Translations under genes and position numbers: made by a program
Shown: piece by piece, positions 1-64,000 of the stretch
How the letters are laid out: each line of letters starts with the position of its first letter
Position numbering within the stretch: the first letter of the stretch is position 1
Notes under the pieces: model-generated
What the model was told of the DNA's origin: nothing
The model's input: only the letters and a program-made list of their open reading frames with translations
Database searches by the model: none
From: Straminergon stramineum
Lineage: Eukaryota; Streptophyta; Bryopsida; Hypnales; Calliergonaceae
NCBI GenBank assembly: GCA_963920665.1
Contig: OY987263.1
Coordinates: forward strand, 36,692,547 to 36,756,546
Reading direction: 5' to 3'
Length of the DNA: 64,000 bases

Positions 1-307
1 ATTTTGCGCTATTTTGTCACTTTTTTTAGGTTCGATTTGCAAAAGAGAAGTAGTTTGGATGTTTTATGTATGTTAGAATTTGCATAATTATGGGTGAATA
101 CTTAATGTTCTATCCAAATTCTACTTGTTTAGGGTTAGGGTTAACACTGCTTCGTTACTCTGGAGGATATACTGATTAGATTGGTAGATATCAGTGGCTT
201 GACAAGGGTTGGTGCAAGTGTTTCAAATTGAAACGTAGGTGATTTTCTGAGGAAGGACTGCTTGTGAATCGCAGTTTGTAAGGCAATTAAGAAGTTGCCA
301 TTTTGAT

Positions 308-487
308 GATTATCTCCATACATGTAGTGAAGATCGCATTTGATGTAGCCATCTTTGAATATTGGTAATGAATATCTCCATGGCAATGAAGATCGCAACA
401 GATGTAGCCATCTTTGAGTATTGATAATGAAAATCTCCATCGACAAATTGAAGCTCGCGACTGATATGGCTATCTTTGGATATTGGA
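308..487. repeat. Three tandem copies of a ~60-bp repeat before the GT37 exon
   Basis: Three consecutive units start at about 308, 370 and 429. Each begins GAwwATCTCCAT and ends with a form of ATCTTTGRATATTGG, with an internal GAAGATCGC segment. They are 59-62 bp long and diverged from each other. They lie directly upstream of the splice acceptor at 505-506, so they are probably inside the intron before the GT37 exon. Confidence 0.8.
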
Positions 488-506
488 AAAATCTTTTCTG
501 ATGCAG

Positions 507-1145
507 GTGCGGTACCGTTACAAGATCGAGCAATTCGAGAAGATTCACCGCGACATCGAAGACCGTGTTCTTCGATGCGGGATCGAGAACCACCTCCTCC
601 CCACCCTCGCCCCCACCGAGCACTCGCTCCTTCTCCCGGGTTCCAACCAAAGCGTCGCCACCACTTCCGTCTTCGTGGCGTCTCTGTTCGAGGGCGTGAG
701 GACCAACCTGAGTGAGACCTTCGGGCGGTACCCCACGGCGCACGGCGAGCGCGTGGAGGTCGTGCAGCTGTCGCACCAGGGTGAGCAGAAATACGGTGTG
801 GAGATTTTCCAGGAAGCGCTGGCAGAGATCGTCACGCTCAGCTTCTCCGACTCCCTGTTCGTCACGCCGCAGTCGACGTTCAGCGGCGTGGCTCAGGGCT
901 ACGGAGGACTGGTGCCGTGGTTTATCGAGTTTCGCGAAGTGGGGGAGGCGGGGGAAGCGCGGGCGCCATGCACGCGCGGGCAAACGATCGATGTGTGCTT
1001 CCAGGTGCCGTATGATTACACGTTTCGGTGCGCGTATGACGCCGTGAATGGGTACGATATCAGCCATGTCTTCCCGGACATTCAGAGGTGCTTGGACGTC
1101 GACACTCCTGGCTTGCAGCTCATCACCAACACTCAGGCACTTTGA
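507..1145 (+). CDS. C-terminal exon of a plant GT37 (xyloglucan-type) fucosyltransferase, partial
   Basis: GT37 enzymes transfer fucose from GDP-fucose to cell-wall xyloglucan or arabinogalactan-protein glycans in the Golgi lumen. The 212 codons carry family landmarks in order: IEDRVLRCGIENHLLPTL, then VASLFEGVRTNLSETFGRYP, then GERVEVVQLSHQGEQ, then EALAEIVTLSFSDSLFVTPQ followed by STFSGVAQGYGGLVPW, and the C-terminal cysteine region ending HVFPDIQRCLDVDTPGLQL. A strong acceptor (TTTTCTGATGCAG) precedes position 507, so the reading frame enters by splicing and upstream in-frame ATGs are not the start. The N-terminal two thirds of a usual ~500-residue protein lie upstream of the window or are lost. 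GC content is far higher than in the flanks. The stop TGA is at 1143-1145. Family assignment is by recognised motifs; acceptor specificity cannot be told. Confidence 0.8.
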   Translation: MRYRYKIEQFEKIHRDIEDRVLRCGIENHLLPTLAPTEHSLLLPGSNQSVATTSVFVASLFEGVRTNLSETFGRYPTAHGERVEVVQLSHQGEQKYGVEIFQEALAEIVTLSFSDSLFVTPQSTFSGVAQGYGGLVPWFIEFREVGEAGEARAPCTRGQTIDVCFQVPYDYTFRCAYDAVNGYDISHVFPDIQRCLDVDTPGLQLITNTQAL

Positions 1146-1418
1146 ATGGATTCAACAAGGTCTCGTTCTCTCCTGGCATTCTGCAATTTGGTGCATCAGA
1201 CGGTCGATGTTTGCTTCCAGGTGCGGCATGATCACACGCTTCGGTGCGCGTATGACGCCGTGAATTGGTACGAGATCAGCCATGTCTTCCCGGACATTCA
1301 GAGGTGCTTGGACGCCGACACTCCTGGCTTGCAGCACATCACCGACACTCAGGCACTTTGAATTCATCAATCAACAAGGCCTCGTTCTGTCTCGGCATTC
1401 TGCAGTTTGATGCATCAC
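986..1418 (+). repeat. Tandem 216-bp duplication of the GT37 gene 3' end
   Basis: The last ~160 bp of the GT37 coding region and ~55 bp of its 3' flank (about 986-1201) are repeated head-to-tail at about 1202-1418 with an offset of 216 bp and only a few substitutions. The second copy keeps the same frame and stop (TGA at 1359-1361) and encodes the same HVFPDIQRCLDADTPGLQ end. It follows the first stop codon, so it is not translated unless the first stop is bypassed. Confidence 0.85.
1202..1361 (+). pseudogene. Duplicated GT37 C-terminal fragment
   Basis: This is the coding part of the second unit of the 216-bp duplication: about 53 codons with TVDVCFQVRHDHTLRCAYDAV and the terminal HVFPDIQRC motif. 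It is in frame with the upstream exon but separated from it by the TGA at 1143-1145. Differences from the first copy include G-to-W in the VNGYD segment and L-to-H near the end. No splice acceptor or start makes it an independent gene. Confidence 0.7.
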
Positions 1419-3030
1419 TCTCCGTTACTTAAATCTAATGATCTTGCACACATGATCTTGTTGGGGACGGTGGACGTGATGAGTCGGGGGAAGAATGTAC
1501 TGTACAGGAGAGCAGTTTCAGGCGAGACAGGCGAGAGACGTTCGATGCTTTAGTCTGCAAGGTCACATGAATCATTTGTCTTACTTGCCTTACTGAAATA
1601 TTCCTGAATTCAACCCCAGTTAGATCATAGCTCCTTGTCATGAACTGGGATCCCGACTTGGGTTTGGCAGGGCAGTTTTGGTGGTTGGGGATTAAGAACA
1701 ATTGTAGGAGGAAGAAAAATTAGGCTAGTTGTAGATATGAGCAGTTCTTGTACACCGAACTTAGTTTATAATGATCAATGTTCTTAGCCCAAATGCAGTA
1801 GTCATGAACTAACCTAAGGGGCAATGTACGATGAGGAGGTTGAATCTATAGAATCCATGGAATTGGGTTTGTGTGAGGCCCTCATTGGATTGTCAAGGAT
1901 CATTGCCATGATTTGTTGAATTGCGTAGTCTGGAGGCGTAATGGAAAAAAATCGGTGGCTTAGATTCTTGCCAACTGTGGAAGGTGGAGATTTCTGCTGT
2001 AGGGGTTGCAAATTGCCCTTAAGCGCGAAGACAGTGTAAACAAGCAGTCACGCTTTGTGCGAGGCCTTCTCCCTGTACCGACTTATTTTTCAAGTAAGGT
2101 CCTACTCAAATTTCTTCCACTAGTAGATGGTGAAGCACCAGCCAAGGCACCCATTTCTATTGAAAGTGCCCAAGTACCCTTCTACTATTTGTTTGGTTCT
2201 ATAGGACTGGAATGGAATCAACTTGTCAAAGCATTCAAACAAGCATTAACTTACCCACCCATGAAGAAGCGACCTATGCTGCATACATATACAACTTAGA
2301 TATATACAAGACAATAGAAATCAAATATATATTTTCAATGCAAAAGTGACATGTGTTAATGATGAGTGGTTTAAAAAAAAGTTCACAACTACGGTACAAC
2401 TTGTAGCCTTGTGGCATGTGGACAAACTCAATGGGGTTTCACTTCTATTTGAGTTCACTCAATTTTTAGTTTTTCAAATTGGTTATATCTTTTTTTGGTT
2501 GGTCAATAACCTCTAAATTTTTTACACTCACTTGATTTCCTAATTTAATATAGGCACATGGCATAGAGTGGATTCTCACTTACTTAGAGTTAGCATGGAC
2601 TTGTACTATTGTTGTCTTGTTTGGGATTGTTGTTAAATTTTTTGACACTCTTGTAATATTCTACAACGTTCCAAAGTTGAGTATGTAGGGTACTTTGAAC
2701 CTTGAATGGGCATCCATGAATTATAAAATGTCTCACCTTTCATTAGTTGCTTTTGAAAATTTGTGATGATATTAAGTCATAAAAGTGTTCATTCAAGTTC
2801 AATTTTCAAGTGTTGGAGAATGAAAGGTATGACATTGGAGTGTTTCTACATTAACACTACTAACACTTGCAAAGAAAAAATTGAGAGCAATGTGTCCCAA
2901 GAAAGTCAATATCACTTGTCAAATTCCAACATTGTTGATGAATACCTTGTACGCTTTAAGTTACCTCCCAAATAGAAAGTGTGATGAATCCAATGAAAGA
3001 GCCTGTCATGTCCAACCCTCTAGTCATCAT
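1419..3030. other. AT-rich DNA, no gene recognised
   Basis: Only short open frames are present. The longest, on the plus strand at 2006-2299 (97 codons), has no motif I recognise and no good start context. I see no tRNA, rRNA or clear repeat here. Confidence 0.6.
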
Positions 3031-3039
3031 GACTCATGA

Positions 3040-3260
3040 CCCTTGTTGGTACATCATCACCCTGTGTACATCTCTAAAATCAATATGTACCTATGTGGAA
3101 GAAACAATTTTCGATCACGTACAAAAAAAACCTTTGAACCTTCAAAACTTGTATATATGGGAGCCAAGATGGTGCATTCTTTGGTGTGTTGGAAACTTCT
3201 TTCACTTTTTAACATGAAAGTATGAAAATTTGACCCAATCTAATAATAGTAACTAGGCAT
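3040..3260 (+). repeat. Dispersed repeat, copy 1 (related to 22850-23065)
   Basis: The stretch reading CATCTCTAAAATCAATATG, then GGTGCATTCTTTGGTG, then CCTTTCACTT-like, then AATTTGACC..TCTAATAA is clearly shared with 22850-23065 in the same order and orientation. Neither copy holds an open frame conserved between the two, so this is probably an old non-autonomous or degraded element. Confidence 0.6.
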
Positions 3261-3952
3261 GGTAGTAAAAAGTGGCAGTTTTTGGGAGTACCTACTTTAT
3301 TTCCTCTCCTTGGTAGCCAATTGCTTCCAAGCATGAGTCCAATAAGCATTAGTTTATCCTAAATTTAGTTATTCCACTCATATAACTTACGAAGATGTCA
3401 TAAATTTCTCTAAATAGTAGCTAATATCTCAAAGATAGATTTTTTTTAATTAATGAGTTGGATTTTATCTATTAACCCTTCAATCCTAAAGGATCAAGCA
3501 TTCAAGTTTTGAATAATGGATGAACACACACATTCCAAGCACACCAAAATGCATTTTTTCATCCATCATTCTTTTGAAGGTATTTGTGATTTTAGTCCTT
3601 TAACAACAACAATTTTATGTTATAGATTCTAAAGAATTTGATTTGAAAATATTCTCTATTTCAGAGGATACTAGTAGTTCTTGACTAAAAAAATAACATT
3701 TTTAGTTCAAAAAATGACCCTTCAAAAATGACCCTTCAAAAATGACTTGAACCAAAAAGTAAAATAAAAATCATCAATAATCACTATAATTAGAACTTAA
3801 CATTTTGAACTTCAAGACAAAAAATCTTACAAAAATCACAAATATTCAATTTGTAATTTATTTTTGAAGGAACTTTCAATTTTTGGCTCCAAATATTATT
3901 GAAAAATATTGGTTTGGAGACTAGTTGACCTAGCTATATGGATATATGGATA

Positions 3953-5059
3953 AACCAAATTGAGTATGAATTTGAAACTTTTTCATGCAAACAACCATAC
4001 CATAAAAATCAAAGGGCAAAGTCCAAAATTAGATATACGTAAGTTGTAATATGCAACATATGACACATTACTATAGAAGCTTAAAGAAAAAATTAGTTGT
4101 GATTTGAAAGAAAATTAATTTCTAAGTTAGCTATGTCTAAAACTTGGTTTGGCACAATGATTTGGAATTATTTATATTTTTTCCATTTTTTTCTTAGAAC
4201 TCCCCAAAAAAATTTGTGCCTTGGTGTGTTGGTAGATTGTTGTGCACAAAAATTGAAGGAAGTTGACATTTGTAGAATTAAAAATATCTACAATTTGACA
4301 AACATGCAAATGATGTTGGTTATCATGATATTTGAATATTTTGGGCAAATTGAGACCATGGAATTGCATTAGCTATAGTAGAGAGAGTATAGGTTGCAAT
4401 ATAAATTATAAACCATTGTTACATCTTAATGCCCTTGCATTGATTGGTTCACTTGAATCAATTATGTGTATCATGAAACTTAGTCTTTGTTCGAAAAAAT
4501 TGAACCTAAAAGGGCATGATACAACTCTAATATATAAATTGATGCACTGTCCTATTCAACAAATATTTCAAATGCAAGGGCATTAAGATGTAACAATGGT
4601 TTATAATTTATATTGCAACCTATACTCTCTCTACTATAGCTAATGCAATTCCATGGTCTCAATTTGCCCAAAATATTCAAATATCATGATAACCAACATC
4701 ATTTGCATGTTTGTCAAATTGTAGATATTTTTAATTCTACAAATGTCAACTTCCTTCAATTTTTGTGCACAACAATCTACCAACACACCAAGGCACAAAT
4801 TTTTTTGGGGAGTTCTAAGAAAAAAATGGAAAAAATATAAATAATTCCAAATCATTGTGCCAAACCAAGTTTTAGACATAGCTAACTTAGAAATTAATTT
4901 TCTTTCAAATCACAACTAATTTTTTCTTTAAGCTTCTATAGTAATGTGTCATATGTTGCATATTACAACTTACGTATATCTAATTTTGGACTTTGCCCTT
5001 TGATTTTTATGGTATGGTTGTTTGCATGAAAAAGTTTCAAATTCATACTCAATTTGGTT
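3953..5059. mobile_element. Foldback element: 488-bp inverted repeat with 131-bp loop
   Basis: The arm 3953-4440 is repeated in reverse complement at 4572-5059; paired coordinates sum to 9012. I saw no mismatch where I compared them, including a 79-codon open frame that is identical on opposite strands (4133-4372 plus, 4640-4879 minus). The spacer is 4441-4571. That frame matches no family I know. Arm ends read AACCAAATTGAG and CTCAATTTGGTT; I could not find a convincing target-site duplication. A transcript would fold into a very long, perfect dsRNA. Confidence 0.85.
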
Positions 5060-6803
5060 GTCATTGTATGATCTATGAATCATATTTTACATCTATTGTT
5101 TGAAAGTCATTATGAAATTATTTTCTAAGTTTCATTTTATTATAGATTTTTACAATTTTGGAAATCCATACTACCTATAGTCCTTTAGGAGTTTAGGGGT
5201 TAAAAAACAAGCCCCCCCCCCATGACCAAGGTCATTGCCAAAATGCTATGATCATTGGACTAGTAGGTGCTTTCTTTGTTTCTATAATGAATAATGAAGT
5301 CATCTATTGACCACTTTTTAACCTCAACGTCCTTCAAGGCTTAATCCCAAGATTACAACTTCTATTTGAAATTCACTATTGAATCAATTTTTACATTTCC
5401 ACTTCAGATCACATCTTCACATTTTTGAAAATTTAGAAATGCCCATGTATTTTTCCATGTATGGATTGAATGTAGCCTACCAAGCCAAACTTCAAAATCC
5501 TTCATTTTGTATGCATTTGTTGGCTTTTATATCAAAATTAACATTTCCATTTAAAAAGCTTGTGTCTCTTGTAAGTCTTAAAAATTTCAAACTATTTTGC
5601 GGAGATTCAAAATTATTGTGATTATTTGAAGAAGTGAAGAAATTTCATATTACATATAAAATATGCTTAATAAATCTGAAAATTTCACTACATATATATT
5701 ATGGCTTACTAGAAGATCATGTATAAATCACATTTTCATATCATTCTATACTTAGAAAATTGTTTACAAAATATTTGCCCCAAATTGTAACAAAAAATAC
5801 TCATTATTTGGAACTCTAAATTTTTTTAAGTGGAATAGAAAACTAGAATTAGAAACTTCAATTTTAATTGGTTGAAAGCAATTAGATTCATTTCAAATAT
5901 CAAAGTCAAATTTTAAGAACAAAATTTCAAAACTAAGTACTAATTAAAATATAAAATATACATATACACATGTGATAAAAGCCTCACATATATAATTTTT
6001 AATAGCAATATGTATCATGTCTTTATATACTTAATCAAGCTAGAAGTCTCCTACTTAACCTTACAATATGCCCAATTATTTGAGAAAATATGCCTTCAAA
6101 ACATTAAGGTGGCTATACTTCATGGAATTACACTAACAATGATCAATCTTCTCTTGAGCCAATATTCTTTGGTGCTTAAACACTTTTTGAAACTAGAAAA
6201 ATATATTAGTTTTTTGGAAGTGAAAATTTTATTTCAATTGATGCATGGGAGCAAACGTTACGCTACACAATTGTAAGAACAAAATGGATTTCATTGGGCA
6301 ACAAAACAAATCAAAACATCTTGGGATGATTTTTTTCTTAAATTTTTTCCTCAAAGATTATACTTTTGTCTATTTGGAAAGATTTGACTCATTCCATTTG
6401 GACTAGTGATTTGAAAGCTATGGAGGATCTTATTATAAATATAATTAGTAAGGATATTCATCAAGTGTAAAAATTTAAAGGATTCTTAAATTAAATATTG
6501 TAGGTGATACTTCATGCAGTTTTTAGTATAGTAAAATTTTTATTGTAGTTCATAGTAAGATCCTACAATTAAATATGCAAAAAATACAAATTTAGAAGGT
6601 TAAAAATCCAATAAAACTGACAATTTCAAGTGTGTTTTTTATGATAAAAAGGCCTTGGTCTTCAAGTCTTGTAAGGGTTAAGGAAACCCACTCTCCATAG
6701 TTTTCAAATGTTATGATTTGATATTAATTTTCTTCACAATTTCCTTAACAATTCATGGTACTTTCAAATTTTTGCCAAAAAATCTAAATTTTTTAAAGCT
6801 ACC
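5060..6803. other. AT-rich start of tandem unit A
   Basis: There is no gene here. A C-run is at 5213-5221. From about 5860 to 6390 the sequence aligns with 15735-16380 (shared AATCAAGCTAGAAG and CTTCAAAA..TTAAGG segments), and about 6420-6600 aligns with 20938-21090. This marks the left part of the duplicated unit that repeats from about 15.7 kb. The ORF at 6010-6276 lies in this repeat and is not conserved in the other copy. Confidence 0.6.
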
Positions 6804-7282
6804 ATTAGGAAAAGTTTGAGCTCAAAAGAAGGCTGTTAGTTCCCGAACAATGGGGATTTGGGGAATGCTGACCAGATACAAGGAAAAAAAATTAATTTTA
6901 AATTTAGCGATCTACAGGGCTTGAAGGGTCTACAAGGACTGCAGGAACAGTTTTAAAAAACATTAAACATTGAAAAATGTTTTCTTACTGAATTTTTTTC
7001 TTCTATTAAAACAAACCTAAAATTTCAAAAGTAAAAAAAACCGTCAGATATCTGCGTTGGCACTACTAGTGCCACATCAGACTGTGATTATTTTATTATT
7101 ATTTATTAAAAAAATGTATTGTTTTTATTAATATTCTACTTATTCTACTTATTATTATTTTATTATCTTTTAAATTATTTCTAAATTATTGAATATTCTG
7201 GCCAGCAGTCAGAATAGTCAGGTTCTTAGTTTGGGGAACTAGCCCTTAAACAGCCTTCTTTTGAGCTCAAACTTTTCCTAAT
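6804..7282. mobile_element. MITE-like element with ~33-bp TIRs in unit A
   Basis: The ends ATTAGGAAAAGTTTGAGCTC and GAGCTCAAACTTTTCCTAAT are perfect inverted repeats that continue through AAAAGAAGGCTGTT (about 33 bp); paired coordinates sum to 14086. The 479-bp element has no ORF. The equivalent place in unit B (about 22795-22812) lacks it: flanks reading CTTGGTCTT ... AGACATTTGGTTTCATC are shared, so unit B is a paralogous empty site. The superfamily is not clear; the ends could be read with a TA or 3-bp duplication. Confidence 0.8.
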
Positions 7283-7692
7283 GAACTAGACATTTGGTTT
7301 CATCTCTAAAAAAGAAAAAAGATTTCAAAATTTGAAAGTTCAACAAAGCATATGACAATTTGGGGGAAGCTAAATTCCTTTAAACAATTTTCATTAAATT
7401 TTTCGAGGAAGAAAAGTGGAATTGGCATCTAACCCACATCGTTCCATATTTTTTAAACCTTAGTGAAAATAGTTTCAAGTTTTGAATTTGGAAAGCAATG
7501 GTCAATAAAAAGCAACCACCACATGAAATGAACAGTACTGATACAATGAAGAAAGAAAAACTCCTGAGATGTACACTGTAGGTACATTAAAGAAAGCAAA
7601 ATGCTTCTTTGTGTTAGTGGTCGCTTTTAGAGTAGGGTTGATTTTATAGCCCCCTACCTTATTACCCACCTTATGTTTCTCTGCCGAATGTA

Positions 7693-8342
7693 ACAGGAAT
7701 ATTAACATCTACTGCACTTTGACCCTCCACCTGCCGTGACGCCGCCGTGAAGCCGCCGTGACGCAGACCATCCGTGGATTCGGTGAAAGTATATTTAAAG
7801 ATGAAGAAGGCAACCAGGAGACATCCCCCTCGGGATTGGCCTTCAACCAAAGCTGAGCACAAGCATTCCTACAAAATCCACTCAGCCTAACCAATAATCT
7901 CAGCTTCCGGAGCTCTCTTCACTTGAACCCACAATTGCAATTTCAGTTGTGAGAGTTCTGTCAAGCCTCATTCTGTAAGCTGAGAGGCCTAGCCAGAGAC
8001 TTCTATTCGTATTCACGCTGAGATCTTCATTCTCGCAAACTACTAGAATATAGTTACGTATTCTCCGATTTCCAAAGGGTGAAAGGTACCCGATTCAGAT
8101 TCGGAGGTGCTGGTAAAATGTGATGATTCTCGTGGCGTTGGAAATCTCATTGCGATTTCAATTGTGAGGAATTAGTGCCCATCGATCGCTCTGATAACAG
8201 AAAGGATAGCGACTTCAGCCATTCTGATTTGTGGAGTGTAGGTTGGCAATTGCTCACTTGTTTTTCTGGGTACGCGAGGATTCTTGTGGTGGAATTCCGG
8301 AAGACATAGCCGCAAAGAGCGAGTGAGAACAGGTCGAAAATC
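7693..8342 (+). promoter_or_regulatory. Promoter and 5' leader region of SDR gene 1
   Basis: This region is homologous to 23577-24238 upstream of SDR gene 2. A TATA-like element TATATTTAAA lies at about 7790-7799. Just before it GCCGCCGTGA is repeated (about 7723-7761). Several caATTG..TTTCA.TTGTGAG motifs occur (about 7929 and 8149). Unit B lacks the TATA-like block. The transcription start is not determinable from sequence. Confidence 0.5.
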
Positions 8343-9296
8343 ATGACGTCCAGCGCTCCCCGCATTACCACGCCATTCACACGAGACTCCACCGCGGCCG
8401 AAGTCATACACGGAATCGACCTCACAGGCAAGCGCGCCATCGTCACCGGCGCCTCCTCGGGCCTCGGCGTGGAGACAGCCCGCGCGCTCGCTTCCGCAGG
8501 AGCCGAGGTCACGCTCGCAGTCCGCGATGTCGAAGCTGGCAAGCGAATCGCCACCGACATCACCTCCAAGACGGGGAACACGAATGTGCTCGTGGCGCCG
8601 CTCGACCTGAACAGCCACGCATCCATCACGGCGTTCACGAAAGCATGGAAAGGCCCGTTGCACATCCTGGTGAACAACGCGGGGATCATGGCGCTTCCTG
8701 AGCTCACGCTCACCCCCGAGGGCTGGGAGCAGCAATTCGCCACCAACCACCTGGGCCACTTCGAGCTCGCCCTGGGCCTCCACGCCGCCCTCGCCGCAGC
8801 CGGGAACGCACGCATTGTGTCCGTAAGCTCCGGCGGTCACTGCTTCTCCCCAATTGTGTTCGACGACATCCACTACGCGAATCGCAAGTACGTGGACTTC
8901 GAGGCGTACGGGCAGTCGAAGACGGCGAACGTTCTGTTCGCCGTGGAAGGGAGCAAGCGTTGGGCGAAGGACGGCATCACTATGAATGCTTGCCACCCCG
9001 GCGCCATCGAAACCAAGCTGGGACGCTACATGAAGCTCGACGCCCAAAAGGAAGAGATGTTGAAGAAGTTTAAGTACAAAAGCGTGGAACAGGGTGCGTC
9101 GACGCAAGTGTTGTTGGCGACGTCGCCGCTGGTGGAAGGTATTGGCGGGCGGTACTTCGAGGACAACAACGAGGCGGAAGTGGTGCCTGGTCGCGACGTG
9201 GCTTCTCCTGGTTGCAATCCGCACGCGCTCGACGCCGCGGACGCTGCGAAACTCTGGGACGTGTCGCTGGAAATGGTGAAGCAAAGGGCTGTCTGA
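8343..9296 (+). CDS. Short-chain dehydrogenase/reductase, copy 1 (retinol dehydrogenase/TIC32-like)
   Basis: Intronless 317-residue classical SDR, an NAD(P)(H)-dependent oxidoreductase. A short N-terminal extension precedes the Rossmann cofactor motif TGASSGLG (35-42). NNAG is at 111-114, NHLGHF at 135-140, the catalytic serine in VSVSSGGH (about 160-166) and the catalytic YGQSK at 189-193. R61 follows the second strand of the fold, as is usual in NADP-preferring members, so NADPH use is likely. The ATG is the first in frame, is conserved in copy 2 and lies before the whole fold. Similarity is to the TIC32/retinol-dehydrogenase-like plant and bacterial oxidoreductase group; the substrate is unknown. 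GC is about 60%, against an AT-rich surrounding. An AATAAA occurs at about 9340, downstream of the stop. No transit peptide is obvious. Confidence 0.9.
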   Translation: MTSSAPRITTPFTRDSTAAEVIHGIDLTGKRAIVTGASSGLGVETARALASAGAEVTLAVRDVEAGKRIATDITSKTGNTNVLVAPLDLNSHASITAFTKAWKGPLHILVNNAGIMALPELTLTPEGWEQQFATNHLGHFELALGLHAALAAAGNARIVSVSSGGHCFSPIVFDDIHYANRKYVDFEAYGQSKTANVLFAVEGSKRWAKDGITMNACHPGAIETKLGRYMKLDAQKEEMLKKFKYKSVEQGASTQVLLATSPLVEGIGGRYFEDNNEAEVVPGRDVASPGCNPHALDAADAAKLWDVSLEMVKQRAV

Positions 9297-9390
9297 TTCT
9301 CTGGGAAATGGGCTCCCGTTTCCCTAGTAAGTTCAACACTAATAAAACCGGTCGAGAGATGGTGAAGCGAAGGACTGCCTGATTCTTGGA
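9271..9390 (+). repeat. Stop-codon region of SDR gene 1 duplicated, ~84-bp offset
   Basis: ATGGTGAAGCAAAGGGCTG with its TGA at 9294-9296 recurs as ATGGTGAAGCGAAGGACTG at about 9358. Copy 2 has only one such segment, and there the coding end runs straight into the shared 3' flank (TTGGAAACTTGCTGAAGG). So the SDR1 stop region was duplicated or gained an insert after the two units separated. Confidence 0.7.
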
Positions 9391-10636
9391 AACTTGCTGA
9401 AGGCGCGAGCAAACCAAAACCCGGTCGAGACATTGCGCAATTGACAGCCGGCCCAGTTGTTGTTCCACTGGGTTTGGTAACCACACCTGAAAGCAACCCA
9501 ATAAGGATCTGAGGGCTCATGGTTCGTATTATTGCACCTTGAGTTTCAAAGTTTCTAGGGAATCACTGGTTGCGATGGGCGCACAAATGCACATAGGGGA
9601 AGGTGCCATGTATGGTTTTAGGGCTTAGGATAGATGAGTCCAATTGTGCTGCCCAGATAGAATGTAGTTGCATGGCAATAGCTGTAAGTATATTTCAGGT
9701 TGGGATATATAAACAGCTTGGATTCTGACGAGCCTTATTGGTAATTAAAAGAAGATGCCCGATTTTCTCAAGCTTCCATCCCACGTCACTCTCATACGTC
9801 TTGTTAATTTTAGGATGTCAATTCACTATATGAGGAAGCCTATTTTCATATGATGACGGATTCAACAACTTCCACCCTGTGCTAGACAAGTGTGCTAGAC
9901 AAGTGACGTAGAAATTCTTTTAAATTGAAAGCCTTGCAACAATGGAAGCTATCAAATACGATGTCAACTGTAGAGATCTATTGCATCTTTCTCCTTCTTC
10001 ACATCAAATTCTCAAAATAAACTTGTAACATCATCCCAAATTCTAACCTCATTGGGCAACTTCTTTGAGTCAATGAATCATAGAGACGATTCTTTGTATT
10101 GCACATTCTCAACTCATGCTCACATTCTCGTAATACAACTGAAAATGTTTTCAAATGTTGCCTACACATGTGATCAATTGGACATGTCATGTGATAAAAC
10201 TCATATTGGGAGTCTAAAAGATGTTCTATAAGACAGTTAGATTACAGGTGATTGACTTAGATGATGATTGATCCAAACTCAAGAAAATGGACTTTGGTAC
10301 GTGAGCAAGAGCTTGATTGAAAGACCTTTGGATTCCAAAAAACCTGAAACCAAGGTCCCCAATTCATGAGCACATTGTCGGCGGTGGAGTCTGTTATGAA
10401 GGGTATTGTAATGCGGGTGTCGTAAAGGCACTAATGGATGTCATGGCGCTTGTGTTTTTTACACTCAATTCCCGTGGCTATGGCTTTAACAATTTCACCA
10501 CAAACATCAAGAGTTTGCGATTCCTTGCAAATCTAATTGAACAACTAGCATCTACACTCAACAATTGAAGGAATTTTGATACTTTCTTTTCTCGTAGAGC
10601 TAGCGATTTCTCACGAATCTCGTTGAACAACTTAAC
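9391..10636. other. 3' flank of SDR gene 1, shared with unit B
   Basis: There is no further gene. The stretch aligns with 25200-26440 through most of its length (for example CTGGGTTTGGTAACCACACC and GATGATTGATCCAAACTC). Sequence conserved over more than 1 kb downstream shows that the duplication covered far more than the SDR gene. Short ORFs here are not conserved in frame between copies. Confidence 0.7.
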
Positions 10637-12356
10637 CCTGAAAAGGACAAAATGGACATTTTGTATCTAATGAATGACAAAGAATCTTTCTATGTAGGAC
10701 AAAACTGCAACTATTCATCCTTCAAATTTTATGCAAAAAGAGGAGATCTTATATAGTACTTTAACCTCCAATGAGTATTTTTTATTTTTTTAATGTGGAT
10801 GATGTCACACAGTTCCAAAAGGGTTGATTTCCATAGTCACCAATCCGTCCTTTAAAGGTTAACTGACAACCTGTAGTCCTAGCAACCACTCCCCCCTAGT
10901 TTCTTCATGTAGTTTCTTCATGTTTAGCCTTCTTCTCCATTAGAGGGAATCTCATTTAGAGGGACCCAACTATAGTTAGTGAGATCATGCACCAACCACT
11001 CCTTGGGAACCTTTTGATCCCAGAAGCAACGAGTACCTCGTTGGGAATGGGACCCAATGTGGGACTTCACCTTTGGATGTGCGTGGGTCTAACATCAGTT
11101 GAACACACCGAGGCCCATGTCAAGGATAGCTGGCTCCCTACATCTGAAATCCAAAGAAAACTATCTCGCCGGGGGCATCATAGACAAGGCCAAATTTAGG
11201 AGACTAAAGACTATCTCACACATTCCTTGGGACTCCACGGCAAATTCAGAGAGGCAGTAGATAGCATGGTTTCATGAGGAAAACAGTTCGCTTGTTTTCT
11301 TCCATGAATGAGACACATGGGGAGAACCAAGTGGTGTACTTCCAACATCAATGTAACAACAAACTTCTCACAAGAATTGTAGAAGAATTCTCATTACCTC
11401 AAGGTAACACACAACAGATTCGGGTCGTGCGATGGGACACTGGCTCACATTCCTTCCAAGTCTACAACCCTCGAGATATCTCAGAGGCACCTAATTCAGT
11501 CTAGCAATTTCATGGCACACACATTCAAAACCTCACTAGGGACTGGGGAGAATGGTCGTGGGGCAAAATTGGAAAATTGAAGGCAGCTCCCTTTTTTGGC
11601 TATACAATCAAGAGGGGCTACCTCATTGGCCTCAAAACTAAGGGTGAGAGGTGCATAGGAACACAAGAATTAGTTAACCAAGGATTAACCAATTCACAAT
11701 GCTCTTTCACGTTCAAACTTATGTAGCACTCAGCCCGTCCAAGAATGCAAGCAATGCTTTTGTGGTAGATACTTAAGAGAGGAGTGGTAACATATGAATG
11801 GCTTTCTTGAAGAATCCTGCAGGCGGATCATGGATGCCCACTCTGCAGCCATTACATGGAGACGCTTTACACTTACTCTGGAGTTGTAAATTTGCCAAGG
11901 AGATGTGGCGGAAGTACAACTCCATAAAAGATTCTAACGTATCAAATTTGCAACAAGCACTTCTAGATAGGATCAACTTAGCTTCTGAACCTCTCTTAGG
12001 CTAATATGTCTACGATCTCTAGCCGTGGGACTTAATTTGCTCCGTCCTCAAATGGCATACATGATTAAAAGATGTAACTCAAAATATGGGACTAAGGAAC
12101 TTTAGCATTCAGAGAGTTATGAGTTCCACTTGGATTTCCACTATCCACTCACACATGGCCATATGGAAAGATTTTAGATCTAGAATTAAAAATCCAGAAC
12201 TATTAGCTTTCACTAATACTCAGTTTGAAATCCAATGGACTACTCTATTCTGTAACAGAGGAGGCGATGTGTGGCACTTCATTCTGCCCCTGTCCCTCCA
12301 TTGATTTGTTGTGTGTTTATTTGAACGGGGCCTACCCAATCGTTCACGGCTTTCAC
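10637..12356 (+). mobile_element. LINE-like (non-LTR retroelement) fragment inserted in unit A
   Basis: In unit B the flanks CAACTTAAC and AGCAACTTG are adjacent (about 26440); in unit A they are separated by about 1720 bp. Inside, on the plus strand, lie broken frames. One encodes HLLWSCKFAKEMWRKYNS preceded by a GDA at about 11858-11925, which resembles the C-terminal zinc-binding region of plant L1-type reverse transcriptases (the ..HLF..C.fa..vW pattern). Another at about 11540-11600 encodes a W..W..KIGKL..PFFGYTI segment like the stretch before it. No intact RT or endonuclease is present. The family call is tentative. Confidence 0.45.
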
Positions 12357-14877
12357 AGCAACTTGTAGTTGACAATTCAAGGAATTGGATTACAATCTGA
12401 TCTCGTAGAATTTGTAATGTAGAAGTGATGCATTTCCAACCAGCACCAATGCCTCTCAATCAACAATGTAGTTGCAATCTACATCTAACTCCAATTATGG
12501 CGTACAATTACCCCCTAAAGTATGGGCCTATTACCACTCAGTCGAACTTCAGAATGCTTCTCTAATATGCTCCCATTTTGTAACTGTTTATGAATGAAAT
12601 TTTTACAATTATTTTGAAAGATGAAATCACATGCCTTCTTTAAGTTGTAAAGTTTCAGATTTCTTCTTGAAAATTTGAAATTACCATAAATTGTTTGTCA
12701 AAAGTGAAGAAAATTCATACTAAATACAAAAGTAAATTTAAAATATCTGAAATTTCTACCACATGTGTATATTATAGTGTAGAACAATTATGTGTCATTC
12801 TACAACTAGCAAAACACTAGCCCATGCCAATAGATCCAAAGTTCAAATGACAATTAATTATTTGATTGTAGGATTTTTTTCAAATTTTCAAATTGGAGTA
12901 TATACAAGTCTTGATGAGCTTCTTTTCATTAGATCGGCTCAATTTTTAAAGAAAGGTCATTTGGGGGTTTAACATTCAAATCCAAAATGAGGGACAAGAA
13001 ACTTGTTCTACAAATATTGATGCATACAGTGGCACATGAGACCACACTAAATAGAATATTTAGAGCACTTCACTCATAGACTTTCTATCTTTCAGCTAAG
13101 TAGCTTAAATGTAAAGTAGTTTGGTTTAAAAGTGACCGTCTCCTTCAAATCAACCCTATAATTAGCTCTTGAATAGACATGAGATGGTCCTACATGCAAT
13201 ATATAAGAGACAATGAATGGACTAAGGCTAAAGTAATATTTATTAAAATAATCAATGATTCTTTCACAAGAAGAAAAATATGTTTGTCATAGCTAACTAA
13301 AATGCGACTAAGTGTCCCATACAACTAGATCTTCGGATTGTAGCCTTCTCTATTTTCACCAAATTCTTACGTCATTGTTTAGCATCAATAATACAATGTT
13401 TGAGTTGCAAAGTAGTTGTAGAATGAAGTGAATACATTGTTTTAGTTGCAAAACAATCATAGAATGAAGTGTAGGATTACAAGACTTGTAGTAGAATTCA
13501 AATTTAGAATGAATGTGAATTATTCTCTATCTAATATTCATCACAGTTGTTGATGTGGACAAGTCTATGCTTTGTGGAATCCATTGTGTCTATTTGCATT
13601 ACCAAGAACAACTAGGGAATGACTATAAAACAATTGTAAGTGTAAAATGACGATAGTTGTTTCCTAATCGTCTTCTAATTGTTTCCTAATTATTCTTTAA
13701 TTGTTTCTTAGTCATTTCCTAGTTGTATCATAGTCATTTTTTAGTCGTCTCGTAGTTGTTTCCGAAGTCATTTCTTGATTGTTTTATATCAATAACACCA
13801 TATCAATTGTCAAGAGTACCATTAGGTTGGACATAGAAGACTTGTAAGTTGTTGTATTTAATAGTGATGAATTTTGTTAATAGAACTCTAAAATTTCTAT
13901 ATTTTATAGATTTTTATAGTTTGTAGATTTCTACAATATGTAGATTTTTACACTCTATAGAAATTGAAAAAATTTTAAAGTCTAAAATTTCTTAAAACCT
14001 ATGAAATTTTAAGATTTACGAAACTAGTGAAATCTATTAAATATTAGTATTCAAATTTTTGGAACTGTAGAAAAAGTTTGATTTGAAATCCACAAATCTA
14101 CAAATCCTGGAGATTGAAATTTTAAAATCTACAAACCTACAAGTCATAGACAAGTTGCAAAGGAATTACAAATAAGTCGCCATGAAGTTACAAATGAGTT
14201 GCAAACAAGTCATACATTAGTTACAAATGAGTTGCCAATAACTTGCACAATTCATCAATTGAGTGACTGACCCTAAATGGCAGCAAATGCCACATAAGCA
14301 ACCACGTCAGAAAATTTTATTGATGAAATTTCAAATAGGCTACCACGACTTGTGACTACAATCCTATGAGTACATGCAACTTGTTTATTGCAACTGGTAG
14401 CTCTAAATTAACACTAGTCACAAGATGTCCTATGCAATTCAAAACTAGTTGCTTTTTGCAGTCACAAAAACCCTCATTTTCTTCTAGTATTCTTGGTTTC
14501 CCCCTATTTCTTTACAAGCTCCAAGTGAACGGATTTTAGAAGACCTAGTGAAATAAATAAGTGCTTAAAACATTAAACTTGAAAATTCATAAGTAATTCA
14601 ATAAATCTTTGAAAAATATGAAATCACTTATGTTACATTTGCATCTATTTTGCTTCCCATCTACTGATACCCATGATAAAGATGCACACCACCCCTTAAA
14701 TGGTCGCCTTTTGGAGCAAACTACTTTAGAGAGTCTCCTACAATTTGTATTGCAAAGATACGTCAAATGATTTAGAGTGCCCGTGGATATGTAGCATTTC
14801 AACAATTGCAAATTGCAACCTTTGAGGTTTTTCAACACATACCACGCCACAATTTGTGCCCAACACTTGAAACTATA
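12357..14877. other. Unit A intergenic DNA shared with unit B
   Basis: There is no gene. 12357-13301 aligns with 26440-27387, and 13292-14877 aligns with 42866-44540, with the 15.5-kb transposon separating the two halves in unit B. 13640-13790 is a degenerate array of short units of the TTGTTTCCTAATTGT type, and a matching array occurs at about 43225-43350. 13900-13960 repeats a TAGATTTYTAYA motif. Confidence 0.7.
13292..13301. other. Empty insertion site of the 15.5-kb transposon
   Basis: The 10-mer GCTAACTAAA occurs once here in unit A. In unit B it is present on both sides of the element (27378-27387, and 42866-42875 with one C-to-T change), with matching flanks beyond. This gives the pre-insertion state. 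Confidence 0.85.
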
Positions 14878-15168
14878 GTCTCGGGGGGATCAGTGTGTTA
14901 AAAAAATAAGGATATAGGTGTGAACAACCACTATTTTATAGGGGGGTATGATTTTTTTATTTTTTCACATGCTATCGTTATGTAATTTTCTAATGGGGCC
15001 TATTATATTATACCCTATAATACTTTAAAGACATCCAATGCCATTTTCGATACCCTATGTTACTCTAAACTCATTTATAAATTTTTTGCTCCCATGTTTT
15101 TAAAATACCCTATCATTTGTTTTCAAGTATGTTGCTACTCCACTCACTCACTATACCCCCCTCCCAAG
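14878..15168. mobile_element. MITE-like insertion, 291 bp, TSD ACTATA
   Basis: It is flanked by ACTATA at 14872-14877 and 15169-15174. The matching place in unit B (44535-44540) has a single ACTATA with no insert. Ends are inverted: GTCTCGGGGGG at the left and CCCCCCTCCCAAGAC-like at the right. There is no ORF of note. Related sequence (TAATTTTCTAATGKGGC and CACCCTA..TTTG segments) occurs at 19195-19275 and 20285-20500, so this is a small family. Confidence 0.75.
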
Positions 15169-15174
15169 ACTATA

Positions 15175-16382
15175 ATGCCCTTCCGTTTTGACTTCTTGTG
15201 TATCAAGCTTACAGAGCTCGAAGTTCTATGGTGCCTTAAAGTCATGGCCGAATTTCTACAGCTCTCAATGAATTTTGCACCTCAATTTCCATGAATTTCT
15301 AACAAAATTGGAAGTAGTACAACTTGGAGGCAAATGTTGTTGAGGTCTAGGTGTGATGAAGGTCCTTTCTGGTAGCCTAACTTGTGGTCTCTAGCAATTT
15401 GGCACGTCCTTTTGGTGCAAATTGTTGAAGCCATGCTCTTCCTTATTTCTCTCATGGTGAGAGAAACCAAAGAAGAATGATGCATAGAGACATTGGTCAC
15501 TCATACGCTTGTGTTGAGCCCTCTCTAAATACACACTATAATTAAATAATAGATTATAGTACAAGATAATCATCCATTGGATCTACTTGTTGTTGATCCT
15601 AGCCCTTCAATCTCCTATTTGCCAAAAGTAGATGCTCTGCAATGATATTCCGTTTCATTTGTGTCAAAAAAAAAAGTTAGATGCTCTGAGCCTCTAACAT
15701 ATAACATGTCTAAGTTAAAAGCTTCTATTTTTAATTTTTCTAAAAGTGAATAGATTCATTTCAAATGTCAAAGGCAAAATTTAAGAACAAGAAGCCAAAA
15801 CTAAGTGCTAATTAAAATACAATATATATTAGGTATTCATATGTAGTAAAGTGTCACATGGAATTATTAATAGCATTTGGTATCATATCTTGACATTCTT
15901 AATCAAGCTAGAAGCCTCCTACTTTACCTTACTAAAAGCCCAATTATCTAAGAAAATGTGCCTTCAAAAGGTTAAGGGTGCCATACTTCTTGAAGTCACA
16001 CTAATTATAATTCTTCCATTGAACCAACCATTATTCTTGGGTGCTTCAATATAGCATTTAACCGGTCAAGGACCATATATTGTCTCTACAAGTAACAAAT
16101 GAAGGTTTGGGTAGGTTCCTATAATCTCAATATTTGGGATTTATTTAATAAAAAAAGAAAACATATTAGCTCTTGGGAAATCTAATTTTTAATTGGTGCT
16201 TGGGAACAAAGGTTATGCTAAAATAAGCACAAAATAGAGTTTACTAGGAAACAAATTAAATTAAAAAAATTAAAATTAAAAAAAATATGTTTCTCAAAAA
16301 TTGTATTTGTTTTGCCTATTTGGAAAGATTTTGCTCATTCTATTTGGATTAGTAATGTAAAAGTTATATATGGAGCATTTGT
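15175..16382. other. End of unit A and start of unit B
   Basis: 15175-15700 aligns with 44541-44998 and 45722-45810. From about 15735 the sequence matches the left part of unit A (5860 onward), so the tandem junction lies near 15.70-15.74 kb. There is no gene; short frames here are not conserved between copies. Confidence 0.6.
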
Positions 16383-16480
16383 TTTTTGGATAATCATAGC
16401 ATCTTTTTGAGGAAAAAACATATTGGATATATTTTGGAACTCAATTTTCACAATTTTTCAAAAAGGAAGGTTCTTCAAGG

Positions 16481-16615
16481 TTCACGAGAAGAAATTGTCG
16501 TTCATAGAGATGATGTGTTTTTGTTAGAAAACACAAAACTGCTTATTTTCCAATGTAGTTTTGTGATTTCTAACAAAAACACATTAGCTTGATGAATGAG
16601 AATTTCTTCTAGTGG
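16481..16615 (+). ncRNA. Imperfect ~60-bp stem hairpin, pre-miRNA-like or small MITE
   Basis: 16481-16542 pairs with 16555-16615 around a 12-base loop. The inner part (TGTTTTTGTTAGAAA against TTTCTAACAAAAACA, then ACAAAACT against AGTTTTGT) is almost perfect. The outer part (GAGAAGAAATT against AATTTCTTCT) carries bulges. Size, loop and mismatch pattern fit a plant miRNA precursor, or a small inverted-repeat transposon feeding siRNA. There is no expression evidence. Confidence 0.45.
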
Positions 16616-18313
16616 TTTAATCTTTTTCCTTGAACCTTGGAGGGTGCAATTCTTAAAAAAATAAGGATGTAGGTGGAAACATGTAAACTAGATTTTGCAC
16701 TTCTACAAAACCTAGGAAACAATAGTATAGGGGTTCTTCGTTTTAGGAAAAGGTTAAATCAGTCTAATGTTTTATGACTAAAGTCACTTACAAATTGATT
16801 TATGTTTACAAGTTTAGTATAATATTATATCACTCTTATTCCCGAGTGTAAAATTTGTTGGCCAGTCCATTACCAATGTATGTATAAAGTCCCAGTCCTA
16901 TATAGTGTTCTAAGGAAGGACAAATCATTCTTTGTCAAATAAATCAAGTTTTGTCAAATGAATCTTATATGATGCATGCTCTAGGACTTAATCATAACAA
17001 GATAATACTTATAAAATAGTACATGTAATTTATTAATTATTCCTTTTTATGTGTAGGACAAATTGTCCAGTCAATCTGCAGCTAATGCGATCATGCAAGA
17101 ATGTCTAGCATTTCCATATTCTACATCAAATAGTTCCTAGTTGTGCAATGCATGATGATGTCAAATATTTCTTATTTCTTTTACTTCTGCCAAATTATGT
17201 CAAATGAATCTAAACCAACAAGGGTTAACATACAAATATAACATTGGAACAATTTATATTTGGGCCATACCTATAGAACCTATGACCAAAAACTTAAATC
17301 AAATCACAAACATACAAACCCAAAAGTTTAAATTAAGAAAAACGAACCCCAAGAACCTAAAACCATTGAATCAAAGATAGCCAAAAACCATGAAACAAAA
17401 CCCCCAAACCAGAAAACAGTCCCTATAGCCATGAAATCAGCCTCGAAAACAATGAAATCTGCATTTTACGACGAAAGGACCTATTACCACAGAAAACAGA
17501 TCCTATGGCCGCTCGTCAGACCCTAAATCCGTGCTAAAATCTTTAATTAGATCTCCTCATTAGAGAAATTTTGGACTCTCTAGAGGGCTACCAGGGTTTG
17601 ACAAACCAGTCTATTTCTGGAGCCTATTGAAGCTACTCAGGAGAGGGAATTTTCTGACAAAACAAAGATTCACCTTGTGTGAATATCGAGAGTACCAAAA
17701 GTATATTTCAGTTTTCTATTCCACAATTGTTAGAGGGAGGTGCTTTGGAGGTGCTTTCAAATATCAAAACAATACTTGTCACAACCCTAACTAATAGTAC
17801 TTGACAATGAATGCTCTGACATTTGGAAGTGACGAAGTGCAAAAATAGGGGAAAAATTCTTCAAACAAAATAAATGTAATACCAATGAGGGTCCCTACCG
17901 GTACTTCTTGGCACCCTTCGGAGAATCCAAACTTTCTCTAATGCGCATGTCACAGCGCAATGCCTGCCAGACAATGACCAATCTCCCAACTAAATTTCCC
18001 AAATTGAACCTTGTTTTTCTCGAAGTTGACGATTATGATGACTTGGAAGTATCAATCAATCATGTTCAAACAATCGATTGTACTCGGACTGCAACCAAGA
18101 TTCGAGAATTTCTCTTTCGTGTTCGCATTTGCTTTTGAAAATTGTTGCACTTTCTCTAGTGGCACAATTTCAAGATTTTAATCTTACATAAGCAAAATTT
18201 CTCTTGATTTTGGGAATTTGGTGGTAGGCCTGAAGCAAGCGTTGGTTGTAGTGATGAATTTGTTTCGTATTTTGATTTCCATGATCAACTGGCACCTCAC
18301 AATCTCTCCAAAT

Positions 18314-18649
18314 TTAGAAATTTGACCAATCTGTGAGGTTGTAATGAACACGCACTTGATTCATCACATTTGAGAAGTCGATGAAGATCGCCGCCATGTG
18401 ATCAGGAAGCACCGTTCGGCCTTCGTAGTGCAGCAATGGCAATTGAGACCTCCTCCAATTTTGACTTTGCTTCCATCGATTGAAGCCTCTTGTCGATCTC
18501 ACGTTACGAAATGATCTTGATCCAGTGATTGGTGATTCGATCTTGCAAGCTACATGCTCCAAATTTCCGATTTCTTCCTGCTCGAATTCAATCCGATCCA
18601 CATCCATTCTTGCTGCATAACTAGTCCCGACCTTCCAATTTCTGTGCAA
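18314..18649 (-). CDS. Unassigned 111-codon open frame in a GC-richer patch
   Basis: The predicted product is soluble and basic, with no signal peptide or membrane segment (starts MHRNWKVGTSYAARMDVDRI; has RSFRNVRSTRGFNRWKQSQN in the middle). I do not recognise a family. The patch 17890-18700 is richer in GC than its neighbours and could be the broken 5' part of a gene or a transposon fragment. No splice sites or partner exons could be placed with confidence. Confidence 0.2.
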   Translation of the reverse strand: MHRNWKVGTSYAARMDVDRIEFEQEEIGNLEHVACKIESPITGSRSFRNVRSTRGFNRWKQSQNWRRSQLPLLHYEGRTVLPDHMAAIFIDFSNVMNQVRVHYNLTDWSNF

Positions 18650-21118
18650 GTGATGACGACTACTGCTTCATCGATGTTGAATTGCAATTTTCTCATGTTC
18701 TTTCCCGTTGATTAATTCTTCTCTCCTTAGATCACTTGGTGGATTTCTTCCTCTCACGGTCAAAATAAATTTCCATAGACATACACAAATTCTCACAACA
18801 AACTATACAGTCTAACAAATTCACAATAATAAATATAACTCATAATACAAATATACAATTTGCAATTTAACACATATGAAACATATAATATAATTATATT
18901 CATAAAAATTGGATCTTACAATTGTCGATGATTGTTTCAAGTTTCAAGTTTCAATAGTTTTCTAAAAAAAACCCGAACTGGTGTGATGATGAAGACGTGT
19001 GACCTAAGTCACACCTCATTCATCCAAATGTTTTATTTTTATTATTATTTTTATTTTTTCATCCATCCTATGCTAATAGTCCTATTTACATTTAGAAATG
19101 CAATTTAACTTTAATTTTTTCCTACTTAAGGGACCCCTAATAGCTTAAAATAATCTAAATTTACTATTTTTTTAAAATTTTCTTTCTACAGAACATGAGG
19201 TATATAATGAGGGGGTATTATTTTTTTTCTATTGTTTATTTTGCACCCTATCATTTAGTAATTTTCTAATGTGGCTCATTAAATGAGGGGCATATATTAA
19301 TTGTAATTCTCAATTGCAATGAATATATTACATACTATATTAGTTCAATTTTTTGGCACTACTCACAATTACATAATTGGGTGTAGGATTTAGGGTTCAC
19401 AATTAAGGGGCTTATTAACCCCTTAACCCTCCTATGTTGAGAAATTTATATCTAATTTCATAAAGCTCTAAAAATATAAAACAACTTGAATTAGATGCCA
19501 ATTCCATTTTTCTTTTAAGGAAAAGTTATTGTAAAATATTTCAAGAAGTCCAAAACATATATATAGAAGAATAAAAACACAATCAATTTAAACATGACAA
19601 TTTCAAGTAGATTGAGTGAGTAGAAGACATCTTTGACAAAAATGCTTTGTTCCAAGCTTATATTGAATGGTAAGGATTGTGGAAACTACAAATAAAGGCT
19701 CAAAATGTGATCCTTGTCTTAGTTGAAGAGAGAAGATTCAAGCACTTGTTCAAATTAAAGCTTTGTGATTATTTAGCCTAAAAGCAATCTCAACTCTTGG
19801 TGAGATACAAAGCCTTTTGTGAAGAAACTAGCATGTAAAGTAGCAAGTACAAACAATGTATGTAGCTTTAGCACTTAGACAAGTCCAGCATACCATCATG
19901 GGGCCAACTTGATGTGAGGATTTGATTAATTAAATACAAATCAAGGCAAATAACTCATATGGCCCTCCAAGCATATAATAGCTAGATCAAGAATCCTAAA
20001 TAATTAATATGTGATGTGGTTACGGATCTAAGCCTCATTAGAAATTAATTAGAGGTTAATTAAAATTCTCATTAAGGTAGTTTACTAGTGTGTAGTTGTT
20101 AATAATACAACACAAATTGCATGTGATAGATTGATGACCCTCATTTAATTCTCAAACTAACATTGTTATGCAAGTTAAATCATTAGAACTTAAAGAATAT
20201 AGAATTAAAGGACTATGTAGTATAAATGTGGGATTAAATGCTAGCCCTAAATTATAATTGAGACTTTTATTCCACCAAAAATTAATAAAAAGGGCGATAT
20301 CTTAAGTCTATTTTTTTCCTAATGCATCCCATTATTCTATGCCCTATAGTAATTATTGTACACCCAATGACATTTTACATACACTATACTATAATCAAAT
20401 TATAATTTTTCACCCCAATGTTTTTTTGGCACCCTACATTTGTTCATACCTACATGGCTTCTTCTACCACTTATTGCACCCCCTAAGCCTTGATCATTCT
20501 TAGTATTGGAATTAGGATATTTCAATTTCTTGTTAAAGCTACTAACAATTTAGTTTTTGAATTCTATTGATCTTGTACCTATTTTTTACTTAACAATTTT
20601 TTAAAGAATGAAAATCAAGTCATTTTTTCATTTATTTCTTAGACTATCAATTTAGTCTTTCAACATGAAGAATTATAAAATCAAGATGTGTTGTGCAAAA
20701 AATTGAAGTCTTCTAATCTAGTCATGTGAGTTGCAAACATTCCATTTAATTTTCTTTCCTTTGAACACACATATCTTGCAATCTACTAGATCAATATTTG
20801 AAATTTCTTTCACAAAATTTCATATTGCACTTAAAATTCTATTTGGTGTCATTGATACTAATTAGTTCTTGAAGGCTATATTTTCTACAAAAGATGAACA
20901 TTTTTACCAAGAGCTGATAGATATTAATACTATTCAAAGAGGAGGATCTCTATATATTACAATTGGTAAAAATATTCATCAATTGCAAAAATTTATAGCA
21001 TTTTAAAATTAATTGGTGTAGGTGACTCTACATTTAGTTTTAAGTATAGCAAATATTTTAGTGTGGTTGAAAGCAAGATCCTATACCTTTATTTTTGAAA
21101 AGTCATTATAACTAGAGT

Positions 21119-21303
21119 TTTAAAAAAACCACACTCAAAATCATTTTTGGATTTTCCATTGCAATTTCTTGAGTTTTGGAGTGTGTAATAGGCCTTTCAA
21201 AGGTCTTGAAAATACCTTTCCAATGATCTATTACACACTCAAAAACTCAAAAAATTACAATGAAAAATCCAACAAAAATCTATAGTTGTTTTTGGATTGA
21301 GAG
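21119..21303. repeat. Small foldback repeat interrupted by the solo LTR
   Basis: GGATTTTCCATTGCAATTTC plus TTGAGTTTTGGAGTGTGTAA (21151-21191) pairs with TTACACACTCAAAAACTCAA and the following bases to about 21271, with few mismatches. The loop, about 21192-21228, contains two near-copies of a TCTTGAAAATACCTTTCCAA-like segment. It is probably a MITE. The solo LTR has inserted at its right edge. Unit A lacks it. Confidence 0.6.
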
Positions 21304-22615
21304 TGTCACGCCCTTATCTCCTTGGGGTGCCCAAAGTACCTTAGTGAGCAAGGGGGACCTTGGGGTGACTTCCCAAGCCTTGCAATTGGCTAAGAAGGGA
21401 GAAATGAAAGACTCCCGAGCAAATAGGGCGCAATAGCGCCTTGGTTATTAAGGGAATAGGAGCATGTTATATATGCTTGGAAAGATCTTGAAAATACGCT
21501 TCTAACCGTTCAAAGAACGCGGGATTTGGACTAGGAGGCTAGAAGTTATGACCGTTCAAAGTTGGAGGTGTCCCGGTGGCGCCGGGACACTCAAAGCCTA
21601 GGTGTGAGGGGTTCTTAAGGAATCACTCAACCAAGAATGGCATGTAGCATATCATTGGAAAGCTACAAAGACAAGGAACCTAAAATGAAAAGAATTACGA
21701 GGTTCTAAGCCATAAGACAAAAGTTATGGCCAAGCGAAGAGCCGTGGTGAAGGCGTGACGCCACTCCCGGTGAACCCAAATCTTTGGAGGGTCATAACTT
21801 TGTGAGAACTTGTCCAAATGGGACAAGTGAGAAGTTCATCACCATATACTCGTCGCATAGATATCCAAAATGGTCTCGCATGTGGGATTTGAAGCCCTGA
21901 CAACAAAGTTACGATGTTTGGAAGTTCGGGAGTCCAAACGGAGGGGAAACTTGGAGATTTCGGTTGGAAACGGGTGGTCTTCCAAAACCCAAGGGGATTT
22001 GGGAAGTCCCTTTGACCCAAAGGGGGGGGTCAACCGAAGACTACAGAGAGTACTATAGGAGGGGTTGGTCTCCCTCCTCACTCCCTTTTGGAGCCTTGGT
22101 GAGTCCCGGTGACTCATGGGTGGTGATGTAACTTCACCACCGGCTTCAAGGCTCCTTGGGACACTTGTGTGTGTGTCATGGGGCATTGGTTGGTTGGAGT
22201 CCCACTCCTTGCTAGGCTTTTGGTTATGTGTCCTGAGTTGTGAGTCCCGATTAGTGTTGGTGTGAGAGTAGCAAATGCACAACGGGCCTAGTATGAAGTA
22301 GGGTGACAGCCAAGGGCGGTTAGGACTGTGGTGAGTAGTGCCATCATGAGTTTTAGCATAGTAAGATGGAAATTTTGTCCCATGTCACCAAGTGACATGC
22401 CAAGTGCCACGAGTGGGGTGCGTGTTAGAAGTCCCGAGGACTAGGACTTAGCAATGTGAGTTGGTAATGGGAACTAACGCTGTGAGTGCAGTGCATGTGT
22501 AGTGTTAGTTAGTGGAGCCTAAGTAATACCGGTATTGGAGAGCGGTGAGCCCTAAAAGCTGTGAAGGGCTCTTGAAGTTTGGTTGGAGCTGTAAGGTGTT
22601 ACTAGAGTTGCGACA
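21304..22615. mobile_element. Solo LTR, 1312 bp, TSD GAGAG
   Basis: It begins TGTCACGCCC and ends GTTGCGACA, so the termini form the TGTC...GACA inverted pair typical of LTRs. GAGAG directly precedes (21299-21303) and directly follows (22616-22620), a perfect 5-bp target duplication. GC is much higher than in the flanks. There is no internal gag-pol, so it is a solo LTR left by recombination. The length suits a Ty3/Gypsy-type LTR, but the superfamily cannot be proven. ORFs within it (for example minus strand 21839-22282) are chance frames. Confidence 0.85.
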
Positions 22616-23576
22616 GAGAGTGCACATTTTTTACCAAGTCTTGTTATAATGAATTCACCCACATTTGTAGCTTTTAAAAAGGCCTTGGTCTTTTATTGTT
22701 ATAGGATTTTACAATTTGATATTAATTTTCTTTGTTTTTTCTTCAAAAGTTTACAATATTTTCAAATTGTTGTCAAAAAAATTGAAATTTTTATAGCTTC
22801 ACTCAATTAGACATTTGGTTTCATCACTTAAAAAAAAGATTTTGAATTTGATGGAACACTTCATTTACATCTCCAAAATCAATATGTATGTATGTTGAAG
22901 AAAGTGAATGATTTTCAAAAACTCTACCAAAAATACTTTGGCCCTCTATAATTTTTGCATGTGCTATCCAAATGTTGCATTCTTTGGTGCATTGGAACCT
23001 CCTTTCACTTCCCAACAACAAGAAAGTGTACAAATTTGACTAGTCTAATAACACAATAACTAAGGTAAAAAACCCCATTGAGGTCAAATGGCCCATGATG
23101 GAACCTTAATGACCCCAATGTGTTTTTTCAGACCACAATCAATGCCTTACATGGTAGTTATGGAGTAATTAGTGACCTCAATAGATACTCCCAACTTTTC
23201 AGTATAAAATTCTTTGTAAAAACTGATTTTCTTAGGTCTTTCATGTTTGAAAATGTTGTAACTACATTGGGTAGGAAGATGACCATATCGGATTCAGATT
23301 TTGTTGGTCATGAGGTAGCCTACAGACCCCCATGGGCTGATCACTTCAAAAATTCAGAACTAATTCATACTTGGTCCAAAAAATATAATTTCAAATGTCC
23401 TCCCTGTCTCTCACACTTATCTTTGTAGGGGAAAAATTTGAAAAATTTGAGCAATGGAATGAGGGCACACTCCACATCCTGACCGCAATGGGCTCTTTCA
23501 CCTTATACAGGACCAAAATGTGGCGGTTCGCGGGGTACCCACCTCATGTCCCCCTACTCCACACAACGTCAAAGGG
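22616..23576. repeat. Repeat-rich DNA upstream of SDR gene 2
   Basis: 22670-22850 aligns with 6650-7310 of unit A, without its MITE. 22850-23065 matches the dispersed repeat at 3040-3260. 23065-23500 is one copy of a ~430-bp dispersed repeat also found at 45003-45480 and, inverted, at 56935-57260 (shared CACTTCAAAAATTCA and TTTGAAAATRTTGT-like segments). None of the open frames is conserved between copies. Confidence 0.6.
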
Positions 23577-24238
23577 GAATACTAACACCTACAGTCCTGC
23601 ACTTTGACCGGACACGTGCCGTGAGGCAGACCGTGATAGCATGTCTACGGTGAGGATGAAGAAGGCAACCAGGAAACATCCCACTATGGATTGGTCTTCA
23701 CGCAAAGCTGAGCACAAGCATTCTTACAAAATCCACTCAGCCTAACCAATAATCTCAGCTTCCGGAGCTTTGTTCACACGAACCCACAATTGCGATTTCA
23801 TTTGTGAGACTGCGGTGCAGCCTCAATCGCAATTTTCACTGTGAGGGGAGAGGTCTAGCCAGCGACTTGAGTTCCCCTCGAATTGACGTTGAGTGAGTTC
23901 TTCATTCTCATAAACTACTGGAATACAGTTACGTATTCTCCGATTTCCAAAGGGTGAGAGGTAGCTGGTTCAGATTCGGAGGTGCTGGTAGAATGTGATG
24001 ATTGCTTCCCACGAGAATATCCGTGGCGTTGGAAATCTCATTCCAATTTCAATTGTGAGGAAGTAGTGCCCATCGATCGTTCTGATAACAGAAAGGTTAA
24101 ATTACCGACATTAGCCATTCAGATTTGTGGGGTGTAGGTTGGCAATTGCTCTCTTGTTTTCCTGAGTTCGCGAGGATTCTCGTGGTGGAATTCCGGAAGA
24201 CATAGCCGCAAAGAGCGAGTGAGAACAGGTCGAAAATC
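23577..24238 (+). promoter_or_regulatory. Promoter and 5' leader region of SDR gene 2, TATA block lost
   Basis: It aligns with 7693-8342 (GATGAAGAAGGCAACCAGG, CAAAGCTGAGCACAAGC and others). The segment that holds TATATTTAAA and the GCCGCCGTGA repeats in copy 1 is absent here: GAGGCAGACC is followed by a different short stretch and then GGATGAAGAAGG. If that motif is the real TATA box, the two genes are driven differently. Confidence 0.5.
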
Positions 24239-25198
24239 ATGACGTCCAGCGCTCCCCGCATTACCACGCCATTCACACGAGACTCCACCGCGGCCGAAGT
24301 CATACACGGAATCGACCTCACAGGCAAGCGCGCCATCGTCACCGGCGCCTCCTCGGGCCTCGGCGTGGAGACAGCCCGCGCGCTCGCTTCCGCAGGAGCC
24401 GAGGTCACGCTCGCAGTCCGCGATGTCGAAGCTGGCAAGCGAATCGCCACGGACATCACCTCCAAGACGGGGAACAAGAATGTGTTCGTGGCGCCGCTCG
24501 ACCTGAACAGCCACGCATCCATCACGGCGTTCACGAAAGCATGGAAAGGTCCGTTGCACATCCTGGTGAACAACGCGGGGATCATGGCGCTTCCTGAGCT
24601 CACGCTCACCCCGGAGGGCTGGGAGCAGCAATTCGCCACCAACCACCTGGGCCACTTCGAGCTCGCCCTGGGCCTCCACGCCGCCCTCGCCGCAGCCGGG
24701 AATGCACGCGTCGTGTCCGTAAGCTCCGGCGGCCATCGCCGGTCCCCAATTGTGTTCGACGACATCCACTACGCGAATCGCAAGTACGTGGACTTCGATG
24801 CGTATGGGCAGTCGAAGACGGCGAACGTGCTGTTCGCCGTGGAAGGGAGCAAGCGTTGGGCGAAGGACGGCATCACTATGAATGCTTGCCACCCCGGCGC
24901 CATCGAAACCAAGCTGGGACGCTACATGAAGCTCGACGCCCAAAAGGAAGAGATGTTGAAGAAGTTTAAGTACAAAAGCGTGGAACAGGGTGCGTCGACG
25001 CAAGTGTTGTTGGCGACGTCGCCTCTGGTGGAAGGGATTGGCGGGCGGTACTTCGAGGACAACAACGAGGCGGAATTGGCGTCCGCTTTCGGCATGGATT
25101 CTTCTCCTGGGGGTTGCAGCCCGCACGCGCTCGACGCCGCGGACGCTGCGAAACTCTGGGATGTGTCGCTGGAAATGGTGAAGCAAAGGACTGCCTGA
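24239..25198 (+). CDS. Short-chain dehydrogenase/reductase, copy 2 (retinol dehydrogenase/TIC32-like)
   Basis: Intronless 319-residue paralogue of the gene at 8343, with all catalytic and cofactor motifs kept (TGASSGLG 35-42, NNAG 111-114, serine in VSVSSGGH, YGQSK 189-193). The differences I see are T80K, L83F, I158V, C167R, F168R, E187D and a changed stretch near the C-terminus: LASAFGMDSSPGGCSPHALD here against VVPGRDVASPGCNPHALD in copy 1, giving two extra residues. The end is KQRTA rather than KQRAV. Near-identity over the coding region, beside much more diverged flanks, suggests selection or gene conversion. Both genes read as functional. Confidence 0.9.
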   Translation: MTSSAPRITTPFTRDSTAAEVIHGIDLTGKRAIVTGASSGLGVETARALASAGAEVTLAVRDVEAGKRIATDITSKTGNKNVFVAPLDLNSHASITAFTKAWKGPLHILVNNAGIMALPELTLTPEGWEQQFATNHLGHFELALGLHAALAAAGNARVVSVSSGGHRRSPIVFDDIHYANRKYVDFDAYGQSKTANVLFAVEGSKRWAKDGITMNACHPGAIETKLGRYMKLDAQKEEMLKKFKYKSVEQGASTQVLLATSPLVEGIGGRYFEDNNEAELASAFGMDSSPGGCSPHALDAADAAKLWDVSLEMVKQRTA

Positions 25199-27377
25199 TT
25201 TTTGGAAACTTGCTGAAGGCGCGAGCAAACCATAAACCGGTCGAGACATTGCGCAATTGACAGCCGGTCCAGTTGTCGTTCCACTGGGTTTGGTAACCAC
25301 ACCTGAAAGCAACCCAATAAGGATCTGAGGGCTCATGGTTCGTATTATTGCACCTTGAGTTTCAAAGTTTCTAGGGAATCACCGGTTGCGATGGGCAATG
25401 CACATATGGAAAGGTGCCATGTATGGTTTTAGGGCTTAGGAAAGATGAGTCCAATTGTGCTGCTCAGATAGAATGTACTAGTTGCATGGCAATAGCTGTA
25501 AATATATATTTGAGGTTGGGGCATGTAAACAGCTTAGATTTTGACGAGTGTTATTGGTAATTAAAAGAAGATGCACAATTTTCACAAGCTTCCATCCCAC
25601 ATCACTCACATACATCTTTTTAGTTTCAGTATATCGATTCTCTATATGGAAAAGCCTATTTTCATGTGATGACGAATTTCAGCAACTTCCCCCTTGTGCT
25701 AGACAAATGATGTAGAAATTCTTTTAAATTGAAAGCCATGCAACAATGGAACCTGTTGAATATGATGTCAATTGTAGAGATCTATTGCATCTTTCTTCTT
25801 CTTCACATCAAATTCTCAAAATAAACTTACAACATCACTCCAAATTCTAATCTCACTAGGCAACTTCTTTGAGTCGATGAATCAAAGAGACAATTCTTTG
25901 TGCTGCACTCTCAACTCATGCTCACATTCTCTTAGGACTGCTGAAAATGTTTTCAGATGTTGCCTACACATGTGATCAATTCGACATGTCATGTGATGAG
26001 ACTCATGTTGGGATTCTAAAAGATGTTCTATAAGACAGTTAGATTGCAAGTGATTGACTTAGATGATGATTGATCCAAACTCAAGAAAATGGACTTTGGT
26101 ATGTTAGCAACAACTTGACTGAAAGACCCTTGGACTCAAAAAAATACGAAACCAAGGTCCCCAATTCACGAACACATCATCAGTGGTGGAGTACGCGGTG
26201 AAGGGTGTCATAATGCAGGTGTCGTAATGGCACTAATGGATGTCATAGCACTCGCGTTTTTCTCACTCAATCCCTACGGCTATGGCTTTAACAATTTCAC
26301 CACAAGTGTCGAGAGTTTTGCGATTCCTTGCAAATCTAGTTGAACAACTAGCATCTGCACTCAGCAATTCAAGCAGTAGGGATACTTTCTTTTCTTGTAG
26401 ATCTAGCGATTCTTCACAAATCTAGTTGAACAACTTAACTAGCAACTTGCAATTGATAATGTAGGGAATCGGGATACAATCTGATCTCGTAGAATTTGTA
26501 ATGTAGAAGTGATCCAGTCCTAGCCATTGCCAATGCCTCTCAATCAACAATGTAGTTTTAATCTACATCTAAACTCCAATTATGGCGTACAATTACCCCC
26601 TAAAGTATGGGCCTATTACCACTCAGTCGAACTTCAAAATGCTTCTCTCTCATATGCTCCCATTTTGTAACTGTTTATAAATGAAATTTTTACAATTACT
26701 TTGAAAGATGAAATCACATGCCTTCTTTAAGTTGTAAAGTTTCCAATTTCTTCTTGAAAATTTGAAATTACCATGAATTGTTTGTCAAAAGTGAAGAAAA
26801 TTCATACTAAATACAAAAGTAAATTTAAAATATCTGAAATTTCTACCACATGTGTATATTATAGTGTAGAACAATTATGTGTCATTCTACAACTAGCAAA
26901 ACACTAGCCCATGCCAATAGATCCAAAGTTCAAATGACAATTAATTATTTGATTGTAGGATTTTTTCAAATTTTCAAATTGGAGTATATACAAGTCTTGA
27001 TGAGCTTCTTTTCATTAGATGGGCTCAATTTTTAAAGAAAGGTCATTTGGGGGTTTAACACTCAAATCCAAAATGAGGGACAAGCAACTTGTTCTACAAA
27101 TATTGATGCATACAATGGCACATGAGACCACATTAAATAGAATATTTAGAGCACTTCACTCACAGACTTTTTGTCTTTTGGCCAAGTAGCTTAAATGTAA
27201 AGTAGTTTGGTTTAAAAGTGACCGTCTCCTTCAAATCAACCCTATAATTAGCTCTTGAATAGACATGAGGTGGTTCTACAAGCAATATATAAGAGACAAT
27301 GAATGGACTAAGGCTAAAGTAAAATTTATTAAAAGAACCAATGATTCTTTCACAAGAAGAAAAACATGTCCGTCATA
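25199..27377. other. 3' flank of SDR gene 2, shared with unit A
   Basis: 25199-26440 aligns with 9370-10636, and 26440-27377 with 12357-13291; the LINE-like fragment of unit A is absent. There is no gene. The alignment runs to the left target-site duplication of the 15.5-kb transposon. Confidence 0.75.
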
Positions 27378-27387
27378 GCTAACTAAA

Positions 27388-27570
27388 CAACAATGCTAGC
27401 AAGCGAGCCTAGAGCGGCGAGCTTGAGAGCCTCGAGTGTGGAGCCTATGAGCCTAGAGCCCCAAACATGAACTTTATTTTAGATTTTAGATTTTATTTAG
27501 ATTTATTATTATTTATTTATAAAAATAGAAAAAACTTACTATTTATAGTAAATTTTGAGACCTATGACCG
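27388..27570 (+). repeat. Left TIR region of the 15.5-kb element
   Basis: It starts CAACAATGCTAGCAAGCGAG and continues with repeated GAGCCT/GCGAGCTTGAG words and, at about 27556, GACCTATGACCGTG. All have counterparts in the reverse complement of 42780-42865. The TIR is diverged between the two ends. Confidence 0.7.
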
Positions 27571-28396
27571 TGATTTCCATTATAGCCCTATGATCGTGTG
27601 GTATTGTTTTTTTTGTTTTTTTGGCTTGTAATTTTTATTCTCTTTAGAAGAATTTTATTAAAGTTCTATACAATTACATGAAAACTTCATTTGGCCCAAT
27701 AAATTTTAAATATGTAATCAACTAGAGAAATTCACTACAAAGCAATAAAATACCTACAATACAAGGCTCATAAAATAAAGATTGGAAAATAACAAGCCTC
27801 CACTACAACTATACTAGACCTATCTATTCAATTGTCATTTACCTTAGAATAGGGATAAAGAACAATGGCATAATTAGTAGCCTCACAATATTTGAATGAC
27901 CATCAAATTGCAATCTCATTGACCTCTTGTAGATATACTCCAACCTAATGGAGTGATTCCCCCCCAAAAAAAATCACAAAATAATGTGCAAGTCATCAAA
28001 AAATCCACTAAAAAAAGAAAGAAAAATGGTTATAGGATTTTAATTATTAATTACTAGTTATTAGTGTGAGTTTTTGGATATAGAGTCTACTTCCAAAAGT
28101 AGGCAATAAGGATAGACCTTCTTTTCCATGTCCTTGAGAATTGACAAGATCAAATACCTCTAACAAACTCTTTATTAACTCATAATAGTCTTTGGACCAA
28201 CATTCTTCCTATATTCAATATCAAGGTAAAAGGTTCCATGAATACTTTGTCCCTTTACTTCAATGATTGAATTGACAAAGGTAAATACATAATGAAGGCA
28301 AATATTTGGTCCGCTACATATGATTAGAAGCTTTGCATGTCTGATTCCTCATAAGCATTATGATGCTCATGTACTACCCCTAGTTTTGGTCTATGC
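27571..28396. other. Element DNA between left TIR and transposase gene
   Basis: AT-rich, without a recognisable ORF or motif. It may contain the 3' untranslated part of the minus-strand transposase transcript. Confidence 0.4.
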
Positions 28397-31300
28397 TTAT
28401 TCCAAGAAATTTATGATCCTAGCTCGAACAAGGAGAAGCTTCAATTCATTGAAGTTGTAACTAGGTGCATGAATGAACTTGTCGTTACAAATGTCCATTT
28501 TGCAAAAATACCTAACAAGGTAGTACAAATGCTTACAGTTCACATATTGTTGACGTCCTCCTATAGCAAAGACAACCATGTTCACAAAGTTTGGGCATGT
28601 ACAAGCTAGAAACATGCCCATTGTAATTTGGTAGACGTTCATGTTTGGCATTGATCCACTCTCCCGAGATACTATGGCGCCGAGGCCTGGAAAAGGAAGC
28701 AAGGTGACACCCAAGATCGTCCCTTTGATATTCCTTGCACTCTCCTACTTATTTCATTGTTCAATTGTAGGTGCGTTTGCAAGCTGACGGATGGTTTTGT
28801 TATTCCTCACAATTGAATACACATCTGGGTTGGAAGGTGGCAATTGATCATACAAAACTGTCTCGAATATCTTTGATAATGTGAAGAGACAGTGTGGAGA
28901 CATTGTAAGTCGTTCTTGTAGACAAAAGCTAGCATGTTGCAGCATCAATGTCTCTTCTCTATCTAGATTCGTCCCTATCAAAACAGGCCACACCTCTAGA
29001 ACTTTTGGCCAATCAATAACCCATTTTCGCTTAGTTCCTTTGACATATCGTTCAATATCATCCCAACAGAACCAAAAGTCAGTCACCACTTCCTTACGAG
29101 TACCATAGTCCTCTTTTCTCCCACGATATGTTGGAGTAGGTCTTCCCTTTGGTCCCTTTGAGATTTTGGCTATGCACTTCATATTTGATTCACGTTGTTG
29201 AGCTTGACATCTACTGTTGGATTTGTGATTGATCCTTGCTATATACCACTTTGATGTATCACAATTGCTCTCCAAGGCCGTTGTCACATGAAGCCCTTTT
29301 GCATTTATTTGCTTTGGGAGTTCCACGCTTTTGAAATACTCTCCTTCTGCCCTTGTGGATCGCATCCAAACTTGATGTTGGGAAAAGTTCACTTTGTTTG
29401 GGCAATGTGAGTCTCCTTCCGAGCCAATGGGAAGATCCAATTTTCTCTTTGTACTTCCAAAGACCTCCTCCCCTTCCAAATGAGGAATATGAGTCCCAAC
29501 ATCCTCAGCCCCAGGTAAGGTATTTAGCGCCTCTGCAATCTTTTTGGGATCTCCACTACGCCTTGCAGCCTACAACTTCAACTCCCCCTTCGATGGACCA
29601 GATCCAGAAGCATGGCCCTTCAAATATGCCTAATAGTTTGTCATTTGCATCCATGCACGAATACTATTGTCACAAGTGGCATCGAACAAATTGTTCCCCC
29701 AATTTTTAGACATCTGCAGCCACTTGTTGTGAATGGTTTCCGACAAGTTGCAAGAGGACATGTCCACCATCTCCTCCAAACTCAAATCTTGTAAAACAAT
29801 TTGATATTCCCATTTCAATATACAAATACAATCTACAACTTCATATAAAATGATAAATTCTAATTTCATATCCAAGAACAAATGATGTGAAAATCCTATA
29901 TACTTATAGATCTTTCCAAAACACCTTTTAGGATCAAAAGATATTTTAGGAAGACCTACTTGTATTTTACATTCTAGATGTTTTTACAAATATTTTCATC
30001 ATCTTACCACAACACAAAAGAAATGAAAAAAATAACATATAATGAAAAAATAAAATATATTTTAGTATAATATTATAATTTAATGAAATAAAAAATAAAA
30101 AATTAGACTTACCATTTGCATAAAGCCGCCCCATTGCCTATAGCGGAAATGCCAGAATGCAAGCCAATGGTCCAAATGATGAAGAGCATCTTCTGTTGTA
30201 GCCCTAGATGAAAGCCACCATGATCGAATGGCAAGGTAACGTGTCTCTACCTCCTCCATAGTTGTCGAATCTTTGTACTGTTTGCAAAGTCGAGTGTGTT
30301 GATGTTGAAAATCTTCCTTGATGTGTTTTTGAGTGTGTTTTTGAAGAGAACTACTCCAATGCAACAAACATGTCCTTTCACATTGCACCATTTTGTCTTC
30401 TGTAGAACCAGTGCCATAAACAATACGAACTGTATTCCAATTGGCTATGGCACTATCTGCCATGAAGCCTTTGAATTTTGGATGATCAACCCCGCATCGA
30501 GACATGACTACATTTAAGCACTTCTAGAACTGCACTTGGATCTCCGTATCTTTAGACTGCATATCACACACTACAATAGTCATCACCTTCTTGTAACTGG
30601 GGTCATACACGTGGCACACCATTGTTGTTCATTCCTTTACGCGCTTCACGTGGTCAAACATGACCCATTCGTTTTTAAGGTCCCCTCCAGGTTGCATGCG
30701 CTTCACCACGTCTACCCTGCTATCCGGTCCCTCGGTCAACATCTTGAATATGTATACTTTTTCCTTGCCTTGGCCAGGGAAGACGCTATCGTGTATGTAC
30801 TCAAATTTTGAGTCCTTCTTCATGGTCATGATGTTGTCGATAACACCTCCCTGGTTGCTTGAGTGAAAGGATGAAATTACATTGCATATATTTGGACTGC
30901 TCAAATAATGGAAGCGATTCATGACCTCCTCTAATTGTTCACCCCGTAGCATCTCCTTGGGTCCTTCTTTGTTGTGGAAAAGATAGTTGCTCAAAAATTG
31001 TTTACTTGCAGCTAGAACAATTGTAGAGTTGGTGGCCATAGGTGTTTTGCCACCTCCTCTACAATTAGACCAGAGATAGTCTCTACTGAATCTCGGCACA
31101 TACCTTTGGCTATAGGATGTGTGTAATCTCCAAAATGAATAGCAGCTCTAATCATTTTGGAATTGTTGCCATAGCAATAGTAGATCCTAGCATCGCATAC
31201 ATTCAAACAAATAGGAGGTGTTTTGCAAACCTTACATACAGGAGTAGAATCTCTGGGAGCACAATCGCCTATTGAAAATGGATAGGTTATACTACCACTC

Positions 31301-32271
31301 GACTCCATTTCGTTTCTTTTTGAAGATCTCTTCAAGTAATCACAATCGTGATTTGTACAAGCAAGATGGCCTGCACAATATGACTTCCTAAACTTCAGGT
31401 GGTCATTGTTGTGAATGTTGGTCGTCACAAGTTTGCACCATGGGTGTCCATCATATTGCTTGTCCATTCCCTCCAAGTTCCTCGCAGCTGATGAAGAAGC
31501 TGATGACCGACATGGAGGCAACTCAAATATGACATCTCCATTGAATATTGGAGGTAGAAATTGTAATCAATGGTGCTACATGCCTTCAAAATTGATTGTA
31601 GATAATTCGTTCCTAGAATGATGCACAAAAAAAAGTCTTTTCAAGCAATCTAGGATGGACACTCAGTCAACCGGATTTGGATGCAATGGGGGTCGAGAGA
31701 AGTTTGAATTTGCAGGACTACAAGATGGAGTGCCAATTGTTGAAGTACAAAAAGGCTTCACATCCCCAACTATTGGAGAAGGGAAACTCTGTTTAAAAGA
31801 TGGTAGATTTGGAGACTCTCCTTTTGATTCACTTGACAATTGAATGATAGGTTCTAGAATCTTTTTCTTCACGAAACATAGTATGCTATTTGACACAACG
31901 TGGTCATCGTCATTTGATACAAGATTGTCAAACAGTAGTGGAGGCACATATGGCATGTCTACTGTGGATGTATCAGATTGACGACTATGGATCTCAATGG
32001 AAGCTACAAGGAGATATAGAGGCAATCCATAAGCTCTAAAACTACCTTCTTGAAGATACCAACAATGTCCCTCTTCCTCAAAGGACTTCAATATAGGTAT
32101 AGACTCCTTCAATTCCAAGCTCTCTGACTTCAACTCTTCTTCAACATAGATGGATGACTCTACAAATCGAAAACGAACATGGAGCAAGTGAGTGGATACT
32201 CTAGCTAGCCCTTCTTGGTTTAAAGGGAACACCAATGGCACTTCAAGCTTGTCTGCTCTAATAGATGCCAT
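28397..32271 (-). pseudogene. Decayed DDE/SWIM transposase gene (Mutator-like)
   Basis: Read on the minus strand. 32271-31663 is a 202-codon N-terminal part. 31521-31040 is a cysteine/histidine-rich domain (FRKSYCAGHLACTNHDCDYL, then PVCKVCKTPPICLNVCDARI and IHFGDYTHPIAKG), a likely DNA-binding zinc module. About 31050-30112 is the RNase H-like core with MFDHVKRVKE..TTMVCHVYD, then GFMADSAIANWNTVRIVYG and the CLLHW motif, which follow the D...D...CxxH layout of MULE transposases. A donor GTAAGT follows at about 30112. 29709-28754 continues the C-terminal part; 28640-28400 has a SWIM-type finger (ACTCPNF ... VNCKHLYYLV). Damage: a frameshift near 31050 and stops at 30629-30631 and 30524-30526, both where W is expected, plus two more near 29640 and 29565. 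The third acidic catalytic residue could not be placed. Confidence 0.7.
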
Positions 32272-34907
32272 CTCAAAATACTAAAGAAGACTATAGACAA
32301 TGAAATTTAGAAGAGTGATAACGTTTAGAAATGTTGAACCATGTATGGTATTTGGAAATTGAAAGCATTATGAGCATTAGAGACGTTTCTCAACTGCATT
32401 TGGAGTATGATTATGGACAATAGCAATTAAATAGACTATTGAATTTGAATTCAAATTGATCTTGAAGAGTTCCAAATTCAAATTGTTGTGCTATCATATG
32501 TTAGAAGATTATTAAATACAAGAAATCTTCTTAAATAGATTGAAGGCTATATTAGAGATGGATCCACATCATTGAATAATGAGTTGTCACTAGCATGATT
32601 GAAAGGTCATGTATACAAGTTGGAGCATTTTTTGACAACTATTCTTAACAAGATGGAGACTAAAATTATCTAGGTACGTGATGACAAAAATTAAAGAGGA
32701 AACCCTCAACATGGATTTGAATAGAAGAAGTCAGGAAAAGTGGTTAAATCATGTTAGAGACTCACTCAATTGTTTTTATAACTGCACCAAGTGCTAAGTG
32801 GTTCTCCAAACTTCCTTCATAGCGCAATTACTATATGTCATACTTGTAAGAGTGTTATATAATGTTCTATATTCTAAGATGACCCTCATAGTTCATTGTG
32901 AAGTTTGCTAGTTTCCATGCTTTTAGAGAATCAGAGCGTAGTAGGTGTGTGTGATAATAGTACGAGAAAAAAGCATAGGAATAGGTCCTTTTTTTTTTCT
33001 TCACTAAGGGCATTGAAGAGATCTAGAATGAAAGGTAAAAAATTAGCTTCAAAGAGTAGGCAATCTAGTCCTGGAGACACTTGCAAGGTTCTTTGCTTTG
33101 GTGGACAAGAGCGTGAAGAAACTTTGGACACTTCTTAGAACACCTTAGAGATGCTTCAACAGGAGGCAACGGAGAGCGAGGGGAAGCTCATTGGTTTTTT
33201 GCAAGAAGAAATGCTACAGACTACAAATGTAAGTTCTTCTAACTACTTCACCTTGCTAAGTCCATCACTTACTTGCCTTTACTAATTTCATATATTGTAT
33301 TTATTTCTAAGGCGTTTAAATTTTTTTGTAACTTCTAGTCAACTAACATTGTTTAGGAATCGTTGTGGGATATTCCTAGCATTATACATGTAATGGCTAG
33401 TATATTCTAAACCACTTAACTTTGTTTTGAAATCAATATTAGACTTCCTTTGCATTTGTTTTACATAGTTGGGTACAATGTTTGGGAAGTGATAATTAGC
33501 AAATACTCCCTATATTATTTCTAGTGATATCTTACTAAAGATAGTAGTAGATTTGAAAAGTATTTTAGGAAATGATCGTATGAAAGAAAACATACTATTA
33601 TATTTTAGATTCAAATTCTTTAAAATAAGGAATGCATATCAATGTCTTGAAGTTGCATCTTTGAATTCCACAAATGCATTTAGTTTTCTATTCAACCAAA
33701 AATACAAAACAAATTAATTTGACAGAATTTTAAGCCCTTATTTGCAAAGAAACAATAAAATAGGAACACCCAAAATCAATTGTTTTTCTTGGTTTCACTA
33801 TCTTAAAAGTCAAGTAAAAAAAACATTTGATGAGATTTTAAAGTGAACTCAATATAAATGAAACCCAAGTGGTATTGTAATTTTACAATGCTCTAAAATT
33901 ATTTTAGAAACTTTCAAAGTTGAAAAGATAAGGTAGTCTACAAGTAAAAATAGACTCACCTTGAATGGTCATCTTTGACATAGGAAGTGTCTCAATAGTC
34001 GTAGGTCTACCTTTGGTCAATTAGATATTTCATGGTCAAGAGACATTTTGGTATATTTTGGTACTTTTCTATGGCTATTAATCCTATTATTGGAATCTTT
34101 TTTTAGAATCTTTTGTATCAATTAGCCATGCTCTATCTATACTTACATCCTAATAAGACTCAATAAAACTTCTAATAAAAATTAATAATATTTTCTGTGT
34201 GAATTTTGTTTGGCTATGTATGACTCTAAATTATATTTCTTGTAATTGAATTTAGAAATCTTCAAGAAATCATGACATTTTTATTTATAAATTCAATATA
34301 CTATTAAAAAAATCTAGAATTTTTTGGAGATATTTGGAAAGAAATTCAAGAGCCATTTTTTCATTTGTAATACTTCATTCAATAAAAGTTTAAGAAAAAA
34401 TCCAATTGTTGCTAAAAAGCTCCAAACAATATTATTTTGCACTTAATAAAAATCTTCAAAATAATTTATTGGTATTAAGAGTTATTTTCACTAATAAGTT
34501 TGCTTGAATTACAAAAATATCAAAAGGAGCCTTGTATCCACCAAGCCTAGGAGATTGAATTTCCTTTTTAAAATTCCTTCTCATGAATACAAATTGAAAC
34601 CCTAGACTTTTGATCTATAGTGCCCTAGATTTTACAAAACTTAGGGATTTGGATGGCCGCATGTTGTGCAACCATCTACTCGGTGTTGTTCCCGAGATTT
34701 GGGCTCAGCATTGTTCTTCAGATTTCTACTCGGCATTGAAGGTTGGCATGTGGCTTCTTTGCACACGTCTTTGACTTTGCACCCTTGCCTTCTTGTTTGT
34801 TCACTATTGCGTCTTTGCTCCACATCTCTGTTTGCAATACCTTGATTCCGAGTTTTTCATTTTGAGTTGTTTCTTTGTGCAATATTGTGCATAATCAAGC
34901 ATTAGTC
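32272..34907. other. Divergent intergenic region of the 15.5-kb element
   Basis: It lies between the 5' ends of the two element genes and probably holds both promoters. One possible plus-strand exon at about 32905-33229 encodes a basic then acidic stretch (LKRSRMKGKKLASKSRQSS, later TLEMLQQEATESEGKLIGFL). It has one TAG at 33136-33138 and ends at a good donor GTAAGTTC. It might be a 5' exon of the ParB/methyltransferase gene or a third gene. The rest is AT-rich and featureless. Confidence 0.4.
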
Positions 34908-34979
34908 ATGAGGACCACACGTAGCAAGGGGAAGGCCCAAGAGCAAGAGTAGGGAACCAAGCGCCAAAGAGAAAACACT

Positions 34980-37798
34980 GTGAGTCTTTTCTTCCCAAAG
35001 TTTTTAAAAAACTAGCATGAAGCGAGGTAGTAAATTGATTTGTGTGTCTATAGTTTAAGTTGCTAGTATTGAGAACATGAATTGTAGTAACACTAGCTTG
35101 AATTTTGAAGCGCTTCATTGTTGATTTTTAGTTTTAATTAGGTTTAGTTTTAAATTTGGGGGATTCCATAAGGACCTTGCGAGAATGTCTTCGGTCCCGA
35201 AGGTAGACTCTGAGATGCGAATTGGTATATACGTTTCTTGACAGTGAGGAAGAGTCAAGTCACTATAAATTTGGAATTTGCACTTTTTGTATTGAGCTAA
35301 AGGAAGGTAGGCTAAAGGATACAAGTACTGTAATTTAGAACTTTGCCATTTGTAACACATGATTCTCAACACACACATAGAGTATTGAAACTTGTTGAAA
35401 ACTTAGAAGAAGATCCTGTGCTAGCTAAAAGAATATACTGCACCTATTCTTGCCTTGTTTGATCAATTTTAATATTAATTCCAACTATTTTTTTAAACAC
35501 AATTGGATTTTGCTTGGCTCAATCAATTCAAATAGAAAGAGGGGAGTAAGGAACTTGTTACAGGCAAGTAAGTATGAGAATGCTACTCAACATTATTTAT
35601 AAGTACATAATTTTGTATTTGTATAGCTGAAATTATATTCATGTAATCTAGTCTCTATTTAGTTAATTGTCGATTGGGAAAGTTAGTGATGAGTATTGAT
35701 GAACCCAACTTGATTAAAGGAGAAAGAAATGATCAAAAGAAGATAAGAATTTACATTTGGGACCCAATTACACTTAAGTAATTAAAAATGCTCTTACTCA
35801 ATTCCATCTTGGTTCAAACCTATTTCAATCCCAATGAGCACTGGTAGGCACTGGAAGTTAGATTATTAAGCATTCAGGTGAGTGTTGATGTAACAATGTG
35901 AATTCTATAAAAAAAAATTTGGCGCTTTGGGACTCATATGGTGTAATGTTTAAACCAATGGACTTTGAATGTATTTTCTAGAGCTCAATGTGTGTTGAAG
36001 ACATATTGGACAACTAGATTATGGAAATGGAATATTTTCATATTTTGTTTATAAAATTTAGAGCACTATTTGTATGTGTCTTCAACATTTTTCAATCTTC
36101 TGATGTGTGCTTAAAGCTTAAGAATAGAGTTCTTGAAAATTCTATCAAAAATATCTCAATGTAAGGCAATTGAATAATTGGGAGAATGAATATATTCTTT
36201 TCTTCAATAACAAAATCTAGACTTGGATGTAGAGGTAAGATTGGTGTTTGACAATGTATTACTACACTTGTGCTTTTAAAGAGTGTACTTTTACCATCTA
36301 GAAGCCAGCCCTATAAACGTAGTCATAATTAGACTCTCTGAATTTTGGATTTTGAGAAGTCTAAGCTTCCTTAAATCTTGCTGATTCTCAAGAAGATTAA
36401 TAGTTGGTGAGGTTGGAATAATAATTAGAAAATTCTTTTTGAAGTATCATTGTTGGTTGAGGTTGGAACTATATGGTGGTTTAAATGTATGTATTCAATT
36501 ATTCAACCATTTGAACTTGACTATGTGGATTGGATTCAAAATTTTCAATCCAATTCTTTTGTTTTGGAGATACCAAAGGGAACTTCCAAGAGGCCTTCGG
36601 TTCTAAAGGGAGTACCACAACTATAATGTGGTATCCCCAAAACTCTAACTGTACACCTAATTTTTCAACTTCTTGATAAGAGTGAAGTAATGGGTCTAGA
36701 AATTTGTTGTTGTGCATTTGTTGTAATATGCATGTGGTCCTCACTGTTCATTTCAATTTTGCTATACTTAGAGTGAGAAATTTCAGATTTTGGGGATATC
36801 AATTTAACACCCCAAGAAGGCCTTTGGTCCTGAAGGGGCCACTATAACACTGAATTGGTATCCTCGTTTCATGCAAAATAATATGCAATCAATGATCCTC
36901 ATTGTGGGAGATTCCATCATGATTAATTGGCAATTGAAGATGCAAGTTGTAGACTAGTAGATTTAAATTTTTAGTAGTTTAGCTCTTTATATTATTTTGG
37001 AATTAGTTCATGTGAAGGTCATGGCTAGGGTGAAGTTGACCTGGCCATTTAGAAAAAAGAATGTTTATTAATGAGAATTTTAATTCCATTGTTGTCACAA
37101 AAATGATGTTTCTGGTAGGATCAATATTATTCTTGACATTTTGGCACTCTTGAATCTTGTTTGGTTAAGTGTCCTTAGAAATTGAAGTTTTTCATTTTTT
37201 ATTCTTGAATTTTAGAGATACTAGAGGGACCCCCTAAGAGGGCCTTCGGTCCCAAATGAGGTCCCAACAGAGGTCACTAGTATCCTTATTTAGAGCTGCA
37301 AATTCCTACAATGAACCAATTAGTCAAAGACAATTAAAGTAGATCCAATGGGCAGTCTTCAACCAATAGAAATGTTCATATTGTATATGAATTATAGGGA
37401 TACCAGAGAGACCTCTCAAGGGGGCCTTCGGTACCAAAGGGGGTCCCCGAGGTGACTACTAGTATCTCCATGTACAATCACGAAGTCCTACACTAAATGA
37501 GTCTATTGACAACAATTGAGGAATGAGGACCAATCCAATGTGGGCTTCAATCATTAGCAATGTTTGATATGTTAAATGGAGATACCACAAAGACTTGTTA
37601 GTTAGGCCTTCAATTCTGAAGGGAGTCTCGAAGAGCATAGTGATATCCCCATATTGTAAATGTCTTTTGGATAGTTGCACGCATTGATTATATTTTTTAT
37701 TCATTTTTGAACCTTGAAGTTGAACTTTATTATATTTTATTCATTATGTACTTGTCTAACACTATGTTTTTATGTAATTGTGGATTTGGATCTTATAG
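34980..37798 (+). other. Long first intron of the ParB/methyltransferase-type gene
   Basis: It is bounded by ACT|GTGAGTC at 34979/34980 and by an acceptor TTATAG before about 37799. It has no sizeable ORF of its own. It contains all six copies of the palindromic repeat listed separately, none of which I saw elsewhere in the window. Confidence 0.5.
35159..37651 (+). repeat. Six palindromic iterons of ~75 bp
   Basis: Copies lie at about 35159-35231, 36562-36641, 36790-36866, 37212-37288, 37395-37470 and 37576-37652, all in the same orientation. Each has outer arms of the form GGRGATACCA ... TRGTATCYCC (for example TTTTGGAGATACCA paired with TGGTATCCCCAAAA in copy 2) and a central dyad near AGGCCTTCGGTYCCRAAGGG, with GGGACC/GGTCCC in copy 4. 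Spacers are unrelated, so these are iterated sites and not a simple tandem array. Their place beside a ParB-domain gene is suggestive of binding sites. Confidence 0.8.
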
Positions 37799-40700
37799 CC
37801 TGACATGGAATCACAAGAGCTTCTTCAAACTCAAGGTCCCCCTCTAGCAATGGATGGCATAGATATTTTTTCTTCTCCTCCCCATATCCCTATTTCAAAT
37901 ACCCCTATGGTGGTGAGTCTTGAAAATCTATTGGGTGCGATTGATAGGTTGTGGGATTTTTCAGATATGCAAATGAATAGTTCAAACATAACTTCAAAAG
38001 CTTTAAAAAAATTGTCTTGTATTTTCAATAGAGAGTTCTAACACTAGAGGAGGATGGTTTACATTAGACAATAAGTCCCATGGATCAGTTTTGAGTTTAC
38101 TATTTGAGTCTAAGATTGAAAAGATGTAACAAGTAGGAAATCATAAATATTAAGTCATTGAAAGTGACTAGACCTCTAGATTTAAAGCATTAATTCATTA
38201 GCCTATATTCATCTATATGATCAATAAATGTGCATTCTTGAAAATCAATGAGATTTCTATATTGTCAATTGAAATTTGGAAAATGTGATAGAATATTAGG
38301 CCAATACTTACCATTGTGCACAAATCACAATATGACAGGTCACCTCTACTCCAAAAAATCCTAAAGTGGATTCTATGATGGGTACTCCTAGAACGGATGA
38401 CACCCCTCAACCTGAGCTTGGTGAAGAGGGAGAAGAAGGAGAGGAAATGGAATGTGTAGAATTGGGTGACGAGGAGGAAGATAAAATGACAAAAGATCAT
38501 CTTCATCGTTCCCAAAAAGTGGACTCAATGGCAACTATTGCTAGCTTGAGGGCAAAGCTAAATTCATTGACTCATCTTCACATCCCCCTTTGCCGTATGC
38601 TTGCAATGCCAATGGTAAGACCAACTCTATCTTGCGATTTGGTCAAACTAGAGCAGGAATGTGTTCATGGTTATCATGAAGGGTCATCAGTTTTCTATGT
38701 ATCTACTACAAATGAGGCAGGCGAAAGCATCAAATGGACAACAAAGGAGAAGGAGGAGTGGGGGCCTCTTTGGAATGCAAAGAACGACAACTTCACAAAA
38801 TACTTGGATTCACATGAAGAGTTGCGACACATGAAGAACTTAAAGTTCTTTGTATGTGATGGCAATCACCGTCTTCGAGCATGGATGAAACACATCACTC
38901 GTTTGCACTCATTGGAAATGTCATGGCACTATGCTGTGGATTCAATCATCTTGGAGACAAAAGGACGTGTTGAAGTTGTTATGCAAGTCATGCATGACAT
39001 AAATAAGTAAGTTAAAATTAATTTTGACAGTCTATTATCAATATTTTTTATTAGCTCTAGAATATTGATATTCTCACTTATTCATTGGATATGTGAACAT
39101 TTTCATATTTACTTGAGAAATATGCAGGCAAAAAGAGGACTCTCACGTGAAGACAAACCTTGTACACACCCTTTACCATGTACAAAAGTATGGTCTTTTA
39201 CCTATGGAGAAGTTCAACAAATTGCTACGACCATCAGAAGTAAAGAAGTGTGGATCTCATGGTGCCCGTAAGACTTGGTATTCGATGCCAGCTGATGTAT
39301 TTACGTCATTTGTATTTCGGGTAAGTGTAATCGAATTTATATTTCAAATTCAAGGTTTATTATGTTGGATTATTGACATTGGCAATAAACTCATTTGACA
39401 TGATTGTGGTGAAGCAAGAAATCACCTCTGCTAGTGATGCAGCAGTGAGGACTTACCATGAGATTACATCTGAAGAAGATAAGACTCATGAAGGAGTAGC
39501 CAAAGCCATGTGAACTGCATCAAAGGAGAAGGCTACCAAATTAAACGCAAAGATGATGAAGTTATTGGCAATCGCAAACCCCGCACATGGCTTAGAGTTC
39601 TTGAAAGAGGTAATTGAATTTTGGAAGGACTAATTACATACATTGCATTCATTTTTTGGTAGTCTAATAAAATTTTGTTGCCCACGTGGAGAAACATTGG
39701 AGTTCTAGTAGTAGTCTTGAGATGAATTTCGAGAAGCTCCAACTGGTGGCCACATGCAATACACCACCCTACCATAAAGTCAAATTTCTGAAGTGGTGGA
39801 ACCTTTCAGTACCATCTCATGAAGCTCGAAAGTTCCCTTCAAAACCAGTTGGGGAGGACAAACTCACTACATTTTTGAATCAATGTGTATGGTATGCTAG
39901 GGAAAGCATTTTGATTTTGATTTTATTATATTAAAATATTCAATTTCAATTACCAACATGCTCATTGTATTAAATTCAAATAATTTAGTATTTTACCCAA
40001 TTATGGTGTGTTTCATATTTAGGTGGAAGATGCGGCCAATGAATTCTTCGATACTGTCATCAAGAATGACTCCATTCTTTTGGACATGGACTCTCCTTTA
40101 GAACTTGAGACGTTGACTGAATATATCAAGAGTGGGAGGATGAAGATTTGGGATCACGGGTTCAGGTCAATCTTAAGAGGCAACGACAACTTCAAGAAGT
40201 CCGACTCTTTTGCTGCCACGGATGGAGGTGGACAAGTGGTAAAACGTGTGATTTTCCGGTGAGTTTTAAAACATTCTGTTTTCTATATTTTAGAATTGAA
40301 AAGGGTTGAAATTGAGAATCTCTAATGTTCATATATTTTCACAAGTACTTTAAGCATGAGTTGTTGCCAAAGAAGGCAATCACGCGAGTGGATCTTCCCC
40401 CATTTTTGGCTACATGGCAAGACTGTACTTCGCTAGATTTCATGTTCACGGGGAATCATCTCCGAGTGTGGACCACAATACATCTTAGTGGTGTTGCTTG
40501 GTACCTCGATTGCTCAGGAGGGTATGTTCATCCATCTAAGGTACAATTACATGAAACTCTTCAAAAAATGGATGTGTAGGACGTGCAATCTAAAGAGTTT
40601 GATGGCATGGATGAAATGGCAAAAGAGAGGGCAATGGCTAGACGTCAAGTTGCCGATAAGAAGAAGCTTGATAAAGCAAAGGAAGAGCGTGAGAAGGCGG

Positions 40701-42779
40701 TGGCAAGAGAAGTGGAGAAGAAATTAAAGGCATTGGAGAAGGTTGCAGAAAAGGAGAAAGAGAAGGGAAAGGGAAAAGGTAAGAAGAAGGTGGACGGAGA
40801 TGTAGCAATTCCTGCATCATCTACAATAGACCAAGCCTCTGAAATGCCACCCCGTTTTCAGATGGGATTGAAGAGGAAGGTTGAGTTGATGCAGTTGACC
40901 GAGAAAGTCATTCTACATGGGGCTGATGTCGTTATCATAAGCGGAGATGATGAAGACAATGTGGAGATGCTCATTCTAAATGTCTCCATCAATGAGGTGG
41001 TAGAGAACATGGAGAAAGAGGCCCCCAATTTGTATACCAAGGTCATGGACTTCTTGAAGAAGGTATGGATTTTTTATCATTGTTATGCTATGTTTTTCAT
41101 GTTGAGTGTTCAAATTTTAATGTGGCTCAATTACTTATGATTTAAAATTTTCTTGTGTGGCAGTTATCAACAGAGAAGGATCAGATGTTTCATGGGAAGA
41201 TGAACCAATGGCCTGTGTTGACCTTGTCATTGTTGATTGTCACGAGAACTTGCCTATGCCAGGGGTATCTTCCCCACCAACTGCAATACCAGCGTGGAAT
41301 GCAGACGAGGAGTATGAAGCACTTCAATCTGCATTTTTTTTGCAGAAAAGCATCTCCAAGACCATGGTTGCCTCATTGTCATCCACTCATATTCTACCGA
41401 CTCCAAGGCCAATCTTGCGGGACTTTGCGAGACATATCAAATGTTGAAGAAGAAAGAATGGATGGGCATGAATTGACTTCACTTGACCTTGCCTTTCGAC
41501 ATTACTTGCACGGTTGATTAGCTTTATAATTTTATAAATTTGTGTTATATTTCATTGTACTATATTTCATTCATTTATGATCCTTTATTGTTTGGATGCT
41601 TTCAGACTCAAAAATTTGGGATCACCCTCATGGTGAAGGACCTTGGAGTGAAAGGAAAATCTAATTTTACTTTCAGATGCACTCTGACTATGGAGAAAGC
41701 TGGTATGGACATTGGACGAGACGACATCCTCATGAATTTCACCACCAAAGGAGATTTGAAAATGAATGGTACCAAACCATGGCGAGGTGCACAACAAAAG
41801 GATCCAAGGTTTTTTCAGCTCCTAATTGAAGTGACAATGGATGAAGGAGATGTTGTTTTTGATGTCACAGCATCCACTGGTGAGTTTAAAAAGAATGCTA
41901 TTGTGTTCTCCATTTTAAATTCATAAATTTGACCATTTTCTTCATGATTATGCTTTTGGAATTTGCTAGGCACGGCAATTATAGCATGTCATGGCACAAG
42001 GTGCCACATTGTAGCACTAGAGGAAGATGAAGAGATATTTGATGCTCTCCTCAAACCCATGATGAAGACTGAATCACATGTGGTGATAGCGGAGCCACAA
42101 ATTGCAACTATGACAACACAAAATCCCAATGCCATGATTGTTGTTCCACGAAAGTTTGCACGGAAGTCAAAATATAGTAAGTAAGTTGTTTCAAATTTAG
42201 TTTTTTGGTGTATTTGACAAATTTCTTGTTCTTTCATTATTTCAATCTAATGTTTGTTATTCCTTGATTACAGTTGTTGTGGACTAATGCCAAGAGCCCA
42301 AGATGAAGTCATGGAGAACCGGAGACTTCATATTAGTCCGCAAAAGCCATTTGAATTACCCGTGTATGTAGAGCAAATGGCATCAACATTTGTAGATTAT
42401 GGTTGTTCTAAACCAAAATCTCGTAGACAGACTTACGCACTTAATGTTCTACAATTTATAGATGGATTAGCATCAAAGTGTAGAGAGTCATCAAATTGGT
42501 CTTGTAGCGATGATTCATCTAATAAGTCCACTAGGACTTAGACTCATGAGATTGACATATCTCATGAGTCAAACTACTTTGTATTGGTTTTGTTTATGAT
42601 TAGATTTGTGTGCTTTATGGCTAAACCGCTTCTCACATGCATTTTTTAATTTCAACTATTCTTTAAATAATTCATTGGAATTAGATTATATAGAGGTGTT
42701 ACCCTAAACTTCAATTTAAAAAACAATATTGTCATATGCTCCCAAGAAAATAACTTTTATCTCACTTAAATTTTAAACA

Positions 42780-42865
42780 CCCAAACCCACGGTCATAGGT
42801 CATATTCTCTAAAAAATTTCACGCTCATGGACTCAAGCTCACAAGCTCGTTTGTTAGCAACCCTG
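42780..42865 (-). repeat. Right TIR region of the 15.5-kb element
   Basis: Read in reverse complement it begins CAGGGTTGCTAACAAACGAG and continues GAGCTTGAG, CATGAG and GACCTATGACCGTG, matching the left end block by block with gaps. The right target duplication GCTAATTAAA follows directly. Confidence 0.7.
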
Positions 42866-42875
42866 GCTAATTAAA

Positions 42876-45800
42876 ATGTGACTAAATGTCCTATACAACT
42901 AGATCTTCGGATTGTAGCCTTCTCTATTTTCACCAAATTCTTACGTCATTGTTTAGCATCAATAATACAATGTTTGAGTTGCAAAGTAGTTGTAGAATGA
43001 AGTGAATACATTGTTTTAGTTGCAAAACAATCATAGAATGAAGTGTACGATTACGAGAGTTGTAGTAGAGTTCAAATTTAGAATGAATGTGAATTATTCT
43101 CTATCTAATATTCATCATAGTTGTTGATGTGGGCAAGTCTATGGTGTGTGGAATCCACCATGTCTATTTGCAATACCAAGAACAATTAGGAAATGACTAT
43201 AAAACGATTGTAAGTGTAAAATGACGATAGTTGTTTCCTAATTGTTTTCTAATTGTTTCCTAGTTATTCTTTAATCGTTTCCTAGTCATTTCCTAGTTGT
43301 ATCAGTCATTTTTTAGTTGTCTCTTAGTTGTTTCTGAAGTCATTTCTTAATTGTTTTCTATCAATAACACCATATCAATTGTCAAGAGTACCATTAGGTT
43401 AGACATAGAAGACTTGTAAGTTGTTGTATTCAATAGTGATGAATTTTGTTAATAGAACTCTAAAATTTCTATATTTTATAGATTTTTATAATTTGTAGAT
43501 TTCTACAGTGTGTAGATTTTTACATTCTATAGAAATAAAAAATTAATTAAAATCAATTTTTTTTTAAAACCTATGAAATTTTTAAATTTCCTTTACCAAT
43601 GAAATCTATTAATTATTAATATGCAAATAGTTTAAACTTAAAAAAAAGTTAGATTTGGAATCTACAAATTCATGAGATTGAAATTTTTTAAATCTACAAA
43701 TCATAGAGAAGTTGCAAATGAATTGCAAATAAGTCTCTATGAAGTCACAAATGAGTCGCAAACAAGTCATACATTAGTTGCAAATGAATTGCAAATAAGT
43801 CTCTATGAAGTCACAAATGAGTCGCAAACAAGTCATACATTAGTTGCAAATGAATTGCAAATAAGTCTCTATGAAGTCACAAATGAGTCGCAAATAAGTC
43901 ATACATTAGTTGCAAATGAATTGCCAACAAGTTGCACAACTTATCAATTGAGTGACTGACCTTACATGGCAGCAAGTGCCACAAAAGCAACCACATCAGA
44001 AAAGTTTATTGAAGGAATTTCAAATAGGTTGGCACAACTTGCGACTACAATCCTTTGATCACATGCAACTTGTCTACTGCAACTGGGGGCTCCAAATTAG
44101 CACTAGTCACAAAACTAGTTGTTTTTTGCAATTGCAAAAACCTTCATTTTCTTCTAGTGTTTTTGGTTTCTCCCTATTTCTTTACAAGCTCCAAGTGAAT
44201 GGATTTTGGAAGACTTAGTGAGATAAATTGGTGCCTAATATATTAAACTTCGAAAATTCACAAGTAATTCAATAATGCTTCGAAAAATATGAAATCACTT
44301 ATGTTACATTTGCATCTATTTTTCTTCCTATCTAATGATATCCATGATAAAGACGCATCAGCCCTTAAATGGTTTCTTTTTGGAGAAAACTACTTTAGAG
44401 CATCTCTTGCAATTTGTATTACAAAGGTGCAACAAATGATTTGGAGTGCCTGGGGATATGTAGCATCCCAACAATTGCAATCTTTGAGGTTTTTCAATGC
44501 ATGCTAAGCCACAATTTGTGCCCCAACACTTGAAACTATAGTGCCCTTTTGTTTTGACTTCTTGCACGTCAAGTTTAGAAAGCTTGAAGTTCTATAATGC
44601 CTTTGAGTCATGGCCAAATTTCTATGGCTCCCAATGAATTTTGCACCTTGATTTCCATGAATTTCTAACAAGTCAAATAAGAAATAGTACAACTTGGAGG
44701 CAAGTTTTGTTGGAGTCCAGATGTGATGAAGACCCTTTCTAGCAACCTAACTTGTGGTCTCTAGCAGTTTGGCACGTCCTTGTAGTGCAAATTGTTGAAG
44801 CCATACTCTTCTTTATTTGTCTCATGGTGAGAGAAACCGAAGAAGAATGATGCATGGAGACATCGGTCACTCAAGTACTTACGTTGAACCCTCTGCAAAT
44901 GTGCACTATAATTGAATAACAGATTACAGTACACTATAATCATCCATCAAATCTACTTGTCGTTGTTCCTAGCCTTTCAATCCTATGTCTACCAAAGTTT
45001 AAGGTAAAACAATCCATTACGGACCATTTACCCATTGTGGACTCCTAAGAATGACTCCATTACAGGGTTTTCTTAGTTATTGAGATTTGGGCCACATTCA
45101 ATGTCTTAGCTAACTTGAATGGAGTAATTAGTGACCGCAATAGGAACTTTTGGTTTTTTCGTGTTAGTTCATTGTTAGAAGTGCCTTTTTCAGGTCTTTT
45201 GTGTTAGAAAATATTGTGACCGCAATAGGTGAGTAAGATGAGTGTTATGGATTAGTTTTTGTTGGTTTTGGAGTAGTCTACAAACTCTTCTAGGTTGTGA
45301 TGGGGCTGAACACTTCAAAAATTCATAACAAATCCACATTTTGTTGAAAAAAATATAGTTTCAAATTCTCTTGCCATTTCTATCACTTGACTTTCTCTGG
45401 AAAAAAGATTAGAAAATTTCAGAAATGACAAGAGCACAGAACCCCCATTTGGTTTGTAATGGGCTGTTTTACCTTAACCCTAAGCGCCTAGAGCATGTTT
45501 ACTAAAATCCAAACCCTTTTCAACTCATTCTAATCAAATTGTCACCCAAAACAAGATCCACATAAATTGACCATATGGATTGATAGTGGAGACATGCCCG
45601 GAGTTGTGGGGGAAAGGACAAATGATTTCATTGAACTGTTGAAAAGATTATAATAGTCAAACATGACAACCTTTCATTTTTGGGAGGCCATATTTGGAGC
45701 GCTGGGATGCTCAGGGGTTAAATGCTCTGCAATGAAATTCCCTTTCATTTGTGTCAAAAAAAAAGAAAAAGTTAGATGCTCCGAGCCTCTGACATGTAAC

Positions 45801-46117
45801 ATGTCTTATTTAACCACATGAGCTAAGGCTGACGGACTATTCATGACACCTGTATTGACTACTAATAGAGTGACTGAGGAACTGAAACGACTGGATGGAT
45901 CTTGTTGGAACTCAAGAGAGTATTCTACTCTAGATTCCTTCGTATGCACCTCTAGGACTCCATCTGCAAGGAGAAACTATGAATTTCGAAAGTGTTGAAA
46001 ATAGATGAACACATATTATGAATGTCATAACATTCAATATCGTGTAGCATGCACTCTCATTGTCTTGGCTCTACACGAGATGGTGTGGAATATTCCACAT
46101 CTAATAGTACTTCATCA
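42876..46117. other. Second half of unit B and flank
   Basis: 42876-44998 aligns with 13302-15600 of unit A. About 44998-45721 is an extra stretch absent from unit A; it contains a copy of the ~430-bp dispersed repeat (45003-45480). 45722-45810 again matches 15640-15710. After about 45815 the similarity to unit A stops. No gene is present. Confidence 0.65.
43711..43925 (+). repeat. 66-bp tandem repeat, 3.2 copies
   Basis: Units at 43711-43776, 43777-43842 and 43843-43908 and a partial fourth are almost identical; each starts GTTGCAAATGAATTGCAAAT. The length is a multiple of three, so an open frame runs through (22-residue unit ELQISLYEVTNESQTSHTLV plus two more). Unit A has one copy at about 14155-14220, so the array expanded after duplication. 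The ORF is a by-product. Confidence 0.9.
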
Positions 46118-46372
46118 CTACACTAAATAGTGAAATTAGGTTGCCCTTGATGAATTTCTCAACATTTGACACTAAATAAATATTTACAATTATTGTACGA
46201 GAATGAACTACTTTTGAATTTCATATTGTTGTATTTGGGACTCATGAACCTCCATGTGTAAAAATGGAAATATTTTTAGAAATATTTGTTGACTTTGATG
46301 GCTTGTAAAGTAACTTTCTTGGGGTAAGGCAACCTAATTGTTAAGGCAACCTAATTTCACTATTTAGTGTAG
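46118..46372. mobile_element. Small MITE-like element, 28-bp TIRs
   Basis: CTACACTAAATAGTGAAATT continuing through AGGTTGCC (46118-46145) is the exact reverse complement of 46345-46372. The 255-bp element is AT-rich without coding potential. A short AAGGCAACCTAATT is also repeated directly at 46326 and 46343 inside the right end. The target duplication is not clear. Confidence 0.7.
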
Positions 46373-46761
46373 CTAAGTGAACATGTAGACGCTCAATGTG
46401 AGCTGGGTGCATGATTGCATGAAGGAAAGGCAGTGGGCATGAAGGCTATTGAATATATATTATGGTCAGGGTGTTGTATGTACAGTGGGGGGATAGTTTT
46501 AGAAAAGGGTCACATGTACAGCCAGATGCATTTTCTTGAAGTATTGCAATTGTTGCAATTTGGACAACGCAATTTGAAGTTACTCCAAAGGCCTTATATT
46601 ATCTTGAAGCAAAGTTGGATCTGGTGCTTAGAATTGCACACACAGGAGTAGCCTCGGAAACAAGAAACAAAGGATTGGGACCGAAATTAATTGTGAGTAG
46701 CTTCACCAAGATTGATAACCCCTTCCCAGATTGTGAACATAGGAGTTGCAATGCAAGTGGT

Positions 46762-48200
46762 GCACACGTGATTCTAGTGCCCCCTCCAGCACTCAGTCAT
46801 TGTATCCCGTTCTTTCTCTCTCGCACTGTGCCTCGTGCGCCTTCTTTGTGGTGGAAGAGCTAGTCCCCCATTTCCAAGATGAGCCCTTGTTCACAGCGCA
46901 TGTGAGCTAGATACAACAAGAGAACATCAAGGTCGTGGCGGTGAAGGATGGATTCTCCTAGCTGGGAAGCAGGCAGGGGCTATTCACTATGATTCAGGAA
47001 TCGTTGACGCTGCAGCTCGTGGCTGCGTTGATGTCGAGTACGAGGTTCCCAACTCTGTGTTGCATCATCTTTGACATGCTCATGGGGTGGACTCAAGAGG
47101 TCAAAGCCAAGTTCAACATCCCTAGCTTCATGTTGCATGCGCAATCGGCGGTCAATTGATCACTTATGCTACATGTACACACTCGTACCTAAAACCTCGA
47201 ATCTCTTTTTGGACCAACACATGAAATATTCTGCACTGATTCTGGTGATGACTTTGACCCCATTTGAAGTCTTAGTTTTGCAACAATCGGGAATTTGGAA
47301 ACCATGAATCTTGGGTAACTCGGGGCAATGGTGTTGACTGTAGAGGTGTTGTGGACAGGATCGCAATGTACAGGCTTCCTTGCTCGGAAATGGTATGCAT
47401 TTCCTAGTGATACTCGCAATTCCTTGTAAGGCTTAAAATGTGAAAATTGTCAAACCTTCCTTCTCTATGGACCAAGGTGAGTTTGGATAATGATTTAATT
47501 TTGAGGTATAGAGTGAATTGTGTAAGTCACAGGGAAACCTAAATGAGGCTCGTACTTGTTGCACATTGAGAGATATCTCCATAGTGCCAATCTGAGTTTT
47601 AAGGCAATGATGACACTCTCTTTCTCGAATAGTCACAAGAAGGAGGTTGTAACCCATAACCCTTCAATCAAAAGTAAATATCTTGACATCCAAGATTCAA
47701 TAAGATGACTTTGCATTGTATTCGAAAACCTTTATGAGCCTTCTGAATCGTGAAGGCAATCTAGCTCATAGGAACCTCCAATCAATTGATGCTCTATGTG
47801 ATAATTTGATGTCGAGTTCCTAGATTACATCAACAGATTCACATATTAGCTATTGCCCCAAGGCTAGATTTGACATACGTGTCCATATACATCACATGTG
47901 TACATAATTGACCGAAACCATAGTTTTAGATGCCCAAAGTGATCCCAATAGGACCGTTGTTGCCCTCACTTCTATTCTCCTAGTCAGTCGATGCAACGGA
48001 GACCAATAAGGAGGCAGACGAGAGCATCATGCGGTTCTTGGACAAGCATCTATCCCGAATTGTCATCTACATATCCTTTGGGACAATGCCACAGGAGAAC
48101 AAGGAGATGTTTGAGGAGGCAGCGCTAAGTCTGGAGGTCAATGGGCAGTCGTTTCTATGGCAGACCCCACTGCGAATCAGGCTGATGCCACACGGAGTCT
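46762..48200 (+). pseudogene. UDP-glycosyltransferase (GT1 family) pseudogene
   Basis: Pieces of a plant UGT follow in the right order. 46765-46860 encodes AHVILVPPPALSHCIPFFLS, the N-terminal acceptor-domain start. 46888-47157 encodes an N-terminal part with IKVVAVKDGFS, FPTLCCIIFDMLMGWTQEVK and KFNIPSFMLHAQ, interrupted by two TAG codons. 47935-47975 encodes PIGPLLPSLLF. 47985-48190 encodes SIMRFLDKHLSRIVIYISFG, then EEAALSLEVNGQSFLWQTP, the linker before the sugar-nucleotide site. The PSPG box itself is missing, and 47160-47930 cannot be aligned. UGTs transfer sugars from UDP donors to small molecules; this copy cannot be active. The MULE at 48859 begins 660 bp downstream. Confidence 0.75.
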
Positions 48201-48849
48201 TCCTCTAAGTAGCATTTTCTTTTTATGATTTTTTGTTTAGGGTTTAGAGTTCGAGAAGTTTGCATAGTAATAGTTTTGTGTTTTGGGTGGCTACAAATCT
48301 ACAATGTAGTTTCTGGCAATTTACAACAAATTTCATAAGAATTTGATTGTACAATCACATTCTAGCCATTTCAAAGTTTTTTCGACAACCCAAAAAATGG
48401 TCAAAACCTGGCCAAATTTAGCCAAAAAAAGAACCATTGCTTTGTCTAACAAGTGGAACGAAAACTACACTCTGAAGTCAATCTAGTGCGGGTACGTACA
48501 ACAATTATCTTGTATCCACCACTTTAGAGTCTAATGGTTCGATGATACAAGAATGCACACTTCAATGATAGATAGGGTGCCCACCTTATTTCAGAACCTA
48601 CACTAAGTAGATAGAAGAGCATAATGCAAGAAAATGTGGGCTGATAGGACTTGATGTGTGGGTTTAGGGTTTGTGGAGCATACCAAGGAGAGGGGCATAA
48701 TGCTAAACACGTGCGCTCTGTAATTGCGCATTCTGCAACACCTTGCTACAGGCGCATTTCTGTCACATTGTGGCTGGAACTCAGTTCTCAAGAGCATTGC
48801 AAGTGGGCTACTAATTCTCGCATCACCCTTCCGTTGAATGCCAAGTCCA

Positions 48850-48858
48850 ACCGCCTCA
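48850..48858. other. Left target-site duplication of the 7.7-kb MULE
   Basis: ACCGCCTCA lies directly before the left TIR; ACCACCTCA follows the right TIR (56543-56551). Eight of nine bases match, and the length is the 9 bp typical of Mutator insertions. Confidence 0.8.
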
Positions 48859-49015
48859 CCTCGGCCTGATATCCCAGGGGCATTCGGGGTTCCGCCTCCC
48901 TGCCCGCTCCAAATTTTTTCGAGCCCTGCTTGCTACAATTTTTCAGGGCCCACCCGCTCTAGCTTTTTCAAGCCCCGCCCAGCCTTCTCCGCCATCACGA
49001 CCTAGCTGCGCTTAT
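48859..49015 (+). repeat. Left TIR of the 7.7-kb MULE
   Basis: About 157 bp, GC-rich, alignable with the reverse complement of 56385-56542 at roughly 85% by eye. It contains GAGCCCTGCTTGC, CAGGGCCCACCCGCTC and CAAGCCCCGCCCAGCC words that recur as variants of each other. Confidence 0.85.
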
Positions 49016-49430
49016 TGTGGTGGCCATACACTACTCTCCACAGTGAGTGGCATTGGCAGAGTGAGCCATACACTCCGGAGTGTAGTGTATGGCTGCCACC
49101 ATCCTCGTTTGACCTTCTCTGCCATCGTGCCCTCGCTGCGCCTATTGTGGTGGCCATACACTGCACTCCGCAGTGCATGGCATTGGCAGAGTGAGCCATA
49201 CACTTCGAAGTGCATTGTATGGCTACCACCATCTCAATGCCAAGAGAGCCGATGCTTTGATAAAATTTGTATGGCCACCACCATGATTTTATCAAAAGAG
49301 TATATGGTTTTATGAAATTTGTATGGCCACCTCTCTATTTTGACAAAGAAAAAATATAGTTTTATGAAATTTGTGTGGCCACCACCATATTTCTATGTTG
49401 TAGCAAGGGAGCATATGATTTCTTAAAATT
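49016..49430 (+). repeat. Sub-terminal repeats of the MULE
   Basis: TGTGGTGGCCATACAC starts two ~88-bp copies at 49016 and 49146 (period 130 bp). Each holds palindromic words: ACTCCGGAGT in the first, ACTTCGAAGT in the second, inside CCATACAC...GTGTATGG-type dyads. They are followed by three ~52-bp direct repeats starting AAATTTGTATGGCCACC at about 49264, 49316 and 49368. Such sub-terminal arrays are typical transposase binding regions. Confidence 0.75.
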
Positions 49431-50305
49431 TGTAAGGTAATCAAGTACACCTAATTGTGACATCTATTTAAATGTCATGTGGCCTAGGTACTTTCAAATC
49501 TTACAAGTAGATTCCAATTTGAAGAAATATTTTTTATACCTCCTCAAATGGCCCTTCAAAAATAATGTGAATATGAAGAAAAAAAACAAAAAAATTAGAA
49601 GAAGAAGAATTTTAAATTTATATCAAAAACTTATAACCAAAATATTATTATTAAAAATAAAAAATATTTCATTAATGAATAGTTATATGAAGAATTTTCA
49701 TAGTTTCCTTCCAAAGTTCCATTGTCCAATAATGCTTCAAGTCAATAGTAGGTTCATGGAGATAGATATTTCCCTTAAGAATACATGAAATACTATTGTT
49801 GTCTTCTATGTTGCACTTCATCATACATGTATAAATTTTGAAAATTTTGGATGATCATTGAAACCATGAAGAATTGATTTCAATTTCAAATACGTCTTCC
49901 ATGTTCAAGATCTCGTATTCACAATACAAATATCTATATGAAAAAAATAATAATGCATTTTATATAGGTATACATTATCAATGGTAAATGAGTACAAGAA
50001 AGTTTACTCATAATGAAATTATCTATTTATACCTTTCAACTTCCCAACTTTAGAGAGGAAGAAGAAAGGAAGCCAAAACCCTATTAGGGCACTTTATTTT
50101 CATTTGAGTACTTCCATTTGTTGGCTTAGAGTTTTAGGGTTGTAGAGAGAAGGTTTCATAAACACTTTAAGGATGCTTGTTATAAACTCTATGGTTATGT
50201 GTTTAGGGAAAGAGTTTGAGGGTGCTTGTTATGAACTCTATTGCTACATGTATACAATATTGAGTATTTCATTTTAAATGATTGTCTACTATAGTTTCTA
50301 ATTAG
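49431..50305. other. MULE 5' region, no gene recognised
   Basis: AT-rich. An open frame at 49477-49788 is lysine/asparagine-rich only because of base composition. It is likely part of the transposase promoter or leader side. Confidence 0.4.
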
Positions 50306-51359
50306 GGGTGATTGCAAGAAACACCTGCCAGTTTCGTTGCCTTTTTTTTTGTAGCACTATAACTTTTGAATTATGAATCCGATTCCAAAACCAAAAAAAC
50401 TTTTTTAGATATCTTTCTTGTTATTGTAATCCTTATTTTTCAGAAATTTTAAAAAATCATTTTATATTTAAAAGTTAATTTTGATAATTTGTCACACTTT
50501 GACATTTAGGGGGTTATTATACTATTGAGTGGTTTAAATTAGTGATTTTCAGCTGAAATTTATATGGTATATTAGTTTAGTAGGCATACATGTGCCTACC
50601 AAAGGAAATCTAAAAAGTCATTATTTTATATCCTCCACGTTCATGCAAATAGGCCTCTCTTGTGTGCACAATTCTAAACAATAGAGATAGTTTTGAATTC
50701 GTTTTTTTGCTCAAATCTCATCATCAAAAAGTCCTCCCAAATGGCCAATTTTTAGTTTTCTTGAAAATTGTTTTTCCTATTTTCTACAAATTAAAACGTC
50801 AAAGTATGTATTTTCCATGATAGAATTCTATGTCCCAAAATATATCATGGAAAATACATACTTTGACGTTTTAATTTGTAGAAAATAGGAAAAACAATTT
50901 TCAAGAAAACTAAAAATTGGCCATTTGGGAGGACTTTTTGATGATGAGATTTGAGCAAAAAAACGAATTCAAAACTATCTCTATTGTTTAGAATTGTGCA
51001 CACAAGAGAGGCCTATTTGCATGAACGTGGAGGATATAAAATAATGACTTTTTAGATTTCCTTTGGTAGGCACATGTATGCCTACTAAACTAATATACCA
51101 TATAAATTTCAGCTGAAAATCACTAATTTAAACCACTCAATAGTATAATAACCCCCTAAATGTCAAAGTGTGACAAATTATCAAAATTAACTTTTAAATA
51201 TAAAATGATTTTTTAAAATTTCTGAAAAATAAGGATTACAATAACAAGAAAGATATCTAAAAAAGTTTTTTTGGTTTTGGAATCGGATTCATAATTCAAA
51301 AGTTATAGTGCTACAAAAAAAAAGGCAACGAAACTGGCAGGTGTTTCTTGCAATCACCC
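50306..51359. mobile_element. Hairpin transposon: 517-bp arms, 20-bp loop, flanked by TTAG
   Basis: Arm 50306-50822 is the reverse complement of 50843-51359 (paired positions sum to 101665), with no mismatch where I compared them. The loop is 50823-50842. The element starts GGGTGATTGCAAGAAACACC and is flanked by TTAG on both sides (50302-50305; 51360-51363). There is no ORF of interest. It lies just upstream of the transposase start, inside the MULE. Fully double-stranded if transcribed. Near identity of the arms points to recent origin or gene conversion. Confidence 0.9.
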
Positions 51360-51376
51360 TTAGGGTTTAGGGTTTC

Positions 51377-54300
51377 ATGGAGGAAGACAATGAATTCAAG
51401 GAAGATGAATGTTGCTATTCTTCTGATTTTGAAGATGATTTGGAGTTTGCTCTAGGAGTGGAAGACATACTTCATAGAGCGGTTAGAAGTCATAGGTCTA
51501 TTTCTTCTCCAACCTTTTAAGATGCCTATTTCCATTTGTCAAATTTTGAATCTAACTCTGGTTCTAATGAAGATATGGAGGAGATGTTCCAAGGGCATGG
51601 TGGATAGAACTCAAACTTCACGACTTCTGACTTACCGTATTCATTAGATGAGCCCTCAAAACCTTCTTTTCATCATGTTTCAGTGGAATCTTCTCCAAAG
51701 TTTGTTCAATTAACAATTGGTAGTAGGAATCTCATGGTTGATTGTTTATGGAAGGAGACGTTCCCTACTTTTCTTGAGATTCGTGAAGTAGATGGAAATT
51801 TCCGTCTGTTTCTTAAGAGCCATGGACAATCTATAGATGTCAATGACATTATCCACACTCAAGAATGATGGGTGAAACTTCAAAAGACTTTGAAGTTTAT
51901 AGAAACCATTGATGGAGTTGGCCTTTCACCTTTAGGCAACACAAAACAAAGAGAAATTCCTCCTATTGAGAATTGGTCATCTATAGTGTCTAACTCTCAT
52001 GTGGATCCTAGTGGTAAACACTTATCACTACATGCTACCATTTCTTCCATACAAAGCAAGTAGAGCACAGACCAAAGGATAGGAGGTATTCCTCAATCTT
52101 ACATTGAAAATTGCATAAAATGTTGTTCAAGTTGTTAAGAAACACAACTTTGGGATGAGGTTCACAAAGTTCTTTGTGAGCTTCTTAATGACACACTTGA
52201 TGACATATGTAAGACTCACATTGTAGTACGCCGTGTGTATTCCACTATGCTTACAAAGCATCATAGGGTCACATATTACCGTTGCCATAGAGGTGGAAAG
52301 AAAAGGTGCAAGAAGAGAAAAAAACAAGAAGATGTTTCCATCTCAACATTGAGAAGAGAGAGGAAGTCTATGAAATGCCATTGTGAGTTCCAAATGAAAG
52401 TTATGGTGCCTCTTGAAAAAAAGAAAGTCTTGAAGGAATCCAACATCTCTATAGAAGTTGTTATATTTGTACATACAAAACATAGTGGACATCATCCAAG
52501 TATGGAAGTTGACAAAATGTTTCTACCTGTACATCCATTGGTTATTTCCTATGTGGTGGAAAATTTGAAGCATATGATATCTACATCTATTGTTGCATTG
52601 GTATCTGTTCGAGAAGAAACCAAGATACGAGCTATGGTTGGAGACTTGGAGCAGACAACATATAGATTCTTTCTTATTCCAAAGGAAGTTGAGCAACTTT
52701 CTTACTTCATAAGATTGAATGGTAATTTCCTTCTTCATTATTTATTTCCATTGCATACTTTTATATGTAATTATTACTTGAAATTTGATTGTGCATGTTT
52801 TTTGTTTTTTTCATAGATGCTTTGAGAATAGACGATTGGGATGCTGCAAATGTGGAAGTTTTGAGGCTTCATGAACAAGGAAAAGTCATTTTCTACCAAG
52901 AGTATTGTCCAAAGCATGAAGATCCATAATGAAGACCATTTGTTGTGGTAATACAAGACAACTTCATGAGAGCAAATGCCAAGCGGTTTTCAAGAGGTCA
53001 TTCATGGGCATTTGATTCCACTTTCAAAACAAATCAATATGATTTACCTCAATATGCCACGGTTGTTCCAAACCAAGATGGTAAAGCTATGCCTATTTTT
53101 TACATATTATGTAGTAAAGATAAGGATGAGGGTCATGAAGGAATAGCAATTCAACTTGCATTGACACATGTATTTTCGAAAATAGGAGACGTAAGACCAT
53201 CAGCATTCATCATAGATAAACACAAGACATCCTTGAATGCTATAAAACATGTTGTAAACAATGATAGTCATTGTTGGAAACATGGAAAACTTGGAGAAGA
53301 ACAAGTTGCAGGAAGAGTGTTATTATGTTGGTTTCATGTAATGAAGGCATGGAGTGAGAATCTCCTAACACGTGTCCCTATACCCAATAAAGATAAGGTT
53401 TGGCAAAGCCTTCATGTATTGTTGAATTGTCCACGGGAAGATCATTTTGAAGAGAATTTGAGAAAATTCTACACGGACTTTGAGCACATTCTTGGGGTGG
53501 AAGAATATATAAGATTTGGATGGGGGGATAGTACAGTGCCTTGGAGGACAATGTGGCCAAAATTTGGAGGGCTTTTTTCATATGGTGGCATGGACACTAC
53601 AAATCATATTGAGAGGCATTGGGAGTGGATAAAGTATACTCTACTTCAAGGGAGAGTAAACCAATCGGTTTGTGATTTAATTGTTGCCATCATTGGAAGT
53701 GTTGCAGATGGAAGTCGTACTAGAGGGCCTACTCTTATAGACCACTTCAAACAAGTATAAGCTATAAGTAAGTGTTTTCAATGTGATTGATGATCTTTAC
53801 TTTATATGTTTCAAAATACGAATATAATTATTATTGTGTCTAATTTCACGTTCATTTTTGGATATTATAGGTGATTCAGGGAGGTTTTCAAAAAGAGCAA
53901 ATGATAAACCTCATCAATGTTGTCTAGCAAGCGCAAAGAGACTATTCCGGAAGTATGAAAGTGTTCCTCAAGATATTTTGGAGGTACTTGATGCAAAACA
54001 AATGATATTCCACATCTCAAGTGAAACTTCTATTAATACTAGGTACATTGTGTCCCTAAGTACTCATTTTTGTGATTGTGCCTCTCCTGTGTCAACTTGT
54101 AAACACATTCTTGCAGTTCAGTTGATAGTGAAAAAATATTATGAGCACTTAAATGGTGAAGAAGCTCTATCTTCAAGTACAAGAATCAAACCTACAATTC
54201 TTCTTATATTTCAAGAAGTCGACAACGATGATTTTGTGAGTGAGTGTACACCAGACAATGGCAAGGGCAAAGACTTCTTACAAGTTCTATGTGAAATGGA

Positions 54301-54743
54301 GAATGTGATTCAAAAATTGAAGTCAAATATTGGACAATATGGAGATGAAGAATTGAAGTATAAGATTGATATTATGAAGGGATGCATGAATTCTATCACA
54401 GAGCCTTTTACATTTGCAAGGCCTTCTCCAATTACATTTCCATCAAAAGGCTCTATTTCATCCATTCAAGAAAATGTGCAACGTACAAGGATGGGACATG
54501 GTAGGACGTCAAAGAAGAAGGCCATAATGGAAGAAGACACAACCTCAATTTTAGGTCAAGTACGACCTACCTATATTGAGACCTCCACCTCACAAATTGG
54601 TGTCTACTTCAAAACGGAAGAAGACTATTTTTCCAAGAATTCCAAAGGTGATTTGTGATGCATGCTTTACAAGAACTATGATAGAAAAAGGTGACACAAT
54701 AGTATCTTGCCGTAATTGTGATAGACAAATGAAATCTACTTGA
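51377..54743 (+). pseudogene. MULE transposase gene (mudrA-like, DDE plus SWIM), with in-frame stops
   Basis: Exon 1 is 51377-52721, exon 2 is 52817 to about 53757, exon 3 is 53871 onward; the 52721/52817 join is exact (RLN|DALRIDDWD). N-terminal acidic region, then a Cys/His module (TYYRCHRGGKKRC ... KCHCEFQ ... HSGHHPS). Catalytic core in exon 2: WAFDSTFKTNQYDLPQYA with the first D, IIDKHKTS with the second, VLLCWFHVMKAW, and the acidic NHIERHWEWIK. SWIM finger in exon 3: FCDCASPVSTCKHILAVQ. In-frame stops at 51518, 51605, 51866, 52061, about 52136, 52927 and 52930 show decay. Exon 3 ends at TGA 54656-54658, but a one-base shift near 54630 opens a CxxC...CxxC zinc ribbon (ICDACFTR ... CRNCDRQ) ending at 54743, probably the original C-terminus. 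Confidence 0.85.
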
Positions 54744-55012
54744 AGCAAGTAGACAATTAGTAGAAGACAATGTATTTGATGTTTTTATATTGAAATAGAA
54801 GTTGCTCAATATATTGAAAAAGTAAGTGAATTGTAGTATACAAATTTCTATATGTACTAAATCCTAAAACAATTATATAAATTCAAGCACCATATGTAAA
54901 TGATGCAACTATATGTAAGACAATAATCGAACTCTAAACATTAAAGGTAAAATTATAATGCATCAAATTAAAAAAAGACTAATAAAAACATATCATTATG
55001 AGTATGAACTCT
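54744..55012. other. Convergent intergenic region of the MULE
   Basis: About 270 bp between the two gene ends, AT-rich. It probably contains both 3' ends. No terminator-like structure is evident. Confidence 0.4.
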
Positions 55013-55939
55013 TTAGTTCTTCCCTTTGCCTTTGCCTTTGCCTTTGCCTTGGGACTTAGGCTTGGGCTTAGCCTTTCCAATACCTTTAGATGTAGATGAA
55101 CTTGGACCTCCCTCTTCAATAATCACATTCTCCAACACTCTTTTTTGAAGACGATCTTGCATTTCTTTGGTCTTCAAAGGATGGAGAAGTTTCCATTTCC
55201 CCATCCGCTTAGTCTTCCATTCTTCTTTCCATAGGTTCTCATTTTCCCACAAAAGCTTCCCATAGTAGAAGTCATTGGCTTGAAGTAGGTTTATGAGATG
55301 AGATGCCCTTGCATACTCATAGTGTTCCCAATCCTCATCTACAAAATTCGATATTACAAATAAATAAATAATTCAAAGTCATTTGAATGTGAAACACATT
55401 GAAAGTATGTGACAAAGAAAAAATGAGACTTACACAATTGACATGAAGAACCAAATACATTGCATAAGCGAAACTCACATACATAATTGATTAGAGAAAT
55501 AAAAACACAAATAAATGAAGTAGCCGGTACCTTCAAAATAACTTTGTACTCTCTCCACTTTTGCTTCTTCTTGCACATCCCCTTCAATGGAATCAAAGTA
55601 CTCTTGTAAGCCACGTTTGATGTACGAAACATGTAAGTTGGTAGAATCCACAAAGAATGGAACCAAGAATTTGTGGTCCTTCATACAAAACATTCTCAAA
55701 TCTTTGAGAAATCCCCTCTCCATAGCCTTTACTAAAGGACAAGATTCCACTTCCTTACTCATGTGAGTGGGATGAAGTATTGTTGCCCTTTCTCTCTCAA
55801 ATTTTGATTGCACACTCTCTTCTATCCTTGTCTTAGCATTTGCTTCCACGTTCTTCTCATTCTCTCTATCTTTTCTAGCCCTCCTTGCTTCCTTGGCTCT
55901 CTCATCCCGTTTCCAAATCCTCTTCCTCTTGGGAGCCAT
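55013..55939 (-). CDS. Second MULE gene (mudrB position), intact, function unknown
   Basis: Exon 1 is 55939-55531, exon 2 is 55338-55013; the intron has a GTACCG donor and a TTTTGTAG acceptor and keeps frame (YFE|DEDWEHYEYARASHL). 244 codons, no stops. It starts MAPKRKRIWKRDERAKEARR, a basic nuclear-localisation-like region followed by a charged, helix-rich stretch, then MERGFLKDLRMFCMKDHKFL and YIKRGLQEYFDSIEGDV. Exon 2 has KLLWENENLWKEEWKTKRMG and ends in a lysine/glycine tail (GKAKPKPKSQ and GKG repeats) encoded by a TTTGCC hexamer run on the plus strand. I recognise no catalytic domain. By position it may be an accessory protein as MURB is in maize, but no sequence relation to MURB is claimed. 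Confidence 0.65.
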
Positions 55940-56384
55940 GATGATATAAACTAAACCTTAAGATCACACAACAAGGTAGCACACTAAACACATAGAAATT
56001 TCTATAAATGTTCTATAAATGTTCTCCAAAAGCACAATGCTTTTCAAAACTATGAACCTCAAGCTTTCAAAATCTCATAATCAAAGAACCCCAAACCTTT
56101 AAATTTACATGAACCCAACCCAACAAACAAAAGAACTTGTAAAAGCTCCTAAAACTCTTTTGCCTAAAAAACCCTAAATCTCACTCTCATGTAACAAATC
56201 ACTCTAAAAAATCAAAAGGGAGGTGGCCACACACTTCTCTTGATAGTGCATGATCTAGGCCGAATGAGCCACTCATTGCGCCCAACAATACGTGGCCCCA
56301 AATACAGAAGACTAAATTTCAATGCGATGAAGAGTGTACGGCCACCTCCAACACAGTCGCACTGCGACATGCACAGCCTGAAGT

Positions 56385-56542
56385 AGACAGGCGCAACCAG
56401 GTCGCGATGGCGGAGAAGGCTGGGTGGGGCTTGAAAAAGTTGGAGTGGGCGGGCCCTAAAAAATTGCAGCAAGTGGGGCTCAAAAAAATTTAGAGCGAGC
56501 AGGAGGCAGAACCCCGAATGTCCCTAGGACATTAGGCCGAGG
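56385..56542 (-). repeat. Right TIR of the 7.7-kb MULE
   Basis: The inverted counterpart of 48859-49015. Inside it, 56216-56384 carries CGGCCACCTCC/GGTGGCCACAC words like the sub-terminal repeats of the left end. The target duplication ACCACCTCA follows at 56543. Confidence 0.85.
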
Positions 56543-56551
56543 ACCACCTCA

Positions 56552-59500
56552 CCCCCAACCCTAATTCCTACTCTTCAATTCAACGGCATGCATTTTTCTC
56601 CTCAATTTGAAGGTCACATTCACCTCTCTTTTTTTCATATCTTCATGAAATTTTGGATTGATTGATTGTTCGGAAATGAAGCAAACATTTGAAGTCTTCT
56701 TGACTTCGAATGTGGATATTTGCAATTGCAATTGAAGCGATATAGGACATAAGAAATTGAAGTTAAACCCTATTTTCCAATTTTCTTGTGGTTAGTGGTG
56801 AGTCAGCACACACCTCAAGCAAGAAAGGCAATTGCTATGATTTACTATTGTTCCTAGAAATTGCTCAATCCTAATACTCCATCAGCAACCTTACTCCTAA
56901 GTGCTCCGGAGTCCATATTGTAGATGATGAACATAAGGTAAACGAGCCTATGACACACAAATGGACTGGTTTGCATTGTTCACATTTTTGAAATTTTTGA
57001 ATTTTTTTACCTTATAAAGACAAAGATGAGAAATGGAGTGAACAACTGAAATTTTATTTTTTTGACAAAGTCTGAATTTTTTCTGAATTTTTGAAGTGTG
57101 TTGCCCAATTAGCCCAAAACAATTTGTAGACTCCTCCAAAACCATCAAAAAGTGTAAGGTAGTCTACTCTTATTGTGACCATCTTCTTCAAATAGCACAG
57201 TAGGCCCCTCTGAAATGGATAATCAATGTTTCTAAAATGGATTGCCACAAAATTTTAGAACATAATTAACCCCTGAGTACCTAAGCCTTTCCAAGTGTAT
57301 TTTGACTATGAAAAAAGAGCATTGGCTTGTAGTTATCCTCAATGAAGCAAATTGTGTTTTTTTCCAAATCTAACCGTTTAGATGTTAATAAAGCTTGTTT
57401 ATTAGTATGCACACCAATTTTGAGTGCGAAATTTCCTAGGAGTTGTGATATTATACTAAGGAAAATCTACATTTTCTATTTTTAGTATGATGTCTTTGTC
57501 CACAATGTTTCAAAAATTTGCATATAAATGTTTTTTGGGATTGGAGGTAACATGAACAACTTCAAAGAATGTTAGCACACTAAAATTTACTTAGAAACAA
57601 GACATGTGGGCCCTAAAGAATCACCCACAAAATTATATAGTGAAGGAAGTTGGCTCTATTATAATTTTTATTTTATAACCTCCTTGCCAAGTCCTATAGT
57701 TATTACCAAGTCTAAAATGGGCACATGGGTCAAATCCCAAACTTCAGTGAATAGTTGTTCAGTTACGACTAAATGTCAATCAATTTAATGTGATTTTTCT
57801 TCTTTCTTTCTTTCTTTTTATTTTAAAAAAAAATTGATTAGGTGAAGAGTGTTGAGATGCTGTTGTTGGAAGGAATAGTGAGCAAGGCTTTTCTTTTTTC
57901 ATTTGTTATGAAGTGCCTAAGTGGTGAAATAAAATTTTATAGTGGTGCTCCAAATTTCAACATTCATCCACATATTGAATAGAAAATATCACATTAGCAC
58001 ATATCGCATGTCCATAATTCTCTTTCCATCCACAATCTAGCAATTTCATCCAAGATTTTTTTTAAATTTGAGTATGTCTAGAGATTTGAGGAAATCATTG
58101 TTGTTCTTGGAAATGTTATGAATTTGTGACCTTGTTTTGACTGGCATTGCCAGGGTCATCTTCATTTTGTAATTTTCTCTCAAATCTTTCTTAGCTCTAC
58201 TTTTCCTAAATGATTGATTGCTGGAGTTGAGTTGGTGGTAGTTATTAGAATACATGAAGAATCCACTTACCCATCTCGTAGTTCTGTACAACTTCCAACT
58301 CATTATGTTAATGCTAGATTCTCACTAATTTTTGGTGAGGATAGGAAGGAGAAAACTAGGATGTTACCTTCAGCCCTAAAATGATACTCCTTTTCCCCAC
58401 CATTTTTTGTGTGGTTCAAAAGATTATATCCTAGTTTGCTTGAGGCTTGAGTGCAGTACCAACTTCGTAATTCTGTTCTACGTGACTTATCATGTGCGGG
58501 TTCTTTTCTAACACCGTAATTGTAGTTTTCTAATGTCCACTATTCTAGAAATGATGCTTCCTGACAGCTTTTCTAATTTGGTGAACTCTATGAGTTACAA
58601 TCGTTTAAATTTTCTAGTTGTCATTGGGCCCGGTTTGCTTCACAAGTTTTCCCCTGCTGAGTAACATTGGTTGACATTTTAAGTTAATGCTTTATTGTTG
58701 CCATATCTAACAATTTCTGGTATTGTGATTGAACCTTGTTGCAACATCTTTTAGTAATCCGTTACCTTCAGTTGCTTCCATCTTCCTTGCTCTGAACTCT
58801 GTATTCACCTCCAGCCACGCTTTGAGTAAGAATAATTTGATCACACGAGCGTCATACCAAAATGGTGTTGGTCCTACCAATTGGGGAGCAACTTCTTCTC
58901 AAAAGAAAAGCCATAGCCCCGTGCCCTGCAATGGCCACTTCAGAAATGGTGCGTGGGTGGGGCCAAGAGTGTCACAATGGGAAAAACTCAACCTACTCCC
59001 GCCAATCTTGATAGCAAGCCAACACATTCTCTAACAAAGGAATTGCCACCAAGTAGACTAGCCTTATTGCATGAGAGCCTTCAGTTTAGTATTGTGCTCT
59101 CACATTGTTGTGAATTTGCCAGTTTTTCCCTCTAAACTTGGTCAACTGTAGATTTCAATTTTGTATACCTGCCAAAGTTACTCAAACCTGCCATTCAATA
59201 AAATATCCCCATCATGATGTTCTCATTTCCTTTAGGTCATCAATTGGGCAAGCACATTGACATCTAACAACCACATACCTCTAAACAACAAAGCTAGAAC
59301 TTGGAGACAAAAAAATTCTCACTTGCTTGCAAGATTCCTCACCACAAAGCATGGATGCATGTTCAAAAGCAAACATCATAGCACGGCATATGGATATGAT
59401 TTCAAGATTTTCGGGAGTCATGTCCACCTTAAAAATTGCTCCAAAATTAGTTCATAGCTTCATCAAATATTATCTAAAATCAATTGTTGTAGAGGACCAT

Positions 59501-59600
59501 TTCATCAAAAGCAAAAGGATCCTATCATGTCTCTGAACCCCTAAATGGACCCAGAAACCCGAAATTGGCTCTTGCTTTTGTTTTTGAAGCATTTCAATAG
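56552..59600. other. AT-rich DNA, one dispersed repeat copy, no gene recognised
   Basis: 56935-57260 is an inverted copy of the ~430-bp dispersed repeat (compare 23240-23510). A CTTT microsatellite is at about 57797-57817. An open frame at 58729-59034 (plus) starts inside a region of mixed composition and has no motif I can name. Nothing else was found. Confidence 0.5.
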
Positions 59601-59882
59601 GTTCCATGAAGCCTTAGTTTCTATCCAGGTGTGAGCCCTCAAGTTGGCACTTGGAACTCAAGGTTTTCTTTTTTTTGTTTTAGTCAGTATTTTAGCATAA
59701 TTATATGCAAAAATGCATAAAAAGAGTGTTTGAGTGGTATTTGGTAGAAGTCCCTACCAATACAGTGAGGGGTCATCTTAGAAGTGTAGAGTATATAAAA
59801 TACTCAAATTTTATACTTCTAAAGCCTAGTTGAGAGTCTGAGAGGTCGACTAAGTGTTTCTGAGAGAACTAAGGGTTTGAGT

Positions 59883-61520
59883 GTTAGCCAGTCCTAGTAG
59901 TTGTCTATGTTAAACTAAGTCTTACAATGGCATGTGACAAGTTGGCTAAGTCTATTTTAGGTCTAGAGAGTCTAGTATAGGTCACCATCCAATTCGTAAA
60001 GAATTTGGATTGGTAAAGTTCTTATTTGCAGATAACTTATAGAAGAATTATCCAATTTGCAAATAAAGTAATGGGAGAGCGACCGGAGTATGAAGAAAGG
60101 TGCTTTTATTCTAAAAGCATGCCAAGAGCCGACATTGGAGCCGGTTGTTCCAAGATTCCCCAATACAAGAATAATTTCCCCCTCGGGTGGAAATTAAAAG
60201 GGAATTGCTAATTTTAGCTTCCCTATTAATAGTGCAAAGTGAAATGTAATGTTGCACTTTGGTTTTGGGAGTTTCCTAGAAGCTACCCAAAAAGTTTCGG
60301 AATTTTCCTGAAACTATTACAATGACTCCATAGGAAGTCAACTGCATTTAGACATGGTCGTAAATTCCTAGGAATTACCCATGTTGTAGTAAAATCCCAC
60401 TAAAAATTAGGATAGAGTGTTGTGTGCTAATAAAGCGCTCCGCAAAGTTTGAAGACATTCTGACATTCCTAGGTACCAGAATCGGCAACGACAGTGGACT
60501 TTTGAAGAATTTACAACTTTACAGCGGGTTGACCGGCGTACCAGGAGGTGGCGGTGTCCAAATGACATGAATGAGGGGTCTTTTCTTACTCCCACAAACC
60601 TTCTAAGTAACCCTAGCTAGATAGTTTCCTCAAAAGAAACAAATTCCAAAAGTTAGAGTTTTCACCTTTCTTTGGAGTTACCGTGAGTGATTTTACGCTT
60701 ACAAATGGCTGGGAAGAAGGGGGTAGGGGGTCCTCTAGGCTAATTTGGGTCTTCTAAACACAATGGCGCAATCATTTTTCAATTTGGAGTTGTTCCCTAG
60801 AAGATAGGAGGGGTCCAGCAGTAGGTTTGACTTTTTTATAGTAATTTGTGGTAATTCAAAGTTAATTTCGCAAATATCTTTTGGAAAATTGAAGATTGGA
60901 TTTGGGTGAGACCTCTTTTCTTGCATAACAATCCATCTTTTGTTTAAAGAAGGACAATTTAGAAATACTTTGGGTTAATTAGCAAAATATCTAGGTTAAT
61001 TAGGGTTATTTTCAAAATATCTTTGGAGAAAGATCTTGGATTTGATTTAGCCAAGATTTATTAGCTAAATGGAGAGGGTTCTAGAGAATTCCTCCATTAA
61101 ACAAAGATTATTTTGGAATTACATTAGGGTAGTTTAGGAAATATCTCAGGATCAAAAGTAAATGTTTTTCCACCGACAACTTACCGGGGAGGGGCCTGGG
61201 ACAAGTATAAAAGGCCCTTCCCTCGAGGTTGTCAGTACCCTCAACCTCATTCTTATATCTAACCTTTGCTTTTGTGCTACCGGCGTGGTCGGAGCACTGA
61301 TCCAGGTCGAGAACCGACCTAAGTTTCATTCTAATTCTTGATTTGCACACTTTGAAGGACGAGAGGGTCCCTTCAAAGTGATTTCTATTTGATTTCGTTA
61401 AGTTCTTGAGGTTAAGCCTCCATTTTCTTTGAATTGTGAGAGTTTTGGAAGGAATAGACCTCCAAACTCTAATTTCGTTTAAGATTTCTTGAATACTAAC
61501 AAATTGTGCTCATTATAACA
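59883..61520 (+). mobile_element. Possible 5' LTR of a retrotransposon running off the window
   Basis: A clear TATA box (GTATAAAAGGCCC, 61206-61218) lies about 300 bp before CATTATAACA (ends 61520). This is followed by GAATTTGGTATTAATATAC, a weak likeness to the TGGTATCAGAGC primer site common in plant LTR elements. Candidate LTR starts TGTTA occur at 59883 and 59909, pairing with the TAACA end. No second LTR or gag-pol is in the window, so boundaries and identity are uncertain. Confidence 0.3.
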
Positions 61521-61629
61521 GAATTTGGTATTAATATACTTAAGGCGGTGAAGCTTGACTTTACCAAAAGTTTATTAAACCAACCCTTGCCCAAAATTCG
61601 TTGTATAACAAAGATTGGGACTTTAATTG

Positions 61630-61755
61630 CTAAAGTTCGGTTTAAACGCTGTCATGCGTACCTCCTTTAGTGATTAAACTTGGATACTTGGAAATTTTAG
61701 AGAATTAATCTTTAAAGTTCGGTTTAAACACTATCATATGTACCTCCTTTAAAGA
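61630..61755 (+). repeat. Direct repeat, two ~47-bp copies
   Basis: AAAGTTCGGTTTAAACGCTG with its following GTACCTCCTTTA stretch (about 61634-61675) recurs, with G-to-A and C-to-T changes, at about 61712-61755; period about 79 bp. A GTACCTCCTTTA word ends each copy. Function is unknown. Confidence 0.7.
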
Positions 61756-62454
61756 TTGACTTTTAAAATACTAAAATCTGATCAGTGACACCGTGTATAC
61801 CTGGGGTTGCCCCCGCACGGCGAAGCTTTGACTTGGAAAGATTTGAAATTAACACTTGGGAAAAATTTCCTTATTTGCATGCTTGGAAAAATGCTCTGCA
61901 GGTGTACTAATTAGGAACGTTGGATTTAGTGAGAAAGATTAGAGAAAAGTAGTCAAAATTGCTTAGTTTGAATTCTTGATAAAATCCTTAGTAGTAGTTA
62001 GAGAAAACCAAAATTTAGATTAGTTTCCCTTTAGTTAGAGTCATTAAAATTATCTTAGAAATAGAGTTTAATTAGCTTAGAATACTTAGTTGTTTAGTTT
62101 TACCCTTTTCCCCAAAATCCCAAAAAATTAGATTGTTATTTAGAATTTTAAGAGTTAAGAGTTTCCCCTAAAAAACCCAAAATTAATTATTTTGGTTAGG
62201 AAATTAATTAAGTCTTTAATTACTGAAATTAGTATTTAATTGGCCAAAATACGGGGAAGTTCCAAAATTTCAGCAAAGGAGACTATAATCGGAATACCCA
62301 AAATCCAAAACAAGAATCGATTGAAGAAACCAATATCAATTAAAACCAGCCAGGGAGACTCGAGCAGCAACCAGCAGGGACGAGGGCCAAAACGAGGTGT
62401 CGAACCAGAGCGAGGTACCGAGTAAGGTGAGGTGCCGAAGCTTCCGGCCAGTCA

Positions 62455-62645
62455 TGAACTGACACGTGTCAGGACCAGCGATCCAGATACTGAACGGGAA
62501 GCGGAGCGGCTGTACAAGGAGCTGATTGATGAGAATACCAGCGACTGTCGTGAGTGCTGCGGGGAGCGAAGCTGCGGCCAATCAGGGGGCGACACGTGTC
62601 ATTCAAAGGAAGGGGAAGCGGAGAGGCTGTGTGGGGAGGCAAACT
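62455..62645 (+). repeat. Duplicated G-box segment, period ~131 bp
   Basis: TGACACGTGTCA (62460-62471), a 12-bp perfect palindrome, and CGACACGTGTCA (from about 62590) head two related segments that each continue with GAAGCGGAGMGGCTGT. CACGTG is the plant G-box, recognised by bHLH and bZIP factors. GC is much higher than in the flanks. An open frame (62432-62803) runs through and ends near a donor GTAAGA (about 62736), so this may also be transcribed. Confidence 0.55.
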
Positions 62646-62803
62646 ACCGGAGCAGACAGCAGTCCAGCAACTGTCTGAGGAGAACCACCAACTGGACTAG
62701 AAGACTAACGCACCACATCATTCTAAAACTTAAGGTAAGATTTTCAAACGTTGAAAATTTTATAAAAAAGATAACACTCTCCATGATTGATAAGTACTCA
62801 TAG

Positions 62804-64000
62804 AAACATCAACAACTCCTAATACTCTCAAACATCAAATGCAAATGGAAGTTGATGAGTTGAAATGAAAGGTTAGAGACGGAAGGAAGAAGAAGAAGAA
62901 AAGGAATCTAAACAATTAATGAGGTGAGAATCGTTTGAATTTGATTTTATTCTAATTACTATTCACTAAGTTGTTGGTTAGTCATTGATTAGGATTCTTT
63001 TAGGAATTAGAAGGCTAGGCTTTGGTTAGGTTTTGTTTTGTTAGGCTTAATAAGACAAATGGAAAAAGACAAAATGCCAACTAATATCTTTTGAAAGATT
63101 AGGAAATTACGAAATAATTAGGATTTATTAGATTTGATTTGATTTAGTGGATTTAAAAGGTTTTGAGGTATTAAAATAATTTCTAATTATTTTAAATATA
63201 ACCAAAATTAATAAAATCCCATAACCATTAGTAGGAAAAGAAAAATTGAAATTAAAAAACAACATCGAACGAGATTTAATTTCAAATGGCGTGATGAATT
63301 AGCGAAATGGAGGATGGAGCGGGATACTACGAAACCATTCACCTCGTGATCCTCGAGGACGGTACGATCGATCACTTCATGGGAAAGGTACGTTAAAATT
63401 CTTATATTTCATTTCTTTTAATTTGATTAAAATCTCACTTGACAAAAACCATTGGAACCTTTAGGAAAATTAGAAAAGAAAATTAACATTTAAAATTAAA
63501 ATTGTTCGTTAGACTAAGAAATAATTAATGAATGAAATTTAACTCGTTAGACTTTTAAAAAACAAATTTCATTCATTAATAATTTTTTAAGGATTTAGTT
63601 TTTAGTGTTTTACCTTGTTGGAAAGGTAATTTCTGAATTTTCATAAAACCCTAAAAATACTAATTTTAGAATAGAAAATTTAGTTTACAATAGATTAGAA
63701 GATAATTAAAAAGAATTTCTAAAGAATCTTTAAGGAATCATTTAAATAAGGAATCAATTAGGGAATCTTTTAAAGATTCCAGAACCTCTTTTCATTTAAA
63801 AAATACTTTAATTTTAAGTGAGAAAAGGTTGGATGAAGTTTGATTTCAATTTGGATGAAATTCTTTAATTAGTAGTCAAATTAGGTTTAGTCTTAAAATT
63901 AGGTAATTAACATAACTAAAAACTTAACCCTAAAATTTAGATTTATTTCGAGTAGTTTTACTATTTTTAAATTGTGGATGAAGGTTGTGACGTAGTTTAG
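62804..64000. other. AT-rich DNA with one possible short exon
   Basis: 63307-63387 starts ATGGAGGATGGAGCGGGATA and runs 27 codons (MEDGAGYYETIHLVILEDGT, then IDHFMGK) up to a donor AAG|GTACGT. It is GC-richer than its surroundings, so it may be a first coding exon of a gene or element continuing beyond 64000. No downstream exon could be matched. The rest is AT-rich without features. Confidence 0.3.

Follow-up and report, generated by a model that had tools for sequence, protein, structure and literature searches.

A defective two-gene DNA transposon in the moss Straminergon stramineum with an accessory gene of methyltransferase fold

The 64,000-nt stretch of S. stramineum DNA analyzed here (the window) contains a defective copy of a large family of two-gene DNA transposons. 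The element is 15.5 kb long (27388-42865) and was delimited with two further copies (A and B), ~95% identical to it and aligned over the whole span; because both align with the window exactly there, we take this interval to be the mobile unit. A first-pass annotation had recognized the 12-exon gene inside the element, which stands, but the limits that it gave (34908..42541) were too narrow. One of the two genes is transposase-like. The other, here called the accessory gene, encodes a protein whose C-terminal domain has a beta-class amino-methyltransferase fold, and the explanation that we consider best, and on balance probable, is that this protein assists the transposase by binding DNA and uses its methyltransferase fold in a non-canonical way. 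The features of the window copy are as follows.

27378..27387, no strand: left target-site duplication GCTAACTAAA, from which the right copy differs by one base.
27388..27460, plus strand: left terminal inverted repeat, imperfect, with a GAGCYT-rich subterminal array (copy alignment, GAGCY counts).
28397..32280, minus strand: transposase-like gene, split into several frames in the window copy (comparison with relatives).
34908..34979, plus strand: accessory gene, probable first exon, with a stop at 34950 in the window copy (matched only in the ~95% identical copies A and B).
35150..37659, no strand: probable first intron, containing six ~86-bp repeats that resemble one another and form degenerate dyads (pattern found 5 times against 0.04 expected).
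37799..37912, plus strand: accessory gene, exon 2 (no matches beyond copies A and B).
38339..39006, plus strand: accessory gene, exon 3, with the GNHR ("ParB-like") box (genome matches).
39128..39320, plus strand: accessory gene, exon 4 (comparison with copies).
39415..39609, plus strand: accessory gene, exon 5, with a stop at 39511-39513 in the window copy (comparison with copies).
39686..39901, plus strand: accessory gene, exon 6, its splice signals lost in the window copy (no AG and GT at the borders).
40023..40258, plus strand: accessory gene, exon 7 (comparison with copies).
40346..41062, plus strand: accessory gene, exon 8, with a Lys/Glu-rich stretch and a stop at 40577-40579 in the window copy.
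41164..41512, plus strand: accessory gene, exon 9, with the methyltransferase motif IV region VDLVIVDCHENLP and frame breaks in the window copy.
41606..41879, plus strand: accessory gene, exon 10, the methyltransferase core up to motif I.
41970..42180, plus strand: accessory gene, exon 11, the end of motif I and the next strand.
42274..42541, plus strand: accessory gene, last exon.
42825..42865, minus strand: right terminal inverted repeat with a GAGC-rich subterminal part (copy alignment, GAGCY counts).
42866..42875, no strand: right target-site duplication GCTAATTAAA, with one mismatch against the left GCTAACTAAA.

The two termini are related in sequence (left, CAACAATGCTAGCAAGCGAGC; right, as the reverse complement, CAGGGTTGCTAACAAACGAGC), with the outermost seven bases mostly unlike. 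Target duplications of 10 bp were found in three of four elements, two of these with one mismatch: GCTAACTAAA/GCTAATTAAA at the window copy, AGTTGGGACT twice at copy A, and AGGACCAAAG/AGGACTAAAG at a neighboring element. There was no target duplication at the element borders of copy B. GAGCY occurs 6 times in the left and twice in the right outer 100 bp of the window copy; in 1518 overlapping internal 100-bp windows of the same element it averages 0.07 and never exceeds 1. The same right terminus lies at most 900 bp past the last exon in 11 of 16 diverged copies, which have unrelated flanks and between 0 and 6 GAGCY motifs at their right ends; in L021 and L028 the shared terminus is also present, but farther out. 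These observations bear on the idea of a large family of host genes that expanded by ordinary duplication with no transposon involved. While the introns and the many copies would fit such a family, we give it a nearly negligible probability in view of a terminus that is shared where flanks differ, the 10-bp duplications, and the companion transposase.

To assess how regularly the two genes occur together, we scanned the same genome (326 Mb, 59 contigs) with each and retained the best 150 of 820 candidates, those that were scored, for the exon 3 region (38336-39010, self included) and the best 150 of 767 for the transposase-like gene. A transposase match lies within 16 kb of 86 of the 150 accessory-gene matches listed, whereas random placing (200 trials) gave 2.4 on average and never more than 8, and in 79 of the 86 cases the nearest transposase is upstream and on the opposite strand (median spacing 8.07 kb). 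For the other 64 accessory-gene matches there was no partner among the transposase matches listed; as both lists stop at 150 entries, the true coupling may be higher than 86 of 150. Such an excess over random placing indicates that the accessory gene is a standing part of an abundant family rather than a single capture. The gene does lie, with its introns, inside a plant transposon, as had been proposed, but the term "captured cargo" understates its role as the second gene of a large family.

The DNA does contain the strings on which that proposal was based. FFVCDGNHRLRAW is read from 38846 onward, PWRGAQQKDPRFFQLLIEVT falls within the exon at 41606-41879, and DVTASTGTAIIAC arises across the GT-AG junction 41879/41970. 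The many genomic matches to the exon 3 region and the open reading in copy L027 show that these are no chance pattern. The estimate of about 12 exons also agrees with the 12 that we placed between 34908 and 42541. The window copy of the gene is nevertheless broken: stops interrupt the frame at 34950, 39511, and 40577, the exon at 41164-41512 contains frame breaks, and the exon at 39686-39901 has no splice signals. In the diverged copy L027, by comparison, the gene is open through 10 exons and encodes 1106 aa, and every intron is GT-AG. Among the matches listed (37 of 2596 candidates scored) none covered the whole accessory gene, and an intronless copy was thus not among them.

We estimated dN/dS for thirteen pairs of copies. 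When L013, L021, L023, L024, and L025 were each compared with L027, the ratios were 0.06-0.11 in the exon 3-4 part (undefined for L021) and 0.13-0.31 in the methyltransferase part, and are rough because dS often exceeds 1 in the wide pairs. The close pairs scatter, with some parts near or above 1 (L016/L027, 0.91 in the methyltransferase part; L021/L022, 1.99 in the last exon). Judging from these substitution patterns, residues of the accessory protein are under purifying selection between old copies. A Pack-type origin, in which a host or bacterial gene was taken once by one element and carried as passive cargo, might be suggested by the bacterial character of the methyltransferase half and by the broken window copy. 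However, we regard it as highly improbable, given a transposase match near 86 of 150 accessory-gene matches with 79 in one arrangement, the intact gene in L027, and the constraint seen in the wide pairs.

The transposase could not be assigned to a superfamily. Relatives have open frames of 731-782 aa in the six that were fetched, which were chosen for long frames. Pfam gave no superfamily label to the transposase, the MULE transposase family PF10551 matched none of the six relatives, and a PDB profile search and an HHalign comparison with the window's own MULE gave no match. A genome scan with PF10551 found 26 places, none of them inside the window element; the recognizable MULE of the window is a separate gene at 52.9-53.8 kb. 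Membership among Mutator-like elements, which the first-pass annotation had claimed, is consequently not borne out. The family resembles such elements (for example MuDR, with mudrA and mudrB) in having two genes, terminal repeats, and, in three of four elements, a 10-bp target duplication, a length within the range of about 8-11 bp that is typical of them, but it differs in that all six transposase relatives are without PF10551. A motif recognized by eye (D...D..CxxH) may point to the MULE/hAT group, and the second gene is presumably not mudrB-like.

Several lines of evidence support the assignment of the C-terminal domain. A fold comparison, using a model of the metagenomic relative P0037 (which ends at motif I) rather than of the window protein, gave matches to the DNA N6-adenine methyltransferases CcrM and M1.HpyAVI, with the permuted motif order IV to I that is also found in METTL3-METTL14 and MTA1. 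A profile-profile comparison of the methyltransferase part with viral methylases gave an E-value of 8.8e-6; a second profile (A5) reached a probability of 46 against the same methylases over 60 columns only. Both halves of the domain align in beta-class order. With Pfam N6_N4_Mtase (PF01555), 11 of 11 family members matched at E<=1 (best E 1.8e-5), but the single bit score listed, 19.5, does not reach the curated cut-off of 26.7. Could the likeness be due to chance, the domain being something else? Single-sequence scores are also under the cut-off, and a whole-genome scan with PF01555 gave 0 matches from 47 candidates. In addition, DHBP_synthase, a family without any relation to these enzymes, matched one member of alignment A1 at E 2e-4, and an isolated Pfam E-value of this size therefore carries little weight. 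Nonetheless, the profile-profile and fold results, the order of the two halves, and a relative in the moss Ceratodon purpureus that is already labeled PF01555 make a chance likeness scarcely credible, and the N4/N6-methyltransferase type that had been read from the sequence is upheld.

Of 7997 candidates from outside the genome that were scored with the profile of the methyltransferase part, 64 proteins reached E<=10. A pattern scan of viral contigs and prokaryote genomes found no relatives, and protein searches with the L027 reading as query found no full-length relative.

Within this fold the expected active site is altered. The DPPYN of the viral enzymes aligns with DCPEN in the accessory protein. 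In the 17 copies that cover motif IV (L028 was left out, as its match begins behind the motif), the first residue of the tetrad is D in all 17, the last is E in 16 and K in one, and an aromatic fourth residue is found in none. Outside relatives agree: in the 27 of 64 proteins in which the region was located by a pattern anchored on the following LP, the first residue is D in 26 and E in one, the last is acidic in 26 and K in one, and none is aromatic. By alignment, the tetrad is of a D-x-x-E type and not of the D/N/S-P-P-aromatic type. The SAM-binding motif I, expected to be FxGxG, is partly kept as D-x-x-x-S-T-G: the first glycine is S, giving STG, in 11 of 11 rows of A1, while the relatives P0037, P0027, and P0038 have AGTG.

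Replacement of the catalytic DPPY tetrad makes ordinary methylation doubtful, and the uniformity of the replacement in distant relatives speaks for a conserved role that is not the classical one. METTL14 is an inactive partner with a methyltransferase fold, and the altered motif IV recalls such partners. By analogy, the fold would serve in binding, sensing, or pairing, which seems likelier than ordinary base methylation. The accessory protein, as a putative DNA-binding partner of the transposase, may recognize the element's own DNA, either the subterminal GAGC arrays or internal palindromes, and would probably aid transposition or shield the element from silencing.

Alternatively, the protein may be an active enzyme that marks its own element by adenine N6 or cytosine N4 methylation through an unusual active site. 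The beta-class fold, the partly kept motif I, and purifying selection are consistent with this, and self-marking has been suggested in print for an Ectocarpus protein (PMC12477816). We think it unlikely, although not remotely so, in light of a motif IV that lacks the aromatic residue in all 17 copies and all 27 outside relatives in which it was read, and of the serine in motif I in all 11 rows of A1; the earlier suggestion that the protein marks element DNA is thus weakened.

The N-terminal part had been read as a ParB domain, and of this reading one motif remains. In an alignment of 35 sequences (A4), the exon 3 box has NH in all 35, DGNH in 32, and a following R in 29; a ParB box needs an R after NH (the G-x-x-R box). 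PF02195 had no match in a single-sequence search, in nine of nine members, or in a genome-wide scan, in which the control was positive in 10 of 14 genomes, and a PDB profile search found no ParB match. HHalign comparisons with 37 viral ParB-methylase fusions (from 39 of 80 loci, less two that contain stops) and with 18 of the 19 viral ParB loci gave probabilities below 1, inside the shuffle range. The AlphaFold model of exon 3 was poor (mean pLDDT 41), and a fold search with it gave no PDB match below E 0.3. Because the family alignments are shallow (Neff 1.5-1.8), these negatives are to be read as absence of evidence. The order of predicted elements may look ParB-like when judged by eye.

An element of similar design has been described in an algal genome. 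According to PMC12477816, Sola1-1_Ec32 of Ectocarpus is a giant transposon of 21.5 kb in the Sola1 family that carries, opposite its transposase, a gene for a 1104-aa protein with ParB-like and N4/N6-methyltransferase domains, and green and red algal cases are cited there as well. The statement that no plant transposon with such a gene had been described therefore no longer holds for algae. Like these giant transposons, the moss elements are large DNA transposons in which a gene with a methyltransferase domain lies opposite the transposase, and the size of the protein is close to that in Ectocarpus (~1,100 aa; 1104 against 1106 in L027). The moss family differs in its length of 15.5 kb, its 10-bp duplication, and a transposase without a Pfam label, and the likeness is one of published description. 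A ParB-like domain is reported for the Ectocarpus protein, whereas none was detected in the window family; analogy with this protein of the same size and setting is the best remaining argument for a ParB module in the moss protein (PMC12477816).

Fusions of ParB-CTPase with N6_N4_Mtase are also known from phages (PMC12704722). They resemble the moss family in the domain combination that was first claimed for it and in a detectably related methylase half. However, the viral relatives retrieved are ~400 aa long with adjacent domains and a DPPY tetrad (L059), while in the window family ~450 aa separate the two parts, DPPY is absent, and ParB is undetected. With CcrM and M1.HpyAVI, too, the permuted fold is shared and the motif IV tetrad is not. 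A literature search that lay mostly outside subscription journals found no land-plant report. What this family adds is the moss host lineage, a transposon type without a Pfam label, the altered catalytic motif, and ~96-bp palindromes linked to the elements. If our reading is correct, a methyltransferase fold of bacterial type is maintained as a second gene by transposons in photosynthetic lineages that are far apart, here with a rewritten catalytic signature, and it becomes testable whether such proteins methylate, sense, or only bind their own DNA. Such tests could draw on the hundreds of candidates found for the two genes (820 and 767), on a relative that is intact, and on the palindromes linked to the elements.

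These palindromes were found by scanning ten diverged copies and the window element with 34-base arms, taking as the threshold the highest score reached in 20 shuffles of the window element. Seven copies (L013, L016, L018, L021, L023, L027, and L028) contained 22 palindromes above the threshold, of which 16 include GTCGGATCCGAC; this strict scan found none in L024, L025, L026, or the window element. In many relatives they are about 96 bp long and lie in introns and between genes. Genome-wide there are 178 occurrences of the core AGTCGGATCCGACT, compared with 0 for the backward-read control, and 38 of the 50 core sites listed (of 178) are within 16 kb of a listed element match, where random placing gave a mean of 1.0 and a maximum of 5. 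The window copy lacks this core and has only degenerate relatives, the six ~86-bp repeats, with a fold z-score below -2 in one of the six. As candidate dyads these were rejected: the repeats are real, but their fold is mostly not significant, and a gapped dyad scan did no better than shuffles.

The ~96-bp palindromes might serve as sites for a protein, form hairpins in RNA, or represent small insertions of palindromic sequence. A more specific proposal is a self-recognition system in which the altered methyltransferase fold and a divergent ParB-like module would bind the palindromes (core AGTCGGATCCGACT), much as parS sites are bound but without base methylation, and would thereby bring copies together, link them, or keep them from being silenced; we hold this to be a long shot. 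When three 96-nt strands were folded, two formed near-perfect hairpins (z -15 and -17) and the third reached z -8. For 32 distinct sites, part of which come from copies that are close relatives, pairing over positions 7-34 was better between arms of the same site (0.68) than between arms taken from different sites (0.45).

Relatives of the element carry palindromes of about 96 bp, most of which contain the core AGTCGGATCCGACT. This core occurs 178 times in the genome, whereas its backward control, the same core read in reverse, occurs 0 times, and an element match lies close to 38 of the 50 core sites listed (out of the 178). In the element of the window the palindromes are represented by a degenerate version at 35150-37659, and repeats of another kind, the subterminal arrays, occupy both of its ends. 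These arrays may serve as binding sites for an element protein.

Palindromes of about 96 bp: introns and the intergenic stretch between both genes, in the family loci L013, L016, L018, L021, L023, L027 and L028
Window 27388-27487 and 42766-42865: subterminal GAGCYT/GTGAGCYT arrays, at both element ends
Window 52933-53760, probably extending over 52139-54658, + strand: MULE transposase (PF10551, E 7.7e-12)

The MULE transposase is a separate gene outside the 27388-42865 element, and by eye its domain is followed by a SWIM-like Cys/His stretch.

In the open copy L027, the stretch immediately upstream of the accessory gene holds a third conserved ORF (6812-7132, - strand; about 107 aa), with homologous positions in 16 further loci. 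A search for it in the window gave nothing matching at E < 0.09. Its C-terminal end is HLSSDSDESVDID or similar, which we take to resemble a SUMO-interacting motif.

Among the outside relatives of the methyltransferase part, the metagenomic proteins P0040, P0042 and several of P0044-P0057, in which motif I reads DWQCGVG or a near variant, are a diverged branch of the family. At loci L031, L032, L011 and L012 on contig C3, near 27.76 Mb, a stretch of about 31 kb holds three family elements in head-to-tail order, of which one is recognised by its end only.
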